Below, piece after piece: positions 1 to 64,000 of a stretch of 64,000 bases of DNA. A program made the translations under genes and the position numbers. The DNA lies in assembly GCF_023897015.1 (NCBI RefSeq), contig NZ_JAMHFY010000019.1:1-64000 (forward strand), written 5' to 3'. The notes beneath the pieces were generated by a model, which was not told the origin of the DNA, ran no database searches, and was given only the letters and a program-made list of their open reading frames with translations. The stretch's first letter is position 1. Every line of letters starts with the position of its first letter. Source of the stretch: Desulfosporosinus nitroreducens (lineage in GTDB: Bacteria; Bacillota; Desulfitobacteriia; Desulfitobacteriales; Desulfitobacteriaceae).

Positions 1-431
1 GCTAGTTATATTGAAATGATTTTCTATAAGGTTTTTCTGAAATTAGGGTTGATTTTTATTAGCAGGATTATTCTTAACAGTGACGCATTCGTAGAAAAAA
101 TTACTTCAGGGCTTGCATATTCCGTCATAAAACAATTAAAGATTTCGTCTATATTTACTGAGAGTGATATTTATTACTGGGGGATAAGTTTGAAAGTCAA
201 AAAAAAATTTATTGTCTTCATGGTAATATTTTTAGTTCCTCTACCCCGTCCCCCTCTCAATACAGTGCTTTCATCCGATCGCATCGACGGCCACAAAAAA
301 GAAACAGGCTGTTTTGGAATGGATTCAATTGAAAGTTTTGTTGGACAATTAGCGGGACCGTCAATGGACTTTCGCCAGATTTTTGTGTAAAATCTTTATT
401 TGGAAAACTAAAATGGATTGAGTGATTTGAG
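1..431. other. Window start, no supported gene
   Basis: An open frame runs through 16-390, but its predicted product has no recognisable domain and no convincing ribosome binding site stands before its ATG. Its composition looks like AT-rich intergenic DNA with a hydrophobic run by chance. I do not call a gene here. The stretch probably carries the promoter of the radical SAM gene, but I cannot pick out clear -35 and -10 boxes. Confidence 0.4.
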
Positions 432-1628
432 ATGGAAAATAAAATGAAAATGGGTGGACATCCTCACGGAATGGGAGGACATCCGCAGGGTAAAGGTGGT
501 CATCCAGGTGGGCACCCAGGAATAAACGTTGACTACAATAAGAACCCGTTCATCGTAATCTGGGAAACTACTCGTGCATGTGGGCTTAAGTGCCAACACT
601 GTCGTGCAGATGCGCAACCTGATCCGCATCCAGAGGAGTTAACGCACGAGCAAGGTATCGCGCTAATCGATGAAATCTACGAAATGGACAACCCAATGCT
701 AGTTTTCACTGGTGGGGACTGCATGCTTCGAAAAGACCTTTTTGAATTAGCCGACTACGCTATTAAAAAAGGAATGCGTGTTTCGATGAGCCCAAGTGCT
801 ACTATCGAAGTAACAAAAGAACGCATGGACATGGCGAAAGAAGTTGGGATTTCTCGTTGGAGTTTCTCAATTGACGGTGCAGATGCTAAGACGCACGATG
901 CTTTCCGTGGAATCGATGGAACTTTTGATTTAACAATCGAGAAACTTAAATATTTAAATGAAATTGGTGTTTCTCACCAAATCAATACTTGCATTAACAA
1001 AGCAAACTTACACCAACTTGAGCAAATGGCGGAATTGATGAAAGAGTTGAAGACTTCGGTTTGGTACATTTTAATGATGATTCCAACTGGACGTGCTTCA
1101 ATGGATGATTGCATAACAGCTGCTGAGCACGAAGTAGTATTCAAGTGGCTTTACGAGTTAAGTAAAAATGCGCCTTATGATATAAAAACAACTGCTGGTC
1201 AGCACTATCGCCGTGTTGTATTCCAACAACGTGCTAAGGAAAACGGTACTACAGGTGAGGAAATCACTTTCGAAGGTACTAAGACACGTGACATGGCTCA
1301 GTTCGTTGACGGTCTGGCAAGAGCACCAAAAGCAGTTAACGATGGAAATGGCTTCATCTTCGTATCACACACTGGTGACGTTACACCAAGTGGATTTTTA
1401 CCTTTAGTAGTTGGTAACGTTAAGGAAAATAGACTGCGCGACATCTACCGCGAAAGCCCTATTTTAAAAGACTTGCGTTCACCAGATAAGTACGAAGGTA
1501 AATGTGGAATTTGTGAGTACAACAAAGTTTGTGGTGGATCAAGAGCACGTGCCTACGGCGCAACTGGAAACTATATGGCATCAGAGCCATTCTGCGTGTA
1601 TACTCCAGAGAAGATGAGAAAGAAATAG
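432..1628 (+). CDS. Radical SAM/SPASM protein with Gly/His-rich N-terminus
   Basis: A 398-residue radical SAM enzyme. The CxxxCxxC cluster motif (CGLKCQHC) sits near residues 50-57, right after the strand-forming NPFIVIWETTRA. A glycine-rich SAM-binding segment FTGGDC follows. The C-terminal SPASM region has cysteines in CGICEYNKVC and a last Cys in EPFC, which would bind auxiliary Fe-S clusters. The architecture matches the radical SAM/SPASM family that also holds the haem-modifying NirJ/AhbD enzymes, and I think of the TIGR04053-type subgroup; the substrate is unknown. Residues 7-30 are a degenerate repeat of GGHP units, a likely metal-binding tail not needed for the fold. The ribosome binding site is weak. 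No partner gene lies beside it, and a terminator follows within 15 bases. Confidence 0.85.
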   Translation: MENKMKMGGHPHGMGGHPQGKGGHPGGHPGINVDYNKNPFIVIWETTRACGLKCQHCRADAQPDPHPEELTHEQGIALIDEIYEMDNPMLVFTGGDCMLRKDLFELADYAIKKGMRVSMSPSATIEVTKERMDMAKEVGISRWSFSIDGADAKTHDAFRGIDGTFDLTIEKLKYLNEIGVSHQINTCINKANLHQLEQMAELMKELKTSVWYILMMIPTGRASMDDCITAAEHEVVFKWLYELSKNAPYDIKTTAGQHYRRVVFQQRAKENGTTGEEITFEGTKTRDMAQFVDGLARAPKAVNDGNGFIFVSHTGDVTPSGFLPLVVGNVKENRLRDIYRESPILKDLRSPDKYEGKCGICEYNKVCGGSRARAYGATGNYMASEPFCVYTPEKMRKK

Positions 1629-1640
1629 AATTATATTGTG

Positions 1641-1668
1641 AACGCCTGCATTTTTGTGGGCGTTTTTT
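1641..1668 (+). terminator. Rho-independent terminator after the radical SAM gene
   Basis: The stem AACGCC/GGCGTT is followed by a run of six T. It lies 12 bases after the stop codon. Confidence 0.8.
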
Positions 1669-1797
1669 GTTCCATCCCTACCAGCGCCCAGTGGTCAGAA
1701 CAAAGCTTTGCTTCGCATTGTTCTTAAACCCTACAGTATAAAACGCCTCGCTTTAGAGTTGACGGTATTTGTAGGAAACTATGTGATAGACTAAAAT

Positions 1798-1922
1798 AAG
1801 GCTCTGTCACATCAAATGGTTGATATTTGGCAGATTTGGAAGACGCAACGAAACTGGCAAAGGTTAATAAGGCTAGGAATTGTGGCAACTAACCAACACC
1901 TAGCCTAATCACAACTAACCTT
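1798..1922. repeat. Inverted-repeat element, possible insertion sequence remnant
   Basis: The outer arms AAGGTT (1860-1865) and AACCTT (1917-1922) enclose the inner arms AGGCTAGG (1870-1877) and CCTAGCCT (1899-1906). Just before this, 1800-1817 reads GGCTCTGTCACATCAAA, which resembles the terminal repeat style of some insertion sequences. No transposase frame is visible. It stands at the left edge of a decayed GC-richer island, so a mobile-element scar is plausible but unproven. The rest of 1669-2010 holds no gene I can support. Confidence 0.35.
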
Positions 1923-2010
1923 ATGATTGCTTCTAATTTAAGAATAACCTCTTCAATCGTTTCTTCCGGCACTTTAGGTATTGGTGACGACCGTTTAAAA
2001 TTATTATTAG

Positions 2011-2041
2011 AGCATCTGCTGAATAAAGGCAGATGCTTTTT
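2011..2041 (+). terminator. Terminator-like hairpin
   Basis: AGCATCTGC pairs with GCAGATGCT around a short loop and is followed by a T run. No intact gene ends just upstream, so it may be left over from a lost gene. Confidence 0.65.
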
Positions 2042-2152
2042 AACGTTCAATATTCGACACAGGTACTATATAATAAAGGAAGTATTTCACATCAGAGATG
2101 ATAATAGATAAAGCACAAAGCTCAAAGTCAGGGGCGGAAAGGGGCCAGAGCA

Positions 2153-3560
2153 TTGCTGAAAGCCAAACTTCAGGCACCGGTTGTGAATCAAAGGATCATC
2201 AGCCGAGAACAACTGCAAAGGAAATTCCGGCGCGTCCGGGAATGCCATCTGACCCTGGTCACCGCCCCCGCAGGGCTACGGAAAAACCACCGCCGTCCTG
2301 GAATGGCTGGGTAAATGCGACCTGCCTTGGGCATGGCTGTCCCTGGACGGGGGAGACAATCAGCCCGTGACCTTTTGGCGTTATGTCTGTGCTGCCCTGG
2401 ACAAAATAGTCGGCGGCATCGCCAAAGACACGGAATATGTGTGGGCCTCCTCGGAAATGGTCAAAGCCCATATCCACCTCAACATCCTCATCGACCGCTT
2501 GGCGGAGGCTCCAACGGATTTTCTGCTGGTCTTGGATGATCTGCATGAAATCACCGAGCCCTCGATTCTGAAAGGCCTATCCTATATGATGGACTATCTG
2601 CCTGCCAAAATGCACCTGATTTTGATCAGCCGAAGAGAGCCGGAACTGGACCTGGCCAGGCAGCGGATCAAGTGGCAGGCTCAGCGGCTGGGGGAACAAG
2701 ATCTGCGTTTTCAGGAAGAAGAAATTTCCCGCTTTTACCAGGCCAGGGGCTATACCCTCCCTGAGGATGAACTGAAAAAGGTGGAGAGCTATACGGAAGG
2801 GTGGGCCGCGGCCATGGTAGCTGTGGCCATGTCCATGGAAAATGCCGGCGGTGATAACGCTCTTGCCGCCCTCCCCCAATCCAGCCGGGATATTGAAGAG
2901 TATCTTCATGACGAGGTTCTCAGTACCTGGATGCCCGAGCGACGGGCCTTTGCCCTCAAAACATGCCTTTTGGATACCCTCTCCCCAGCTTTGTGTGAGG
3001 CAGTCACGGGAGAGGTGAGCAGTGCAGGCCTGTTGAAGGAAATCAGTCAGGGAAGCGGCTTCCTGAACGCTTTAGCCGGGCAGGATCAAACCTATCAATA
3101 CCACCACCTGTTTAAAAGCTTTCTGCACAAGCTGCTTAGAGAGACAGCTCCCCATGAGATACCCCGCCTGCACAGAAGAGCAGGCTGCTGGTTCCAGGCC
3201 CAAGGCCGGATGCCGGAAGCCATTGAACATTTTCTCAACGGCGGCTTTTACGGAGAAGCCTTTGAACTGATGGAACACCAGAGTGACGACATTATCGATA
3301 AAAATGATTTCGGCAGGCTGCTGTCCTGGATCGAACGTCTGCCGGAAGGATATCGCAGGAACAGCTTTAAGATTGCCGTCATTTATGTCCTGTATTATGC
3401 GGAAAACGGCAGGTTCGACTTGTCTCGGCAATGGCTGAACAGAATGAAGACTATCCAAGCTGAGCGTCAAGCTGTCTCCAGCCCTGAATGGAGCGCCTAC
3501 AGCCGTACCTTAAGCACCATGGCTGCATCAATGCGAACTAGAAATGAACTAACATCGATC
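2153..3560 (+). pseudogene. LuxR/MalT-type ATP-binding transcriptional regulator, frameshifted and truncated
   Basis: The first frame (about 2153-2275) encodes the typical N-terminus with KLQAPVV, then RRVRECHLTLVTAPAG. At 2273-2275 a run of GGG carries one G too many. Removing it restores the P-loop as APAGYGKTT and joins the frame used downstream to about 3530 (WLSLDGGDNQPVTFWRYV, then the VLDDLHEI Walker B-like segment). These are hallmarks of STAND-type MalT/LuxR regulators, normally 850-900 residues with a C-terminal LuxR HTH. Only about 460 residues remain, and neither the full repeat domain nor the HTH is present. The 3' end runs into unrelated sequence at about 3530-3580. Base composition is GC-richer than the flanks, suggesting acquisition by transfer followed by decay. 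Confidence 0.8.
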
Positions 3561-3580
3561 AGTGCACCGGAAACCCTTTA

Positions 3581-3642
3581 TGGGGTCAGAAATGAATGAT
3601 CCTGAGGATAGTCTGCCTGCAATTGTGAATCACGTTTTGCAA
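3581..3642 (+). repeat. 62-bp exact copy of a methyltransferase gene segment
   Basis: This is identical, base for base, to 6110-6171, an internal piece of the second methyltransferase gene. It encodes GSEMNDPEDSLPAIVNHVLQ in both places. Here it sits between the broken regulator and the broken topoisomerase-like gene. The bases on either side (A versus C at the left, T versus G at the right) differ, so the copied block is exactly delimited. Confidence 0.95.
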
Positions 3643-3643
3643 T

Positions 3644-4630
3644 TGTTTCAATCCTTCAGCGGATCAGTCAGGGATCTGATCACCCAATTTGACGGCTGTA
3701 CCGGCAGAAAAGCAGGGATAATAGCCGCTAACTATACCAAGACACCTGCCGCTGAATTGGGCTTTAACGAAACAGAAGGGGCTTTTAGGTGAGCTTAGAG
3801 CCCCGGTTAAAAATGTTAATCCGGAGCGGCTGGGGCGGATCGGCCAACTGGATAACTGGAAGGGCTACTGTAAATCAGCCGGTGTTTTTAAGGTCAGGTC
3901 GATGAAAGGGAGCCAGGAGGCGGAAATACCATTCGTCCTGGAAGTCTATGCGACACTCTCCGATACACCCTATCTCACGGTATTGCTCAACAAATCCCCG
4001 GTGACCGGCGAGGTGGATATCTATCACAGCAAAAATGAACTGAATCTTTTCGGCTGGCACTTAAGCTGCAATGTTAAGGCGAGGCCCGCCGTTGTTTTAA
4101 TCAATATTATGACCCCCTATATTCCCATTGTAACGGACGGGAAAGAGCCGGATCTCTCGGTCATGGAAGCGGAGATTCAAGACGGCATTAAAAAGGCGAT
4201 AAGCAGAGCCCAAAAATCCCTGCCCATCGCAGTGATAAAAACCAAATCCCAGAAAGAAGTGGTGGAGGACTGCCTGGAAAAAGCCATTGCCAAAGCCAGC
4301 GGCGACGGAGAATACCGCTTCAGCCTGCGCCAGCTCTATTATGCCGTCCGGCCCTACGTGATTCGTGAAACGGGCAAAGAGCCGGATTACAACTATTTCT
4401 GCAGGGATCTGATCGGCAGTTATGAAGCGGAACATGGGGACATTCCGCTGATGTACCGGGATGAGCGGGGGACGCTGTACCATCCTCATTGCAGTCAGGA
4501 TATTCCCATCGGCACCATCGCAGTGGAAAATTATCAGAAGCCCGCCTGGACTTTTAACAAAGTCCTGTATATCGAAAAAGAGAGCTTCTTCAATGTGCTC
4601 AAGGAAAAGAAAATGGACGAAATGATTTAG
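3644..4630 (+). pseudogene. Topoisomerase VI-like protein remnant, broken at both ends
   Basis: The main open part (codons from about 3791 to 4628) reads through FVLEVYATLSD, a segment NIMTPYIPIVTDGKEPDLS, then FSLRQLYYAVRPYV and KVLYIEKESFF. The last resembles the start of a TOPRIM fold (LYIEKE with the catalytic Glu), as in topoisomerase VI subunit A/Spo11-like proteins, and the earlier part resembles a topo VI B-type transducer. The protein stops right after that strand, so the catalytic TOPRIM domain is missing. Upstream, 3644-3790 is open in another frame and seems to join by a frameshift near 3785. I recognise the family only by motif style, so the identity is tentative; that the gene is broken is much surer. 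Confidence 0.45.
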
Positions 4631-4686
4631 AACTTCTAAAAACATTATAGTAACAATACTGAGGAGGTAGAAAAAAAGAGGCATTC

Positions 4687-4725
4687 AATAAAGAAGGACC
4701 TCTATCATAGAGGTCGTTCTTTATT
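4687..4725 (+). terminator. Strong hairpin terminator
   Basis: AATAAAGAA and GACCTCT are mirrored as AGAGGTC and TTCTTTATT with one mismatch, giving a stem of about 17 pairs around ATCAT. It closes the decayed island and isolates the methyltransferase operon downstream. The symmetric A/T flanks would let it act in both directions. Confidence 0.8.
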
Positions 4726-4956
4726 AATGTGAACAATAGATTGCTGAGCATAGTTGGAATATTCGACATAGGATTCTACTTAAGTGGGTTTAAGATATAG
4801 AACAATTAACGAAGAATTCTTAAACGTTCTTCAACTTCGTATAAACTTTTAAAGAGGTGTGATATAATTGTTTAGTTATCTAGAGAGATTAATAAAAGGC
4901 TATATTATTATTTTAATTCTATATACTCGGTTTGGACAATGGTTAGGAGGGAACCG

Positions 4957-5835
4957 ATGATCGCATTTACAGATTTTAAATGCCCTGAAGGGTCAGATAA
5001 CAGCGGTTTTACAGAGGAAGTTGTAAGATTAGTAGGTTTGCCTTTTCCTGAAGCTTACACTTACGGAGAAGGGATAGCAAAGATTGCTAGTACAGTGCGG
5101 GAAGCAGAAGGAGGCGCCCTCTGTATGGTGCCTTTCTGTCATACTGTGGAAGCGGAGAACTTTGGCGGCAATATCAAGCTGGGAACGGCGAAGATTGGAC
5201 CACGTTGCGAAGCACCGGTGTACAAAGATGAAGAAGATTTGTTGGGGTTAGCCGATTTGGATTTTGAGAAAGGCCGATTAAAAGAAACCCTGGCAGCCGT
5301 TAAAATACTTAAAGGATCAAGGGAAACAGTTGGCATCCAGATCTGCGGTCCAATGACCACCTTGAACAATTTAATGGATGTCGGTAAACTCTTTAAGATC
5401 TGGAGAAAAAAGCCGGAAGTGATTGAAACAGTCGTAGAGAAAATGCGCCTCCAGCTGTTGCGTTATATTCAAAAGTCTCTTGAAGCAGGGGTGGATTTCA
5501 TTGCCTTTGAAGATCCGGTGGGGGGACTCAATATCCTCGGACCCAAATACTTCGAACTGCAGGGGCGTCATTTTTCTAAACCTTTTGTAGAAGAAGCTCT
5601 GAGAATAATTGGCGGAGAGCTAGTAATGCATCTCTGTCCTAAGACCGCACTCCAGTTAGTGGCGCTGGGAATAGCTGAGTGGGAAAGTTGCACATTGCCA
5701 AAGCCCATGTCCTATGCCCAAGCCTGTTTGGAACTTCGCGGTAAAGTTAACCTGGTAGGTAGTGCTTGTATCCATAACCGTAATCACATACTTAAAGATG
5801 GTCAGATCAAGACGTTAAAGCTTCTAACACCTTAA
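4957..5835 (+). CDS. UroD/MtaA-family corrinoid methyltransferase (first copy)
   Basis: A 292-residue protein of the uroporphyrinogen decarboxylase superfamily (PF01208) in its MtaA/CmuA branch, which moves methyl groups between a corrinoid protein and a thiol, folate or substrate. The zinc-type ligand motif HxC is seen as MHLCPK near the C-terminus, with a further Cys in GSACIHN. The start at 4957 is chosen because TAGGAGG ends 6 bases before it; an earlier in-frame ATG at 4939 precedes this site. It is shorter than its two sister proteins (about 350 residues), mainly at the N-terminus. It opens a same-strand operon with two further UroD-like genes, a corrinoid protein and an activator. The substrate cannot be told from sequence. 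Confidence 0.8.
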   Translation: MIAFTDFKCPEGSDNSGFTEEVVRLVGLPFPEAYTYGEGIAKIASTVREAEGGALCMVPFCHTVEAENFGGNIKLGTAKIGPRCEAPVYKDEEDLLGLADLDFEKGRLKETLAAVKILKGSRETVGIQICGPMTTLNNLMDVGKLFKIWRKKPEVIETVVEKMRLQLLRYIQKSLEAGVDFIAFEDPVGGLNILGPKYFELQGRHFSKPFVEEALRIIGGELVMHLCPKTALQLVALGIAEWESCTLPKPMSYAQACLELRGKVNLVGSACIHNRNHILKDGQIKTLKLLTP

Positions 5836-5865
5836 TTATAAATAGGAATACAAGGAGGAATTTGT

Positions 5866-6954
5866 ATGCATGAACAAGACCAAATGACGCCTAATGAACG
5901 GCTTCAAGCTTTCATTAAAGGGGAAAAAATGGATCGCATTCTTGCGATGCCTATCTTAGTTTCCATCTCACACAGAGTGGCAGGGATAACTCATCGAGAA
6001 AAACGTGCTTCGGCAGAACTGCAGGCCCAGTCTCAAATCGATTGTTATAAGCGTTATGGGAATGATCTCATGATTATCGAATATGGCCTTCACGGTGTTG
6101 GAACCGCACTGGGGTCAGAAATGAATGATCCTGAGGATAGTCTGCCTGCAATTGTGAATCACGTTTTGCAAGACCTTAAGGATATCGACCAACTGGATTT
6201 TGACAAGACAAAAAAAGAAAATGATCCTTGGTTTGCGAAAACTTTAGAGGCTTGTGAAATCTGTCAAGAAAAGATGGGCCAGGAGATCCCGACAGGCGTT
6301 CTGATTACAGGGCCTTTTACAGCCGTATCAAGTATTTATCCCACTGAAAATCTATTAAGGGCGACCCGTAAAGACCCGGCATCCATCCACCGGCTGCTTC
6401 GCCTGTGTACCGATGCCCTTAAAGATATTTATAAAGAATATATCCAACGGGGAATCATCATTGTTATGTGTGATCCGATAGCATCGGGTACGCTCCTCCG
6501 AAAAAGCCAATATATAGAATTCGTAAAGCCCTATGCAACTGAATTGATGAACCATATTCATGAATTGGGTGGGATGTGTTGCTATCATATATGTGGTAAT
6601 ACGACCAAGATTGTAATGGACATGGTGGATACAGGACCGGATATGCTCAGCATTGATAACCTTGTGGACTTGGAATATGTGAAAGGACAAGTGGGAAAAC
6701 GTTTACCCATACTGGGCAATGTACCCCCTGTAGATGTGCTTATGCTGGGCTCAAGATCGGATATTTTCGAATCCGTAAAAACCTGCATCCTCAAGGGTAA
6801 AGACAGCCCAAAAGGCTATATCATCGCTTCCGGTTGTGATATTACGCAAAATGTTCCTGTTGAAAATATTGACTATATGATGGAAGCGGTTCGCAAATAT
6901 GGACGCTACCCCATTGATGAAGCGTTGTTAAATGATCCGGCAACTAATAATTAA
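5866..6954 (+). CDS. UroD/MtaA-family corrinoid methyltransferase (second copy)
   Basis: A 362-residue PF01208-type methyltransferase. It keeps the N-terminal NERLQAFIKGEKMDRI segment typical of MtaA-like proteins, a conserved GPFTAV stretch, the zinc ligand pair CYHICG, and a third Cys in ASGCD about 75 residues later, giving the HxC...C arrangement known for MtaA/CmuA. The ribosome binding site AGGAGG stands a few bases before ATG 5866. The gene lies 30 bases after the first methyltransferase and ends shortly before the corrinoid gene. An internal 62-bp block is copied exactly at 3581-3642. It could be the substrate-to-corrinoid enzyme or the corrinoid-to-carrier enzyme. Confidence 0.85.
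   Translation: MHEQDQMTPNERLQAFIKGEKMDRILAMPILVSISHRVAGITHREKRASAELQAQSQIDCYKRYGNDLMIIEYGLHGVGTALGSEMNDPEDSLPAIVNHVLQDLKDIDQLDFDKTKKENDPWFAKTLEACEICQEKMGQEIPTGVLITGPFTAVSSIYPTENLLRATRKDPASIHRLLRLCTDALKDIYKEYIQRGIIIVMCDPIASGTLLRKSQYIEFVKPYATELMNHIHELGGMCCYHICGNTTKIVMDMVDTGPDMLSIDNLVDLEYVKGQVGKRLPILGNVPPVDVLMLGSRSDIFESVKTCILKGKDSPKGYIIASGCDITQNVPVENIDYMMEAVRKYGRYPIDEALLNDPATNN
6110..6171 (+). repeat. Source copy of the 62-bp repeat
   Basis: This internal segment of the second methyltransferase gene is duplicated at 3581-3642. Here it is in frame within an intact gene, so this copy is the likely original. Confidence 0.9.
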
Positions 6955-6985
6955 TAGAAATAATTTAGAAGGTAAGGTGAAGGAT

Positions 6986-7645
6986 ATGGCTAAGTCAAAA
7001 GAAGAGTTATTACAACAATTATCCGATTGTGTATTCGAAATGGAAGATGAAAATGTAGCAGATGCTGCTAATGAATATATTGATGCAGGCTACGAAGCAC
7101 TTGACGGGGTCCTTAAAGGTCTTGTAGATGGGATGAACCGCGCTGGTCAAATGTATGAAGAAGAAGAGTATTTCGTTACCGACCTTTTGGTGTGTTCCGA
7201 TGCTATGTATAATGGTCTGGAAGTCTTAAAACCTCATCTGCCTCTGGACCAGGATGCTGACGCTGTCAACTACAAATGTGTTATCGGCGTGGTAGAAGGG
7301 GATACCCATGATATCGGCAAAAACCTTGTGCGAATTATGCTCGAGACGGCAGGGTTTGAAGTGTATGACTTGGGCAGAGATGTTCCCCTGATAAGTTTCG
7401 TCGAAAAAGCAAAGGAAGTGGATGCGCAGCTAATTTGTCTCTCCACGCTGATGACGACCACCATGCCAGGCATGAAAGAAGTCGTGGAGATGCTGGAAAA
7501 AGAAGAACTTAAAGACAAAGTAAAAGTTATGATCGGCGGTGGACCTATTTCCCAGGCTTATTGTGATCAAATCAACGCTGATGGTTATGCCGTCAATGCC
7601 ATCGGGGCGGTTACCTTGGCGAAAGAATTAGTGGGAATGGCTTAG
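6986..7645 (+). CDS. Corrinoid (methyl-carrier) protein, MtaC/MttC type
   Basis: A 219-residue cobalamin-binding carrier. The N-terminal helical cap domain (about residues 1-90, with DGMNRAGQMYEEEEYFVTDLL) is followed by a Rossmann-like B12 domain with the lower-ligand motif GDTHDIGKNLV (DxHxxG) and later the STLMTTTM and GGGPI loops. It would carry the methyl group on Co between the flanking UroD-type enzymes. The start at 6986 is preferred over an upstream one because AAGGTGAAGG lies just before it and the product then begins MAKSKEELL like its relatives. It is the only corrinoid protein in an operon with three methyltransferases. Confidence 0.92.
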   Translation: MAKSKEELLQQLSDCVFEMEDENVADAANEYIDAGYEALDGVLKGLVDGMNRAGQMYEEEEYFVTDLLVCSDAMYNGLEVLKPHLPLDQDADAVNYKCVIGVVEGDTHDIGKNLVRIMLETAGFEVYDLGRDVPLISFVEKAKEVDAQLICLSTLMTTTMPGMKEVVEMLEKEELKDKVKVMIGGGPISQAYCDQINADGYAVNAIGAVTLAKELVGMA

Positions 7646-7670
7646 AACATTGGACAGAAAGGAAGTACCC

Positions 7671-8699
7671 ATGAATTCTAAAGCAAGACTTTTAAAAGCT
7701 CTAAAGGGTGAGGATACGGATCGCTCCCCTTGTATTTGCCCGGGTGGAATGATGAATATGGTGGTCACTGCATTGATGGAAAAGGCAAATATCCACTGGC
7801 CGGAAGCGCATACAGATCCTATCAAAATGGCAGGGTTAGCCAAGGCTGTTTATGATTATGGCTGTTTCGAAAATTATGGCGTACCCTTCTGTATGACCAT
7901 TGAAGCAGAACAGATGGGTGCCGTCGTGGACTTAGGTTCTACCATCCATGAACCCCATGTCACAGGCTATGCCATAGATAACCTTTCCCAATGGGAAAAA
8001 TTAATACCACTCGATCCCTATGGCAAACGGGCAAAAGTAGTGTTGGATGCCATCAAGATTCTAAAACAACAGGATGATCATGTGCCTATTATCGGTAATC
8101 TTTCCGGACCGGTAAGTGTTGCTGCTTCTTTGATAGAACCGGTAGATTACTACAAGGCATTAAAACGCCATAAAGAAGATGCGCATGCTTTTATGAAGTT
8201 TGTCACTGAAGGGCTGATTAGTTTTGGCAAGGCTCAGATTGAAGCAGGAGCAGATGTGATAGCAATCTCTGACCCCAGCGGCACTGGGGAAATCTTAGGT
8301 CCTCGTTTATTTGATGAATTTGTAGTAACCTATGTGAATCAGTTGATTGATGGGCTCCACGAGATCAATCCGGAACTGCCAATCATCGTGCACATCTGCG
8401 GAAAAATGCATAAAGTTTATCAAGAACTGAACAAAATTCGTACTGTCGCTCACAGCTTCGACTCAATCGTCAGCATCAAAGAGGCGAAAAAAGTGATGCC
8501 CGGTAAGGTTATGATAGGTAATGTAAGTTCCTTTGCTCTGGAGTTTGCTGATGCAGATCGCATTCGCGTTTTAACCCAGAAGGTGATGGATGATGGGTCA
8601 GATATCATCGCGCCTGCTTGTGGTCTGGGAACTAAGTCCTCTCTGGAAAATATACAGGCGATGTTGCATATCGTTCAGCAAAGTAGTCATGAAGCCTAG
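7671..8699 (+). CDS. UroD/MtaA-family corrinoid methyltransferase (third copy)
   Basis: A 342-residue PF01208-type enzyme beginning MNSKARLLKALKGEDTDR, typical of MtaA/MtbA-like proteins. The zinc ligand pair is in VHICGK and the third Cys in APACGLG. The substrate-barrel segment AISDPSGTGEILGP is well kept. GAAAGGAAG before ATG 7671 sets the start. It lies 25 bases after the corrinoid gene and 38 before the activator. By resemblance to MtaA it is the best candidate here for the enzyme that takes the methyl group off the corrinoid protein, but this is inference. Confidence 0.85.
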   Translation: MNSKARLLKALKGEDTDRSPCICPGGMMNMVVTALMEKANIHWPEAHTDPIKMAGLAKAVYDYGCFENYGVPFCMTIEAEQMGAVVDLGSTIHEPHVTGYAIDNLSQWEKLIPLDPYGKRAKVVLDAIKILKQQDDHVPIIGNLSGPVSVAASLIEPVDYYKALKRHKEDAHAFMKFVTEGLISFGKAQIEAGADVIAISDPSGTGEILGPRLFDEFVVTYVNQLIDGLHEINPELPIIVHICGKMHKVYQELNKIRTVAHSFDSIVSIKEAKKVMPGKVMIGNVSSFALEFADADRIRVLTQKVMDDGSDIIAPACGLGTKSSLENIQAMLHIVQQSSHEA

Positions 8700-8737
8700 A
8701 ATTTTGAGGGCTACGTATTGGAAGACGAGGTTTTAGT

Positions 8738-10546
8738 ATGCGTACAATTGCTTTACCAAGACAAAATATAAAATTTAATTATGATACTGATATAAAGGGC
8801 AGTCTCTTAAATATTCTTATTGCCCAGCAGATTTTCATTGAAAGCCCCTGTGGCGGACGAAGCAGCTGTGGCAAGTGTAAGATAAAACATTTAGGAGGGG
8901 ATCTTCCACCTCTATCTGTTGACGAGGAAAAACGCCTTACCCAAAAAGAGATCGAGGAAGGTATTCGTTTAGCCTGTCTGATCTATCCAGAAACGGATCT
9001 GGAGATCGACATCATCGATCAGGAGGCAAATCACCCGGTTCTGACAGGAGGGTATGTACCGGAGTATCAGTGCAACCCTGCGATCTGGAAAAAGCCCATT
9101 GAGATAACAAAGCCCACTTTGACAGACCAAACCCCCTATGAAGTGCTGTTTAAGAAGGCTCTGGCCATCAATCATTTGCCCTGGGACGTACTCCGCCAAA
9201 TCTCCATGGGGGAGGGGACGTATACTGGGGTATTTAATCAAGACCAGCTTATCGGTCTTGAAAAAGGGGATACCAGTGAGTTGCTTTACGGAGTTGCAGT
9301 AGATATAGGAACTACAACCGTTGTAACCTCACTTATCAATTTAAGGACAGGCGAAGAAATTGATAGCGAAGCGGCTATCAATCCTCAGAAAAATTTCGGT
9401 CAGGATGTGCTGACTCGCATTACCTATGTTCTCGATCATGGTAAGAACGGGCGGGATCAGTTACAAACAGCCATTGTTGATTCCTTAAATGAGATGATCC
9501 AGACCATGTGTGAAAGGCGAAAACTCTCCCCTTCACTCATCTATGAAGTCGCCATTGCGGCTAATTGCACGATGATGCATATAGTTCTTGGAGTTGATCC
9601 GCTATCGATTGGGAAATCTCCCTATGCACCGATTTTTGTAGAGGAGAAAGATATTTCCGCGAAAGATATTGGTTTGACTGCCCTTTCTTCCTTCGGGCGG
9701 GTATATTGTCTGCCAGCTGTTTCATCCTATATTGGAGCAGATATAGTGGCGGGAGCCTATGTAGCCAAGCTCCACGACAGGAAAGATAAAGTGCTCTTTA
9801 TCGATATCGGGACCAACGGGGAGATCGTTCTTTCTAACAGGGGAAAATTAGTGTCTTGCTCCTGTGCTGCGGGACCTGCCCTTGAAGGGATGAATATCAG
9901 CAGCGGTATGCGTGCCGCCGATGGGGCCATAGAGGAAGTCCATTTCGATACAGAGAAGGGCTTTATTTTGGAGGTTATTGGAGACAAAACTCCGGTAGGA
10001 TTATGTGGCAGCGGGATACTGGCAGCTATACGCGAATTGCTGAAACATAATTTTGTCACTGTCCGTGGAAATATCGTTAAACCTGAGGAGCTAGAGGTTG
10101 GGGACCCGAGACTGTCCTATATCGACCTCGAAGGCAAGAAAAGACGAATTTGTATTGGAGAGGGCCCAACGAAAATCCTGATTACCCAAGGGGATGTTCG
10201 CCAAGTTCAACTGGCAAAGAGTGCGATTTTATCAGGGTTTGTAGCGCTGGTAAATGCCATGGATCTCACGTTTGCGGATTTAGATGAGGTGATCGTGGCC
10301 GGTCAATTCGGAGCTCATCTTCCTGTGGAAAGTCTGGTAGGGACGGGTATTTTACCAAAGGCTGTCAAAGATAAGATCACCTATATCGGTAATTCCTCAA
10401 AAACTGGGGCTTATCTGGCCTTGATGTCCCTTGAATCCCGTCAAGAAATGGCAACGCTTGCCAAGGCCTTTGATTATCTCGAATTGAGCGTGACAAAAGG
10501 TTATGAACGATTATTCGTGGAGTGTTCTCAATTTAATGTGAAATAG
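8738..10546 (+). CDS. Corrinoid reductive activator (RACE/RACo-type ferredoxin-ASKHA protein)
   Basis: A 602-residue protein that restores inactive Co(II) corrinoid to Co(I) with ATP. The N-terminal 2Fe-2S ferredoxin-like domain shows CGGRSSCGKC and a fourth Cys in RLACLI. A linker follows, then the long ATP-binding ASKHA region (the DUF4445-type C-terminal part) with the phosphate loops VDIGTTTV and FIDIGTNGE and the segment GPALEGMNI. It ends the operon directly after the third methyltransferase. Partners in related operons, for example RamA or the activators of O-demethylase systems, do the same job for several corrinoid proteins. No ribosome binding site is strong; GAAGACGAGG precedes ATG 8738. 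Confidence 0.9.
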   Translation: MRTIALPRQNIKFNYDTDIKGSLLNILIAQQIFIESPCGGRSSCGKCKIKHLGGDLPPLSVDEEKRLTQKEIEEGIRLACLIYPETDLEIDIIDQEANHPVLTGGYVPEYQCNPAIWKKPIEITKPTLTDQTPYEVLFKKALAINHLPWDVLRQISMGEGTYTGVFNQDQLIGLEKGDTSELLYGVAVDIGTTTVVTSLINLRTGEEIDSEAAINPQKNFGQDVLTRITYVLDHGKNGRDQLQTAIVDSLNEMIQTMCERRKLSPSLIYEVAIAANCTMMHIVLGVDPLSIGKSPYAPIFVEEKDISAKDIGLTALSSFGRVYCLPAVSSYIGADIVAGAYVAKLHDRKDKVLFIDIGTNGEIVLSNRGKLVSCSCAAGPALEGMNISSGMRAADGAIEEVHFDTEKGFILEVIGDKTPVGLCGSGILAAIRELLKHNFVTVRGNIVKPEELEVGDPRLSYIDLEGKKRRICIGEGPTKILITQGDVRQVQLAKSAILSGFVALVNAMDLTFADLDEVIVAGQFGAHLPVESLVGTGILPKAVKDKITYIGNSSKTGAYLALMSLESRQEMATLAKAFDYLELSVTKGYERLFVECSQFNVK

Positions 10547-10715
10547 AATATGAGTTGGATTTTAAAAATCAGTTTATAACTAGTTGGTCGTTGACATAGA
10601 CTTTATGTTATTTCTTGCAGAGAAATGAGCTCTTTTTGAGTATTTGATTCTTAATAACGATGAAGCTCTATGTGAAAACTTAACGTTATTTAGTTATTCA
10701 TAAGGGGTTAAAGTA

Positions 10716-11339
10716 ATGAATGTTTTACTTTTTGGTGGATTTTTAGGTTCCGGAAAAACTTCAATTATATTGCAGGTCGCTAGATACCTTGTTAAAGGAT
10801 TTTCGACACAACAGTTGGAAAGTGATAAACCGTCTTTGGTAATCATAGAAAATGAAGTTGGGGAGACGGGTATTGATGATAAAATCCTCAAAGCAGAGGG
10901 GCTAAATGTTCGGGAGCTTATCGCTGGGTGCATCTGTTGCACGCTAAACGCAGAGCTTACCGTATGTCTCAATGAAATTCAGGAGGAATTGTCGCCAAAA
11001 TGGGTGATCATTGAAACAACGGGAATGGCCTTCCCACATACAATCGCGGAAACGATCGCTAAGTATGGTAAGGGCATTGATAGTTTGAAGACGATTGTTG
11101 TAGCTGATGCAGAGCGATGGGACGAACTTTCGACGATCATGCCCGGTTTAATAGAAGAGCAAATCGTTAAGGCCAACATCATTCTCTTGAACAAGATTGA
11201 TTGTCTAGAACCTGAGCAAGTATGTGGTGTCAAAGAAAGCATTAGAAGGATAAATCCTTCAGCGCTTTTCTATGCAATATCCGCGCATGATGAGGTTGAT
11301 CCGCAAATCTGGAGTAAGGCGGTGACTTATTGTGAGTGA
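10716..11339 (+). CDS. CobW/P47K-type GTPase (N-terminal domain only)
   Basis: A 207-residue G3E-family GTPase. The P-loop is FLGSGKTS, the metal motif CxCC appears as GCICCTL, and the specificity loop is LNKID. CobW-family proteins insert or store metal ions or help cobalamin metalloenzymes. Usual CobW proteins are 300-400 residues with a C-terminal domain. Here the product ends right after the GTPase domain and the next gene overlaps it, so the two may be the halves of a split CobW. It lies 170 bases beyond the activator gene and fits as an accessory factor for the corrinoid system. Confidence 0.85.
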   Translation: MNVLLFGGFLGSGKTSIILQVARYLVKGFSTQQLESDKPSLVIIENEVGETGIDDKILKAEGLNVRELIAGCICCTLNAELTVCLNEIQEELSPKWVIIETTGMAFPHTIAETIAKYGKGIDSLKTIVVADAERWDELSTIMPGLIEEQIVKANIILLNKIDCLEPEQVCGVKESIRRINPSALFYAISAHDEVDPQIWSKAVTYCE

Positions 11340-11784
11340 ACAGCGGGACGAACATGTGCATGAGCACTCATATCAGCAATATTCTCTTGAGTGCTCGACT
11401 AAGCATTCTAACCCAGCAATTTTTTCAGAGACCCTTAGATTGGTGTTTTTAGAAAAGGTAAATTCCGAAAAGCTTCAAAAATCTCTCACTCAATGGGTTG
11501 AAGAGATCAGGGATTGGACAAACGATAATGCATATTTAGTTGGACATATTAAAGTTTTTGTTGAAGGGCAAGAGAGTTTATGGTTATCTTCTACAGGTAG
11601 GAGCATTAATATCAAACACTCCCAAGGGTGGAACGAATGGTCAGCTAACAGGGTTACCCTAAGTTTAACGGCAATTATTTTTGGAACGTCAAAGGAAGCT
11701 TTACGGGAAGTAGCACAAGAGAGTATTAAAAGAGTTTATCGAGAATATGGCGATCTTTGGTCGCTACGCAACACTTTAGATTGA
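11332..11784 (+). CDS. Probable partner of the CobW-type GTPase, His-rich head
   Basis: A 150-residue protein starting at GTG 11332, overlapping the stop of the GTPase gene by 8 bases, so the two are translationally coupled. The head EHVHEHSYQ is rich in His and Glu and could bind a metal ion. The remainder is soluble alpha/beta-looking, with a regular segment WVEEIRDWTNDNAYLVGHIKVF that resembles a small ligand- or metal-handling domain found next to CobW proteins. I cannot assign a family with certainty. The overlap argues that it acts with the GTPase as the missing C-terminal half. Confidence 0.6.
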   Translation: MSEQRDEHVHEHSYQQYSLECSTKHSNPAIFSETLRLVFLEKVNSEKLQKSLTQWVEEIRDWTNDNAYLVGHIKVFVEGQESLWLSSTGRSINIKHSQGWNEWSANRVTLSLTAIIFGTSKEALREVAQESIKRVYREYGDLWSLRNTLD

Positions 11785-11841
11785 CAACTTAAGCAAACCT
11801 ATTTGAAACCGTTAATTTCTACTGACTATCGTAAGAAAACG

Positions 11842-11935
11842 ATGGCTCATTTTGTTTTTGACGCTAGGTTCGACGATGTATGCGATGGTCTAGGACCACT
11901 ATCCTTCGGAGAGCTGAGAGCCATTTAATTAAATG
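11842..11935 (+). ncRNA. Possible structured RNA of unknown class
   Basis: ATGGCTC (about 11843-11849) can pair with GAGCCAT near 11927-11933, closing a domain of about 90 nucleotides. Inside it GGTC-TAG-GACC forms a small hairpin and CTATCC-TTC-GGAGAG another, with CTAGG and CGATG each occurring twice. An intrinsic terminator follows 20 bases later and the two-component genes come next. This has the shape of a riboswitch or attenuator, but it does not match any class I know, and it may equally be a folded 3' end of the CobW operon. Confidence 0.3.
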
Positions 11936-11954
11936 GGGAAATATAAGTAATCCT

Positions 11955-11993
11955 AGTCGGTTTTCCTATAAAGTTAGGAAAACCGACTTTTTG
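11955..11993 (+). terminator. Strong intrinsic terminator
   Basis: AGTCGGTTTTCCTA pairs perfectly with TAGGAAAACCGACT around a six-base loop, followed by TTTTT. Confidence 0.9.
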
Positions 11994-12131
11994 CATTCTC
12001 CATATTTAACATATTAAGAAAATCTTAAGGTTTTAATAAGGGAAATACTATGATAAAATTCTATATTTCTCGGTAACATGATATGATGATGGGTGTTTTT
12101 ATTTACAAGCAGGAAGAAGAGGTTGGTACTT

Positions 12132-12830
12132 GTGGGCATAAGTATTTTAGTTGTAGACGATGAACAGTCGATAGCGGATCTAATTGAAGTTTATCTAAAA
12201 AATGAAGGTTTTACAGTCTGCAAATTTTATAACGGCCAAGATGCCTTAAAGTGCATTATGTCAGAACAACTGGAGCTTGCAATACTTGATGTCATGTTGT
12301 CGGACATTGATGGTTTTACCCTCTGCCAGAAAATCAGGGAAAAGCACAATTTTCCTGTTATCATGCTGACGGCAAAAGAAGAAGAAATCGATAAAATTAC
12401 CGGACTGACACTGGGTGCGGACGATTACATGACAAAACCATTTCGGCCTTTGGAACTTGTTGCTCGCGTTAAAGCGCAGCTGCGCAGGTTTACCAAATAT
12501 AATGCTTCCGAACCATTGCGTGAGGAAAAAGTGATCGAATTTTCGGGTTTGGTATTAAATAAGGATACACATGTATGTACTTTAAACGAAAAGCCGCTGG
12601 CTCTTACTCCCACGGAGTTTTCTATTCTGTGGGTGCTAGGTTCCAATCGGGGTCGCGTAGTCAGTTCTGAAGAGTTATTCCACGAAGTTTGGGGCGAGAA
12701 GTATTTTAGTAACAGCAATAACACAGTGATGGTACACATCCGGCATTTGAGGGAAAAGATGCACGATTCCGCAGAGCATCCAAAATACATTAAAACGGTG
12801 TGGGGGGTCGGCTACAAAATTGAAAGATAA
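12132..12830 (+). CDS. OmpR/VanR-type response regulator
   Basis: A 232-residue regulator. The receiver domain has the acidic pair VVDDEQ, the phosphorylation Asp in LDVML, the Thr/Ser switch in MLTAKE and the Lys in TKPF. The C-terminal winged helix reads LTPTEFSILWVLGSNRG and ends VWGVGYKIE, as in OmpR/PhoB proteins. GTG 12132 is chosen since AGAAGAGG lies 10-14 bases upstream and the product then starts directly at the receiver strand. The histidine kinase gene overlaps its 3' end by 11 bases, so the two act as a pair. Order and style resemble VanR/VanS, and a D,D-carboxypeptidase gene follows. Confidence 0.9.
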   Translation: MGISILVVDDEQSIADLIEVYLKNEGFTVCKFYNGQDALKCIMSEQLELAILDVMLSDIDGFTLCQKIREKHNFPVIMLTAKEEEIDKITGLTLGADDYMTKPFRPLELVARVKAQLRRFTKYNASEPLREEKVIEFSGLVLNKDTHVCTLNEKPLALTPTEFSILWVLGSNRGRVVSSEELFHEVWGEKYFSNSNNTVMVHIRHLREKMHDSAEHPKYIKTVWGVGYKIER

Positions 12831-13944
12831 CAGAACGAGCATTATAGAAGCTTCGCTTATCTTCTTAGGGGTTATTTTGTTTTGTATAGTTACGGTGTGG
12901 CTGGTGGACCAAGTATTTAATGGAGTATTTTATGAATGGTTTTCTAATAGATTTTATATTGAAGCAAGATATCAAAGTAACGAAAAGATAGGGGTTATTT
13001 TTAGAAGCTGGTCTGAAATTAAAGAATTTTTGATTGGTGTATTTTCCGTTCTTTTAATATTTTTAGCGTTATGCACGAGTATCTCAGCATATTTTTATGC
13101 AGGTTATAGAAGCAAAAAAGACATCAGCTTTATTACAGACTCAATTAATTCCTTCATCAAGTCCAACAGTTATGACTTAACCTTGCCGGAAAAATATTCT
13201 GAAATTGAAAAACAGCTGATAAGGATAAAAGCAAATTCCCAAAAGAACGAGCAGCTTGTCCAAACGGAAATGCAGCGGAAAAATGATCTGATTACTTATT
13301 TGGCGCACGATCTAAAAACACCGCTAGCTTCAGTTATCGGTTACCTGAGTCTGTTGGATGAAGCACCAGATATGCCGGCAGAGCAAAAAGCCAAATACGT
13401 TGGGATAGGTTTACAGAAAGCTTACAGGTTGGAAGAATTAATCAATGAGTTTTTTGAAATTACAAGGTTTAATCTCCATTCTATTATTTTGAATAAAGGC
13501 AAAATAAAACTCGCTTTTATGCTTGAGCAGATGGCTGACGAGTTTTACCCCATGCTCAACCCGCAGCGCAAACAGGTCGCTATACATGTTCCCGATGATC
13601 TTATCCTTGTGGGAGACGCGGATAAGCTTATCCGCGTCTTCAACAATATTCTTAAAAACGCAATTGCCTATAGTTATGAAAACAGTGTTATTGAAATTAT
13701 GGCGGATCAACAGGGGGAAAATACCGTTCTTACATTCACTAACCAGGGAGATCCTATTTCTCCTCATAAGCTGGATACTATTTTTGAAAAATTTTACCGT
13801 CTGGATTCTGCCCGTTCTACAAACACGGGTGGGGCAGGGTTGGGCCTGGCGATCGCCAAAGAAATTGTCGCGGCTCACGGCGGAACGATCTCAGCAGAAA
13901 GTAACCCGGATCATACTGTATTTACTGTAAAGCTTCCGTCATAA
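12820..13944 (+). CDS. VanS-like sensor histidine kinase
   Basis: A 374-residue membrane kinase with a TTG start overlapping the regulator. Two membrane segments (about residues 10-30 and 66-92) flank an outside loop of about 35 residues. A linker follows, then the H-box YLAHDLKTPLASVIGYLSLL with the phospho-acceptor His, the N-box NNILKNAIAYS, and the G-boxes GGAGLGLAIAKEIV. This is the VanS/PhoR class. The outside loop is too short for a known sensor fold, so it may sense a membrane-near or wall-related signal. The following D,D-carboxypeptidase gene is the natural target. No van ligase or dehydrogenase genes are in the window, so I do not call this a glycopeptide resistance locus. Confidence 0.88.
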   Translation: MKDNRTSIIEASLIFLGVILFCIVTVWLVDQVFNGVFYEWFSNRFYIEARYQSNEKIGVIFRSWSEIKEFLIGVFSVLLIFLALCTSISAYFYAGYRSKKDISFITDSINSFIKSNSYDLTLPEKYSEIEKQLIRIKANSQKNEQLVQTEMQRKNDLITYLAHDLKTPLASVIGYLSLLDEAPDMPAEQKAKYVGIGLQKAYRLEELINEFFEITRFNLHSIILNKGKIKLAFMLEQMADEFYPMLNPQRKQVAIHVPDDLILVGDADKLIRVFNNILKNAIAYSYENSVIEIMADQQGENTVLTFTNQGDPISPHKLDTIFEKFYRLDSARSTNTGGAGLGLAIAKEIVAAHGGTISAESNPDHTVFTVKLPS

Positions 13945-13984
13945 GTAAATCTTAAGAAGTTCATAAGAGGGAATTCCAACATGG

Positions 13985-14027
13985 CTCCTTATTCAGTGTT
14001 TAAATAGAAACAGCACTGAATAAGGAG
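13985..14027 (+). promoter_or_regulatory. Hairpin that hides the ribosome binding site of the D,D-carboxypeptidase gene
   Basis: A 14-base arm, CTCCTTATTCAGTG (13985-13998), pairs perfectly with CACTGAATAAGGAG (14014-14027). The right arm contains AAGGAG, the ribosome binding site of the gene starting at 14035, and the left arm offers a matching CTCCTT. Without an unfolding event the site would be closed. It could also end most kinase transcripts, though the T run after it is broken (TTTTAT). Confidence 0.6.
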
Positions 14028-14034
14028 TTTTATA

Positions 14035-14988
14035 ATGCAAAAAACAAAGAAGAAAAAATCGAAGTTTTGGACCCTTTTGATAGTGATTGTTGTTTTTATT
14101 TTAGCTTTCAAATCTAACATTTTTAACGGACAATCATTGTTTGGAATAATCGACGGTGATGAACCTGGATCAATTCCCGTATCAACATCTAATTCTGCCG
14201 ATTTAATACCCTCAGACAATCTGCATAGTCCCAATGCGATTCTGGTTCGCTTGGATAATCAGAAAGTTTTGCTGGAGAAAAACTCTAAGCAAAAAATTTT
14301 CCCTGCATCTTTGACCAAAATTATGACAGCAATCGTTGCAATTGAAAAGTTAGCGGATTTACAGAAAACTATAGTTCTTCCAAATTCCACGTTTCGGGAA
14401 TTATACAAAGCAGATGCGTCGATGGCAGGATTTACAGCGAATGAAAGAGTGCGAGCAATTGATTTGATTTACGGAGTAATGCTGCCGAGCGGAGCGGAAT
14501 GCTGTATTGGACTTGCTGAACATATTGCGGGATCAGAAAAAAAGTTCGTCGAGATAATGAATCAAAAAGCAGCAGTACTAGGCATGAACAATACCCATTT
14601 TACCAATACAACAGGGCTTCAAGACGAAAAACACTACACAACCGTAAAGGATTTGTCGATACTTCTGAGCTATGCGCTGAAAAACAACACTTTTAAAAAA
14701 GTCTTTACAGCTTCACGCTACTCCACCCCACCGACAAATGTACATTCCGGCGGGATTACCTTTTATAGCACAATGTTTAAAAATCTGGCGAATCCAGTGA
14801 TTGATGGCGGGAGAATTTTGGGTGGCAAAACCGGATACACCAATGAAGCTGGGCTATGCCTGGCAAGCCTTGCACAGAAAGATGGCAGGGAATATATACT
14901 TGTGACGGCTGGAGCCAAGGGTAATCACGAGTCCGCGCAATACGACATTGAAGACGCTTACACCGTGTATGACAAATTAGGAAAATAA
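14035..14988 (+). CDS. D-alanyl-D-alanine carboxypeptidase (peptidase S11, DacF/VanY-like role)
   Basis: A 317-residue serine peptidase anchored by an N-terminal membrane segment (about residues 12-28) and acting on peptidoglycan stem peptides outside. The catalytic SxxK is SLTK at 92-95 and the third motif is KTG in GGKTGYT (K265). The second motif, usually SxN, reads SGAE at 152-155, so the Asn is replaced by Ala, as I recall for one clostridial subgroup. The protein is shorter than DacA and appears to lack the C-terminal beta domain. Its position behind a VanRS-like pair suggests induced trimming of D-Ala, and its ribosome binding site is inside a hairpin. Confidence 0.85.
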   Translation: MQKTKKKKSKFWTLLIVIVVFILAFKSNIFNGQSLFGIIDGDEPGSIPVSTSNSADLIPSDNLHSPNAILVRLDNQKVLLEKNSKQKIFPASLTKIMTAIVAIEKLADLQKTIVLPNSTFRELYKADASMAGFTANERVRAIDLIYGVMLPSGAECCIGLAEHIAGSEKKFVEIMNQKAAVLGMNNTHFTNTTGLQDEKHYTTVKDLSILLSYALKNNTFKKVFTASRYSTPPTNVHSGGITFYSTMFKNLANPVIDGGRILGGKTGYTNEAGLCLASLAQKDGREYILVTAGAKGNHESAQYDIEDAYTVYDKLGK

Positions 14989-15002
14989 TATCTTACTATA
15001 TA

Positions 15003-15605
15003 TTAAGCGGTTTCGCCATTCATTTTCTTCTTAAAAATGAAAATTGCAATAACCATTATGACAACTGCATATCCAATTACCCACCAAAGGTGCGGTAAAA
15101 TCGATAAATAGTCTCCGGAAATGGCAGCTCTGCCCGCGTCAACAGCATGAGCAAATGGAAGTGCATATGCAATCTCTTTGAACCATCCACCAATCAGATT
15201 TAAATCAAACCATGTGCCACTCAACCATGCACTGAGATTAGTCAATAGTGCTCCAATGATGCTGCTCACCTGCTTTTCATTAAATATACTGCCTGCTAAC
15301 AGTCCAATTCCAATAAATAGTACAGCTGTTGGCATAAGCACAATAAGAGACAGCAAAACATTGGCGTTTACAGGCAACCCTAAGAAGAATGCGGCAATAA
15401 AGCTTATGGCAATTTGAAGAATCGCCATGGGTAGTAGTGGAAGTGTGTATCCCATGATGTAATCAGAGGCAGAAAGTGGAGTCGTGAACAATCGCATCAA
15501 AAATGAGGTTCCTCTATCTATAGCTATTAACATTCCAGAGAATAGCGAGATAAAAGAAAGACCGAAAACTGCTATTCCCGGAATAAGTTTATCAATGACA
15601 AACAA
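15003..15605 (-). pseudogene. ABC-2 type transport permease, N-terminally truncated
   Basis: About 200 residues with five hydrophobic segments of the ABC-2/DrrB class, including FTTPLSASDYIMGYT and the late GTWFDLNLIGGWF-ALPFAHAVDA segment, which are typical of the permease C-terminal two thirds. The first 50 or so residues, with the first membrane helix, are lacking. Upstream in the same frame a stop is met soon, while hydrophobic codons (IGVLWLILIS) appear in another frame behind a good AAAGGAG site, which points to a deletion or frameshift near 15620-15640. No ATP-binding subunit gene is next to it. It is most likely a dying gene, though a start at TTG 15605 cannot be ruled out. Confidence 0.65.
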
Positions 15606-16034
15606 TTCAACTTCAATATTGGCTTGAATGGCAGATAGATATAAGAATTAACCATAATACACCAATGGTTCAGCTCCTTTATAATTCGCAGCAAATTATT
15701 TTGCTGCAGATCGTCTGTATTTATGCGTCACATTGGACGATAGTTTCGTGTAAATTGTTTTTTACAAGGTCTAATTGAATTGTGCGGGAGTCATTCCGCT
15801 CCCTAGCCGCCGAGCGAGATAGCGCAAAGCGCCAGGAAGGCAATTCTTAGAATGGGTGGACAATAGAAGTTGAGAGCGAAATACTCAAGGCACTAAGAAT
15901 TAACAAAAATAAATTCACCTGAGTTTTAAGGCCAGAGAAGGTAAGTCTATGCTTGAAAGTAGCAAATGACCCCCTCTGGCCTCATTTATTAAAAGCACTT
16001 CTCTGGAATCTGACTGATAAATGAGGAAATTTTC
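15606..16034. other. Intergenic region with several hairpins, no gene
   Basis: GCAGCAAA-TTA-TTTTGCTGC (15689-15708), a GGGAG/CTCCC hairpin near 15785-15803, and the arms AATTCTTAG (about 15842-15850) and CTAAGAATT (15892-15900) can each fold. The stretch at 15780-15840 is GC-richer than its flanks and may be a scar of lost DNA. I see no coding frame worth calling. Confidence 0.45.
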
Positions 16035-16096
16035 TTGACAGCAATTGTTTACAGATGTAATATACTTATAAATTACATCTGTAAACAATTGCTTGT
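16035..16096 (+). promoter_or_regulatory. blaI promoter with BlaI/MecI-type operator palindrome
   Basis: TTGACA (16035-16040) and TAATAT (16058-16063) are 17 bases apart, a near-ideal promoter. Overlaid on it is a very long inverted repeat: GCAATTGTTTACAGATGTAAT (16041-16061) is mirrored at 16072-16092. Each arm holds the BlaI/MecI core TACAnnTGTA (TACAGATGTA and TACATCTGTA). A dimer on each arm would cover the -10 box and the transcript start, so the repressor made by the next gene very probably controls its own operon. Confidence 0.88.
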
Positions 16097-16110
16097 CAGG
16101 AGGCTTAAAC

Positions 16111-16488
16111 TTGATAGAAACACCCAATATATCAGATGCGGAATGGGAAGTTATGAAGATTTGTTGGCTGAAATCGGCTCCATGTACTGCAAATGAGATC
16201 GTTAAGGCTTTAGAACAATCGACAGATTGGAAACCAAATACAATCAAGACTTTAATCGGGAGGTTGGTTAAAAAAGGGGCACTAGGTTACAAAGAAGAGG
16301 GTAGGGTTTATCTTTACAAGCCCTTAGTGACCGAAGAAGAGTGTGTTAAGGTCGAGAGTAAGTCCTTTCTTACTCGAGTATTTGGTGGAGCGCTTAAGCC
16401 TATGCTCGTTACGTTTCTTAAAGAAGAAAAGCTCTCTCAGGATGAAATTGAAGAACTTAAACAGCTCCTTGAAGAAAGGAAAGAGTGA
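16111..16488 (+). CDS. BlaI/MecI-family transcriptional repressor
   Basis: A 125-residue winged-helix repressor. The N-terminal half reads ISDAEWEVMKICW-SAPCTANEIV and then KPNTIKTLIGRLVKKGALGY, the usual recognition helix region of BlaI. The C-terminal half, with LSQDEIEELKQLLEE, is the dimer part that is cut by the BlaR1-type protease in known systems. The start at TTG 16111 is set by CAGGAGG at about 16097-16103. The gene overlaps the next, a BlaR1-type protein, by 4 bases (GTGA), so the pair is coupled. Its operator is the palindrome immediately upstream. Confidence 0.92.
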   Translation: MIETPNISDAEWEVMKICWLKSAPCTANEIVKALEQSTDWKPNTIKTLIGRLVKKGALGYKEEGRVYLYKPLVTEEECVKVESKSFLTRVFGGALKPMLVTFLKEEKLSQDEIEELKQLLEERKE

Positions 16489-18389
16489 AAATGCTTACGC
16501 TTTTACAGGCAAATCATCTAAACTTTTTTACTTGGGTTTTGATTACATCTGCCAAAGCAAGCATCTTCATCATTTTTCTCCTTGGAGTGAAATTTGTACT
16601 TAAATATAAAATGGGAGCACGCTTTCAGTATATGTTGTGGTCAGTTTTGATCATAGGTTTAGTGTTGCCATGGACACCTAATACCCCCATAAGTGTGTAT
16701 AATTATCTCGACGCTATTCACATGCAGCAAATGATAGCATCGATTGTTGACCGAATCACACTATCATCCTCCACTAACCTTGCAAACCTCCAACTTGATT
16801 TGGACCAAACTGCTGTTGTGGACAGCAATTCCAGCAAGGTTGTTGTGAGCACTGAAACTCAGCGCCCGGAAGGTCGAAATGCAAATGAATGGACCGCCTT
16901 CCCATTCGTTTATAAACTAATGTCAATCATCTGGTTAGCAGGGATCTTGATATTGACCGCTCTCACCGTCATTGTAAACAAACGGTTTTCTAAAAATATC
17001 GGACAAGCTTTGGTGAAGGACCAAGGTTTGCTTTCGGAGTTCAATAACCTCAGATTGGAATTGAAGGTAAAAACGGAAATCCCGCTGTTTAAGTCAAGGT
17101 ACGTAAACAGTCCATCATTATTAGGTTTAATCCACCCCAGATTGTTATTACCCATTGGGATTGAGCAAACATTTAGCTTGCAACAGATAAACCATATATT
17201 TTTACATGAGTTAATACATTTTAAACGTAAGGACATCTGGATAAATTGGTTAACCCAGGTATTGATTATCAGTCACTGGTTTAATCCATTAATTTGGTAC
17301 GCTTTCAACAGGATGCGGGAAGATCAGGAGATATCGTGTGATGCTTTAGCGACAGCTCGAATTGATACTAAGCAATCCAAAGACTATGCCTATACACTTG
17401 TCAAGCTGGCAGAGACATACTCTACAACAGCTCCACGAATGACGAGCCTGGCAAGTTTGTGTGGCTCAAACTCACAAATCAAGAAGAGACTAATTATGCT
17501 TAGCAATAGAAAGCATAAACAGGCTTCGGCTAAATGGTCATTGATTGGTGTTATAGTGATAGGATTAATAGCCTTTGCGACTTTCAGCAGTGCTCAAGCG
17601 GTTGCAAACCCAGCTTTAGAAGAAGGCAATACTGCCAATTTATCTCATGGGATCAGTGGGGGACAGGCCGTTGGACCCACAACTGGGATTGTCGATACAA
17701 GTTTGGGAATCACAGTGGAGGATATCACAGGTCCAAATTTCAAAGGCAAAGTGATGTTGATCAAGGACCCTACCCGAGTAAAATTAGCCGTTAATAAAGA
17801 TATAGGAGTTATGGGAGAAAGGGTCAGTGAGCTTGTCAAAGGTAGGGAAGGCATTGCCGGAATTAATGCCGGAGGGTTTTATGACCCGGATGGTAAAGGA
17901 AACGGTGCTTTCCCAGACGGGTTAACCGTGCAGGATGGAAAACTGGTTTACAATAATGTGGGAGAAAAAGAAGTCAATATTGTTGGATTTGATAACCAGG
18001 GAAAAATGGTCATAGGTAATATGACAGCAAATAAATTGGAAGCGCAACACATACGTGAAGCTGTTACTTTTGCGCCTAATCTTATTGTGGAGGGCAAATC
18101 TGTAATTCTAGGGGACGGGGGCTGGGGAATTGCCCCTCGAACCGGCATAGGCCAAATGGCAGACGGGACCGTCATTTTCGTTGTTATTGACGGGCGCCAA
18201 CCTAATTGGAGTATCGGGGCGACCTTAAGTGACCTTATGAAGGTCTTTGAGGACTATCATGCCGTGAATGCAGTCAATCTCGATGGCGGTTCTTCCTCAG
18301 AAATGGTCTATCAAGGTAAAGTCATCAATAAGCTTTGGAATATTTTCGGGGAACGCTATGTTCCCACAGCTTTTGTGGTTACCCCATGA
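16485..18389 (+). CDS. BlaR1-type M56 metalloprotease fused to a phosphodiester glycosidase (NAGPA) domain
   Basis: A 634-residue membrane protein. The N-terminal part (1-370) is the M56/BlaR1 module: membrane segments near 15-38, 47-63, 142-163 and 352-371, with the zinc motif HELIH at 241-245 and the downstream EDQEISCDA segment that supplies the next ligand. Instead of the penicillin-binding sensor of BlaR1, residues about 405-634 form a phosphodiester glycosidase domain (PF09992, NAGPA type), with GINAGGFYDPDG, RTGIGQ, VVIDGRQ and NLDGGSSSEM. It probably sits outside the membrane and may bind or cut sugar-phosphate polymers of the wall, with the M56 part relaying the signal to BlaI. The next gene encodes the same domain alone. 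Confidence 0.88.
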   Translation: MKMLTLLQANHLNFFTWVLITSAKASIFIIFLLGVKFVLKYKMGARFQYMLWSVLIIGLVLPWTPNTPISVYNYLDAIHMQQMIASIVDRITLSSSTNLANLQLDLDQTAVVDSNSSKVVVSTETQRPEGRNANEWTAFPFVYKLMSIIWLAGILILTALTVIVNKRFSKNIGQALVKDQGLLSEFNNLRLELKVKTEIPLFKSRYVNSPSLLGLIHPRLLLPIGIEQTFSLQQINHIFLHELIHFKRKDIWINWLTQVLIISHWFNPLIWYAFNRMREDQEISCDALATARIDTKQSKDYAYTLVKLAETYSTTAPRMTSLASLCGSNSQIKKRLIMLSNRKHKQASAKWSLIGVIVIGLIAFATFSSAQAVANPALEEGNTANLSHGISGGQAVGPTTGIVDTSLGITVEDITGPNFKGKVMLIKDPTRVKLAVNKDIGVMGERVSELVKGREGIAGINAGGFYDPDGKGNGAFPDGLTVQDGKLVYNNVGEKEVNIVGFDNQGKMVIGNMTANKLEAQHIREAVTFAPNLIVEGKSVILGDGGWGIAPRTGIGQMADGTVIFVVIDGRQPNWSIGATLSDLMKVFEDYHAVNAVNLDGGSSSEMVYQGKVINKLWNIFGERYVPTAFVVTP

Positions 18390-18431
18390 GAGCTAGATGT
18401 TCATTTCTAACAGGAAATTAATGGAGGTCAC

Positions 18432-19394
18432 ATGAGGAAAATACGAAGAATACGGCCAAGAATGATTATTGCCTTTCTTATATTCAATGTAGTTTTTGAT
18501 GTTGTCCTAGCGCCCTTTATCATTTTCTGAGGGCCATTCGAAGCATCGAAAACTTTAGCAGTAGGTTCCGTTCTCTCTTCCAGGCATCCGCAGGTTGTTG
18601 AGGCATTTCTCTCGGAGCAAGAAATTAGTGAAATTGTGAACAAATATAATAACACCGACTCAGCATCGAATGGCCCAATCCGGCGTACTGTATCAGAGGC
18701 CTCTGCAGGCATCACGCTTGAAGATATTAAGGGTAAGGCATTTAAAGGCAAAGTAATGCTCATCAAGGATCCGAAAGGGATAAAAGTTGCTGTGACAAAG
18801 GAATTGGAGGTCACAGGTGAACGAGTAAGTGATTTTGTCAAAGACACAGGAGCTATTGCCGGCATAAATGGTGGAGGGTTTTATGACCCTAATGGTGCAG
18901 GAAACGGAGCTTTTCCTGACGGATTAACCGTGCATAATGGAGAAATCGTACATAATAATGTAGGCAACAAGAGTACTGACATAGTAGCTTTTGATAAGGA
19001 AGGTAACCTGATTGTTGGACAAATAACAGCTGATGACGTTAAGAAGAAAAACATACAGGAAGCGGTATCGTTCTTGCCAACCTTAATCCAGGACGGAAAA
19101 CGAGGTGAATTTCAAGACTCAAGGTGGGGAGTTGCACCGCGAACGGCAATCGGACAGAAAGCAGATGGCACGATTATTCTTGTGGTAATTGATGGTCGAC
19201 AAGCAACCTGGAGTTGGGGGGCAAAAATGAGCGACCTCTATAATCTCTTCAAAGAGTATGATGCGGTTAATGCTGCCAATCTGGATGGCGGTTCTTCTAC
19301 AGAACTCTACTATAACGGAAAAGTGATTAATAAACTTTGGAATTGGGCTGGTGAACGCTACCTGCCGACGGCTATTGTAGTCATGCCAGAATAA
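18432..19394 (+). pseudogene. Membrane-anchored phosphodiester glycosidase (NAGPA) with an in-frame TGA
   Basis: A good GGAGG site precedes ATG 18432, and codons 1-32 encode a basic start and a hydrophobic anchor. Codon 33 (18528-18530) is TGA, and the frame stays open after it to 19394: GPFEASKT, then FLSEQEISEIV, then a complete NAGPA domain with GINGGGFYDPNG, RTAIGQ, VVIDGRQ and NLDGGSSTEL. The same layout (anchor, FLSE/FSEAEIQKI segment, domain) is intact in the paralogue at 26726. Either a nonsense change has split the anchor from the domain, leaving a soluble product from GTG 18636, or the TGA is read through. I favour the first. Confidence 0.75.
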
Positions 19395-19469
19395 CGTCAC
19401 AAATGAATTGATTCTGTAGCTACCTCTTAAAGTCATATCATAATCACCGTTATATAAGGAGAAGTTACG

Positions 19470-20720
19470 ATGAAGAAGAAGCTGCGTATCTTTTTCGTTT
19501 GGATATTAGTTTCACTCATTTTTCAATTAGGAGGGCACTCGCTTTTGAACTACCAAGTTCAAAAAGTTATGGGACTGACAGTGGTAGATAGTGAATCACC
19601 GATCATATCCCAGCTCAAAGCAATTATCCCTGGTTCTGACCTTACAAATATTCAGGTTTCTTACGCCAAGGATTATTTGGCTTATATGGAAAAGGGTACA
19701 CTTAAAGTCTTCAACTTAAAAAAGGAGAAAATCGTTTTTGAAAAGAAATCGCCGTCTTCTACGGATAAAACTTTGGGAGTTTTAACGTATCAATGGTTGC
19801 CTGATCGAAATATTTTACTCTATTTTTATGCCAAAAAAAACCCTAATGAGGTGACAACCGTTAAAGTGTACCCCTCTAAGACTATCCCTTCAACTCCTTC
19901 AATTGAACCGGAAACCGAAGATCCAAACCAAGCGAAAATTGTATCCAAAGAAGTTCCGGCAGAACCGAGGTATGAAAAACGCTATGGAAGTCCACAACTT
20001 ACTGAACTTTATTCGCTAGAACTCCCGAATAGTGATGAAGATATCGCTCCTGATGATCGTTTAAATTCCTTTGATCCACCGAGTGGGAGTGAAAAGATTT
20101 CCGCTGGCGGGAAACTAGAAAAATTTGTTGTCGCAACCTCTACTAATTTAATGTATTTAACTGTCACAAATGGTTCAACACAACAACTTATCAAAATAGA
20201 CGTTAACAAAAAGGTAAGTACGCTAAGCGAAGCCAGAGAATTTATCGAGAATATGGCGATCTCTGATCGCTTCGCAACACTTTATATTGACAGTAAAGTG
20301 GGGGCCGTCCAGCAAGTTGTTGCCTTAAGTGATGGAAAGCGTCAAGTTATCTCTAAAAAGAATGATGACAGAATCTTAGGCGTCAGAAAAGGAAAAGTGT
20401 ATATCGGAGAAGTAGTAAATAATGAACTTGTAAAGATTAAAACCACTGCTGACCTAAAAATGATGAAGGAGAACCCTTCACTGAAAACCGAATGGGAAGG
20501 TTCAATCCCCTTTAATGAAAACGTGCGTGTGCTCATTGGAGTTAAAGGGCAAATAGTCGTCTATGATAATCAAACTGCCTATATCGTTATAGACAGTCAC
20601 CTCGAAGAGGCCAAATTGCAGGGAGATGAAAATTACGTATCTGTCGATGGCTCAGTGCTTATCCAACTTACTGAAGCAGAAATATCTACCCATGTAGAGT
20701 TGAAACCTCTTAAACCATAA
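19470..20720 (+). CDS. Secreted or membrane-anchored protein of unknown function
   Basis: A 416-residue protein with an N-terminal signal anchor (about residues 5-25). The body has repeated short beta-type stretches such as VSYAKDYLAYMEKGTLKVF and LTYQWLPDRNILLYFYAK, which look like blades of a propeller in which values are read out. A proline- and acid-rich linker (about 130-180) precedes the second half. No catalytic motif is evident. GGAGAAG stands before ATG 19470. It follows the NAGPA gene by 75 bases in the same direction and probably belongs to the same envelope operon. Confidence 0.55.
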   Translation: MKKKLRIFFVWILVSLIFQLGGHSLLNYQVQKVMGLTVVDSESPIISQLKAIIPGSDLTNIQVSYAKDYLAYMEKGTLKVFNLKKEKIVFEKKSPSSTDKTLGVLTYQWLPDRNILLYFYAKKNPNEVTTVKVYPSKTIPSTPSIEPETEDPNQAKIVSKEVPAEPRYEKRYGSPQLTELYSLELPNSDEDIAPDDRLNSFDPPSGSEKISAGGKLEKFVVATSTNLMYLTVTNGSTQQLIKIDVNKKVSTLSEAREFIENMAISDRFATLYIDSKVGAVQQVVALSDGKRQVISKKNDDRILGVRKGKVYIGEVVNNELVKIKTTADLKMMKENPSLKTEWEGSIPFNENVRVLIGVKGQIVVYDNQTAYIVIDSHLEEAKLQGDENYVSVDGSVLIQLTEAEISTHVELKPLKP

Positions 20721-21106
20721 TCTGTTTTACAAATGATGGCAATACCTCAACTTCATCTAAAATGTATTAAACCTATTTAATTATCTAAGTCCTGCGGGTG
20801 GCATGTTAATCTTAAATAATTAATAGATATTTTAGATCTAAAAATATAAATTTTGTCATTAGGCATTAAAGTCTTATTTAAAAATGTCTAATTAAGTAAT
20901 TTGATTAGAGATTATATTCAAATTCCAGCATAATTAGTATTATCTCTTATCAAATTTTTTTATTCTGAGAAAATAGGTTCGATATTCGTATAAATGGGAC
21001 ACTTTTGTTATTAAAAAGTACGTCAATACGATGCTCATTACGACATACTTCACTTCTTCAAGATGAGATAATTATCCAGATACAAATTGAAGGAGTGTAG
21101 CATCAG
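20721..21106. other. AT-rich intergenic region, no gene
   Basis: This holds a 14-base perfect palindrome TTTTAGATCTAAAA at 20830-20843 and several near-repeats of AGATAATA/TTATCTC type. It presumably carries the promoter of the CWB2-VanW gene, but no clean -35/-10 pair stands out. A ribosome binding site GAAGGAG lies just before 21107. Confidence 0.4.
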
Positions 21107-22864
21107 ATGAACAAAAAGATAATGATCTTAATCTTAATCTTTTTCCTATGTAGTTGTATTTTTGTAGGAACTCCAGCTTTTGCAGCTGCTAATAACCTAA
21201 GTCCATCTACTGACTCGCCACAGCCTATTAGCACTAATAGGCTGTACGGACAAACAAGATTTGAGACCGCCAAGGTTATCGCTGAGTATTATTGTATCGG
21301 AAAGGTTAAGAATGCAGTCCTTTCAACAGGAAACGATTTTGCAGATGCTTTATCGGCAAGTGTCCTAGCCCATGAAAAGGAAGCGCCTATACTATTAGTG
21401 GATTCATCGGTTGATAACTCTAAGGATGCTTTTGATTATGTCACTCAACATCTTGATTCAACTGGAACAGTTTATATCATTGGCGGTACTGGAATAATAA
21501 GCACGGAATTCGAGACTAAACTTAATGATCTTGGAATCAAAAATGTTATTCGAATTGCTGGTATGGACAGATATGATACATCTTATAAGATAGCCAGTTC
21601 ACTCCATGATACAGCTGTATCCACAGTAGTGATATCCTCCGGAGAACAATTTTCCGATGCTTTAAGTATCTCCAGTTTTGCAGCTAATAAAGGCTGGCCG
21701 ATTTTGTTATCTCCCCAGGATGCCTTTCCTCAAGAAATGAAGAACTTTTTACTGGAAAAGAAGCCTTCCAAAGTATACATAACTGGGGGAGAAGGAGTAA
21801 TCTCTGATAATATAAAATCCGAAATTATCAGTTTGTTACCTCAGGCTGGTGTCGAACGGTTAACGGGACAATCCCAGTTTGATACGAATGTGATCATTGC
21901 AGAAACCTTTGCACCTAATCCTTCAACCATATATCTAGCCACAGGTTACAGTTTTGCAGATGCTTTGGCAGGCAGTGTTGTGGCAGCCAAAACAGGAGAT
22001 CCTATAATATTTATAGACCCCTCAGTACCAACATTGCCAAACTCAACAGCCAGTTACTTTGCTAAATTTTATGCAAATATTTTCAATCCAAGTTTAGTTT
22101 CCTTTGGGGGAAACAGAGTGGTAACGGATGAGATAATTAAAAGTTCAAGAGACTTGATATGGGGAACAGCGAAAGAAACTAGCATTTATTCTATAGCGGA
22201 TATTACAGCAATGGTTACTCAAAATGAAGAGTACTCCTTACCTGCAACTGTTCAGGCTAAGCTTTACAACAGCGATGCTATTGAGGTGCCTGTTCAGTGG
22301 AATCCGAAGTTCGGCGATACAAACAAAATTGGGTCAAGTGTTTATGAGGGAGCCGTAGAAGAATATGGTCAAATGATTAAACTTACTCTTACTGTCAAAG
22401 AAGCGGTGTCAGTCCCAGTCGCTCAATACTCTACTCACTTTGATTCAAACCAGGTCAATCGTACCAAGAACATTCGCCTTGCTGTAAAGGCTCTTGATGG
22501 AAAACTATTGGCACCTGGAGAACGTTTCTCCTTCAACGAGGTTGTGGGAGAACGAACTGCTGAAGCAGGTTATAAAGAGGCAATGGTCATAGTAGGAGAC
22601 GCCTACACCCCAGGACTCGGGGGCGGAATCTGTCAAGTTTCTTCCACTCTTTACAATGCAGTCACTATTGCTCATTTAGAAATTACTGAAAGGCATCGTC
22701 ATTCCCTGCCCGTAGATTATGTACCTGCGGGACAGGATGCAACCGTGAGCTTTCCCATCCTTGATTTTAGATTTAGAAACAACACAGACGCTTATATCCT
22801 AATCCGCAGTTTCGTAGAAGGGGATACCTTAACCTTTCAGCTTTATAAAAAGGCTGAGAAATAA
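21107..22864 (+). CDS. Secreted cell-wall protein: CWB2 repeats, Ig-like domain and VanW domain
   Basis: A 585-residue exported protein. A signal peptide ends at about residue 27 (TPAFAAA). Three CWB2 (PF04122) repeats follow to about 345; each has the R-(Y/T)-(E/D)T start, an ADALS-type segment (FADALSASVLA, FSDALSISS, FADALAGSVVA) and a GG(T/E/N)G/R end. CWB2 repeats hold proteins to anionic wall polymers. About 360-430 looks like a bacterial Ig-like domain. Residues about 440-580 are a VanW domain with GERFSFNEVVGERT and GGGICQVSSTLYNA. The function of VanW is not settled. The link between wall-polymer binding and VanW fits the neighbouring wall-related genes. Confidence 0.9.
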   Translation: MNKKIMILILIFFLCSCIFVGTPAFAAANNLSPSTDSPQPISTNRLYGQTRFETAKVIAEYYCIGKVKNAVLSTGNDFADALSASVLAHEKEAPILLVDSSVDNSKDAFDYVTQHLDSTGTVYIIGGTGIISTEFETKLNDLGIKNVIRIAGMDRYDTSYKIASSLHDTAVSTVVISSGEQFSDALSISSFAANKGWPILLSPQDAFPQEMKNFLLEKKPSKVYITGGEGVISDNIKSEIISLLPQAGVERLTGQSQFDTNVIIAETFAPNPSTIYLATGYSFADALAGSVVAAKTGDPIIFIDPSVPTLPNSTASYFAKFYANIFNPSLVSFGGNRVVTDEIIKSSRDLIWGTAKETSIYSIADITAMVTQNEEYSLPATVQAKLYNSDAIEVPVQWNPKFGDTNKIGSSVYEGAVEEYGQMIKLTLTVKEAVSVPVAQYSTHFDSNQVNRTKNIRLAVKALDGKLLAPGERFSFNEVVGERTAEAGYKEAMVIVGDAYTPGLGGGICQVSSTLYNAVTIAHLEITERHRHSLPVDYVPAGQDATVSFPILDFRFRNNTDAYILIRSFVEGDTLTFQLYKKAEK

Positions 22865-23090
22865 TGGAGTTGTTGCTAAGAAAAGTTGAGGGAGGTCGAG
22901 AGGCCTTCCTTAATCTTTTTGGGAATAATCGGTTTTCTAATGCTATTTACGGGGAATGATATTTAATAGGGCTTGGGTTGACACTGTACAAGATAAACAG
23001 GAAAGTATACTGTATAAATCTTTTTGTAAGAAGAGGTTTATCCCAAGTAGTGATATAATAAGGACGAAGAAATTATTCTTGGGAGGCAAT

Positions 23091-25445
23091 ATGATTCGTA
23101 TAATTGATAATGGAACGTATCTTGTCAATGGAAAAGACCTCTTAGAGATACGGGAACAAGAAGTTCTATATGATGCTGGCGGTCGTCAGGTGAATATTGA
23201 GGATTTTCCGTATGCTAATCAAAACTTTGATCGCCAAAGTGCTCGGAAAAATACCATGTCATTTAACATTCTCACTAACAAAAATACTTCTGGTGATGTT
23301 GATAAGTTAAAGATTCGCTTTGATGTCTTGGCTTCTCACGATATTACCTATGTCGGGATTATTCAAACCGCGCGTGCCAGTGGACACCTTGCTGAGTTTC
23401 CGATACCCTATGTACTGACAAATTGCCATAACAGTCTTTGTGCTGTCGGCGGGACGATCAATGAGGACGATCACGTTTTTGGCCTTTCGGCTGCCCAAAA
23501 ATACGGCGGAATCTATGTTCCCGCCCATCAAGCCGTTATCCATCAGTATGTGAGAGAGATGATGACCAGTTGCGGAAGTATGATTCTCGGTTCAGATAGC
23601 CACACAAGGTATGGGGCTCTTGGTACGATGGGGATAGGCGAAGGCGGGCCGGAATTAGTAAAACAGCTTTTAGAGAAAACTTACGACATTGCCTTTCCGG
23701 AAATCATTGCAGTATACCTTAAAGGTAAACCGCGACATGGAGTGGGGCCGCAGGATGTTGCTCTTTCGATCATTGGTGCGGTGTTTAAGAATGGTTTTGC
23801 GAAGAACAAGGTACTGGAGTTTGTAGGACCTGGAATCGCTAATTTATCTGTGGATTACAGGAATGGCATTGATGTCATGACGACAGAAACCACTTGCTTA
23901 AGTTCTATTTGGCAAACAGATCAAAGAGTAAAAGAATACTTTGAAATTCATGGACGACCTGAAAGTTATTCTAAACTGGAACCGGGAGAAATCGCTTATT
24001 ACGATGGAGCGGTTATCGTGGATTTAGACAAAATTGAGCCAATGATTGCTTTACCCTTTCATCCCAGTAATGTTTATACCATTGCCGAGCTGAATAGGAA
24101 TACCGACGATATTCTGAGGATGATCGAAGTAGAAGGCAGAAAACAGATTGAAAATCCAGCGATTAAGTTTAATCTTACGGAGCATATTGTTGACGGGAGA
24201 TTGAAGGTTGATCAGGCCATCGTGGCAGGGTGTGCAGGGGGAACTTATGAGAACTTGGTTGATGTTTCATCCATCGTAGACAACCATTTTATTGGCGATG
24301 GAAGCTTGTCATTAGGGGTCTATCCGTCTAGTCAACCGATTTATCTTGAATTGGTTAGGAATGGTGCAGCGGCCAAAATGATGACCGCCGGTGCTGTCAT
24401 TAAAACTGCCTTTTGTGGACCGTGTTTTGGAGCTGGGGATGTACCAGCTAATGGAAGTTTCAGTATAAGACATACTACCCGAAACTTCCTCAACAGAGAA
24501 GGCTCTAAACCTGGAGATGGACAGATCTCCTCGGTGGCTCTGATGGATGCTCGATCAATTGCTGCAACTGCAATTAATGGAGGAAATTTAACCCCTGCAA
24601 CAGACCTCGATTTTTCAGCTGCGGATTTACCGTACAAATTTGATAATAAGATTTACTCTAATAGGATCTATAACGGTTTCAGTAAACCACAGACGGAAAA
24701 GGATTTGAAATATGGGCCCAATATTGCCGATTGGCCTACGATGATTGCCCTGCCAGAGAACCTTGTTTTAAAAGTAGCTTCTGTTATTATGGATCCGGTT
24801 ACCACTACCGATGAATTAATTCCATCCGGGGAAACATCGTCCTACCGTTCCAATCCCCTTAAACTTGCTGAGTTCACATTATCGAGGAAAGATCCCGAAT
24901 ATGTGAGTAAAGCCAAAGAAGTCCAAGCCTTAGAAATCGAACGACAAAGCCTTGTTTCTGGTAAGGGTGATTCGATTTCAACGCATCTTAGAGAAATCTG
25001 CCAGGAATTAATAAATAATTCTAATCAACACTTTACAGATATTGAGGATGTGTTGAAGAGGATTGGGATTGGAACTACCATCTATGCAGTAAAACCGGGG
25101 GACGGATCAGCTAGGGAGCAGGCTGCATCAAGTCAGAAGGTTTTAGGTGGGTGGGCTAATATAGCCAAAGAATATGCGACAAAACGTTATAGAAGTAATT
25201 TGGTTAACTGGGGCATGTTACCTTTTACCATCGAAAGTAATCCTGAAATGATCTTTCATGTTGATGATCTTCTTTTTATTCCTAATATTAAACAAAGAAT
25301 ACTGAATGGGGATGAGAATATTCCTGCGCAGGTGATAAGTTCCAAGGGGATTCAAGAAATTGAATTGTCCTTAAGAAATTTATCCAAAGATGAAAGGGAG
25401 ATAATTTTAAAAGGATGCTTGATTAACTACTATACAGGGGAATAA
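23091..25445 (+). CDS. Aconitase-family hydratase (YbhJ-like)
   Basis: A 784-residue protein of the aconitase superfamily. The Fe-S ligand cysteines appear in [11 protein letters not shown], in TTETTCLSS and in [10 protein letters not shown], and the substrate loop is [15 protein letters not shown]. The C-terminal swivel domain carries NWGMLPFTI. Length and motif spacing fit the putative hydratase group of YbhJ rather than citrate-cycle AcnA, so the substrate is open. The start 23091 is set by GGGAGGCAAT directly upstream; the frame is open further 5' but lacks a site there. A terminator follows at 25532. There is no operon partner. Confidence 0.82.
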
Positions 25446-25531
25446 ATTATCCCAATTATTTAGAACACTGGCTGGATATGGTTGGAATATGCTTCTCCGG
25501 CTGGTAATAATAAGGTAGAGTTGTGTAAGGG

Positions 25532-25570
25532 ACCCGTAGACCGCTTAAGAAGCGGTCTACGGTCTTTTTT
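25532..25570 (+). terminator. Intrinsic terminator after the hydratase gene
   Basis: ACCGTAGACCGCTT-type arms (CCGTAGACCGCTT and AAGCGGTCTACGG) around a three-base loop, followed by TCTTTTTT. Confidence 0.9.
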
Positions 25571-25643
25571 AGCGTGTACGGCTGATGGCGGTAATATCAG
25601 TAACAGAGTATACTTAAGTAATGAGTGATTGGAGGTAGTTACT

Positions 25644-25748
25644 TTGGGAGATAAAAGCCCTAGAAACAAGGAGAAAAAGAAGAAGAAGGCCGAAAAGAAG
25701 GTCGTTCCTATATCTTCTTCGATTGCGCCGGCTAACAAGCCCCAATAA
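25644..25748 (+). CDS. Small basic protein of 34 residues
   Basis: TTG start at 25644 with GGAGG about 8 bases upstream. The product begins MGDKSPRNKEKKKKKAEKK and ends IAPANKPQ. Very small Lys-rich proteins with the same MGDKSP-KxKxKKKK opening occur widely in bacteria without a known function. It has its own terminator 23 bases after the stop, so it is a self-contained unit. A codon-by-codon check confirms the open frame; the strong ribosome binding site and terminator make it credible despite its size. Confidence 0.75.
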   Translation: MGDKSPRNKEKKKKKAEKKVVPISSSIAPANKPQ

Positions 25749-25770
25749 TAATTATATTTATGCAGATAAA

Positions 25771-25798
25771 AATCCAGCTTTTAGCTGGATTTTTTTTG
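25771..25798 (+). terminator. Intrinsic terminator after the small protein gene
   Basis: AATCCAGC pairs with GCTGGATT around TTTTA, followed by a run of T. It may also serve the CarD gene arriving from the other strand. Confidence 0.88.
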
Positions 25799-25825
25799 CA
25801 GTTGCACTGCTATAGAACTATAATA

Positions 25826-26320
25826 TTACGTTAATTGGATCAAAAGAACTTCATCTAGTAGATGGTCAGCTTGTTCTTGAGCAATTCCTTTGACTTGCAT
25901 TACCTCACTGATAAACATCCGACGGGCATTGTTTAACATATTTGTGTCTTCTGATCCAAGCTTATTCTTTTGGCTTTTCCGCATTAAATCTCGTATGATT
26001 TCAGTTCCTTTATAAATATCGCCAGTCTTTATTTTGCTTTTATTAAGATCCCGGCAATAGCGTTTGTCTTCATAGATAATTGGATCCGTATTACCAAGAT
26101 GAAAATCGGTAAGAACACTTTCTAAGATGTCGGGCTCCACTATCTGACGAATACCAAGAGCTGAAGCTCTTTCTGTAGGAATCATAACTTGCATATTAAT
26201 TTGAGGCATATTCAATGTATAGTAAAGCTTCTTTTTTCCTAATACCTCTTTCTCTTCAATGGTTTCAATAATACCTACACCTTGCATTGGATAAAGAACC
26301 TTGTCTCCAATTTGAAACAT
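25826..26320 (-). CDS. CarD-family transcription regulator
   Basis: A 164-residue protein. The N-terminal CarD/TRCF RNA-polymerase-interacting domain (about 1-60) reads FQIGDKVLYPMQGVGII-IEEKEVLGKKKLYY, and a helical C-terminal DNA-binding domain follows, with YCRDLNKSKIKTGDIYKG. Such proteins bind the polymerase beta subunit and stabilise open complexes at promoters. The start at 26320 is chosen because GGGAGGTG lies just upstream on this strand. The gene stands alone, with its own promoter region at 26350-26415. Confidence 0.9.
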   Translation of the reverse strand: MFQIGDKVLYPMQGVGIIETIEEKEVLGKKKLYYTLNMPQINMQVMIPTERASALGIRQIVEPDILESVLTDFHLGNTDPIIYEDKRYCRDLNKSKIKTGDIYKGTEIIRDLMRKSQKNKLGSEDTNMLNNARRMFISEVMQVKGIAQEQADHLLDEVLLIQLT

Positions 26321-26383
26321 AAATACACCTCCCAAGTTACTTATTTTAAGTATAACACAGTATACGGTAATTAACAAAAGTAT

Positions 26384-26413
26384 ATATTACCATATAAAAT
26401 TAGTTGTTGTCAA
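26384..26413 (-). promoter_or_regulatory. Likely carD promoter
   Basis: On the minus strand TTGACA (26408-26413) and TAATAT (26384-26389) are 18 bases apart. A second possible pair nearer the gene is TTGTTA and TATACT with 17 bases between. Confidence 0.55.
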
Positions 26414-26420
26414 TAAATAA

Positions 26421-26725
26421 TTAGTAGGATTCGACTATCGTATATTTGCACATTTCGGTTGAATATAAAAAGTATGGAGATATTATGTCCTAACTTCTAA
26501 GTTCTTTGTTTAGGAACCTTTGTGGTTTCCCTATCAACGCTTTATCTGGAGGTTGAGGTTGTAGGGTAAAAACGCATCTAAACGATGGTGAAAATTCGGT
26601 CGTTTATTTTTAAGACTCTATTAATCAGTCGCTTTTCTATAATTTGGTTTAACCTTTATCAGAGAATATGGTGTAAAATATAGTTATTTGGTGAATCAAG
26701 ATTATCCCTAGGAGATGGAGGTAAA
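26421..26725. other. Divergent intergenic region, no gene
   Basis: Between carD and the third glycosidase gene. TAAAAT near 26672 could be a -10 box for the rightward gene. I see no further structure. Confidence 0.35.
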
Positions 26726-27772
26726 ATGAGTAATACTGGAATTCCTAAATCTTCAGACCCGATATGGCAGCAGAGACTTGATAGGAAACCTGCAGGGATC
26801 TACTATTACAGCAGGAAGAAAAAACGGTTAAGGCAGTTATTAACGGGGATGCTCAGTCTCTTTATAATCTTTGGCTTGTGCTTTTTAGGATTTTTGTATG
26901 CACCTATCCAACCTTTTGTGGTGCTTCGTGAATTATGGGTGACTAGCGCTATGACGACATTAAATCATCAATACCTAGCCACGTACTTATTTAGCGAGGC
27001 GGAGATTCAAAAGATAATGGATAACAACAAGGTTACAGATCTTGGTAACTCAGATCCTTCAAATATTGAAACTCCGGGAACTGGCAACAATACTGGAATG
27101 GAACTCATTGATATTAGCCAAAAGGGTTTTAAAGGTTATCTGCTCAAAATTAAGGATCCTGGACGTGTCAAGGTGGCGGCAACGAGTCATCTTGGCAAGA
27201 TGGGAGCAAAAGCTGAAGATATCGCCAAAGAGAATGGAGCAATTGCAGTCATTAATGGAGGTGCATTTGAAGATCCAGAGGGTAAAGGCAACGGCGGTCA
27301 ACCTTTGGGCATCCTCATCTCGGACGGTCATATTCTCCATAAAGACCCAGTCTCATCATTCAATATCATTGGGTTAAATCGTGACGATGTTTTGGTCCTT
27401 GGTCATTATACTCTGAATCAAATCAAACAGATGGATATAAGGGATGCCGTCACGTTCAGCCCCTTCCTTGTCGTCGATGGTAAACCATCTATTACCCATG
27501 GAGACGGGGGATGGGGTATTGCCCCCAGGACAGCGATAGGACAGACGAAGGAGGGCAGTATTTTAATGCTGGTGATAGATGGCCGTCAGATTGGGTCCCT
27601 GGGTGCTACCCTTAAAGATGTCCAGGATATTATGCTTGAAAACGGTGCCTATAATGTTGCTAATCTTGATGGCGGATCCTCAACGGTTCTTTACTACAAT
27701 GGCAAGATAGTTAATCACCCCTCGAGTCAGTATGGTGAACGCCATGCGCCGTCCTTTTTTATTGTGAAATAA
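26726..27772 (+). CDS. Membrane-anchored phosphodiester glycosidase (NAGPA), intact paralogue
   Basis: A 348-residue protein with a basic N-terminus, one membrane anchor (about residues 38-62), the linker segment NHQYLATYLFSEAEIQKIM, and a C-terminal NAGPA domain (about 120-348) with AVINGGAFEDPEG, RTAIGQ, LVIDGRQ and NLDGGSSTVL. It is the intact version of the layout seen in the interrupted gene at 18432. Members of this family hydrolyse or bind GlcNAc-1-phosphodiester-type bonds in animals and wall or capsule polymers in bacteria. GGAGATGGAGG gives the start. A terminator follows at 27812, so it is a single-gene unit. Confidence 0.85.
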   Translation: MSNTGIPKSSDPIWQQRLDRKPAGIYYYSRKKKRLRQLLTGMLSLFIIFGLCFLGFLYAPIQPFVVLRELWVTSAMTTLNHQYLATYLFSEAEIQKIMDNNKVTDLGNSDPSNIETPGTGNNTGMELIDISQKGFKGYLLKIKDPGRVKVAATSHLGKMGAKAEDIAKENGAIAVINGGAFEDPEGKGNGGQPLGILISDGHILHKDPVSSFNIIGLNRDDVLVLGHYTLNQIKQMDIRDAVTFSPFLVVDGKPSITHGDGGWGIAPRTAIGQTKEGSILMLVIDGRQIGSLGATLKDVQDIMLENGAYNVANLDGGSSTVLYYNGKIVNHPSSQYGERHAPSFFIVK

Positions 27773-27811
27773 TGTAGATTCAATTCCCTTTGGACTATTG
27801 AGAGTCCGTAT

Positions 27812-27847
27812 AAGACCTGCCTTCTATAGAGTGGCAGGTCTTTTTTA
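27812..27847 (+). terminator. Intrinsic terminator
   Basis: AAGACCTGCC pairs with GGCAGGTCTT, followed by TTTT. It lies 40 bases after the glycosidase gene. Confidence 0.9.
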
Positions 27848-28201
27848 TCAGCCAGAAAGCATAAACTCTTCTTTACATACTTTCTGGAAGGTCCCTCCTT
27901 GGGTAAAAGTGTGTTTTTTTGTCTAGAATTGTATAAATTCACAAGAGGTGTTTACGCTATATGAATACAGGTTTAAACGGTTGCTTTGTTTTGTATTTGT
28001 ATCTTTTATCAACATTTCAGAATTTAGGATATCAAATACAAACAAGATTACCTTCCACTGGGGTATTCCGATGGAAGATTTTCATTGAGATACGCACAAA
28101 GGGATTGTGGAAGCATAGTTTTGTAAACTGTAAAGTACCACAGGATCAGTGACATAATATACATTACTTGAACCAGAGTTTTGAAAACATGGAGGATAAT
28201 A
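27848..28201. other. Intergenic region before the hydrogenase-like gene
   Basis: A 63-codon open frame at 27961-28152 has an AGAGGTG sequence upstream but no recognisable product and an unusual residue mix, so I do not call it. CTTCCA...TGGAAG at 28050-28076 can form a hairpin, which may be a leader structure of the next gene. Confidence 0.4.
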
Positions 28202-29476
28202 GTGAACACCTATAATGAAGTTTTTACACGATTAGTTAAAGCATCCTACAATGATAATCTTGAGCAAGAGATCAAAGAAATTGAAGCAAGCGGGAATGAA
28301 ACTACGAAGGAATACATTTATTATGCCATGGGGAATGGTGACCAGGATAAAGTAGTTTTTCAAATTAACGATTGTGAAGGGTCATGCACAGGCGAAAAAC
28401 ATAACTGTGAAACGGCATGTATTTTTAATGCCATTGTTCGGGATATGGAAGGAAAAGTAGTAATTCAAGATCGGAACTGTGTTCACTGTGGGCACTGTAT
28501 CGATTCGTGTTCACTCAATAATCTAATCGACAAGAAAGAATTTATACCTTTAATTGATCTACTGAGGAAAAAAGAGACCCCTGTTTATGCGATTGTAGCC
28601 CCTGCCATTATTGGACAGTTTGGAGATCGTGTTACGATGGGTCAACTTCGAGCTGCGTTTAAACATCTTGGCTTTTACGGGATGGTGGAAGTTGCGTTAT
28701 TTGCTGATATCCTAAGCCTAAAAGAAGCTCTTGAATTTGATCGTACAGTTCATACAGATGAAGATTTTGTTTTAACCAGTTGTTGCTGTCCAATCTGGGT
28801 AGGTATGGTAAAACGAGTTTATCATACCTTAATTCCTCATATCTTACCCTCCGTATCTCCTATGGTTGCTTGTGGTCGGGGAATTAAACGACTTCATCCC
28901 GAAGCGAAGGTAGTCTTTATTGGGCCTTGTATTGCCAAAAAGGCAGAGGCCAAAGAACAAGATATCAAGGACGCCGTCGATGCCGTTCTGACCTTTGAAG
29001 AAGTAAATCAAATCTTCGAGGCGACCGGAATCAACCCAGCAGATATGGAGGATATTCCTAGCGGACATTCTTCCACTGGCGGACGGATTTATGCCCGTAC
29101 TGCCGGTGTAACAAAAGCTATTTCGGATACTCTGGATCAACTTAGACCAGACAAGCCTATTCGGATCAAGGCGGTCCAAGCCAATGGGATCCAGGAGTGT
29201 AAAGAGCTCCTGCGTTCGATTAACAGCGGAGATATTCAGGCGAATTTTTATGAGGGAATGGGATGTGTTGGTGGATGTGTTGGCGGCCCCAAAGCGCTCC
29301 TGAAATCTGAATTAGGAACTATCCATGTTAATACCTATGGTCTTTTAGCGAAAGCCCATACTCCCTTGAATAACCCCTATATTCTAGAACTGCTTAACCG
29401 TCTTAATATAGAGGATATCAATAGTTTACTTGAAGGAGAATCTGCTGCAATTTTTCAACGGGATTTTGACAAATAA
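28202..29476 (+). CDS. [FeFe]-hydrogenase-like protein with ferredoxin head
   Basis: A 424-residue protein. The N-terminal region has two Cys clusters (CEGSCTG-CETAC and CVHCGHCIDSC) for 4Fe-4S clusters. The H-cluster domain follows with TSCCCPIW, GPCIAKKAE and EGMGCVGGCVGGP. Compared with classical enzymes (TSCCPxW, MPCxxKKxE, ExMACxGGCxxGGGQP), the motifs carry an extra Cys, a Gly for Met, and no GGGQP tail. As I recall, this pattern fits the less studied group B (C. pasteurianum HydIII-like). The GTG start 28202 is set by GGAGG 9 bases upstream. No maturation or electron-transfer genes are adjacent, so direction and partner are unknown. Confidence 0.8.
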   Translation: MNTYNEVFTRLVKASYNDNLEQEIKEIEASGNETTKEYIYYAMGNGDQDKVVFQINDCEGSCTGEKHNCETACIFNAIVRDMEGKVVIQDRNCVHCGHCIDSCSLNNLIDKKEFIPLIDLLRKKETPVYAIVAPAIIGQFGDRVTMGQLRAAFKHLGFYGMVEVALFADILSLKEALEFDRTVHTDEDFVLTSCCCPIWVGMVKRVYHTLIPHILPSVSPMVACGRGIKRLHPEAKVVFIGPCIAKKAEAKEQDIKDAVDAVLTFEEVNQIFEATGINPADMEDIPSGHSSTGGRIYARTAGVTKAISDTLDQLRPDKPIRIKAVQANGIQECKELLRSINSGDIQANFYEGMGCVGGCVGGPKALLKSELGTIHVNTYGLLAKAHTPLNNPYILELLNRLNIEDINSLLEGESAAIFQRDFDK

Positions 29477-29567
29477 AGCAGGCATTACTTCCAGGTTATG
29501 ATATACATAATTCTGTTATGAATGTTTTATTTTTTAAAGTTAACAGTGGATTTTTTGAATCCATTAA

Positions 29568-29660
29568 AAACCTAGAAAACAGCCGTATTGATATGCTCCC
29601 CTTGTGGTAGACAGTTTAAAAAATAAAACTGTTTATTGCAAGGAGGAGTTTTCTAGGTTT
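29568..29660. mobile_element. MITE-like nested inverted repeat
   Basis: Outer arms AAACCTAGAAAAC (29568-29580) and GTTTTCTAGGTTT (29648-29660) are perfect 13-base mirrors. Inside, CTCCCCTTG...GACAGTTTTA-like sequence at 29596-29618 mirrors TAAAACTGT...CAAGGAGGAG at 29624-29647. The middle part resembles the ends of IS3-type elements (CTCCCCTTGTGGTAGAC). There is no coding frame. It could be a miniature element mobilised by an insertion sequence elsewhere, or two element ends left after excision. Confidence 0.5.
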
Positions 29661-29678
29661 CAGGACTATCCCCTCCAG

Positions 29679-29708
29679 TATAATCAAATCTCAATTAATT
29701 TGATTATA
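29679..29708. terminator. Perfect AT-rich hairpin
   Basis: TATAATCAAAT and ATTTGATTATA are 11-base mirrors with an 8-base loop. It could be an operator or a weak terminator. Confidence 0.4.
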
Positions 29709-29838
29709 AGTTATATTTTCTACTAGAGGTGACAGAATAGTAAGTCACTTGATATAATTAATTAAGTCCGTAAGAATTTGAAGGTTCTGTAAGGAGGATT
29801 AACAAATTCCAGGTACGTGAGAGGTTTGAGATTTACTT

Positions 29839-30150
29839 GTGAATATGGATGCTTTTGTTAGAGAGGGGTGGCTATATGCGTTCATTAGTGCTGTAGGTGT
29901 TCTAGCTTTAATTCTTTCTTTCTTCTTAAACGTTGATGACAAAAAGATGGTAATAGTTTGTTTGTTTGTAGTTCGTTTAATTCCAATTGTATTATCAGGC
30001 TTTATGTCCGGGGCCTATATAAGCGGTGATAGAATTAGAGCAAATTATTCCGATTCTCAGGGGTTTGTTAATCGTTCAAGAAGAGGGACTGGTTTGTTTT
30101 TATTTGGATCACCATTAGTGGTGGCAGCAATAGCAATTTCATTTTTTTAG
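29839..30150 (+). CDS. Small membrane protein, DUF5316-like
   Basis: A 103-residue protein with three membrane segments (about residues 12-30, 37-60 and 82-102) and the polar stretch GAYISGDRIRANYSDSQ between the second and third. That stretch is similar to what I remember of DUF5316 proteins of Bacillus (GAFVSGDRMRANY). No function is known. GTG 29839 and ATG 29845 are both possible starts. The ribosome binding site is weak, although a good AGGAGG lies 45 bases upstream. Confidence 0.55.
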   Translation: MNMDAFVREGWLYAFISAVGVLALILSFFLNVDDKKMVIVCLFVVRLIPIVLSGFMSGAYISGDRIRANYSDSQGFVNRSRRGTGLFLFGSPLVVAAIAISFF

Positions 30151-30314
30151 TAAAGGATAAGTGACGAAAAAGTTTTTTAAGATTAGCGAGACCAACGTGT
30201 CAAATTATAATTAACTCTGTTTGGTAACTTTGGTAAATATTTGCCTGTTTCCTTTCAAATAGTTTTTGTTTATTGAGAAAAACTAAGCTATATCATTGAA
30301 AGGAGATTTGAAAT

Positions 30315-30932
30315 ATGAAGTTGTTACATAGCCTTGATCGGGTTTCCAAGTTTATAAGTTCAGGGAAGAAAATGAGAGACTCAATACCTATTGGGTTTAT
30401 CAGCGGGCTAATGGGGACGATTGCCATGGATTTAAGCAATTTGATGTTCAAGAAAACAGGAGTAAGCGAAAAAACTTATGCAGAGTTTGCCGGATCAATT
30501 TTAATGAGACCTTCTAGGTTGCTTTTCAAGGAAAATCGAATTTTAGGTCAAATATTACACCTTATAACGGGTTCAATTATTGGTATACCCTTATTTACTG
30601 TTTTAAAGAAAACAGGTAAAGATAATCACCTATTTAAAGGAGCGATATATGGTACCTTTACTTGGGAACTTCTTTACTCTTTTGGGTTGAGATACAATGT
30701 ATTTAGATCAAAGGCCTACTCGACAAGCACGCATATGACTACTTTAATTGATAATCTAGTCTATGGCTTTGTTTCGTCGGCTACTATGATATTCCTTACG
30801 GATCACGCAGTTTTACCCAAAGGCAGTGACAAGCAATTAGAGACTCAGATGGAAGGTGAAATACCGAAGGTGAATGATAATCGAATAGAGGATTCCTTTT
30901 ACAACTACGAGGATGAAGTGAGACTCCATTAG
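30315..30932 (+). CDS. Membrane protein of unknown function
   Basis: A 205-residue protein. After a short polar head, residues about 24-45 (IPIGFISGLMGTIAMDLSNLMF), 79-100 (LHLITGSIIGIPLFTV) and 145-162 are hydrophobic. The tail (170-205) is acidic and polar. GFISGLMGTIAMDL recalls small integral proteins that also occur near sporulation genes, but I cannot name a family. AAAGGAG precedes ATG 30315. It is a single gene ended by a strong hairpin. Confidence 0.55.
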   Translation: MKLLHSLDRVSKFISSGKKMRDSIPIGFISGLMGTIAMDLSNLMFKKTGVSEKTYAEFAGSILMRPSRLLFKENRILGQILHLITGSIIGIPLFTVLKKTGKDNHLFKGAIYGTFTWELLYSFGLRYNVFRSKAYSTSTHMTTLIDNLVYGFVSSATMIFLTDHAVLPKGSDKQLETQMEGEIPKVNDNRIEDSFYNYEDEVRLH

Positions 30933-30998
30933 TGTTCGAAAACAATGTAGCTCTTTTTAGATGAAGGGCTACATAATAATTATAAATAGGCTTATACA

Positions 30999-31037
30999 TT
31001 ATGAGAGATACCTCTTTTACCGAGGTATCTCTCATAA
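30999..31037. terminator. Bidirectional terminator
   Basis: TTATGAGAGATACCTC and GAGGTATCTCTCATAA pair over 16 bases around a short loop. It lies between two convergent genes and would serve both strands. A weaker TGTAGCTC/GGGCTACA hairpin precedes it at 30946-30972. Confidence 0.85.
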
Positions 31038-31075
31038 TTTGTTATTTTTTGGCGAATAGTCGCAAGTCAAAATAG

Positions 31076-32035
31076 CTAACCGATTTTAGGCCAATCTTGT
31101 ACTCCTGTATCCTCAATGATTCCCAAGGTGACATCAGTAACATCCTTAGACGCTAACAGTTGATCACGAATTCTTGATTTAATACCATCAGCCTCTGCCA
31201 AGGTTAATCCTGGGAGCAGTTCAATGTAGCTTTCAACATGATAGAATCGCCCCTCTTGAAGAATACGCATTTTATTAATATCTGTCACTTCGGGCACTGA
31301 TAAGATAATTTTTGATACGTTATCTTCAACTTCCTTGGGAGCAGACACGCCGATAAGTCCGACCATATTGTCATATCCAACTCGAAAGGCAACTCCCCCC
31401 ATCATGAGGCCAATGATGATGGCAGCAATGCCATCAAAGACCTTAATCGGAGTAAAGCGGGTCATTAGGATTGCTACTAAGGCTAGAATTGCCCCCGATG
31501 TGGCGACGAGATCTTCGTAAAAGACGAGGCGAGTTGCAGGAGAGGCGCGGTTTACATTTTTGAGTGCTATCGAGAGGCTAAGGCCCTTCCCTTTCGTCTG
31601 AGTTTCTTTCACAATCTCGTGCATAGCCTTAAGTAAGACGTATCCGTCAATGACTATAGAGGCACCCAAACTTAAAATAATAAGCCAGATACTCCCAATG
31701 GATGCGGGATGTTGGATCAAATGAATTCCTTCCAGTACCGTTTCATAGGCCATGAGGGTGATGACGATCACAGCCCCCATGCAGAAAACATTGATCAGGC
31801 GTCCGAAGCCAGACGGAAAACGGAGTGTTGGTTTTCGTTCTGCAAGAATGCTGCCGATAAAAACAAAAAATTGATTAACTGCATCAGCACCTGTGTGCAT
31901 TGCTTCTGCGAACATAGCACCGCTGCCGCTTAAGAAAGCGGCTATTCCTTTAAAAATGACCAGGAATAGGTTGCCGAGTACTGCGTATAAAGAGGAGGCA
32001 TTTCCTTTTTTGATAAGTTCCCAGATTTTCTTCAT
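31076..32035 (-). CDS. Cation diffusion facilitator (CDF) transporter
   Basis: A 319-residue integral protein with six membrane segments in the first 220 residues and a cytosolic C-terminal domain. The metal-site residues expected in helix 2 (HTGADAVNQ) and helix 5 (YEDLVATSG) are visible. This is the group that exports Zn, Fe or Co in exchange for protons; the exact ion cannot be told, and the Asn in ADAVNQ differs from the HxxxD pattern of classical zinc exporters. I chose ATG 32035, six codons inside a longer frame, because GGTGTGGA precedes it and the product then starts MKKIWELI. Confidence 0.82.
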   Translation of the reverse strand: MKKIWELIKKGNASSLYAVLGNLFLVIFKGIAAFLSGSGAMFAEAMHTGADAVNQFFVFIGSILAERKPTLRFPSGFGRLINVFCMGAVIVITLMAYETVLEGIHLIQHPASIGSIWLIILSLGASIVIDGYVLLKAMHEIVKETQTKGKGLSLSIALKNVNRASPATRLVFYEDLVATSGAILALVAILMTRFTPIKVFDGIAAIIIGLMMGGVAFRVGYDNMVGLIGVSAPKEVEDNVSKIILSVPEVTDINKMRILQEGRFYHVESYIELLPGLTLAEADGIKSRIRDQLLASKDVTDVTLGIIEDTGVQDWPKIG

Positions 32036-32169
32036 TAAATCCACACCATTCAATGCTTTTCAATTATCTTCCCATAAATTTTGGAAGTTTATTCTCCTGG
32101 TCGTGACAGAGAAGAAAAAGTATACATACCTTATAATAATTCCATTGAGTATTGAAAGTGGTGATGATA

Positions 32170-32784
32170 ATGAAGCTATATTTGGCATTGGGTGATTCAA
32201 TTACTGCAGGGTATGGAGTGGAAAGTCCCTTTTCCTTTCCAAATGTATATGCCAGTTTCCTAAGAAGGCATAACCCTGATTTAAGTATGCTTAATTTTGG
32301 GATAAATGGTTTAACAACTAGTGGTTTGCTTAATCTGTTAAATACTAATCAAAGGCTCAGACATTCACTGGCCCAGGCTTTCTTAATTACACTTACAATA
32401 GGCTCCAATGATTTGCTTCGTCTGATCGGAAATCCCAATCAACCAATAAAAACATCTCAGTTACCCATTATTCAAGGCAATATGAGCAAAACTCTTATGC
32501 AAATTGGACAAGAGATACGTCTTCTTAATCCGGTAGCAACGGTAAAAGTAGCCACTCTTTATAACCCCTTGCCTGCAGGGCCCTACGCCTATTACTACGC
32601 ACAAGTTCAAGGAATTATTGACAATGCTAATGCTATGATTGTCATGTGGGCTAAACATTATGGATTTATCGTTGTGAATTTAGATCGTGAGATCAAAGGG
32701 AAAGAATCGTTGTTTATCGGACAGGATCATGCGCACCCCAGTGCGGCAGGTTATCAAATGATTGCTAAAGCGTTTGCTCGGTAG
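32170..32784 (+). CDS. SGNH/GDSL-family esterase
   Basis: A 204-residue hydrolase. The block I nucleophile is in LALGDSITAG, the block II Gly in FGINGLTT, block III in TLTIGSNDLLR (GxND), and the final Asp-His pair in DHAHPSAAGY. This is a complete catalytic set. There is no signal peptide, so it acts in the cytosol unless exported by another route. ATG 32170 is preferred because GTGGTGAT stands before it. It ends six bases before the convergent VTT protein gene, with no clear terminator between. Confidence 0.85.
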   Translation: MKLYLALGDSITAGYGVESPFSFPNVYASFLRRHNPDLSMLNFGINGLTTSGLLNLLNTNQRLRHSLAQAFLITLTIGSNDLLRLIGNPNQPIKTSQLPIIQGNMSKTLMQIGQEIRLLNPVATVKVATLYNPLPAGPYAYYYAQVQGIIDNANAMIVMWAKHYGFIVVNLDREIKGKESLFIGQDHAHPSAAGYQMIAKAFAR

Positions 32785-32789
32785 TAGGT

Positions 32790-33440
32790 TTATTGTAAAG
32801 GATCTTTGTAACGTTTTATTGAATAATAACCATAGACGCCTACCGATCCAAAGAGAAGAGCACCTATCAATAAGGCAAGCAAGAAGCGACTGGGGTTTTC
32901 AGTCAGCTGCCAAAAATCATGTCCTATCCAAGATTCCCAAACAATCATTGGGATTTTACCAATAAGTGAGGCGGTTAAAAACGCCGGAAAGGTCATCAAG
33001 GATAACCCGGCGGCATAGTTGACCGCTGCTGAGGGAAGAATCGGAATCATTCGTGAGATAAGGATAATCGAAAAGCTGTTTCCCTCGATCAGGGCTGCCC
33101 ATTTCCCCAACTTGCCTATCTTTGGCTGAGCCCATTCTTGTCCGAGAGTACGGGCAAGGAAAAAGCCTGCTGAGGCACCTAACAAACTCCCGCCAAGGGA
33201 AAGCAGAAAACCACTAAACCAACCGAAAACCAGGGTATTTACCCCGGCGACTAAGGCAAAGGGTACAACTGGAAAGAGTGCCAGAAGTGCAATAATTAAC
33301 AAGTCTACGAATATGCTGAGCCATCCCCACTGGGTGACAAATAACTGTAAATCAGCGGGGTTTTGGAGTTTGGGATAAAGAATAATTACAAAAGTTAGGG
33401 AGACCACTATGGTAAAGAAAGAAAAATGTTTTTTAGTCAA
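32790..33440 (-). CDS. VTT/TVP38-type (SNARE-associated) membrane protein
   Basis: A 216-residue integral protein of the DedA-like VTT domain group (PF09335), with the marker stretch GGSLLGASAGFFLARTLG and the re-entrant segment SRMIPILPSAAVNYAAGLS. Members of this group are thought to move lipids such as undecaprenyl phosphate or phospholipids across the membrane. The TTG start at 33440 is chosen because AAGGAAGGTGA lies just upstream on this strand; the open frame extends 14 codons more without a site. A hairpin made of AACGGCATGC and its mirror stands in its leader. Confidence 0.82.
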   Translation of the reverse strand: MTKKHFSFFTIVVSLTFVIILYPKLQNPADLQLFVTQWGWLSIFVDLLIIALLALFPVVPFALVAGVNTLVFGWFSGFLLSLGGSLLGASAGFFLARTLGQEWAQPKIGKLGKWAALIEGNSFSIILISRMIPILPSAAVNYAAGLSLMTFPAFLTASLIGKIPMIVWESWIGHDFWQLTENPSRFLLALLIGALLFGSVGVYGYYSIKRYKDPLQ

Positions 33441-33459
33441 GGGGTCACCTTCCTTAAGA

Positions 33460-33488
33460 AACGGCATGCTATAACAACGCATGCCGTT
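33460..33488. terminator. Hairpin in the leader of the VTT protein gene
   Basis: AACGGCATGC (33460-33469) and GCATGCCGTT (33479-33488) are perfect mirrors; on the plus strand CTTTT follows. It could end a rightward transcript or act as a leader structure of the minus-strand gene. Confidence 0.5.
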
Positions 33489-33537
33489 CTTTTATCAATT
33501 CCGAGAGGCCCACTTCAAGTGAGTGTTCCTTATTCTA

Positions 33538-33594
33538 CTTCGGTGACGATAGTCTCCGCCGGAGACTATCGTACTGGAGACCTGCGTCACGGAA
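33538..33594. repeat. Large imperfect palindrome, two alternative folds
   Basis: ACGATAGTCTCC (33546-33557) and GGAGACTATCGT (33561-33572) are perfect mirrors. Around them CTTCGGTGACG (33538-33548) and CGTCACGGAAG (33584-33594) are mirrors with one mismatch. The inner and outer stems overlap at ACG, so they compete. The rest of 33489-33723 holds no gene I can support. Confidence 0.6.
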
Positions 33595-33723
33595 GTCTCG
33601 ATGTCAGCTTTAGCCAAACGAGTTCACTTCTGTGGCACTAAATCCTTCGTCCTTCGTTAGTAATCCTCAGGCGGTTAGATTCTATGGATTATTCACCTTC
33701 TATGATGTTCACAAGACATTAGG

Positions 33724-34275
33724 TCACTGGGGATTAATGTTATGGGGGTTAGGAACCGAAGTCTTTAGCTTCACGAGTTTACCGTGTTTTACAAGGTGAA
33801 GAGACGTATACCGTTCAGAGGGGGGGAGATGTCGCTTAAATTTAAAACGGAATTCTTGAATTGAGGCCATCTTATCAGCAAACATGACGAGAAAGGCTTC
33901 CTTGCTGCGTGGCAAGCGGAGGGTGAGCGGCCACATATGACTTAAAATAATGTCTTTTTCCTTTTCGCTGAGTTCAAAACAACGTTCTGCATTCTGACAA
34001 GCAATGCGGGGATGACGAAAGCCATGCCAACGTGATCCGTCCGGCCTGAGCTTATGCCAATCATACAGGAAAAAGTCGTGAAGGAGGGCGCCGCGAGTAA
34101 TTGCATGGGTATCTAATTTAACTTTCTTTTCAAGACGGATGGACCAGTTATAGGCTATCTGGGCAACTCGGAGCGAGTGTTCAAGAGTAGTGAAGGGCCG
34201 ATGATGGGTAAATAAGGCCAACTGCTGATACTCTTCGTGGTTTAGAATGTCCTCGACATGCTCGGATAAATTCAA
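33724..34275 (-). CDS. HD-domain phosphohydrolase
   Basis: A 183-residue protein with the HD-type metal ligands: H in TTLEHSLRVA, HD in GALLHDFFLYD, and further His and Asp in ILSHMWPL and FADKMAS. Small HD hydrolases of this kind act on nucleotides or phosphorylated sugars; the substrate is unknown. TTG 34275 is chosen because AGGAAGGTGA lies 7 bases upstream and the product then begins MNLSEHVED. It lies 13 bases after the CmpB-like gene in the same direction, so the two are co-transcribed. Confidence 0.85.
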   Translation of the reverse strand: MNLSEHVEDILNHEEYQQLALFTHHRPFTTLEHSLRVAQIAYNWSIRLEKKVKLDTHAITRGALLHDFFLYDWHKLRPDGSRWHGFRHPRIACQNAERCFELSEKEKDIILSHMWPLTLRLPRSKEAFLVMFADKMASIQEFRFKFKRHLPPSERYTSLHLVKHGKLVKLKTSVPNPHNINPQ

Positions 34276-34288
34276 TGGTTTCACCTTC

Positions 34289-35029
34289 CTAGTCAAGTGA
34301 GTGAGAGTCGTTTTCCCCATCGGGATTATAGAATTTCTTACGTTGTTGTTTCAAGAAGTGTTCCAGGGCTTCTTGCTTGGCATACAGTAAATTCATTTTT
34401 TTATGTACAGTATGACGCATTTTAGGATAGGTATGCAGGAGTCGGTAAAATGGAGAACAAGCTATATGGAACGTTGGAAGTTCCAATCGCTCATATCGTT
34501 CTTGGAATACAGACACAAAGTGTTCCAAGCGCCGAAGCAACAGGGTAGAGTTAATAAGATCCCAGATGACATAGGCTGTCAGGATGACAGCAAAAACAGC
34601 ACGGACGGGAGAGGGTATTAACTGCATTTGGACTTGAACCGCAGGGTTGACGATTTGATAAAACAAAAGACCTAAGACGCCCCAGAGCAAGCTGAAGGGA
34701 AGCGCTATCCGTCCGTGAAGATTAAAGGAAACAGAGTGATAGTCCCAAAGTTGCAGATGAAAGAAACGTTCGAAATACCAACCAGCGAAATACTCTAGCA
34801 AGGTACTCAAAAAGACAAACCAAGCAAATTGCCACAGCCAATTGACGTTACCTAAGAGACCGGAAGTCCATATTACCATTATTGAAAAAAATCCATAAAT
34901 CGGAAGAAAAGGACCGGCAAGAAATCCCGGGTTCACCAGTCTGCGTTGGGTAATGGAGCGGTATATGGTTTCCATAACCCAGCCTGCAAAAGCGTAAATC
35001 GAGAAAGTGAGGACAAAGTTTGTCAGCAT
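34289..35029 (-). CDS. CmpB-like integral membrane protein (PF06541 type)
   Basis: A 246-residue protein with five membrane segments in the first 155 residues, beginning LTFSIYAFAGWVMETIYRSI and containing the marker stretch NPGFLAGPFLPIYGF. This fits the family listed as a putative ABC transporter permease (CmpB) though no ATPase is present. The C-terminal third is soluble and rich in Lys, Arg and His. ATG 35029 with AAAGGGTGA just before it is the start I favour over a GTG six bases earlier. It forms a unit with the HD-domain gene. Confidence 0.78.
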   Translation of the reverse strand: MLTNFVLTFSIYAFAGWVMETIYRSITQRRLVNPGFLAGPFLPIYGFFSIMVIWTSGLLGNVNWLWQFAWFVFLSTLLEYFAGWYFERFFHLQLWDYHSVSFNLHGRIALPFSLLWGVLGLLFYQIVNPAVQVQMQLIPSPVRAVFAVILTAYVIWDLINSTLLLRRLEHFVSVFQERYERLELPTFHIACSPFYRLLHTYPKMRHTVHKKMNLLYAKQEALEHFLKQQRKKFYNPDGENDSHSLD

Positions 35030-35248
35030 GGTCACCCTTTCCGTACTTAATTAAAACATTATGTATGATATATAGTTTAACCGAAAAGGGCTTTATTGTA
35101 CATTTATATCCTTGTGCACAAGCATATAATTCTTAATGCTTTTTGATTCTATCCCTATTTTTAGTATTCTATGAACGATATTAGGATGCTTGGATCAGTC
35201 GCCGATTTATGAATGTCCGAGAAGATTTTTGTGTTTGCAGTTGGATGA

Positions 35249-35467
35249 TTAATGATAATTTAAATGTAAGATGTCCTCCATAAGATAATCTATTCCTTTG
35301 GCAGGACTAGGGATCTTCACGCCGATAGTTTCCAAGAAGGCCATACCAAAGGCGATTGATAGGAGAATTGAAAATACTGTTAATTCTCGCCAATGTTTTT
35401 TCCTAATCAGACTTGGGACCTCAAAGAGGATGACCCCTACGAAAACACACACTAACAAAAATATCAT
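35249..35467 (-). CDS. Small membrane protein at the end of the germination operon
   Basis: A 72-residue protein with two membrane segments (about 1-18 and 30-47) and a short polar end. GGAAGGA lies ahead of ATG 35467, which is only 5 bases after the stop of the gerAB-type gene, so it is part of that operon. Similar short proteins stand at the same spot in other clostridial germinant-receptor operons, in the manner of a GerD/GerX-like accessory, but the sequence has no motif I can name. Confidence 0.6.
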   Translation of the reverse strand: MIFLLVCVFVGVILFEVPSLIRKKHWRELTVFSILLSIAFGMAFLETIGVKIPSPAKGIDYLMEDILHLNYH

Positions 35468-35472
35468 CTGGA

Positions 35473-36573
35473 TTAGTTCCTTCCGTTTCTTTGGGGTAAT
35501 TTTCGCAGTTTAGCTACAATTAAGGATATCAGAGGAATAACAATATAAATATGCATACTTAAGATTGGAGTGATATACATTGTTGAATAGCTAAATTGCA
35601 TTCTGGAATCATACGATATGAGAGATAAAGATATACCTATGATGCCAATAGGGATAACTACCGGCAGGTATGATCGCATCTTTGTGATTTGAGCTACGCT
35701 CAAAACAGCAGCATAATAAAAAACACTGGTAATAATAAACAGCAAAAGTATTTGGGCCATTGACACTAAAACTTCTAACCGAGAAATAATTTTTCCAATA
35801 TTGATTAAGCTTACTGCTAGTAAAGAAGGGGATGTTACTATTTCACTAAGGGGTCCCAGTGCTGCTATGTTACGTATCGTACCAGTTAACAGTATCAATC
35901 CGCCACTAATAATTCCCAATAGGACGGACCTTTTTGCTTGTTTTGGCTTGTTCATGTAAGGAATCACCATCAAAAAAACTAGTACTTCGCAAACAGAAAT
36001 ATGCATTATTATATTAGTGCTTTGAATAAAATCCTCTAGCGGAATTTCAAAAACGGGTAAGAAATTAGTAAACTCCATGTTTTTTAGCAAAAGTGCAAAC
36101 GTTAAGAGAATAATAATTCCCGGAATAAAGACGAAAATCACACTTATTCTGGCAATAACCTCGATCCCTTTGCGTACCGCCCAGGCGCAGATGAAAGTAA
36201 ACATAGTCATAATTACGATGATCGGAGTTTCAGGCATAATAAACGTCAGCACAAAATCACCGATAAACCAGAGGTATCCGGATAATGAAATTATAAAGAA
36301 ATAGATATATTGCAAGGAAACCAACTTGCCAAAGTAGGGTCCGTAAATAAGATCATTGATTTCAATTATGTTTTTGCCCGGAAATTTGCTTGCAAGTGCA
36401 ATGTAAATCAGTACTATAAATACTCCAATGATAAAGGCTGCTATCAAAGCTAGCCAGGTATCATGTTTGGAAATTGAATAGGCAAAGGATAATGGGAAGA
36501 GTCCTCCCTGTATAAAACAGCTTATCAAAAACATCAATTGGGAACTCGATATTTCTCCTCTTTCAAGTCTCAT
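35473..36573 (-). CDS. Spore germinant receptor permease subunit (GerAB family)
   Basis: A 366-residue protein with about ten membrane segments of the APC-type spore germination permease family, beginning GEISSSQLMFLISCFIQGG. The family forms the B subunit that receives small germinants in the inner spore membrane. It lies between gerAC (9 bases upstream) and the small membrane protein (5 bases downstream). The conserved Pro/Tyr-rich stretch after helix 2 (IIEINDLIYGPYFGKL) is present. Length is normal for the family, with no sign of damage. I would expect forespore expression (SigG), though I see no clear consensus promoter. Confidence 0.88.
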   Translation of the reverse strand: MRLERGEISSSQLMFLISCFIQGGLFPLSFAYSISKHDTWLALIAAFIIGVFIVLIYIALASKFPGKNIIEINDLIYGPYFGKLVSLQYIYFFIISLSGYLWFIGDFVLTFIMPETPIIVIMTMFTFICAWAVRKGIEVIARISVIFVFIPGIIILLTFALLLKNMEFTNFLPVFEIPLEDFIQSTNIIMHISVCEVLVFLMVIPYMNKPKQAKRSVLLGIISGGLILLTGTIRNIAALGPLSEIVTSPSLLAVSLINIGKIISRLEVLVSMAQILLLFIITSVFYYAAVLSVAQITKMRSYLPVVIPIGIIGISLSLISYDSRMQFSYSTMYITPILSMHIYIVIPLISLIVAKLRKLPQRNGRN

Positions 36574-36582
36574 CTGAAATTA

Positions 36583-37776
36583 TTACTCCTTTTCTGGTGG
36601 TGCGGCAGGTGGTCCTAAGTTACCGGATCTGCGTAATTTAGCCTTAACAAGAATCTCTACTTCAAGATCGGGGAAAATTTTATCCCAGTCGTCTTTCATC
36701 TCCTCCCACTCCTTGGGGTGTTTTTTATGTATAACCTCTCCAAAACCGAAGACATCTGCATTAAGCTTTTTGGCCTTGCTTAGAGCAGATTCTATTTCAT
36801 CTTTTATAGCCTCATTTTTTTTCTCTTCTAACGCTGCAACCGCGTCAGGGGATACTAAACTTGCTGTACAGGATTGATCGCCAATATTCCCCTCTTCTTT
36901 GACATCGATTTTTATGTAGGGCTTATTATTTATTATTTCTGAGGTAATTTTACTTTTGGCATTAATGATTTCTAAACTAACTGTACCTTCTTGGTCTGGA
37001 CATTCAATATCAATAATGCCACTCTTTACTTCATTAATGACCCATAATAGGCCTCGAGTTTCCTCTTTGTTCATTTGACCAATTAATTTATCGCGTTTAA
37101 AAACTGCTGTGCCGGAAACTTCCAATTCCTTATTATCAGCTTTTCCTTTAATACTAATGATTGGAGCAATCGGTGCAGTTGTCGGACTCATTATGCGAGT
37201 AACAAACTGATTTAGCCGAATAACAATTGTCTGTGAGTTTGCAGCTTGTGAATCCATTAAATCTGAAACACCGACCGAGGGAATTTTTTCTAGGTGTGAT
37301 TTTACACTTAAGATATCACTTGACTTATCTTCCGCGACCAACATTAATACCTCTAAACGGGTTTCCTGGTCTCTAAGAAGGAAATCAAGGTATTCTTGAA
37401 TTCCCTGTTTGGCAAGAGATTGACCAAAGATAATGATTTGATTATGTGGAAAATACAATTTGCGGCTTGTTCTATGCGTAAAGCCTCTAATTGTTGAAAA
37501 CATGCTCTCCCCTGAGTTCTTGACATTCCAATAAGCACCGCCACCACTGCTGCTGCTTCCGGCGCCACCTTCCTCAGGAGTACTCGATTTGAGCTCAGAC
37601 GTTTTTATTATTTGCGTTGTAATTTCTAATTTATCAGTACCCTCGGCTTTGTCTATGCCTACGCCCATGACAATTCCTAAGGCAGGCAACTCACGACGAT
37701 TCCAACAACCTGTTGTGCCTAGAGTGAGAATTATAATTATTAGCGGTGTGACGATAATCTTGATAAGCCCTTTCAT
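36583..37776 (-). CDS. Spore germinant receptor lipoprotein (GerAC family)
   Basis: A 397-residue Ger(x)C-type lipoprotein. The signal peptide ends in the lipobox LGTTGCW with the lipid-bearing Cys at residue 24. The family opening follows: CWNRRELPALGIVMGVGIDK. Further on, SVRGF-like text is seen as STIRGFTHRTSRKLYFPHNQIIIFG. The C-terminal domain contains KAKKLNADVFGFGEVIHKKHPKEW, a well-kept family signature. A serine/glycine-rich low-complexity insert sits near residue 70. It is placed between gerAA and gerAB and would form the outer subunit of the receptor. Confidence 0.9.
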   Translation of the reverse strand: MKGLIKIIVTPLIIIILTLGTTGCWNRRELPALGIVMGVGIDKAEGTDKLEITTQIIKTSELKSSTPEEGGAGSSSSGGGAYWNVKNSGESMFSTIRGFTHRTSRKLYFPHNQIIIFGQSLAKQGIQEYLDFLLRDQETRLEVLMLVAEDKSSDILSVKSHLEKIPSVGVSDLMDSQAANSQTIVIRLNQFVTRIMSPTTAPIAPIISIKGKADNKELEVSGTAVFKRDKLIGQMNKEETRGLLWVINEVKSGIIDIECPDQEGTVSLEIINAKSKITSEIINNKPYIKIDVKEEGNIGDQSCTASLVSPDAVAALEEKKNEAIKDEIESALSKAKKLNADVFGFGEVIHKKHPKEWEEMKDDWDKIFPDLEVEILVKAKLRRSGNLGPPAAPPEKE

Positions 37777-37798
37777 AATTAACCTCTATCTAAAAGAA

Positions 37799-39427
37799 TT
37801 ATTTTGACTGAGTATCTTCTTCTAAGGGAGGACTGGGTTTCAAACGGAATTCCTGACGTTTAGGATCATGCCAACCGATCGTTCTAGGACGGGCTATCAT
37901 TGCCCATAGTGGTGCTCTTATAAAGGAATCTTTTAAATCACTCACACTAAGGGGAGCGAGAGGGGACAAATAAGGAGTACCAAAGGATCTTAAGGAAGTT
38001 AAATGAATTAAGAGTCCAATAAAACCGATCATAATTCCGAAGCCTCCTGAAAAACCAGCTAAGATAACAAAGAGTATTCGCAGTATTCCTCCAGAGTCCG
38101 TTTGGGCTGGAACCACAAAACTTGCTACGGCAGTCAAGGCAACCACGATTACCATAGGTGCTCCAATTAGTCCTGCGGTCACAGCGGATTGTCCAATAAC
38201 CAAAGCCCCCACAATGCTAACTGCTTGGCCAACAGGCCTTGGTAATCTTACACCAGCCTCTCTTAATATCTCAAAAACAACTCCCATACCCATGGCTTCT
38301 ACCAATGCTGGGAAAGGTACTCCCTCCTGCGCTGCCGCCATACTAAACAACAGTGGGGTAGGAATCAATTCCTGATGAAAAGTTGTTAAGGCTACATAAG
38401 TTGCAGGGGCAAAGATACTAATTGCGTAAGCTAAATATCTAATCATTCGTATAAAGCTTACAAAATATGGTCTGGAATAATAATCTTCAGAGCACTGAAA
38501 GCTTTCAATCAGAAGCATTGGAACAGTGAGGACAAATGGAGTGCCATCTATTAGAATGGCTACACGTCCCTCCAGGATTTTGGCAGCTGCTGAATCGGGT
38601 TTTTCTGTATTTGCCACGGTAGAAAATATGGAAAAAGGGGCATCTTCAACAAATTGTTCTATGTAACCGGACTCCAAAATTGAGTCGGTTTTAATATCAT
38701 TTAACCTTCGTTTAATTTCCTCAATGAGCAAAGGATTAGCGAGGCCTTTTATATAGGCAATACTAACACTTGTTTTAGTACGCTGACCGATTTTCATGGA
38801 TTCTATTGTTAAATCCGAATTCTTTATTTTACGCCTTAATAAGGTAGTATTTGTCAGTAAGCTTTCTATAAAGCCTTCGCGCGGTCCCCGGACAACAGAT
38901 TCGGTTTTAGGTTCATCGACACTACGGGACTTCCAGTCCGCGGTCATGATCATTAAAGCCTCATGACAATTATTGACCAACAGAATAGTCGAACCTGACA
39001 GACAGCTATCGAGTATTTCATCGATATTAACAGATTTATTGACTTCTCCCACCGAAAGCATGGTTGTTCTAATCATCTCGACATCGTCAAGTTTTGGTGC
39101 TGAATTAATTGAAAGACGTGATTCAAACATTAAAGGCTTTAGGATACTCTCATTAATAATCGTCGGATCTGTCATTCCACTTAGATATATTAAGGCAGCA
39201 TTGACTTGCCGCTGCCTGTCAAAAGTGAATTCTCGTATTACAACATCATAATTGTTTCCTATAACGCCTTTGATAAGGTCCAGGTTTGTTTTAAGGCTTT
39301 GAGAAAGGTTAGTTAGGGTATTTGGGCCATCTTGTGAAGGTTCTTGTTTATTACGTTCAAGGGCGTTTTGGCACAGTAACTTTAAAAATTTTGATTTTTT
39401 AATTAGATAACGAAGCACTACCCCCAT
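37799..39427 (-). CDS. Spore germinant receptor A subunit (GerAA/SpoVAF family)
   Basis: A 542-residue protein. The N-terminal cytosolic part (about 1-300) includes VIREFTFDRQRQVNAALIYLSGMTDP and the strongly conserved GYIEQFVEDAPFSIFSTVANTEKPD. Residues about 330-500 hold the membrane segments with GVRLPRPVGQAVSIVGALVIGQSAV. It is complete and of normal length. It is the first gene of the operon gerAA-gerAC-gerAB-small protein. The receptor it helps form starts germination of the dormant spore when its ligand binds, showing that the organism forms endospores. Confidence 0.92.
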   Translation of the reverse strand: MGVVLRYLIKKSKFLKLLCQNALERNKQEPSQDGPNTLTNLSQSLKTNLDLIKGVIGNNYDVVIREFTFDRQRQVNAALIYLSGMTDPTIINESILKPLMFESRLSINSAPKLDDVEMIRTTMLSVGEVNKSVNIDEILDSCLSGSTILLVNNCHEALMIMTADWKSRSVDEPKTESVVRGPREGFIESLLTNTTLLRRKIKNSDLTIESMKIGQRTKTSVSIAYIKGLANPLLIEEIKRRLNDIKTDSILESGYIEQFVEDAPFSIFSTVANTEKPDSAAAKILEGRVAILIDGTPFVLTVPMLLIESFQCSEDYYSRPYFVSFIRMIRYLAYAISIFAPATYVALTTFHQELIPTPLLFSMAAAQEGVPFPALVEAMGMGVVFEILREAGVRLPRPVGQAVSIVGALVIGQSAVTAGLIGAPMVIVVALTAVASFVVPAQTDSGGILRILFVILAGFSGGFGIMIGFIGLLIHLTSLRSFGTPYLSPLAPLSVSDLKDSFIRAPLWAMIARPRTIGWHDPKRQEFRLKPSPPLEEDTQSK

Positions 39428-40077
39428 CCCTTTCCTATAGTCTTCTTATTAATATCACCAATGTAGGCTGAAGTTATTTACTGTTTAACGAAGAAGGATA
39501 ATTGCTTAAAAAATAATAAAGAAAAGCACATGGAAAAATTGACATGGCTTAACCGTATTAGAAAAGAAAAGAAAAGAAAAGAAAAGAAAAGAAAGGGAAG
39601 GGAAGGGTAAATTTCAAACAGTTCTTATTTATTATAATATTTAGAAAATTTAAAGGATTTAGAATTGATGCGTCGAATATCTTTCAGATAGTTGCCGCCT
39701 TATCTTTTTTACTTAAGTATTGTCTAAGAGAGAATGCCACAGATGATAATGCATGTATACTGCCAGAAATAGACCCTTTTTTCACACGCGAATTTCAAAG
39801 AGTTGATTTAAGCAAATCTCCATTGATTCCCTAGCAGTCATGAATGCATTACGAAAATTTTAGGAAAGGATGGTGAAGTCAATTAAGTAGCAAATAGCCT
39901 GCTATGAATTGTAAAAATACTAAGATTTTTTAGTTAGAATCGCAGCTGTTGAATTTGTGGGTTGCCAAGAGTGTTTAAGAGGTTTGCCTGAAAGGTATCC
40001 AGATATCACAACGGAGTCAAGAATGCCCTGGATAACTTGATTCTAATACTTAAAAAGTATTAAGGGGTTGGTTTAAT
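39428..40077. other. Long divergent intergenic region, no gene
   Basis: This 650-base region separates gerAA (leftward) from buk (rightward). It contains the pentanucleotide repeat at 39561-39607. No coding frame is convincing. The buk promoter must lie in its right part; no unambiguous SigA boxes are seen. A ribosome binding site AAGGGGTTGG stands before 40078. Confidence 0.5.
39561..39607 (+). repeat. Tandem GAAAA repeat, purine-only tract
   Basis: Six perfect GAAAA units are followed by variants GAAAG, GGAAG, GGAAG and GG. Every base in the 47-base tract is a purine on this strand. Such tracts change length by slippage. Confidence 0.9.
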
Positions 40078-41151
40078 ATGAAACAATATAAAATACTGAC
40101 TATCAATTTCGGATCGACCTCAAGTAAACTGGCCTATTATGTCAACGAAGAATGTAAATTGAAAACATCGTTGGACCATTCGGTACAAGAACTGTCGGTG
40201 TTTGGTGATGTATTGGAGCAAGATGGTTACCGCCGCGCTGCAATTGAAAGATTTCTTAAGGACAACGGTCTTAATTTTAATGAGCTCGATGTAGTTGCTG
40301 CACGTGGCGGGCACACCAAGCCTCTAGAAGGCGGAGTATATAAAATCGACGAAAACATGTTGGAACAACAGGCCTCAGGTTTGTATGGGAGACATGCTTG
40401 CGATGTTGGCAGCAAAATTGCTTACAAGATGGCGGAAGGAACTAATGTTCTTCCAGTGGTAGTTGATCCGCCTGTAACGGATGAATTTATTGAAGAAGCC
40501 CGTTTATCCGGACATCCGGAGCTACCGCGTGAGAGTCGGTTTCATGCCTTGAACCACCGGGCGACAGGCAAGCGTTTTGCCCATGATACTGGCAAAAAAT
40601 ATGAGGATTTGAATCTTATTGTTGCTCATATGGGCGGTGGCATTACAGTTGCAGCACATCGCAAGGGTAAAATGATTGATGCCACAAATGGCATTGATGG
40701 TGATGGTCCATTTTCTACTAACCGGACAGGGGGGCTACCAGTAGGCTCTTTGGTCAATTTGTGTTTTTCGGGACGATACAGCCATAAAGAAATTAAAAAA
40801 ATGCTCAATGGAGAAGGTGGTTTAACCGCTTACCTTAAGGAGAATGATGTGTGGACGGTTGAAGAGAAAGCGGCCGAAGACAGTTATTTCGCGTTGTGTT
40901 TAGAAGGAATGATCTATCAGACCTGCAAGGAAATTGCGGCCATGGGGGCTGTACTGGAAGGTAATGTCGATGCCGTTATTATTACGGGGGGGATTGCCAA
41001 TTCGAAAAAAATTACCGCAAGGATGAAAGAGAGAATTGGGTTTGTTGCACCAGTTATCTTTTACCCTGGTGAGAATGAAATGGATGCCTTAGCTCTTGGG
41101 GCACTGGAAGTTCTTAAAGGTAATGAGCCCCTTAAAACTGTATCAGTATAG
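40078..41151 (+). CDS. buk: Butyrate kinase
   Basis: A 357-residue acetate/butyrate kinase of the ASKHA fold. Signature 1 is TINFGSTSSKLAY; further marks are DVVAARGGHTKPL, NLIVAHMGGGITVAAH and AVIITGGIANS. The set VAARGG and HMGGGI, and a length near 357, points to butyrate kinase (COG3426) rather than acetate kinase (about 400). It makes ATP and butyrate from butyryl phosphate, or the reverse. It is followed by the phosphate butyryltransferase gene after 11 bases, in the order buk-ptb, the reverse of C. acetobutylicum. Branched-chain acyl phosphates are possible substrates. Confidence 0.93.
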   Translation: MKQYKILTINFGSTSSKLAYYVNEECKLKTSLDHSVQELSVFGDVLEQDGYRRAAIERFLKDNGLNFNELDVVAARGGHTKPLEGGVYKIDENMLEQQASGLYGRHACDVGSKIAYKMAEGTNVLPVVVDPPVTDEFIEEARLSGHPELPRESRFHALNHRATGKRFAHDTGKKYEDLNLIVAHMGGGITVAAHRKGKMIDATNGIDGDGPFSTNRTGGLPVGSLVNLCFSGRYSHKEIKKMLNGEGGLTAYLKENDVWTVEEKAAEDSYFALCLEGMIYQTCKEIAAMGAVLEGNVDAVIITGGIANSKKITARMKERIGFVAPVIFYPGENEMDALALGALEVLKGNEPLKTVSV

Positions 41152-41162
41152 GAGGAGAAAAG

Positions 41163-42086
41163 ATGGGGTTTGCTGATTTTAGTGAGATTTTAACATGGCT
41201 TAAAGCTAACAATATTTCAAAAAAAGCTGCGGTAGCGGCGGCTCATGACTTAGATGCACTGTCCTCTGTTGTTGCTGCCAAGCGTGAAGGGATTCTTGAG
41301 TCCATCCTAGTTGGGGATGGAGAAAAGATACGGAATTTTTTAGCAGAATTGGGGGAAGACGCAACAGCTTGGGAAATCATTGAAGAAAAGGATGATGCCA
41401 AGGCTGCCCAGATAGTCGCTCAACTTGTTGCCGATAAAAAAGCAGATATGCCAATGAAAGGTTTATTGCAGACAGCCACTTTTATGAAGGCTGTTCTTAA
41501 TAAAGATATGGGGATGATTAGTGATAAGGCAATCATTAGTCAATCAACTATCTTCCATTATAAACAAGAAAATCGACTGATGTTGGTCACTGATTGCGCT
41601 ATTAATGTTGCTCCCGATTACAGTATGAAAGTACAGATTGTTCAAAATGCCGTAAAGTTATGCCATCAGTTGGGAATTGAAAAACCAAAAGTTGCAATTG
41701 TGGCGCCGCTTGAACAAGTTAATCCGAATATACAGTCCACTGTTGATGCAGCTATGTTGACAATTGCCAATATGCGCGGGCAGATTAAAGGCTGTTTTGT
41801 GGACGGACCGCTAGGTTTTGACAATGCAGTTTCTCTTGAAGCGGTACAGCATAAAGGGATAAAAAGCGAAGTTGCCGGTCGTGCGGATGTATTAGTTATG
41901 CCCGATTTGGCAGCAGGCAATATATTAGATAAATCATTGAGATACTTTTCTGGATATACGGCAGCGGGGGTAGTGTCTGGCGCCAACGTGCCACTGATAT
42001 TTACATCCAGAACCGATACAGCGGAAAATAAGCTTAATTCTATTGTAGTTTCAGTACTTCAAGCGTTGAAAAAGGATGTTGTATAG
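41163..42086 (+). CDS. ptb: Phosphate butyryltransferase
   Basis: A 307-residue PTA/PTB-type acyltransferase that swaps CoA and phosphate on butyryl groups. It begins with the family segment KKAAVAAAHDLDALSSVVAAKREG and contains DCAINVAPD and the C-terminal GRADVLVMPDLAAGNILDKSLRYFSG, as in phosphotransacetylases, with a length typical of PTB rather than PTA (about 330). AGGAGG stands 9 bases before ATG 41163. With butyrate kinase it forms a two-gene operon for energy gain from butyryl-CoA, or for use of butyrate or branched-chain acids. Confidence 0.92.
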   Translation: MGFADFSEILTWLKANNISKKAAVAAAHDLDALSSVVAAKREGILESILVGDGEKIRNFLAELGEDATAWEIIEEKDDAKAAQIVAQLVADKKADMPMKGLLQTATFMKAVLNKDMGMISDKAIISQSTIFHYKQENRLMLVTDCAINVAPDYSMKVQIVQNAVKLCHQLGIEKPKVAIVAPLEQVNPNIQSTVDAAMLTIANMRGQIKGCFVDGPLGFDNAVSLEAVQHKGIKSEVAGRADVLVMPDLAAGNILDKSLRYFSGYTAAGVVSGANVPLIFTSRTDTAENKLNSIVVSVLQALKKDVV

Positions 42087-42126
42087 GCATTGATTTTGAA
42101 TATATTCCTTTTGATGGAATAACAAG

Positions 42127-42152
42127 GAACACCCACTTAATAGTGGGTGTTC
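42127..42152. terminator. Hairpin after the butyrate operon
   Basis: GAACACCCAC and GTGGGTGTTC are 10-base mirrors around a six-base loop. The T run is missing, but position suggests a terminator. 42153-42394 has no gene; a small AAGCAT/ATGCTT hairpin near 42366-42383 may end the cob operon from the other side. Confidence 0.55.
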
Positions 42153-42394
42153 GAACGTAGATAAAAGTATTTTGCAGCAAACAGAAAAACGGGTATCAAA
42201 TAAATCAGATGAAGGCCACGATGGTTTTGTCTGGGATATGGGCGAATGGTAAAGCGTCAGTAAAGGAGCGCTTGGGAGCACTATCATTTAGATACGTGCC
42301 TTTTTGTGTTAATTATTTGTTTTACCCGTAATGTCCGTTGTAATCTCTTTATTGTAGCGCAGAGAAGCATCCAATAATGCTTTAAGGGTGTTGA

Positions 42395-43141
42395 TTATCT
42401 TAGGAAGGGAAAAGCGGCCAATAAACAGACAACTTCAGAAAGCTCAATTATTGCTCCGTAAAGGTCACCAGTTAATCCCCCTAATAGGGAGGAAATCCTA
42501 GCAGCCCAAAGGGTTACAGCAAGGACACAGACTCCAAAAGCGATAAGGCCGGCAAATGAAGCTAGATAAAAGGAGGCTCCTAGAACTAACCCCCCACTGA
42601 AAAGAAACGGAAGCCAGCGGGTTGTCTCATGAATGCCTTTTCCCAGCCCTTGGGGGCGGGCATAAGGAAACCCGACCATCCCAATCTGAAATACCCAGCG
42701 TGAGAGCATGGGCATAACCAGGAGGATGGGAAACTGAGAGGGTGTCAGACTGGCGAGCAAGGAGAATTTCAGGAGCAGTAAGCCAAAGAGAGCCATACAG
42801 GCGTGAGCCCCAATCCTACTGTCCTTCATGATCTCCAGAATGCGTTCAGGACTTCGGGCGGACAATAAACCATCCATACTATCCATGAACCCATCGAGAT
42901 GGAGCCCTCCTGTAAGCATTAACTCTGCAACCAACAAGAGAGCACCCAGAACCAAGGGGGGGAAGTAAAGAGTTAACCCTTTCGCCAGAAGCCAGAGAAT
43001 GAGTCCTATGACAAGTCCGACCAAGGGATAATAACGATAACTACGTGAAAATTCTTCAGAGGTAATTTCAACTTTAGGTGCAGGCAAAGGGAGTCGAGTC
43101 AAAAAGGTAAGTGCAATTAGAAAGCTACGCAAATTAATCAC
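42395..43141 (-). CDS. cobS: Adenosylcobinamide-GDP ribazoletransferase (cobalamin synthase)
   Basis: A 248-residue integral membrane enzyme that joins adenosylcobinamide-GDP to alpha-ribazole in the last steps of cobalamin assembly. It starts FLIALTFLTRLPLP and has the acidic motif GGLHLDGFMDSMDGLLSARSPERILEIMKDSRIGAHA, the active-site signature of the family, followed by several membrane segments. The ATG overlaps the stop of cobU by 4 bases, so the two are coupled. It is the third gene of cobT-cobU-cobS, under the B12 riboswitch ahead of cobT. Confidence 0.93.
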   Translation of the reverse strand: MINLRSFLIALTFLTRLPLPAPKVEITSEEFSRSYRYYPLVGLVIGLILWLLAKGLTLYFPPLVLGALLLVAELMLTGGLHLDGFMDSMDGLLSARSPERILEIMKDSRIGAHACMALFGLLLLKFSLLASLTPSQFPILLVMPMLSRWVFQIGMVGFPYARPQGLGKGIHETTRWLPFLFSGGLVLGASFYLASFAGLIAFGVCVLAVTLWAARISSLLGGLTGDLYGAIIELSEVVCLLAAFPFLR

Positions 43142-43788
43142 TCCTTGAGCAGGGAAGCAAGCAACTTTTCGCCGGAGTGTTTTATCTCCATGGGGATACC
43201 TGCCACGACTACATATACATCATCAGCGCTTGAAGCTAGAATTTGGTTGCTTCGTCCGGCTAAATCCCGGTAAGCTCGGGCTAAAGGATTTTCAGGAACA
43301 ATTCCTTGGCCGACTTCGTTGGAGACAAAGATGACTTGCGGTTTGATTTCTCGAGCTAGATGGGCAACGTTCTTCACCACATCCAAGATCTGAGGTTCAA
43401 GCAAGTTATTGAAGGCATCATGGCCGTTTTCCAGGTCTATCGAGAATTCTTCCCCGCCAGGGCAGGAAGGGGTCGCGGGTTGTGATTGACCTGCCAAGAG
43501 CAGATTAGTAAGCCAAAGGGTGACACAATCAAGGAGAATGACCCCATCTTCATCTTTAAGTTGAAGCAAAGTTTCACGGATATTGATAGGTTCTTCGATT
43601 AGTCGCCAATGGGGTGGACGTTGCAGTTGGTGCTTTTTGACGCGGAGGGCCATTTCTTCGTCCCAAATCTGAGCGGTCGCAATGTAAATGACCGGACGCT
43701 TGGCCTGAGCGGCAAGAAGTTCTGCAAAGGAGCTTTTGCCGCTTCGAGCACCGCCTGTAACTAGTGTAAATTGAGACATAGCATTCAT
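43138..43788 (-). CDS. cobU: Adenosylcobinamide kinase/guanylyltransferase
   Basis: A 216-residue enzyme. The P-loop is VTGGARSGKSSFAE, and the family marks YIATAQIWDEEMALRVKKHQ and VILLDCVTLWLTNLL are seen, with FVSNEVGQGIVPENPLARAYRDLAG near the end; the guanylate-accepting His lies in KKHQ. It phosphorylates adenosylcobinamide and adds GMP. ATG 43788 or 43779 may be the start; GGGAG lies only 3 bases before the first, so the second cannot be excluded. It lies about 70 bases after cobT and is coupled to cobS. Confidence 0.93.
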   Translation of the reverse strand: MNAMSQFTLVTGGARSGKSSFAELLAAQAKRPVIYIATAQIWDEEMALRVKKHQLQRPPHWRLIEEPINIRETLLQLKDEDGVILLDCVTLWLTNLLLAGQSQPATPSCPGGEEFSIDLENGHDAFNNLLEPQILDVVKNVAHLAREIKPQVIFVSNEVGQGIVPENPLARAYRDLAGRSNQILASSADDVYVVVAGIPMEIKHSGEKLLASLLKE

Positions 43789-43860
43789 CGACTCCCATGT
43801 TTTTGTGATTAAGACAAGAATAAGACATGAATAAGGCTTGTATTCCTGTATTCCATTGAT

Positions 43861-44940
43861 TTAGATTGATTTTTCACTGACTCCGGCATCAGCGAAGGTG
43901 GCCATTTCCTCAAGAATATGAAGAGCGGCTTCAACTAAGTAAAAGGTTAAGGCAGCACCTGTTCCTTCTCCCAGTCTCATATTTAAGTTAAGTACAGGAT
44001 CCAGACCCAGGCCTGCTAAAGCATTGCGATGGCCTATTTCGACGGAGCCATGAGAGGGAATCATATAGGCAACGCTTTTGGGGGCAAGTTTGGCCGCAAT
44101 AAGTGCGCCGGCAGTCGAGATAAACCCGTCTACTACTATCGGAACATTGCTGGCAGCAGCTTGAAGGATTGAACCAGCAATCGCTGCGATTTCCAAGCCC
44201 CCTACTTTGGCTAGTACATCGAGGGCGTTTGTTGTGTCCGGCTGATTGACCTCAATAGCTTTTTCAATAGCTCGGCGTTTTCGGATGACTCCTGCGTCAT
44301 CAATTCCGGTTCCACGTCCAACTACCTCTTCAATGGAGGAATTTGTGAAGAGGGCGACGATGGCTGAACTGGGGGTGGTATTACCAATTCCCAGCTCACC
44401 TGTGGCAAAGAGGTTATATCCTTCACGTATCTTTTCCTCGGCGACTTTGGCTCCAACGAGAAGAGCCTGGAGAGCTTCATGTCGGGACATTGCCGGACCT
44501 TTAGACATGTTCTGAGTTCCGTTGGCGACTCGCTGATGAATAATGTTTCCATCTATGGGGAAGGCAATACCGACATCCGTTAAAAAAACCTCTGCATTCG
44601 CTTGGCGAGAAAGGACATTGATAGCGGCGCCGCCATTCATAATATTGTAGGCCATTTGAGGAGTTACTTCCTGCGGAAAGGCACTTACCCCTTCTTCGAC
44701 AACGCCATGATCTCCTGCCATTAGGAGGACGGCTTTCTTCTGAATTTTAGGGTTGGAGGTTCGTTGGATGCCGCCAAGCTGTTTGGCTAAATGTTCTAAT
44801 TGGCCTAGGCTTCCCTGAGGCTTTGTAAGTGAATCTAAGCGCACTTGAATTTGGGCCATAGCTTCTTCGTCGAGATCTAAGATGTTTGCAGTAAGTTCTT
44901 CTAATCGAGCATAGAGTTGATCTTCCGTAAAGTTTTTCAT
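43861..44940 (-). CDS. cobT: Nicotinate-nucleotide--dimethylbenzimidazole phosphoribosyltransferase
   Basis: A 359-residue enzyme that makes alpha-ribazole phosphate, the lower-ligand precursor of cobalamin. Family marks: LDSLTKPQGSLGQLE, LLMAGDHGVVEEGVSAFP, ATGELGIGNTTPSSA, and MRLGEGTGAAL with the catalytic Glu near the end. The start at 44940 is set by AGAGGAGG just upstream on this strand. Longer open reading upstream covers the terminator and riboswitch and is not coding. It heads the operon cobT-cobU-cobS. This is a salvage and assembly set; corrin-ring genes are not in the window. Confidence 0.95.
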   Translation of the reverse strand: MKNFTEDQLYARLEELTANILDLDEEAMAQIQVRLDSLTKPQGSLGQLEHLAKQLGGIQRTSNPKIQKKAVLLMAGDHGVVEEGVSAFPQEVTPQMAYNIMNGGAAINVLSRQANAEVFLTDVGIAFPIDGNIIHQRVANGTQNMSKGPAMSRHEALQALLVGAKVAEEKIREGYNLFATGELGIGNTTPSSAIVALFTNSSIEEVVGRGTGIDDAGVIRKRRAIEKAIEVNQPDTTNALDVLAKVGGLEIAAIAGSILQAAASNVPIVVDGFISTAGALIAAKLAPKSVAYMIPSHGSVEIGHRNALAGLGLDPVLNLNMRLGEGTGAALTFYLVEAALHILEEMATFADAGVSEKSI

Positions 44941-44981
44941 GTAATTTCCTCCTCTAATAATATCGCATTTTGTAAAATAGG

Positions 44982-45020
44982 AAAGTCCCGACCACAAAAA
45001 AATCTGTGGTCGGGACTTTA
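44982..45020 (-). terminator. Terminator of the cobalamin riboswitch
   Basis: AAAGTCCCGACCACA and its mirror TGTGGTCGGGACTTT form a 15-pair stem between the riboswitch and cobT. The downstream T run is short (CCTATTTTAC), so its strength is uncertain, but its place is that of an expression platform: B12 binding would let it form and stop the operon. Confidence 0.75.
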
Positions 45021-45065
45021 CCGTCATCACCGCCGCTTTCCACACTATGGAAAGACGTAACATCT

Positions 45066-45212
45066 TAGGCAGGTCTCCTGGCTATCGAATCATCGCTTAA
45101 CTCGTCACCTTCCCAGCTAAACCAGTGGTTGACGAAGCTCATCGAGTACAGTGGTGGGTCCGCGTCGGTTTTGTACCGAACTTCCCTATTCTCCCCAAAG
45201 GGGCACCTAAAA
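45066..45212 (-). promoter_or_regulatory. Cobalamin riboswitch
   Basis: Read on the minus strand the element has GGTGCC at its 5' side, AATAGGGAAG, the inner GCGGACCCACCACTG, GGGAAGG, and the B12 box AGCCAGGAGACCTGCC at 45068-45084. Order and spacing match the AdoCbl riboswitch. It is followed by a terminator and the cobT start at 44940. Expression of cobT-cobU-cobS should fall when cobalamin is plentiful. Confidence 0.95.
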
Positions 45213-45396
45213 TGGAAATATTTTTTTCTTTTAGAATAGCACAACTTTTTTTTAATCTCAAGGAAAATTTAAGAGAATTTGCGAGAATTATGAATAGACA
45301 TTTTTACAAGCGTGTTTCCTTCGTATATAATGGTAGGTATTAGTAAGTTGATATTATTAGCAATTGCATAGAGGAATACGAATAGGAGGAACAAGT

Positions 45397-46001
45397 GTGT
45401 TTGAGAGCGATATACTGGTAGCTGGAGCGGATCCTGGATTCGGTGCGATAAAACTGGACACAGGAGAAACGAAGGTATTATTTCCTGCTGTGATTTGTAA
45501 AGGAAATGAACGGATTTTTTCTACCTTAGGAAATACCCTAATTAGTAAAGGGTCAGACTTACAAACACAAATAGCATCGCTGGTGATGAATCTGAAGCGG
45601 AACTTTGGTTAGCTTTACAACAAATTGAGCCGGAAAAGAGAACTTCCTTTATTAAAGAGACTTTGAAACAGGTATTAATAGAGACTAACAGGGAAGTGCT
45701 TTTTAGGAATCCGATTTATAAAGCGGCAGAAGATGTACCGGAGATCAGTGATGACGGTAATCAAGATGAGGAAACTCATGCAGAAGAGCTGGAGACAGAA
45801 GTAGAGAATGAGGTGAAACAGTCGGGTCCGTTTACCTTAGAAGATTTATTTATTCAAAAAGATGACCCTCATTCGGACGAGAAACCGGATATTAGGATTA
45901 CGCGCGAAGAGGTTACCTCAATATCCGGCTACGAGTATATGATGAAACATATAATTGGTACGGAAGAGGATGAAACTGTTTTAAAGATTTTAAGAGGATA
46001 A
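45397..46001 (+). pseudogene. ParM-like actin gene remnant joined to a partner gene, by deletion
   Basis: GTG 45397 with AGGAGG upstream starts a product LVAGADPGFGAIKLDTGETKV, the first phosphate-loop strand of ParM/Alp-type plasmid-segregation actins. It stops at 45612 after about 70 residues, while these proteins have 320 or more. From about 45555 another frame is open to 46001: GDESEAELWLALQQIEPEKRTSFIKETLKQVL, then an acidic tail ending EETVLKILRG. This is like the small partner gene that follows such actins (a ParR-style ribbon-helix-helix start is missing). The simplest reading is one deletion that took out most of the actin gene and the head of its partner. The second half could still be made from ATG or TTG 45663. 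Confidence 0.55.
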
Positions 46002-46128
46002 TAAAAAACCTTTGATATAACTGCTAAAAGTGATGTATAATTATCTCTTAGCATAAGTACAAATAACAATATATAGATAAGATAATAGATAATGAATCAG
46101 GTTTTCAGATATTAAAAGGAGGAGAAAA

Positions 46129-47481
46129 ATCATAGACGGTCTGCTCTGGAGTGGCATAAAGGTTTTAATTGCTTTTTTGTTGGTCGGATTAAACGGTATT
46201 TTTGTTGCTGCTGAATTTGCAATGGTCAAGGTTCGAAAGACTCGTTTGGCGGAACTTGCAGAGAATGGCTCCCGCAGGGCAAAAAGCGCACTCGATGTCA
46301 CCTCGCAACTTGATGCGTATCTTTCAGCCTGTCAACTGGGAATTACGTTGGCATCATTAGGTCTGGGTTGGCTTGGTGAACCAGCGATTGCAACTCTAAT
46401 CGAGCCTTTGTTCGTGAACCTAGCCGGTTGGAATACGATCTACACTCATTCCGTTTCTATAGCAATAGCCTTTATTCTCATCTCTTTCTTACACATTGTT
46501 CTGGGAGAACTGGTCCCTAAGTCATTGGCCATTCAAAATGCAGAAGGTATTGCGCTTGCTAGTGCAGCCTTTTTGAAATTTTTCTATTGGCTATTATACC
46601 CAATTATTTGGGCGCTTAATAGCATAGCTAATGTGGTTTTGCGTATTTGGGGTATCGAACCCGCCAATGAAGCTGATTTATCACATAGTGAAGAAGAGCT
46701 GCGAATGTTAGTCGATGCCAGTCAAAAGCATGGATATTTAGATAAATTAGAAGGTAAATTACTGGACAATGTGTTTGAATTCTCTGATCGGATCGCTAGT
46801 GAGGTCATGATTCCTCGTCAAGATATGGTCTGCATTTTTATCCAGGATACATTTGATGAGATTCTCGAAGTTGTTAAGGAGTATGGGCATACGCGATATC
46901 TGCTGTGTGATGATGATAAAGATCATGTGCTTGGCTTAGTCCATATGCGAGACATCATTCGATTGCAGGAACAGTCGGGAACGAAGGATATTACTCAAAT
47001 TAAACGGGATATTCTGGCAGTTCCTGAAGGCATGCCGATTTCTCATCTTGTACAGAGAATGCGAAGTCAACGAACCCATATGGCTGTTGTGGTGGATGAA
47101 TTCGGTGGATCAGCCGGGCTGGTTACGCTTGAAGATATGCTGGAAGAATTAGTCGGAGAAATCTATGATGAATTTGAATTGGAACAACCGCCTATTCAGA
47201 AACTTGCCGAGAATGAATATGTGCTTAATGGACGTGTCCTTATGGAAGAAGTTTCTGAAATGTTAGACATTCAGTTAGAAGAAGAAACAGTCTCTACAAT
47301 TGGGGGATATGTATTTTCTAGGTTAGGGCGCAAGCCTGTCAAAGGGGATGTCGTTTATTTTGATGGCTTCCATTTTGAAGTTATGGAGGTTATGGGCTTT
47401 AGAATCACCAAGGTTATGGTTAAGAGAAAGATACTGGAATCCAAACCAAGCGAAGTGACAGGCGTCCATAAAGCGGTTTAA
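46129..47481 (+). CDS. CorC/HlyC-type protein (DUF21, CBS pair, CorC_HlyC domain), first copy
   Basis: About 450 residues. The N-terminal CNNM/DUF21 membrane domain starts LIAFLLVGLNG-FVAAEFA, then VRKTRLAELAENGS; a CBS pair follows (VMIPRQDMVCIF and MAVVVDEFGGSAGLVTLEDMLEELVGEI), then the CorC_HlyC domain. Such proteins move Mg or Co ions or help to do so. A perfect AGGAGG ends at 46122, but the next codons are AGA AAA ATC ATA GAC: there is no ATG, GTG or TTG until TTG 46177, inside the first membrane helix. I put the start at ATC 46129 (ATA 46132 is equally possible), as the neighbour shows exactly the same arrangement. TGA 46093 closes the frame upstream. Confidence 0.8.
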   Translation: MIDGLLWSGIKVLIAFLLVGLNGIFVAAEFAMVKVRKTRLAELAENGSRRAKSALDVTSQLDAYLSACQLGITLASLGLGWLGEPAIATLIEPLFVNLAGWNTIYTHSVSIAIAFILISFLHIVLGELVPKSLAIQNAEGIALASAAFLKFFYWLLYPIIWALNSIANVVLRIWGIEPANEADLSHSEEELRMLVDASQKHGYLDKLEGKLLDNVFEFSDRIASEVMIPRQDMVCIFIQDTFDEILEVVKEYGHTRYLLCDDDKDHVLGLVHMRDIIRLQEQSGTKDITQIKRDILAVPEGMPISHLVQRMRSQRTHMAVVVDEFGGSAGLVTLEDMLEELVGEIYDEFELEQPPIQKLAENEYVLNGRVLMEEVSEMLDIQLEEETVSTIGGYVFSRLGRKPVKGDVVYFDGFHFEVMEVMGFRITKVMVKRKILESKPSEVTGVHKAV

Positions 47482-47604
47482 CAAGAGGCCTCTACTTAGT
47501 AGAGGCTTCTCTATTGAGATACGTGCAGTGTGAATAATAGTTACCTTATATAAGTAAAATAAGTGTACAGATCGTTGTCTTTTGAATTTAAAAGGAGGAT
47601 AAAA

Positions 47605-48948
47605 ATCATAGACGGACTGCTTTGGAGTGTCATAATGATCTTAATCGCATTCTTGTTGGTTGGGCTAAATGGACTATTTGTGGCTGCTGAATTTTCCTTG
47701 GTTAAAGTACGTAAGACTCGTTTGGCAGAACTGGCGGAGAATGGTTCTCCGAGAGCAAAAACAGCATTGGACGTAGCATCGCAACTTGATGCTTACCTTT
47801 CAGCTTGTCAGCTCGGAATTACCCTCTCTTCCTTAGGTTTAGGTTGGATAGGTGAACCAGCGATTGCGTCCCTTATTGAACCGTTGTTTGCTGGGATAGC
47901 TGGTTGGAACACAATCTACACCCATACTATCTCCATAACTATAGCCTTCTCAATCATCTCATTGTTACACATTGTTTTGGGTGAGCTTGTCCCAAAATCA
48001 TTGGCGATTCAAAAGGCGGAAAGCACAGCACTTGCCACCGCTGGTTTTTTAAAAAGTTTTTACTGGGTTTGTTATCCAGTTATTCGGTCACTTAATGGCT
48101 TAGCTAACCTGGTGTTGCGTATTTGGAGAATAGAACCGGCCAATGAGGCTGACTTATCACATAGCGAAGAAGAACTTCGGATGTTAGTAGATGCCAGTCA
48201 AAAGCACGGCTATTTAGATAAATTAGAAGGGAAGCTCTTAGATAATGTTTTTGAGTTTTCGGATCGTAACGCTAGTGAAGTTATGGTACCGCGGCAAGAC
48301 ATGGTGTGTATTTTCATACAGGACACCTTTGAAGATATTAACGAGGTCATTAGAAGTTTCGGTCATACGCGTTATTTGCTGTGTGATGACGATAAAGACC
48401 ATGTAATCGGCTTAGTCCATATGCGAGACATCCTCCGGCTTCAAGAACAGCCGGGCGAGAAGGATATTTGTCAGATTAAGCGGGATGTCCTGGCCGTTCC
48501 TGAAGGTATGCCGATTTCTCATCTTGTACAGAGAATGCGGAGTCAGCACACCCACATGGCAGTTGTCGTAGACGAATTTGGGGGGTCAGCAGGGCTGGTC
48601 ACGATCGAAGATATGTTGGAAGAGTTAGTCGGAGAAATCTATGATGAATTTGAGCTGGAACAACCTCCTATTCAGAAACTGAATGAAAATGAATATCTGT
48701 TGAATGGACGCGTGTTGATGGAAGAAGTTTCTGAAATGCTGGACATTCAATTAGAGGAAGAAACGGTCTCTACGATTGGGGGATATATATTTTCGAGACT
48801 AGGTCGTAAGCCTGTCAAAGGGGATGTCGTTCACTTTGAGGGTATTCAGTTTGAAGTTATGGAGGTTATAGGATTCAGAATTACAAAAGTGAAGATTCTT
48901 AGAAAGCTCCCTGAAATTAACAACGTCGAAGAGACAAAAGGACATTAA
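47605..48948 (+). CDS. CorC/HlyC-type protein, second tandem copy
   Basis: About 447 residues, strongly similar to the previous protein over the whole length (for instance both contain EADLSHSEEELRMLVDASQK and QKHGYLDKLEGKLLDNVFEF), so this is a tandem duplication. The domains are DUF21/CNNM membrane part, CBS pair and CorC_HlyC. AGGAGG (47593-47598) is followed by ATAAAA and then ATC ATA GAC, the same as in copy one. The open frame runs further upstream to a GTG at 47563, but there the AGGAGG would be inside the gene; ATG 47635 is too far from it. A bidirectional terminator follows. Confidence 0.8.
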   Translation: MIDGLLWSVIMILIAFLLVGLNGLFVAAEFSLVKVRKTRLAELAENGSPRAKTALDVASQLDAYLSACQLGITLSSLGLGWIGEPAIASLIEPLFAGIAGWNTIYTHTISITIAFSIISLLHIVLGELVPKSLAIQKAESTALATAGFLKSFYWVCYPVIRSLNGLANLVLRIWRIEPANEADLSHSEEELRMLVDASQKHGYLDKLEGKLLDNVFEFSDRNASEVMVPRQDMVCIFIQDTFEDINEVIRSFGHTRYLLCDDDKDHVIGLVHMRDILRLQEQPGEKDICQIKRDVLAVPEGMPISHLVQRMRSQHTHMAVVVDEFGGSAGLVTIEDMLEELVGEIYDEFELEQPPIQKLNENEYLLNGRVLMEEVSEMLDIQLEEETVSTIGGYIFSRLGRKPVKGDVVHFEGIQFEVMEVIGFRITKVKILRKLPEINNVEETKGH

Positions 48949-48961
48949 ACTTGAAGTTATG

Positions 48962-48994
48962 AAAGGCCCGCAAATGTTTTTTTGCAGGCCTTTT
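48962..48994. terminator. Bidirectional terminator
   Basis: AAAGGCCCGCAA and TTGCAGGCCTTT pair with one mismatch; T runs lie on both sides. It separates the convergent HlyC and asparagine synthetase genes. Confidence 0.88.
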
Positions 48995-49020
48995 ATAACT
49001 TTAGCATCTGGTGATCGTTC

Positions 49021-50907
49021 TTAACAAAAACGAATTTTGTTTTCCTGCAACCAGAAATTGGTTTGAATTAGATAAGCAAAGAGCTGTGGAATGTCCATTA
49101 ATTGCCCAAACCAAGGACGACCCGAAGGAATAGTATCAGAGAGCTTCATTAAATCCTTAAGAGCAGGGAGATTTAAAAACGGAAGAATCGGGGAGGTGCT
49201 GTCTTCGATGATTTCTTGCAACCAGGTACGAACAGCTAATAGGTAACTGGGGTGATGTGTTTTGGGGTAAGGGCTTTTGCGACGCCAAAGCACATCTTCG
49301 GGTAAGACCCCGGTAAGAGCATGTCGGAGGAGTCCTTTTTCTCTGCCTTCCAGTGCTTTCATCTCCCATGGGATGTTCCAGGCATATTCAACAAGACGAT
49401 GATCGCAGAAGGGAACGCGCACCTCTAACCCAGCAGCCATGGTCATGCGATCTTTGCGATCGAGGAGTGTAGGCATGAAACGGGTTATCGTTAAATAAGT
49501 GATCTCACGGATACGGGCTTCGCGTTGAAGATTCTTCTTGACAGTTCGACTGTCTTGGTGGACAGTGGAAGAACCTGGCAGTTGGGGGATTTCGGCAAGA
49601 GCCTCTTCATAACGTGTTTTTAAATAGTCATGGGGTTGCAGCCGTTCAATAAGGTCCGGAGATAGAACTTGTAAACGATTTTCGACATGAAGGGCCCAAG
49701 GAAAGGTTTGAGCATCCAACGACTCTTGACGATGAAACCAAGGATATCCTCCAAACACTTCATCGGCACATTCCCCGGATAATCCCACGGTGATCTTCTT
49801 TTTAATCTCTCGGGAAAAGAGTAATAATGAGGCATCCACATCAGCCATTCCCGGAAAATCGCGGGCTAGTGCAGCGTCTTTGAGTGCCTGGACAAGTTCA
49901 GGGATATTAAAGGAACAGTTTGTGTGTTGGGTACCGAAGGTCTGAGACATTCGTTCAATCCAAGGTCCATCAGCGCCAGGTTGGAAAGCATTAGGAAGAA
50001 AATACTTATCATTCTCAGCATAGTCTACAGAGAAGGTCGGCAGAGGCCCTTTATTGTTTTGCGCTTGGGATTCCGCGGCGATTGCCGTGATCGCACTTGA
50101 ATCTAATCCTCCAGAGAGCAGGGTGCCAATGGGGACATCTGAAACCAACTGACGTTTTACTGTATCTAGAAAAAGGTCACGAATCTTTGCGGTCGTTGTC
50201 TTTAAGTCGTCTTCATGGACATTGTTAGGCAAGGCCCAATATCTGCGAATGTGCAGTCCGTTTTTAGAGTATAACAGAACATGACCTGGTTTTAATTCGG
50301 AAATGCCCTCGAAAACACCTACTCCGGGACTGCGGGCCGGGCCGACGAGGAAGATTTCGGATAAACCTTCTTTTCCGATGATGGGGGAAATGTCAGGGTG
50401 CTTCAATAAAGCTTTTATTTCGGAAGCGAAAACGAGGGAACCGGTCTGTTCACGATAAAAGAGCGGTTTAACCCCTAAGCGGTCACGTGCAATAAACAAC
50501 TGTTCTTCTTTACTGTCCCAAATTCCAAAAGCGAAAATTCCATTTAAGCGCTCTACGCATGAGGGTCCCCACTCTAAGTAGGATAGAAGTACTGCTTCAG
50601 TATCAGAATGTCCCTCGAAAGAATAACCACGGCTTATAAGTTCTTGGCGGATCTCTTGTGTGTTATAGAGTTCTCCATTATAGATGAGGGTAAACGTATA
50701 TTCACCACGCTTACGAATCATGGGTTGACGACCGCCTTGGGGATCAACCACTATTAGCCGTCTATGTCCGAAAGCAACACGCGGGGAAAGCCAATATCCT
50801 TCTGCATCAGGCCCTCGGGGAATTAAGGTATTTGTCATACCAATTAGAACTTCTTTTTGAAGAGTCAGATCGTGTTCCCAATTTACCATGCCAACGATAC
50901 CGCACAT
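49021..50907 (-). CDS. asnB: Asparagine synthetase, glutamine-hydrolysing
   Basis: A 628-residue class II enzyme. The glutaminase domain starts with the nucleophile Cys at position 2 (MCGIVGM), and RGPDAEGYW, RLIVVDPQGGRQPM and NGELYN follow, as does the DTEAVLLSYLEWG strand. The synthetase domain carries the pyrophosphate loop LLSGGLDSSAIT and the C-terminal RVPFCDHRLVEYAW. It makes Asn from Asp, Gln and ATP; the family also has members that amidate peptidoglycan or other substrates, so the target is not fully certain. AAAGGAGG stands 9 bases before ATG 50907. A Fur-like box lies 28 bases upstream of the start. Confidence 0.88.
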   Translation of the reverse strand: MCGIVGMVNWEHDLTLQKEVLIGMTNTLIPRGPDAEGYWLSPRVAFGHRRLIVVDPQGGRQPMIRKRGEYTFTLIYNGELYNTQEIRQELISRGYSFEGHSDTEAVLLSYLEWGPSCVERLNGIFAFGIWDSKEEQLFIARDRLGVKPLFYREQTGSLVFASEIKALLKHPDISPIIGKEGLSEIFLVGPARSPGVGVFEGISELKPGHVLLYSKNGLHIRRYWALPNNVHEDDLKTTTAKIRDLFLDTVKRQLVSDVPIGTLLSGGLDSSAITAIAAESQAQNNKGPLPTFSVDYAENDKYFLPNAFQPGADGPWIERMSQTFGTQHTNCSFNIPELVQALKDAALARDFPGMADVDASLLLFSREIKKKITVGLSGECADEVFGGYPWFHRQESLDAQTFPWALHVENRLQVLSPDLIERLQPHDYLKTRYEEALAEIPQLPGSSTVHQDSRTVKKNLQREARIREITYLTITRFMPTLLDRKDRMTMAAGLEVRVPFCDHRLVEYAWNIPWEMKALEGREKGLLRHALTGVLPEDVLWRRKSPYPKTHHPSYLLAVRTWLQEIIEDSTSPILPFLNLPALKDLMKLSDTIPSGRPWFGQLMDIPQLFAYLIQTNFWLQENKIRFC

Positions 50908-50934
50908 TTTGCAAGTCCTCCTTTGTTTGAAACA

Positions 50935-50947
50935 GATAATCATTATC
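50935..50947. promoter_or_regulatory. Fur-like box upstream of asnB
   Basis: GATAATCATTATC is a perfect 6-1-6 mirror and matches the core of the Fur consensus (GATAATGATAATCATTATC). On the minus strand it reads TTGATAATGATTATC, and its GATAAT could serve as a -10 box. A second site of similar style, TGATTATCAA, lies at 51231-51240, near the divergent DUF3006 gene. Confidence 0.5.
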
Positions 50948-51283
50948 AACTACTACTCATACAATCTATGTCTTCAGGGTGTAAAAGGTTCCATTTTTTC
51001 ATAATTGAGTATTTTAGTTTTAGAGAAATTAGATTGAAGCCAAGGGAAAGGGTCTGCATTTAAGTTCGACACACTAGTTTTTAATAAAGACTATGCTTGA
51101 TATAATAAGAAATAAGCAAGTTGATGGTTAGGTGAATCAGGTGCGGTCAAGGCATGAGGATCCAGTTCTGCGGAGAAAAGGCATTACTTCACTCTATAGT
51201 ATTAGCCGAATATACTGGTGTTATCTAAAATGATTATCAATCCTTTTACAAGCTCTTAAAAGTATCACAAGGGGGAAAACGGT
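50948..51283. other. Divergent intergenic region, no gene
   Basis: Apart from the Fur-like sites I see nothing certain. A GC-richer stretch at 51135-51185 (with GGTGCGGTCAAGG and TCTGCGGAG) could be folded leader RNA of the rightward operon, but I cannot match it to a class. GGGGG before 51284 gives a ribosome binding site. Confidence 0.4.
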
Positions 51284-51487
51284 ATGTATGTCATAGATCG
51301 GTTTGAAGGGGACTGGGCTATTATTGAAACCGATAATCGCGTCACGTTTAATTTACCCCGCAGTGTCTTAACAGCGGATCTTAAAGAAGGGGACATAATT
51401 AACATCTTAGTAAGTCTTGATTCAGAAGCAACAAAACAGCGTTCGAAAAATGCCAAAAGTCTGCTGGAAAACTTTTTCGATCAATAG
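51284..51487 (+). CDS. DUF3006 protein
   Basis: A 67-residue protein: YVIDRFEGDWAIIETD, then FNLPRSVLTADLKEGDII, matching the DUF3006 family of small beta-barrel proteins. Its members usually stand directly before ComEC-type metallo-beta-lactamase genes, as here, with 18 bases between. The function is unknown; it may be a chaperone or modulator of its neighbour. The upstream AAGGGGG site is good. Confidence 0.88.
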   Translation: MYVIDRFEGDWAIIETDNRVTFNLPRSVLTADLKEGDIINILVSLDSEATKQRSKNAKSLLENFFDQ

Positions 51488-51505
51488 AAGAGGAGTTTGC
51501 AACAA

Positions 51506-52753
51506 GTGTTATTTCGCATAAAACAGTTCATCTTACCCATTATCATTTTCTCGGTGTTTGGTCTTTCCGGATGCGCTAGAGCGGAAATTGCTCCTGCTCA
51601 GACTGTTACTGGAACCAATGGAATATTGCAAGTTCATTTTATCGACGTTGGTCAGGCAGATAGTATTCTCCTAATTTCCCCCGACGGACAGTCAATTCTT
51701 ATTGATGGTGGAAATAATGATGATGGGCCAGAAGTAGTAAGTTACTTAAAATCTCAGGGGATCAAAGAACTTTCAGCTATTGTAGCAACCCATCCTCATG
51801 AGGACCATATAGGAGGATTAGATTCAGTCATTCAAAGCATACCACCTAAAACCGTATATATGCCAAATGTAAGCTCTAACTCCAGAACCTTTGAAGACTT
51901 TATGGCTGCTGTTAATATCAGTGGCGCAAAGAAAGTCCAAGCAAAAGCGGGAGTGAGCTTGAATGTTCCAGACATTACAGGAATATTTCTTGCACCTAAC
52001 AATAGCAGTTATGAAGAGCTGAACAATTACAGCGCAGTACTAAAAGTGACGTATGGTAAAGTATCCTTTCTTTTCGAGGGGGATGCTGAAGATATTTCTG
52101 AAGAGGAAATGCTTCGGAACAGACAAAACTTAAAAGCAACTGTGCTTAAAGTTGGCCATCATGGGAGCAAAAGTTCAACAACCAGTGAATTTTTAAAGGC
52201 CGTATCTCCGCAGTATGCCATTATTTCGGTGGGTGCTGATAATGAGTACGGTCACCCAACAACAACTGTTTTAGATAGATTTGCCGAGGCAGGGATTGAA
52301 GTATTTAGAACGGATCAATCAGGGACGATTGTAGCTTCGACAGATGGAGAATTAGTAGAATTTAATAAGAAAGGATTAATACAACCAATAATTCCAGGTG
52401 CTAATTCATCTTCCACCACTGAACTCGAGGCAAACCTCCCCCCCCTCACTTCACATGGTCTCGTGGAGTTATCAAATGTTGATTTAAGAGGAGAAGTAGT
52501 GACCATAACTAATAGGGGTAATACAGCAGTTAATCTAACCGGGTGGAAATTAGTGAGTGAAGTTGGCAATCAAATCTATAATTTCCCCACGGATACAACC
52601 TTAACTGCAGGTGGGTCGCTTAAAGTTGTAAGCGGAGAGAAAGCACGGGCGGGATCGGATAGTTTACTTTGGACGGAATCAAATATCTGGAATAATGACG
52701 GCGATCCTGCAGCACTTTACGATGCTCAAGGGCAACTGGCAGCTAAAAGATAG
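51506..52753 (+). CDS. ComEC/Rec2-type metallo-beta-lactamase lipoprotein with lamin-tail domain
   Basis: A 415-residue exported protein. The signal peptide ends in a lipobox GLSGCARAE. The metallo-beta-lactamase fold (about 50-290) has IDVGQADSILL and the metal motif THPHEDHIGGLD, later KVGHHGSKSSTTSEFL and HPTTTVLDRF. This is the same domain as the C-terminal part of competence protein ComEC, which may cut DNA. Residues about 325-415 form a lamin-tail (LTD) domain with VTITNRGNTAVNLTGWKLVS and NIWNNDGDPAALYD. GTG 51506 with AGGAG 10 bases ahead is the start. It probably acts outside the cell as a nuclease or phosphodiesterase. Confidence 0.88.
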   Translation: MLFRIKQFILPIIIFSVFGLSGCARAEIAPAQTVTGTNGILQVHFIDVGQADSILLISPDGQSILIDGGNNDDGPEVVSYLKSQGIKELSAIVATHPHEDHIGGLDSVIQSIPPKTVYMPNVSSNSRTFEDFMAAVNISGAKKVQAKAGVSLNVPDITGIFLAPNNSSYEELNNYSAVLKVTYGKVSFLFEGDAEDISEEEMLRNRQNLKATVLKVGHHGSKSSTTSEFLKAVSPQYAIISVGADNEYGHPTTTVLDRFAEAGIEVFRTDQSGTIVASTDGELVEFNKKGLIQPIIPGANSSSTTELEANLPPLTSHGLVELSNVDLRGEVVTITNRGNTAVNLTGWKLVSEVGNQIYNFPTDTTLTAGGSLKVVSGEKARAGSDSLLWTESNIWNNDGDPAALYDAQGQLAAKR

Positions 52754-52879
52754 TGGCTAGGTTATCGGAAGGCAATTCCATGGGACTATGAACAAATATG
52801 TAAAAATTATGATACAATACGATAAATGGATGGCAAGCGAAATTACAATGTTAGGAAATGTAGAAAAGGAGTGATTTTT

Positions 52880-53329
52880 ATGAAGGTCATGGATGTTATG
52901 CAAACAAATGTCATTACCATTCAAATGGATCTGGAAATCAAGGAAATCGCCAAAATATTATATGACAATAAGATTTCCGGTGCGCCTGTAGTTGATAGTG
53001 CTGGGAATTTAGTAGGGATTGTTAGTGAAGGAGACTTATTACATAAAGAAAAAAATCCACAGATCCCTGGAGTGTTTGGAATTTTAGGAGCACTTATTTA
53101 TTACCGCGGTGTTAAACAATATGAATCGGATTTAAAAAAGTTGATTGCAGTGCAAGCCTCAGAAATTATGACTCCGAATGTGGTGAAAATCTCTAAAGAG
53201 GCCAGTATAGAAGAGGCAGCCTCTTTAATGGTTAGTAAAAAAATCAAACGATTGCCCGTTGTAGAGAATGGGAAGATCATTGGAATAGTAACTAGAATGG
53301 ATATTATAAAAACCTTAATTGCAGATTAA
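52880..53329 (+). CDS. CBS-domain pair protein
   Basis: A 149-residue protein built of two CBS motifs: VMDVMQTNVITIQMDLEI-ISGAPVVDSAGNLVGIVSEGDLL and ASEIMTPNVVKISKEASI-IKRLPVVENGKIIGIVTRMDII. Such stand-alone pairs bind adenosyl nucleotides and modulate other proteins. An inserted stretch (about 62-90) between the two repeats contains PGVFGILGALIYYRG, hydrophobic, which might touch the membrane or a partner. AAAAGGAG lies 8 bases before ATG 52880. It stands alone. Confidence 0.9.
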   Translation: MKVMDVMQTNVITIQMDLEIKEIAKILYDNKISGAPVVDSAGNLVGIVSEGDLLHKEKNPQIPGVFGILGALIYYRGVKQYESDLKKLIAVQASEIMTPNVVKISKEASIEEAASLMVSKKIKRLPVVENGKIIGIVTRMDIIKTLIAD

Positions 53330-53353
53330 AAGAACCCAAACAGGGGTAAAAAA

Positions 53354-53404
53354 GGGGACAGGTACGTTGTTTATTTCCATTGTCTAAACAACGTACCTGT
53401 CCCT
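53354..53404. repeat. Long GC-capped hairpin, REP-like, likely bidirectional terminator
   Basis: GGGGACAGGTACGTTGTTTA pairs with TAAACAACGTACCTGTCCCT around about ten bases, a 19-pair perfect stem. The GGGGACAGGTAC start resembles the palindromic units (REP) that occur in many copies in Firmicute genomes next to RAYT transposases. Here it separates two convergent genes. Confidence 0.6.
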
Positions 53405-53412
53405 ATCTGTTC

Positions 53413-54303
53413 CTATTTGCTAAATTGAGAGGTGTTTCTAATTGTAGCATCAAATTCTTCTGTTTTACCATCCAAGGTTACCTTTACTTCGTAGACATCA
53501 TTCTCCAGGGGTATATAGCCATTGCCCCCTCCGGAACCAAGGTGGGGTCCTTTTATAAGCTCTTCAGGGGTTATTTCGTCGCGCGTACCGCTTAACTTAT
53601 TGCCTCTGGTACTGAAGCTGTACTCCAATGAAACAGGATGCTCTGGAATCTGGCCTTTATAAGTAATAGTTGGGTTTTTTGTATGATAACTCTCGTGGTG
53701 AACCTTGTTTTCACTGTCATCAGTCCACCAATGTTCGTAATATTTTACTGTAACCTTAGCTTCCCAGCTGGCACTTTCACCAGTGAAGACAATCTCTTTT
53801 CCGTCATTAAGGTCTTTGAAGATCACCTTACTTATCTTCATCATATAATCATTAACTACTTGATGCTTTTCTTTAAACGGATAGGCTATTATATAGATTA
53901 ACTGAAGGTTTTTTACTTTATATAACTTAGAGTAATAAGTTTTGTCTTGTAGAGCAAGCGACAACTTGTCTAACAGCTCAAACTCATTAAATTTCTGTTG
54001 TCTCTCTACAAAGGAGCGGAGTGTATAAATCAAAAGTTGGTTTCCGCGAGAATCCATATAGATAGTTGGCTCGGTGTCTTCGATCTTATAATCTTCCGGA
54101 TTAAGCGAGGACTCAGGCTTTAAGACGATTCCATGCATTCTAAGAGTTCGAATCACATCGTGCGCATTGAGTATCTCCTTGCCGGCTGCTTCCCTTGCCT
54201 TATAACTTACGAATACAGAACTCGTGAGGACGAGGGTAACGAGGAAAACAAAAAATGCCGAGGTATACTTGAAACGGATGAAGGAAGATATCTCCTTTTC
54301 CAT
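53413..54303 (-). CDS. Membrane-anchored protein of unknown function
   Basis: A 296-residue protein with one membrane segment near residues 12-34 (FFVFLVTLVLTSSVFVSY) and a long outer part. Visible stretches are HDVIRTLRMHGIVLKP and, toward the end, VSLEYSFSTRGNKLSGTRDE and a GSGGGNG loop. No known fold stands out; the alternating beta pattern suggests an extracytoplasmic beta-rich domain. The start at 54303 is set by AAAGGGGGA upstream. It seems to be a single gene. Confidence 0.6.
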   Translation of the reverse strand: MEKEISSFIRFKYTSAFFVFLVTLVLTSSVFVSYKAREAAGKEILNAHDVIRTLRMHGIVLKPESSLNPEDYKIEDTEPTIYMDSRGNQLLIYTLRSFVERQQKFNEFELLDKLSLALQDKTYYSKLYKVKNLQLIYIIAYPFKEKHQVVNDYMMKISKVIFKDLNDGKEIVFTGESASWEAKVTVKYYEHWWTDDSENKVHHESYHTKNPTITYKGQIPEHPVSLEYSFSTRGNKLSGTRDEITPEELIKGPHLGSGGGNGYIPLENDVYEVKVTLDGKTEEFDATIRNTSQFSK

Positions 54304-54730
54304 TCTCTTCCCCCTTTCTATTCTAAGAGTGCATTTTAGAGAGAAAAAGTTACATAAATCAACGCTCGAGTTTATTGATGGAAAAATGCTCTTTTCTAAC
54401 CCTATCATAATATTGATACAATGCGATACCCTTGCGACAAAAAAATGTAAAGATATCGAACCCCTATTTTTCGACATTGCTACCAACATAAACAGGTAAT
54501 AGCTTACTTCCACTCATAAGGATTACCCACCAGACGCTCCTTCCTCAGAAATAGTAAAATTGGATCAGAAAAGTCCGGAATTGCATTTTAGGTGAGGCCT
54601 TTCTTGTTATCTTTGAAGGTGCTCTAATCACAAATGTTCTGTCAATGTTGGAATTACCTGGGTGAGGGCTTGGCGGTTTGCCATGTAATTTTAAGAGGGC
54701 AACTATAAGTTAGTGTGAATAAAATAACTT

Positions 54731-54761
54731 GTAAGTATGATAAGTATGATGTATCATACTT
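54731..54761. promoter_or_regulatory. Operator-like palindrome before the AbrB-like gene
   Basis: AAGTATGAT is followed directly by AAGTATGAT GT ATCATACTT: a 9-2-9 perfect mirror (54742-54761) with one extra direct half-site at 54733-54741. It ends 16 bases before the start codon, so a protein on it would block transcription or translation start. Self-control by the AbrB-like product is likely. Confidence 0.6.
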
Positions 54762-54777
54762 TATAGAGGTGGTAAGA

Positions 54778-55044
54778 ATGATGCATCATGGTAAGTTTTA
54801 TGGTTCAACGGTTATGGGAGAACGTGGACAAGTGGTTATTCCTGCCGAGGCCAGAGAAGAAATCGGTATAGTACCGGGTGAGAAACTTATAGTTCTTGGC
54901 AATAAGAGAAGAGGGGTCGTCATCTTATTCAAATCCGATGTCATGACAAGATTTGCAGACATGATGTTTCGAAAAACCAAATTTTTTGAGGAATTGTTTA
55001 ATTGTTCCGATGGGGATTCGGATCAGGATAAAACAAAAAGGTAA
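54778..55044 (+). CDS. AbrB/SpoVT/MazE-type DNA-binding regulator
   Basis: An 88-residue protein. The swapped-hairpin domain reads GSTVMGERGQVVIPAEAREEIGIVPGEKLIVLGN, the usual AbrB/MazE fold that binds DNA as a dimer; the C-terminal helix is VMTRFADMMFRKTKFFEEL. Proteins of this shape often regulate their own gene or a nearby transport or lipid gene. GAGGTGG before ATG 54778 (or 54781) gives the start. The UbiB gene follows 62 bases later on the same strand, suggesting that both are controlled together. Confidence 0.85.
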   Translation: MMHHGKFYGSTVMGERGQVVIPAEAREEIGIVPGEKLIVLGNKRRGVVILFKSDVMTRFADMMFRKTKFFEELFNCSDGDSDQDKTKR

Positions 55045-55106
55045 GATTCAGCGCATAATATTTAAGGTAAACATAATGTTCGAGGCTTAAGACTAGGAGG
55101 AAACTA

Positions 55107-56819
55107 ATGCCAATTATCATTAAATTCTTTAAAGATAAACGCTTTCGAACGATTATCTCTATGTTCATACAATTTGTATTTCAGCTTTGGCGGGTTAATA
55201 AGAAAAAGCGATTCCTTACAGTAGAAAACTATCAGAAGCAGATCAAAGGGATTTATAGAAAACAGGCTAGCGTGTTTACAGAGACGGCTACAGAACTTGG
55301 AGGACTTCTTATCAAGTTGGGACAATTCTTCAGCTCCAGAGTGGATGTTCTGCCTGAGGAATACACAAGTGAGCTTTCGAAGTTGCAGGACGCTGTCAGA
55401 CCGGTAGGAACGGGTGAAATCATTAAGCGAATTGAAGAGGAATTTTGCAGACCTATTGCTGAGGTCTTTATGAATTTTTCTCAAGAACCCATTGCATCTG
55501 CCTCTTTGGGGCAAGTTCATGTCGCTGAGATAAAAGGGCACAATAAAGTAGCAGTTAAAATATTGCGTCCCGGCATCGAGAAAATCATTCAAACAGACTT
55601 TAACGCCCTTCGGTTCATGGTGACTTTTGCCAAGCGATACCCAAAAATAAGTTCAGCGGTCGATTTGGAGCAGATCTATCATGAGTTCGTAGAAACGACA
55701 CAAGATGAACTTGATTACATTAAAGAAGGTCAACATGCAGATACCTTCCGAGCAAATTTTTCAGGGGACTCTAGAATCAGCGTTCCTGAAGTGTTTTGGG
55801 AATATACGACTAATCATGTACTGGTGATGGAATATGTCTCAGGTTATAAAGTGAACGAGTATCAGGCCCTAGAAAGAGTTGGATTAGATAGAGCACAGCT
55901 TGCAGACACTTTGATCTTTGCTTATGTACAACAATTACTGACCGACGCATTTTTCCATGCTGATCCACATCCAGGTAATTTATTAGTTAAAGAAGATGGA
56001 ACCCTTGTTTTCATCGACTTTGGGATGGTGGGGCGGATTGAGAAAGGCATGCGGGAAGAATTAATGGCTTTTGTCCTGGCTCTGTTTAAGAAAGATACTG
56101 ATCAAATGGTGGTAGCCTTTGAAAAACTGGGATTCCTTCGACCCCATGCTGATAAACAGACCTTAGCGAAAGGGCTTAAACTTATATTAGGGAATGTCTT
56201 TGAGGATCCTAAACTGGGGAAAGTCAATTCCGAGGAATTCCTGCTTGAATTAAGAGAATTTATGTATTCTCAGCCGTTTCAAATACCGGCGCAGACCTTG
56301 TTTTTAGGAAAGTCGCTCTTAACGATCATGGGGATTTGTAGTGGATTGAATCCTAAGCTTGATCTTGTCAAGACGCTAAGACCTTATGCTGAGGAATTGC
56401 TAGCTGGAGAAGAATCGGGAAAAGGCACTGGAGGCTTCATTCTAGACCAAGCGAAGAAAACTCTTGCAGAAGTTATTACTCTGCCTGAAAAATTAAATCG
56501 ACTTATTACTGGGTTCGAGGGCGGTGAGATTCGGGTTCATCCCTCGAGAAGTTTTGAGTTAAATCTCATACAAAACCAGAGGGATCAGACAAGTAAAATT
56601 GTGCGGGCGATTTTTAGCAGCGGGTTTTTAATCTCCGGAACAATTTTGTTAGAAGGCTCATATTTTAAGGTCGGATTGATGCTAATCATCCTTTCAGCTC
56701 TGACCTTCGCCTCATTTTTAAAACGCAACTCAGATTCTTCCAGGCAAAAGGGAATGGGTCAAAGAAGCAAGGCTATGAGAGAATCTTCAGGATTTCGAAA
56801 ACCGCGTTTTCATCCCTAA
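55107..56819 (+). CDS. UbiB/AarF-family (ABC1) atypical kinase
   Basis: A 570-residue protein. The family marks are KxGQ in LIKLGQFFSSR, the Ala-rich loop IASASLGQVHVAE, the catalytic HADPHPGNL and the metal loop IDFGMVG. Near the C-terminus two membrane helices (about 495-540, ending LMLIILSALTFASFL) anchor it. In bacteria the family supports quinone or isoprenoid-lipid metabolism; the exact role in Firmicutes is not settled. AGGAGG precedes ATG 55107. Its neighbours are an AbrB-like regulator and a small His-rich protein. Confidence 0.9.
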   Translation: MPIIIKFFKDKRFRTIISMFIQFVFQLWRVNKKKRFLTVENYQKQIKGIYRKQASVFTETATELGGLLIKLGQFFSSRVDVLPEEYTSELSKLQDAVRPVGTGEIIKRIEEEFCRPIAEVFMNFSQEPIASASLGQVHVAEIKGHNKVAVKILRPGIEKIIQTDFNALRFMVTFAKRYPKISSAVDLEQIYHEFVETTQDELDYIKEGQHADTFRANFSGDSRISVPEVFWEYTTNHVLVMEYVSGYKVNEYQALERVGLDRAQLADTLIFAYVQQLLTDAFFHADPHPGNLLVKEDGTLVFIDFGMVGRIEKGMREELMAFVLALFKKDTDQMVVAFEKLGFLRPHADKQTLAKGLKLILGNVFEDPKLGKVNSEEFLLELREFMYSQPFQIPAQTLFLGKSLLTIMGICSGLNPKLDLVKTLRPYAEELLAGEESGKGTGGFILDQAKKTLAEVITLPEKLNRLITGFEGGEIRVHPSRSFELNLIQNQRDQTSKIVRAIFSSGFLISGTILLEGSYFKVGLMLIILSALTFASFLKRNSDSSRQKGMGQRSKAMRESSGFRKPRFHP

Positions 56820-56916
56820 GGAAATAAGTCCTTGAAGATTTGCTTTGATTCATGAAGAATTATCAAGTAGAGGTTCACATCAAGTTAAAATAGGATTATA
56901 AAAAGGAGAGGTATTT

Positions 56917-57258
56917 ATGAGTTTAGAGAACTTTAAGTTTACATTCGAAGAAAATGAAGAAGGTTACACAGTGAACCTTAAAGGGGACAAAGAAAAGCTT
57001 AGAGCTAAGTTAGAAGCCTTCGAGGCGTTCCTGAATTTTCGAGAGAAAGCTAAGCAAGCGGGCTTTGACCATCATGGCAGCGAATCTCCAATTCATCAGT
57101 TTTTTAAAGCGATGCATAAACACCATGCCAACCATGGTGGGGGACACGGGCATTGTGGTCATCACGGGCACCATGCACAACACCCGTTTAAACACGGACA
57201 GTGCGGAGAGAGTTCAAAGGGAGAAGCTCCAGTGAGTCAAGATCTAGAGAATAAATAG
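56917..57258 (+). CDS. Small protein with His-rich metal-binding tail
   Basis: A 113-residue protein. The first 45 residues are an alpha/beta piece, FKFTFEENEEGYTVNLKGDKEKLRAKLEAFEAFLNFREKAKQAG. The rest is His-dominated (HKHHANHGGGHGHCGHHGHHAQH) with two Cys, and could hold Ni, Zn, Co or Cu. It is not a known family to me. AAAGGAGAGG gives a strong start site. It lies about 100 bases after UbiB, with a terminator following. A metal buffer is plausible for a cell that uses Co and Ni enzymes. Confidence 0.65.
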   Translation: MSLENFKFTFEENEEGYTVNLKGDKEKLRAKLEAFEAFLNFREKAKQAGFDHHGSESPIHQFFKAMHKHHANHGGGHGHCGHHGHHAQHPFKHGQCGESSKGEAPVSQDLENK

Positions 57259-57275
57259 AAGAAGATAAGTCAAAA

Positions 57276-57316
57276 AATTCCTTTCCCAATATTTTTGGGA
57301 AAGGAATTTTTTTTAA
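57276..57316 (+). terminator. Strong intrinsic terminator
   Basis: AAATTCCTTTCCCA and TGGGAAAGGAATTT form a stem followed by TTTTTT. Confidence 0.92.
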
Positions 57317-57650
57317 TTCAGTATTCAAGCCTTTAGACGGTGGAAAGATAAAGTTTACAGACGACAGACATAAGAATGGAGTGATGTTATTAATCTAGAT
57401 AATTCAATATGGTTCCCTGTCCTAATAATGGCCCCATCCAGTGATCAAGTAGATAAGGTAACTCCTTTCGAACCGCCAACCGCGATGGTATTCTACGATT
57501 CATCTACTAACTCACAGGATCTTTGTGTTAATCAGCGGCAATAAGTGTCGCTTTTATTGGGATACAAGAATCTAGACGGATTTTTGGTACTTAGGGCATT
57601 AGGATTATTTCATAACTTTGGGCAGGGTGCTTCAAGGCTCATTTTTACCT
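57317..57650. other. Intergenic region without a supported gene
   Basis: The only open stretch (a 38-codon one near 57429-57544) has no ribosome binding site or recognisable product. No strong structure is seen. Confidence 0.45.
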
Positions 57651-58078
57651 TCAAATTGATGACTGACCACTCACTTCAATCGTTGCATATCGAACATCTT
57701 CGATAGAAGATATTCCAGCCTGCCTTAAACGAGTTTCAAGTTTATCGATGGTTAATCTGATTTTTTTTAGATTTTTTATAATTGGTTTACCATTCTCGAT
57801 AACCATGACTGCTTTTCCCGAAAAAATTGTTTCCAGAATATCTGACTTAAGCGAAAGATATTCAGCAAATATCATCAATAATGTTAGTAAAGAAGCTACG
57901 GCAAAAGTAATGAGCAAGCCTTTTCCAGATACAGGTTGAATTAGCAGTGATCCAAATCCTATCATCACAATAGTTTGAGATATTGTCATTTGAGATATAG
58001 ATTTTCTCCCGCCAATTCTTAAGATAAAGGTCCCAACGAAAATATAAGAACAGCTTGCCAAATCCAACTTAATTCCAT
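57651..58078 (-). pseudogene. DUF421 (YetF-like) membrane protein, frameshifted near the start
   Basis: The body (about 57651-58040 on this strand) encodes VGTFILRIGGRKSISQMTISQTIVMIGFG, then a soluble end ENGKPIIKN, as in DUF421 proteins. The expected start is ATG 58078 behind a strong GAGGAG, giving MELSWIWQAVLIF, a typical N-terminal membrane helix, but that frame ends in a stop after 19 codons. Joining the two pieces needs a one- or two-base shift near 58040. Either the gene is broken or there is a sequencing error. Without the first part it would have to start at TTG 58067, which lacks a site. Confidence 0.65.
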
Positions 58079-58294
58079 ACTTTTAGCTCCTCAAAAGTGT
58101 TGACCGTATACCCTATGGTTAGATAGATTCTCCTAAATCAAGGGAATCTATTACTAAAGAAGAAACAGTGTACCTAAATAACTTTGGTGTCCATATAAAT
58201 TAGTTTGAACTAAAATATAAAAAGTTGGATATCAAACTAAAGAAATGAAAAAAATAGTTATATATTTGAAAAGTGTAAATAAAGGAGTAGAAAA

Positions 58295-59179
58295 ATGAAT
58301 GTGATCGAAATTAATAATTTAACCAAGAATTATGGCAAGGAACGAGGAATTATTGATGTCAGTTTTAATGTTGAAGAAAAAGAGATCTTTGGCTTTATTG
58401 GGCCTAATGGTGCAGGGAAGTCAACGACCCTTCGTACTTTATTAGCCCTGATTTATCCCACAAGTGGAAGCGCTAAAATATTTGGGAAGGACTGTATAAA
58501 GTATGGACCAGAAATTAAAAAGGAAATAGGTTACCTGCCATCGGAGGTTTTCTACTATGACAAAATGAAAGTAATCGATCTTTTAAAATACTCCGCCAGT
58601 TTCTACAAAAAAGATTGCAGTAAAAGAATAAGTGAGTTGGCCGATGCCATGGATCTAAATCTCAACAAAAAGATTGATGACTTGTCCTTTGGCAATAAAA
58701 AGAAAGTCGGAATTGTCCAAGGGCTTCTTCATGAGCCCAAACTGATTATCCTTGATGAACCCACCAGTGGCTTAGATCCATTAATGCAACAAAAATTCTT
58801 TGAATTATTACAGGAGGAAAATAAAAAAGGCGCTACAATCCTTTTCTCATCTCATATTTTAGGTGAAGTTCAGAGAATGTGTAATCGTGTTGCAATTATT
58901 AAAGAAGGTAGAATCATACAGCTTGAAAAGATCAGCGCCTTACAAGAAAACAACTATAAGAAAATCAGAGTTCAAACAACTGTAAAGCTAGATGAGAATT
59001 ACTTTAATATTGACGGTGTAAGTAATTTAGTGGTAAGTCAAAATATGATCAGCTTTTTATTTAAAGGAAATATTAATTCGATCATGAAAAAGATCTCAGA
59101 GATAGAAATCATTAATGTTTGGGTTGAAGAGCCCGATCTTGAAGAAATCTTTCTTCACTTCTATGAAAAAGGGGCCTAA
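58295..59179 (+). CDS. ABC transporter ATP-binding protein
   Basis: A 294-residue ATPase. Walker A is GPNGAGKST, the signature is LSFGNKKKVGI (a divergent LSGGQ), Walker B is LIILDEPTSGLDP and the switch His lies in LFSSHILGEV. The C-terminal 70 residues are the usual extension of drug and lipid exporters of the ABC-2 group (NatA/BcrA-like). AAAGGAG lies 9 bases before ATG 58295. Two ABC-2 permease genes follow, so it powers a heteromeric exporter. The substrate is unknown; antimicrobial peptide or drug export is a common role. Confidence 0.92.
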   Translation: MNVIEINNLTKNYGKERGIIDVSFNVEEKEIFGFIGPNGAGKSTTLRTLLALIYPTSGSAKIFGKDCIKYGPEIKKEIGYLPSEVFYYDKMKVIDLLKYSASFYKKDCSKRISELADAMDLNLNKKIDDLSFGNKKKVGIVQGLLHEPKLIILDEPTSGLDPLMQQKFFELLQEENKKGATILFSSHILGEVQRMCNRVAIIKEGRIIQLEKISALQENNYKKIRVQTTVKLDENYFNIDGVSNLVVSQNMISFLFKGNINSIMKKISEIEIINVWVEEPDLEEIFLHFYEKGA

Positions 59180-59184
59180 ATGCG

Positions 59185-59982
59185 ATGAATATGTTTCTAC
59201 ATGAATTAAAGGCTTATAAGAAGTCCACAATTACTTGGACACTCACCTTAGTTGGGTTGATTATTCTTTTCCTTTCAATGTTTCCCACAATTTCTGAGGA
59301 AGCGGAAGCGTTCAAAAAATTAATGGAAGGCTTTCCAGAGGAAATAAGATTGGCTTTAGGGCTTTCTGTGGAAAATATAGGTTCAATTTTAGGGTTTTAT
59401 TCTTATGTTTTCTTGTATATTTCTCTTTTCGGAGCAATTCAGGCAATGATTTTAGGAGTGTCAATCCTATCTAAAGAAGTACGTGAGAAAACTGCCGATT
59501 TCCTTTTGACGAAGCCTGTTACACGTACACAAATTGTAACATCCAAGCTTTTGGCTGCCTTCACCTCCTTGCTTATCACAAATGTATTTTACTTAGGAGC
59601 CGCAACAATGATGGCCTCTCTGGTAGAAACCAAAGAGTACAGCACAAAAATATTCTTCCTGCTTTCTCTGACCCTGTTTTTTTTGCAACTTTTTTTTCTA
59701 GCCTTGGGCATTCTAGTTTCTTTATCAGTTCCCAAGATCAAATCAGTTCTTTCAATCTCTTTGGGTACTGTATTCGCCTTCTTTATCATTGGAGCATTGG
59801 TATCTACAACGGGCGATGAAGCTATACGTTATCTTACTCCTTTTAAATATTTTGATTTCGCCTATATCATGCAAAATTCCAGTTATGAGTCTTCCTTTAT
59901 GATGGTAACTATAGCCTTTATCGTAATTGCTATTACAGCCAGTTATCTGATTTATTCCAAGAGAGATATCCACGCAGTTTAG
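59185..59982 (+). CDS. ABC-2 type permease (first)
   Basis: A 265-residue permease with six membrane segments and a pronounced outer loop after the first (about 35-65, EEAEAFKKLMEGFPEEIRLALG). The stretch EVREKTADFLLTKPVTRTQIVTSKLLA is a family mark. It lies 5 bases after the ATPase gene, and its ATG follows ATGCG directly with no clear site, so translation is probably coupled. It forms a pair with the next permease, and they share the LTKPVTR/FSKPISR stretch. Confidence 0.88.
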   Translation: MNMFLHELKAYKKSTITWTLTLVGLIILFLSMFPTISEEAEAFKKLMEGFPEEIRLALGLSVENIGSILGFYSYVFLYISLFGAIQAMILGVSILSKEVREKTADFLLTKPVTRTQIVTSKLLAAFTSLLITNVFYLGAATMMASLVETKEYSTKIFFLLSLTLFFLQLFFLALGILVSLSVPKIKSVLSISLGTVFAFFIIGALVSTTGDEAIRYLTPFKYFDFAYIMQNSSYESSFMMVTIAFIVIAITASYLIYSKRDIHAV

Positions 59983-60057
59983 AGAAAGGGGATACACCTG
60001 CTGAGAATTAGTGGTTTTCTGATGTGTGCCATTTCATCTTTATAGGGGGGAAGCTTT

Positions 60058-60855
60058 ATGAATGTCTTCAAGAGAGAAATGAGGGATAATAGAAAAGCCC
60101 TGATTATATGGAGTATTGGTGTAATCTTAATGATTGCAAGCAGTATGGGCAAATATGCAGGCTTATCAGCCTCGGGTCAATCTATCAATGACTTACTGGC
60201 AGAAATGCCACAATCCTTAAAGGCTGTAATGGGGATGGGAACCTTCGATTTAACAACGGCTATTGGTTATTTCGGAGTGCTTTTTATTTACTTGGCCATG
60301 ATGGCCACGATTCATTCTGCTATGTTGGGAGCCAATATAATTTCCAAGGAAGAACGAGATAAAACAGCAGAATTTTTATTTTCGAAACCTATTTCCAGAA
60401 ATAAAATTATAAGCTCAAAACTATTAGCGTCCTTTGTCAATATACTAATCCTTAATCTTGTAACGTTTGTTTCCTCAATTCTTATGGTGGAAAAATATAG
60501 CAAAGGGGAAGCGGTCATTGGGGACATAACCAGACTAATGTTTGGAATGTTTATCTTACAGCTAATATTTCTGTTTATAGGGACCGTCATTGCAGCTGTC
60601 AGTAAGCATCCAAAGACTGCTCCGACCCTTGCTACAGGAATACTTTTAATCACGTTTATGTTGTCTATTGGAATAGATCTGAATACTGGGTTGGAAAAAC
60701 TTAAATACCTTACACCATTTAAATATTTTGATGCGAAAAACTTGATATCCGTTCGAGGCTTTGAGCCTGTTTATATGATTTTGTCTGTTCTGATTATTGC
60801 AGTACTGTTGAGTGCCACATATGTATTTTATAAACATAGAGATTTAAATGTCTGA
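60058..60855 (+). CDS. ABC-2 type permease (second)
   Basis: A 265-residue permease, paralogous to the previous one: MRDNRKALIIWSIGVIL, DLLAEMPQSLKAVMGMG and ERDKTAEFLFSKPISRNKIISSKLLAS occupy the same positions. Six membrane segments are seen. GGGGGGA lies 5 bases before ATG 60058. The operon is ATPase-permease-permease and ends in a strong hairpin 50 bases on. Confidence 0.88.
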   Translation: MNVFKREMRDNRKALIIWSIGVILMIASSMGKYAGLSASGQSINDLLAEMPQSLKAVMGMGTFDLTTAIGYFGVLFIYLAMMATIHSAMLGANIISKEERDKTAEFLFSKPISRNKIISSKLLASFVNILILNLVTFVSSILMVEKYSKGEAVIGDITRLMFGMFILQLIFLFIGTVIAAVSKHPKTAPTLATGILLITFMLSIGIDLNTGLEKLKYLTPFKYFDAKNLISVRGFEPVYMILSVLIIAVLLSATYVFYKHRDLNV

Positions 60856-60908
60856 CTCCCGCCAAAGAGGAAGAAGATTAATGGTCGAGACCAAAATACA
60901 ATGAATGA

Positions 60909-60955
60909 AAAACTGCCAGAACGTTAATACAATAAATTTAACGCCTGGCAGTTTT
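60909..60955 (+). terminator. Terminator of the ABC operon
   Basis: AAAACTGCCAG and CTGGCAGTTTT, with an inner CGTTAA/TTAACG pair, form a long stem. Confidence 0.85.
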
Positions 60956-61102
60956 ACTCTGCTGCATATTAAAAACAGAATAATACAATTTGTTATTTTT
61001 GGAAGGAATGTTAGCATTTATGTTGAATCTTAAGAGTTATAGCAGTATTGCGACTGATAACAATGGGGATGTCATAACCATTTTGACGCGGAGGTTTATA
61101 GA

Positions 61103-61759
61103 GTGAAGAATAAAAAACCCAGTTGTTTTGAAATATTATCACCTAATATCCCAAATGAGTTAGATATCCTATCACTCGATAAGACGATCCAATCAGAGGA
61201 TTCTTTTAAACGAGGGATTATTAGTAATTGTTCAATTGAAAATCAAATTGCTGAACATGTGTCCTTTAAGCAAATGACTTTTAAAAACGTTAATTTTATC
61301 GAAGTATCATTTAAGTACCTTGATTTAACAGATGTTAGATTTGAAAACTGTGATTTATCAAATATGGATCTAAGCGAGTCTGTCCTACATAAAGTAGAGA
61401 TGGTCAACTGTAAGATGGTCGGAACGAATATGACCGAATCTGCTCTACGTAATGTACTGTTTGATAACTGTAATGGAAGTTATGCTTTATTTCGGTTTTT
61501 GGATTGTAAACAAGTTAGTTTCAATAAGAGTACGTTCTGCAATGCTGATTTCTACAAAGCTAAGTTTTTAAAAGTGGGGTTTGACGAATCTAATTTACAG
61601 CAAACTGGCATGTCAGGAGCGAAGCTAAAAGGAATTGATTTAAGTAGTTGTAAAATAGATGGATTAGGGGTAACCGTCGAGGACCTAGAGGGATGTATAG
61701 TTTCCTCTGAACAAGTAATATCTTTCTCGAATCTTTTAGGGCTGAAAATTAAGAGCTAA
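61103..61759 (+). CDS. Pentapeptide-repeat protein
   Basis: A 218-residue protein; from residue 45 to 190 it is composed of A(D/N)LxX-type five-residue units such as LDLTDVRFENCDLSNMDLS and ADFYKAKFLKVGFDESNLQ, which build a right-handed beta-helix. Members include gyrase-protecting Qnr/MfpA proteins; this one has Cys-rich units (ENCDL, VNCKM, DNCNG, LDCKQ), so a fluoroquinolone role is only a guess. GTG 61103 has GGAGG 9 bases ahead. It is a single gene. Confidence 0.85.
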   Translation: MKNKKPSCFEILSPNIPNELDILSLDKTIQSEDSFKRGIISNCSIENQIAEHVSFKQMTFKNVNFIEVSFKYLDLTDVRFENCDLSNMDLSESVLHKVEMVNCKMVGTNMTESALRNVLFDNCNGSYALFRFLDCKQVSFNKSTFCNADFYKAKFLKVGFDESNLQQTGMSGAKLKGIDLSSCKIDGLGVTVEDLEGCIVSSEQVISFSNLLGLKIKS

Positions 61760-61993
61760 TTACCGATTACTGCGAAACGTTTGATTTATACCACGAATAC
61801 TGTGGATTAAGCGTATCATCGTCAATTAAGGAAAGTGACCAAAACGATAACGTTTTCGGACTTGTTTTTAGGGGGATGCTTTAGTATAGTCTCAGGGGAA
61901 TAAGAGAGTTTTTTAAAATCTATCTCTGTAATCCGAGGAATTGATATAGAGGTTTTTTATTTTCTTACTATTGAAATGGGGTTTTAATTATAT

Positions 61994-62242
61994 ATGGACA
62001 ATATTATCAAATATATTCCAGATGGAGTATGTTCAAAAAGAATAAGCTTTTCTATTATCGATGGTAAACTTAATAATGTAAAGTTTGTTCAGGGATGCCC
62101 TGGAAATGCACAGGGAATAGCCAAACTCGTGGAGGGAATGGATGCAACAGACGTCGCGAAAAGATTAAAAGGGATTAAGTGTCAGAATGGAACATCATGT
62201 CCGGACCAACTGGCAATTGCAATAGAGAGTTCTTTAAAATAA
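61994..62242 (+). CDS. TSCPD-domain protein (TIGR03905 type)
   Basis: An 82-residue protein that contains the name-giving TSCPD motif (NGTSCPDQLAIAI) and the paired Cys of VQGCPGNAQGI and GIKCQNG. The same domain forms the C-terminal tail of ribonucleotide reductases (NrdJ/NrdD) and is thought to bind metal or a nucleotide. The stand-alone form is common in clostridia and has no known function. The ribosome binding site is weak (GGGG), about 12 bases ahead of ATG 61994. Confidence 0.85.
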   Translation: MDNIIKYIPDGVCSKRISFSIIDGKLNNVKFVQGCPGNAQGIAKLVEGMDATDVAKRLKGIKCQNGTSCPDQLAIAIESSLK

Positions 62243-62356
62243 TAGAATGCTCTGGATTATCCCACGATCATAGAAGGATATCAAGGAAAGATGTGGAAGG
62301 ATTAAGGAACAGTTTCATCTTGGCCTTGGTTAAATCGATTTTTGAGGATGGTTTTC

Positions 62357-63586
62357 GTGGAGTTTGTAGCTGAACTAAAACAGTTTTCGGTTTTACAAAG
62401 TGATCAAATAATATCATTTAGAAATTATATTCACAAAAAATATCCTGCAGCCAGTATACAGCAACGATCTATAATACTAGCTGATACAATTGATAAAGTG
62501 ATTGATAAGTATATACAAGACTTCAATAAAGGAATCAGAGATCAGGTGAAATATGAAGTTCTTCAACGGGCGGTATTAACTGGCAATTACAATATTGATG
62601 GGTCAGATATATTTCGTGCATGTCTATTTATAAAAGAAACAGGAGAGAATTTTAATGCGTCGCTCACTAATTGGCTGAATAAAAATTGTTGCAATCCAAT
62701 CGAAGAAAAACATATTGACCTATTGCTATCAAAGGTTGCTAATTCTTACAATGAGTACTTAGATTATGAATTAGAACATATAATCGGTAAATCTACCCTC
62801 AAGCTGGAAGATGATTACTGTATTAATCCGACCATTGTGATAGATAATTCCTATTTTAGTGGTTTTATTGTTGAGAGAGTTCGTGCAACGTATGGATATT
62901 TAAAAGGAAGGGCAATTGGAGAGTATATTCCTTATCAAGTTTTAGTTACCACTTTAATGTTGATTGCACTGTTGAACTCAAGTCAATTGGTTCAGAGGCA
63001 AGATAATATCGGTAACGGAATTAACCCTCAGATAAGATTTGCTGGGCTACCAAATTTTGAGGCTTTCCCTGCTCAAGAGAATACTCATCAACAAAAAAGT
63101 GTTGATGAGCAACTAACATATGCACTGCAATACAGGCAAGTTGATGAGAAGAGTTTAATTGAGTTCTTATCTAGAAAGGGGTCCTTGCTTTGCGAGGAAC
63201 CGTATTTTTCTTCAATAATTCAAGCCTCCCATGAATATGATATTAATCCATTACTGCTATTTGCAATTACAGGTCAGGAGCAAGCTTATGTTCCTAAAAA
63301 TGTTATAAATGCTAAACTGATCGCAAATAACCCATTTAATGTCTATGGCAGTTGGCAAGTTTACAATACTGATATACTGGATTCGGCCCGAACTGCAGCA
63401 AATTTAGTAGAAAATCTTAGCAAAAATAGACCACCTTCGATAGACCCAATTGTTTGGATAAATACAAAATACGCTGAAGATAAGATGTGGCACGTTGGAG
63501 TTGCAAAACTATTGAAGGAGCTAAATAAAGAGGTAATAGTTGAGAGACCCGTTTTAGGTAGGGATACAATCAGAGCCGATTATTAG
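62357..63586 (+). CDS. Membrane-anchored glucosaminidase/lysozyme-like protein
   Basis: About 409 residues. A soluble N-terminal half (1-190) has no fold I know. A single membrane segment lies near residues 195-212 (VLVTTLMLIALLNS), followed by a Gln-rich linker and a C-terminal domain of lysozyme type: IIQASHEYDINPLLLFAITGQEQAYVP with the probable catalytic Glu, then NNPFNVYGSWQVYN and ARTAANLVENL. This resembles mannosyl-glycoprotein endo-beta-N-acetylglucosaminidase domains. GTG 62357 behind GAGG is the likely start, though TTG 62342 or ATG 62348 are possible. It probably cuts peptidoglycan at the cell surface. Confidence 0.65.
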   Translation: MEFVAELKQFSVLQSDQIISFRNYIHKKYPAASIQQRSIILADTIDKVIDKYIQDFNKGIRDQVKYEVLQRAVLTGNYNIDGSDIFRACLFIKETGENFNASLTNWLNKNCCNPIEEKHIDLLLSKVANSYNEYLDYELEHIIGKSTLKLEDDYCINPTIVIDNSYFSGFIVERVRATYGYLKGRAIGEYIPYQVLVTTLMLIALLNSSQLVQRQDNIGNGINPQIRFAGLPNFEAFPAQENTHQQKSVDEQLTYALQYRQVDEKSLIEFLSRKGSLLCEEPYFSSIIQASHEYDINPLLLFAITGQEQAYVPKNVINAKLIANNPFNVYGSWQVYNTDILDSARTAANLVENLSKNRPPSIDPIVWINTKYAEDKMWHVGVAKLLKELNKEVIVERPVLGRDTIRADY

Positions 63587-63685
63587 TCTACTCATAGGAA
63601 GACGCTAGAAATAGTGTTTTTTTATTTGTGCGCAGTTTGAGTGGACCGGCTTTATCCTGAGCAGGCTCTAAATAAGCTTGGGTAT

Positions 63686-64000
63686 CTAAGGTCTTTTTGC
63701 ATTATGACAGCCTGGTTTAGCGCAGTGAATACCTCTGAAATTCAGAGTAGTGTGATTTAGCTTTTCTGTAAGGATAAACTCCTGCATGGCATAAATTGAA
63801 TCGTTACTGATGACATGTTCAATTGCACAAGCGTCTCTGTTTGCAATAACGGCGTCGACTTTTAAAATCTTTGTAAAAAACTCCTGGATAACTTGATGCT
63901 TTTTTGATGTGAACTCGGCATGCTCACGTCCGGAAGGAGTAAGAAATATTTCTTTATATCTTTCATTTATGATCAACCCCTTTTCTGAAAGGGTTGACAT
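63686..64000 (-). CDS. DtxR/MntR-family metal-dependent regulator, partial
   Basis: The last 104 codons of a gene that runs beyond the window edge. The visible part starts LSEKGLIINERYKEIFLTPSGREHAE, the end of a winged helix, and goes on with VIQEFFTKILKVDAVIANRDACAIEHVIS, the metal-binding dimer helix (with Cys, Glu and His ligands) of iron or manganese repressors. The tail ends RGIHCAKPGCHNAKRP with two Cys, unusual for the family and perhaps an added metal site. The true start is outside the window. Confidence 0.8.
   Translation of the reverse strand: MSTLSEKGLIINERYKEIFLTPSGREHAEFTSKKHQVIQEFFTKILKVDAVIANRDACAIEHVISNDSIYAMQEFILTEKLNHTTLNFRGIHCAKPGCHNAKRP

Follow-up and report, generated by a model that had tools for sequence, protein, structure and literature searches.

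A BlaR1-type receptor gene of Desulfosporosinus nitroreducens with an NAGPA-type domain in place of the penicillin sensor

BlaR1 and MecR1 are known above all as receptors for penicillin. In the BlaR1/BlaI and MecR1/MecI systems of Staphylococcus, as described in passages of PMC9834060, a BlaI-type repressor adjoins a four-helix M56 receptor that carries the motifs HEXXH and EXXXD, a Ser-bulky residue pair at the autocleavage position and an extracellular C-terminal domain resembling class D beta-lactamases. The same passages mention a Mycobacterium tuberculosis BlaR1 homologue that is an M56 receptor lacking a penicillin sensor, and describe no replacement sensor for it. In Clostridium thermocellum, the BlaI_1845 operon likewise combines BlaI and BlaR1 with two hypothetical genes in a small operon, which the authors read as a beta-lactam response in a passage that leaves NAGPA unmentioned (PMC8457756).

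We analyzed 64,000 nucleotides (the window) of contig NZ_JAMHFY010000019.1 from Desulfosporosinus nitroreducens (GCF_023897015.1), where positions 16111-19394 hold a blaI-type gene, the gene of an M56-NAGPA fusion and a further NAGPA gene, NAGPA2. The domains assigned by Pfam bear out an earlier note on this DNA, which had described a BlaI/BlaR1-type signalling pair with an NAGPA-type domain in place of the penicillin sensor and an NAGPA gene next to it. The window receptor shares with BlaR1 and MecR1 the adjoining repressor, the four-helix M56 part, both protease motifs and a predicted extracellular sensor homologous to an enzyme family, and has a candidate Ser-bulky pair at the aligned position; unlike them, as they appear in the passages cited (PMC9834060), it ends in NAGPA and has an NAGPA gene next in its operon. 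The defining penicillin sensor of BlaR1 is absent from this receptor, and we found no description of an M56-NAGPA fusion among the listed matches in the open-access literature. A fourth gene, absent from the earlier note, follows at 19470-20720 in the same operon-like arrangement, and the four genes probably form a single transcript. The order blaI, receptor, NAGPA2, 416-aa gene is identical at all 12 window-type loci, which comprise the window, 10 intact relatives and G012 with its frame-broken receptor, while the outer settings around this conserved four-gene block are of at least eight different kinds. We consider it reasonably probable that the unit is an autoregulated BlaR1-like proteolytic receptor operon, in which an NAGPA-derived sensor for sugar-1-phosphodiesters would derepress a homologous enzyme.

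The first gene (16111-16488, + strand, TTG start) encodes a BlaI/MecI-type repressor of 125 aa (PF03965, 3.9e-38; MecI 1sd6, 2.3e-28), upstream of the receptor gene as previously claimed and overlapping it by exactly the 4 bases reported (GTGA, 16485-16488). Its Phe102 aligns in the MecI 1sd6 alignment with the Phe following the BlaI/MecI cleavage site, so that the near-invariant Phe of this site is present in the window repressor. The protein is a candidate repressor of the operon, which would be derepressed upon cleavage before Phe102.

A sigma-A-like promoter, TTGACA-17-TAATAT (16035-16063, + strand), is the best plus-strand promoter-like site of 15600-21200, with 10 of 12 matches. Since promoter-like sites in this interval are not above shuffles (11 against 15.1), the argument for the promoter is carried by conservation, the form TTGAC...TA...T being retained at 12/12 window-type loci. 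The palindrome noted earlier at this promoter is real: two exact TTACANNTGTAA boxes of BlaI operator type, which bear no strand, overlap the promoter, box 1 (TTACAGATGTAA, 16049-16060) within the spacer and -10 and box 2 (TTACATCTGTAA, 16073-16084) in the start region, and together they make one inverted repeat across it. Counts alone do not lift such boxes beyond chance, with 3 observed in the window against 3.2 expected at up to one mismatch to TTACANNTGTAA, and the 2 occurrences of GTTTACAGATGTAA at up to two mismatches (0.59 expected) were equalled in 12 of 100 shuffles. The operator is credible because the exact boxes together make a single inverted repeat spanning the promoter, and because all 12 window-type loci retain this arrangement, each with a box at no more than one mismatch to TTACANNTGTAA within the promoter.

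The operator travels with blaI, not with NAGPA: six BlaI/M56 pairs lacking NAGPA were scanned and all have such boxes too, while seven scanned of the nine NAGPA loci without a receptor yielded one weak two-mismatch box in total. The boxes are of the TACANNTGTA type, the consensus of BlaI operators, and share the TACA-TGTA operator type with the Staphylococcus systems; an exact TACANNTGTA box was not found upstream of blaI at loci L079, L080 and L092, and in a scan covering the latter two neither has a two-mismatch box before blaI. A wider regulon was rejected, the genome-wide TTTACANNTGTAA scan giving 6 matches and the reversed control pattern 20 (no enrichment); two of the six are this promoter, three lie inside ORFs and one lies between ORFs. 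Control of the promoter by BlaI is supported at the level of sequence.

The receptor gene (16485-18389, + strand, GTG start) encodes 634 aa, of which residues 19-339 match the M56 family (PF05569, 1.4e-54) far over the Pfam cut-off. The protease motif named in the earlier note, HELIH, occupies residues 241-245 (17205-17219, + strand), and EISCD at 282-286 supplies EXXXD; H241, E242, L243, H245, E282 and D286 are invariant in 11/11 rows of the alignment of window-type fusions. S324-L325, both nearly invariant in these rows, lies opposite S283-F284, the BlaR1 autocleavage site, in the alignment and may serve the same purpose. The predicted model matches BlaR1 over residues 14-329 with Z 19.2, a score that, like those below, comes from a second look at Foldseek matches in which absence from the list is uninformative. 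The four membrane segments described earlier are a fair description: at a fixed cut-off, a hydropathy scan of the window protein picks out three hydrophobic regions, the first of them split into two stretches that overlap, and 7 of the 14 other fusions show four such regions. The long helices of the model span residues 2-39, 45-60, 139-171 and 348-367. The extracellular loop is longer than in BlaR1, at about 78 residues against the 41 (56-96) given in the cited passages (PMC9834060).

The system may still report general wall damage or beta-lactams, the NAGPA domain merely anchoring the receptor to wall polymers, as might be expected from a protease half and repressor so like BlaR1 and MecI and from the D,D-carboxypeptidase gene and VanW/CWB2 gene that Pfam identifies nearby on the contig. 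This appears rather improbable, given that PF09992 is the only C-terminal Pfam match and Pfam finds no penicillin-binding domain in the receptor, that NCBIfam blaR1_generic matches only over positions 8-331 of 585 (score 173.6 against a cut-off of 400), and that no other gene of the unit has a beta-lactamase family match in Pfam or NCBIfam. An ordinary BlaR1 with a beta-lactam sensor was rejected, as Pfam and NCBIfam give no penicillin-binding domain.

The C-terminal domain (residues ~407-634; 17703-18386, + strand) is of the NAGPA type and not penicillin-binding, in agreement with the earlier note, with PF09992 at residues 457-633 (1.5e-44; 152.6 bits against a gathering score of 25). Structure prediction, which the note had proposed, gives an NAGPA fold: residues 407-634 of the model match solved NAGPA 6pku_B at Z 24.4 and rmsd 2.5 over 219 residues. 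The domain is thus like the NAGPA/DUF2233 glycosidases (6pki, 6pku, 6u11, 3ohg) in fold (Z 22-24) and conserved motifs, and unlike them in being fused to a membrane protease behind a repressor gene; for some solved animal NAGPA structures, the entry titles speak of auto-inhibition by the pro-peptide. The loss of ligand-binding residues that the earlier note had allowed for is not seen in the window domain, which at 24 of 24 conserved positions has the residue of at least 34 of 40 other domains (including the NAGPA piece of the G012 receptor), and N461, R552, D569, R571, N598, D600 and S604 are each shared by 39 or 40 of the 40.

The window domain departs from the common residue at none of the 24 positions and is 73% identical to a standalone NAGPA encoded in the same genome; it may be a working enzyme, with sugar-1-phosphodiester hydrolysis as the predicted activity of its family. 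Rather than a sensor, the domain could then be a membrane-tethered phosphodiester glycosidase, with the M56 protease governing how active it is or whether it is released and the true signal lying elsewhere, in the membrane, the loop or a partner protein. Three observations make this unlikely. A separate NAGPA gene follows in the unit; M56 cores of the same group in other genomes bear unrelated C-terminal parts, which fits interchangeable sensors; and 3 of the 15 fused domains lack positions retained in 39 of 40 others, L078 and L080 being without D569, N598 and S604 plus several glycines, prolines or arginines, and L092 without D600 and S604. Such losses would be expected of a receptor for which binding matters more than turnover. 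The sensor domain and NAGPA genes are kin, and in G029 the DNA of the sensor domain is 92.2% identical, over 746 bp, to that of an NAGPA gene at its own locus.

NAGPA2 (18432-19394, + strand) is a predicted membrane-anchored phosphodiester glycosidase. The second NAGPA-domain gene of the earlier note is thus present, but in this assembly not intact: the frame from ATG 18432 meets an in-frame stop at codon 33 (TGA 18528-18530), and a 252-aa ORF from GTG 18636 within it has no membrane anchor, whereas relatives have intact copies. Behind NAGPA2 at 12/12 window-type loci, here at 19470-20720 (+ strand), lies the gene of a 416-aa N-anchored, mostly beta protein; 6 of 9 receptor-less loci likewise have this gene after an NAGPA gene. 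The protein has no Pfam match at 0.001 and no NCBIfam match at 0.01, and its beta model is of low confidence (pLDDT 44) and too poor for a fold search.

To assess the distribution of the fusion, we surveyed 45 genomes of the window's family and found at least 15 intact M56-NAGPA fusions, so that the architecture does not occur only here, a possibility that the earlier note had named as refuting; an assembly artefact was rejected, the frame being open in 15 genomes. A spread across the Firmicutes, for which the earlier note had proposed a search, is not supported: in a 398-genome phylum sample, scoring no more than three candidates in each genome, full-span fusions were found only in members of the same family. 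L001, a fragment of the window fusion, was dropped from the list, and the Desulfosporosinus loci L044 and L045, which appear to be the same as the G014 and G011 loci, were counted once. The fusions fall on three M56 lineages, all in this one family, on a tree in which several rows are long-branched and losses could stand for gains. A single origin was rejected (one clade of all fusions, p-AU 7e-34), as was a grouping of the window type with the second lineage (p-AU 1.7e-6), a pairing named only after the tree had been seen. Support for the window-type fusions as one clade is not strong (76/38). Domains below 220 (M56) or 170 (NAGPA) residues and duplicates were left out of the trees. Other BlaI/M56 pairs of the family have the same repressor-protease cassette, with the M56 part 59-65% identical in five genomes and an operator of the same type where scanned; instead of NAGPA they carry uncharacterised C-terminal parts such as DUF4830 (L043), DUF4367 (L094) or, below the cut-off, DUF4829 (L027). 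The G031 fusion L092 has both DUF4825 and NAGPA.

The narrow spread, confined to one family, counts against the proposed receptor reading. Together with the NAGPA2 stop in this strain and the frame break of the G012 receptor, which point to an output that may be dispensable or decaying in some strains, it would suit a decaying or chance fusion with no present function. That explanation is very improbable in view of the conserved operator, the presence of NAGPA on three M56 lineages and the 10 intact window-type relatives, whose receptors are 59-82% identical with invariant motifs.

In the receptor mechanism that we favor, BlaI at rest would occupy the two promoter boxes and repress blaI, the receptor, NAGPA2 and the 416-aa gene, while outside the membrane the NAGPA domain would bind a sugar-1-phosphodiester of the cell envelope. 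Animal NAGPA cuts the GlcNAc-1-P-6-mannose bond, and because of the resemblance of the bonds the first ligand candidate would be the wall-polymer linkage unit GlcNAc-1-P-6-MurNAc. A teichoic-acid-like or lipid-linked GlcNAc-1-phosphate ligand, as the earlier note proposed, is plausible given the one TagA/WecG homologue and two LCP homologues encoded in the genome. By analogy with the EL1 loop of BlaR1, which occupies the sensor site of that receptor, binding might displace the long loop outside the membrane (about residues 61-138), upon which the M56 domain would cut BlaI before Phe102, and the operon, once switched on, would supply an NAGPA enzyme anchored in the membrane, together with its partner, to act on the same polymer. 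This suggests that the cell monitors its own wall polymers rather than antibiotics.

The occurrence of a different sensor on three protease lineages suggests a more general use of the protease-repressor pair in envelope sensing. It is conceivable, though we propose this only tentatively, that BlaI/M56 is a general plug-in chassis in which the outer domain has repeatedly given way to a duplicate of the envelope enzyme acting on the substrate to be watched, some copies now being dead-enzyme receptors; the NAGPA version would then detect sugar-1-phosphodiester bonds of wall polymers and regulate an enzyme directed at such bonds. The natural series of intact, freshly copied and lesioned domains lays the step from enzyme to receptor open to testing, and the little-studied bacterial NAGPA domain gains a testable role in wall-polymer turnover.

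No single stretch of any of the 40 matching plasmid records covers 80% of the receptor, and a scan with the fusion alignment confirmed the fusion in 0 of 148 viral stretches; two viral contigs carry an NAGPA relative. The contig itself has two further NAGPA genes, one at 26726-27772 of the window and one beyond it (G000:C10:80409-80939).

The operon is on contig 10 of a draft genome of 5.46 Mb, in the window formed by the contig's first 64 kb, and begins at a promoter (TTGACA-17-TAATAT, from 16035) that carries two TTACANNTGTAA boxes forming one larger inverted repeat. The repressor gene (16111-16488; 125 aa, BlaI/MecI type, PF03965, MecI match 2.3e-28) overlaps by GTGA the gene for a 634-aa receptor (16485-18389; Peptidase_M56 19-339, NAGPA 457-633), bearing out the overlapping BlaI-M56 arrangement described in an earlier note. 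After the receptor come a second NAGPA gene, NAGPA2 (18432-19394), and a gene (19470-20720) whose 416-aa product had no Pfam or NCBIfam match in domain scans. Since all six terminator-like sites in 15600-21200 are on the minus strand, it is plausible that the operon is read as a single transcript. Nearby, the product of 21107-22864 combines VanW and Big_4 domains with three CWB2 stretches, and an ORF at 15003-15605, which lacks the start of an ABC-2 type permease domain (it matches profile 51-209 of 211), is possibly a remnant of such a permease.

The receptor keeps the HELIH motif reported earlier (241-245) together with EISCD (282-286), zinc motifs of the type defined for BlaR1 in PMC9834060. 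Its S324-L325 lines up with S283-F284, the pair at which BlaR1 cuts itself, and F102 of BlaI aligns with the Phe following the MecI/BlaI cut (cut site from PMC9834060). The structure prediction proposed in the earlier note was run on 11 rows and gave an overall pLDDT of 62.7; most values in the NAGPA part are 70-91, apart from four weaker stretches. Over 14-329 the model fits BlaR1 (Z 19.2), and over 407-634 it fits NAGPA (Z 24.4), confirming the NAGPA type of the C-terminal domain. Judged by sequence, the locus shows those hallmarks of BlaI/M56 signalling that were checked. Identity as a BlaR1 beta-lactam receptor was rejected because the defining penicillin sensor is absent, and no description of an M56-NAGPA fusion was found among the open-licence papers listed or in passages of individual papers, PMC9834060 and PMC7593790 among them. 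The same genome has eight strong M56 matches, spread over contigs 8, 10, 19, 48 and 95; that on contig 95 looks split, and contig 35 holds an additional M56 fragment.

The best supported reading is that a ligand bound by the receptor outside the cell would activate M56 inside, that activated M56 would cleave BlaI, and that the receptor and NAGPA enzyme would then be derepressed. In BlaR1, according to PMC9834060, beta-lactam displaces the loop EL1 (56-96), which otherwise fills the protein's own sensor site; the receptor loop between helices 45-60 and 139-171 has ~78 residues, mostly unstructured at low model confidence. Because some solved animal NAGPA structure entries are titled as auto-inhibited by a pro-peptide, it is physically reasonable that this loop may occupy the NAGPA site. 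The NAGPA domain itself suggests a sugar-1-phosphodiester as the ligand class: GlcNAc-1-phosphodiesters are the substrate of the animal enzyme, and a bond of this type links wall polymers to peptidoglycan. Wall polymers so joined are possible in this organism, since its genome encodes one TagA/WecG homologue and two LCP homologues.

Each of the 12 window-type loci has a box (one mismatch or none) overlapping the promoter spacer, and 11 have a second one after it (at most two mismatches); for the remaining locus, L089, the scan stopped short of the second box, and L017, which covers the same place, has TTACGCGTGTAA at that point. Both boxes are present in G026 (L025), and in the divergent G008 two CTACA-TGTAG boxes stand at the same position; an exact search for TACANNTGTA before blaI found none in L079, L080 or L092. 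Among receptor-less NAGPA places, seven of nine were scanned (L099 and L104 left out; the start of L097 is doubtful), yielding one two-mismatch box and none better. Such boxes also occur at BlaI/M56 pairs without NAGPA (6 of 6 scanned); the putative operator therefore accompanies blaI, as expected, which counts against a special role. Box counts alone, in window and genome, are not beyond chance.

Within the genus (29 genomes), at least 12 genomes carry the fusion intact and at full length, 11 in the window type and one in a divergent form (G008, 33% identity); the G026 copy is ended by a contig end and that of G012 is frame-broken; across the family (45 genomes) G029, G030 and G031 raise the intact count to at least 15. 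Proteins of named Desulfosporosinus records (L044, L045) share 81% and 79% identity with the window receptor, which places the genome in this genus or close beside it. The earlier note had called for a search across Firmicutes, and the architecture was found in family relatives, with none outside the family among the matches listed: in a phylum sample (398 genomes, three queries, at most three candidates scored per genome, E-value cut-offs 1e-100, 1e-40 and 1e-50) full-span fusions among the matches listed were in the window's family only (G000, G001, G002 and G031, in one of the searches), and a class search (82 genomes, E 1e-85), which shows a divergent fusion such as that of G031 by its NAGPA part alone, listed no fusion outside the family, the NAGPA matches there sitting in frames no longer than 376 aa.

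Wherever the flank sufficed, window-type loci keep the order blaI, receptor, NAGPA2, 416-aa gene (12/12: the window, frame-broken G012 and 10 relatives with an intact receptor); outer neighbours are alike among G004, G007 and G012 and between G001 and G017, and differ at the others. At six of nine receptor-less places with a related NAGPA gene (L101, an M56 locus, excluded) the 416-aa gene follows NAGPA, and two of the nine, L100 (G014) and L103 (the window's genome, contig 22, with a paralogue of the 416-aa gene), are in genomes with a receptor elsewhere. As the two genes are kept without the receptor, they look like an effector pair to which the receptor was added. In G009 a second BlaI/M56 pair, its M56 frame interrupted, lies directly before the fusion unit (L081, 2192-4776), and at L082, L086 and L090 a protein of 811-820 aa is encoded directly upstream, with NAGPA in the L086 copy, the one scanned.

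The second NAGPA gene noted earlier is present after the receptor, and it is not intact: from ATG 18432 the frame meets TGA at codon 33 (18528-18530), just past the membrane anchor, where relatives are open and have intact copies. Either the output has been lost in this strain or the stop is an assembly error. Further NAGPA genes on the same contig are at 26726-27772 (348 aa) and at 80409-80939, within a 958-aa open frame.

The receptor's NAGPA domain is 73% identical to a standalone NAGPA of contig 22 and 60% to NAGPA2. In G029, 92.2% DNA identity over 746 bp between the receptor domain and a NAGPA gene of its own locus points to recent copying or conversion. Twelve of 15 fused domains, the window's included, keep D569, N598, D600 and S604; three are altered at positions kept in 39/40 other domains (D569N, N598L and S604L in L078 and L080, plus other changes such as R624Q; D600N and S604M in L092). 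The BlaR1 sensor is similar in this respect: according to PMC7593790 it resembles a beta-lactamase with slowed turnover.

In a tree of 30 M56 parts, which has several long branches and on which losses could stand in for some gains, the fused proteins are on three lineages: the window type, G008/G029/G030, and G031, which carries DUF4825 plus NAGPA. A single clade of all fusions was rejected (cost 77.6 log units, p-AU 7e-34), as was a clade of the first two lineages (56 log units, p-AU 1.7e-6). Between the lineages sit M56 proteins with other C-terminal parts; cores 59-65% identical to the window protein (five genomes) have other C-termini, including DUF4830 (L043) and a weak, below-cut-off DUF4829 match (L027), and among more distant ones L094 has DUF4367 and L095 shows no Pfam domain beyond M56. 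At L078, L079 and L080 a small, apparently secreted protein is encoded after the second-type receptor; that of L078, the one scanned, matches bacterial SH3_3, and the other two look alike.
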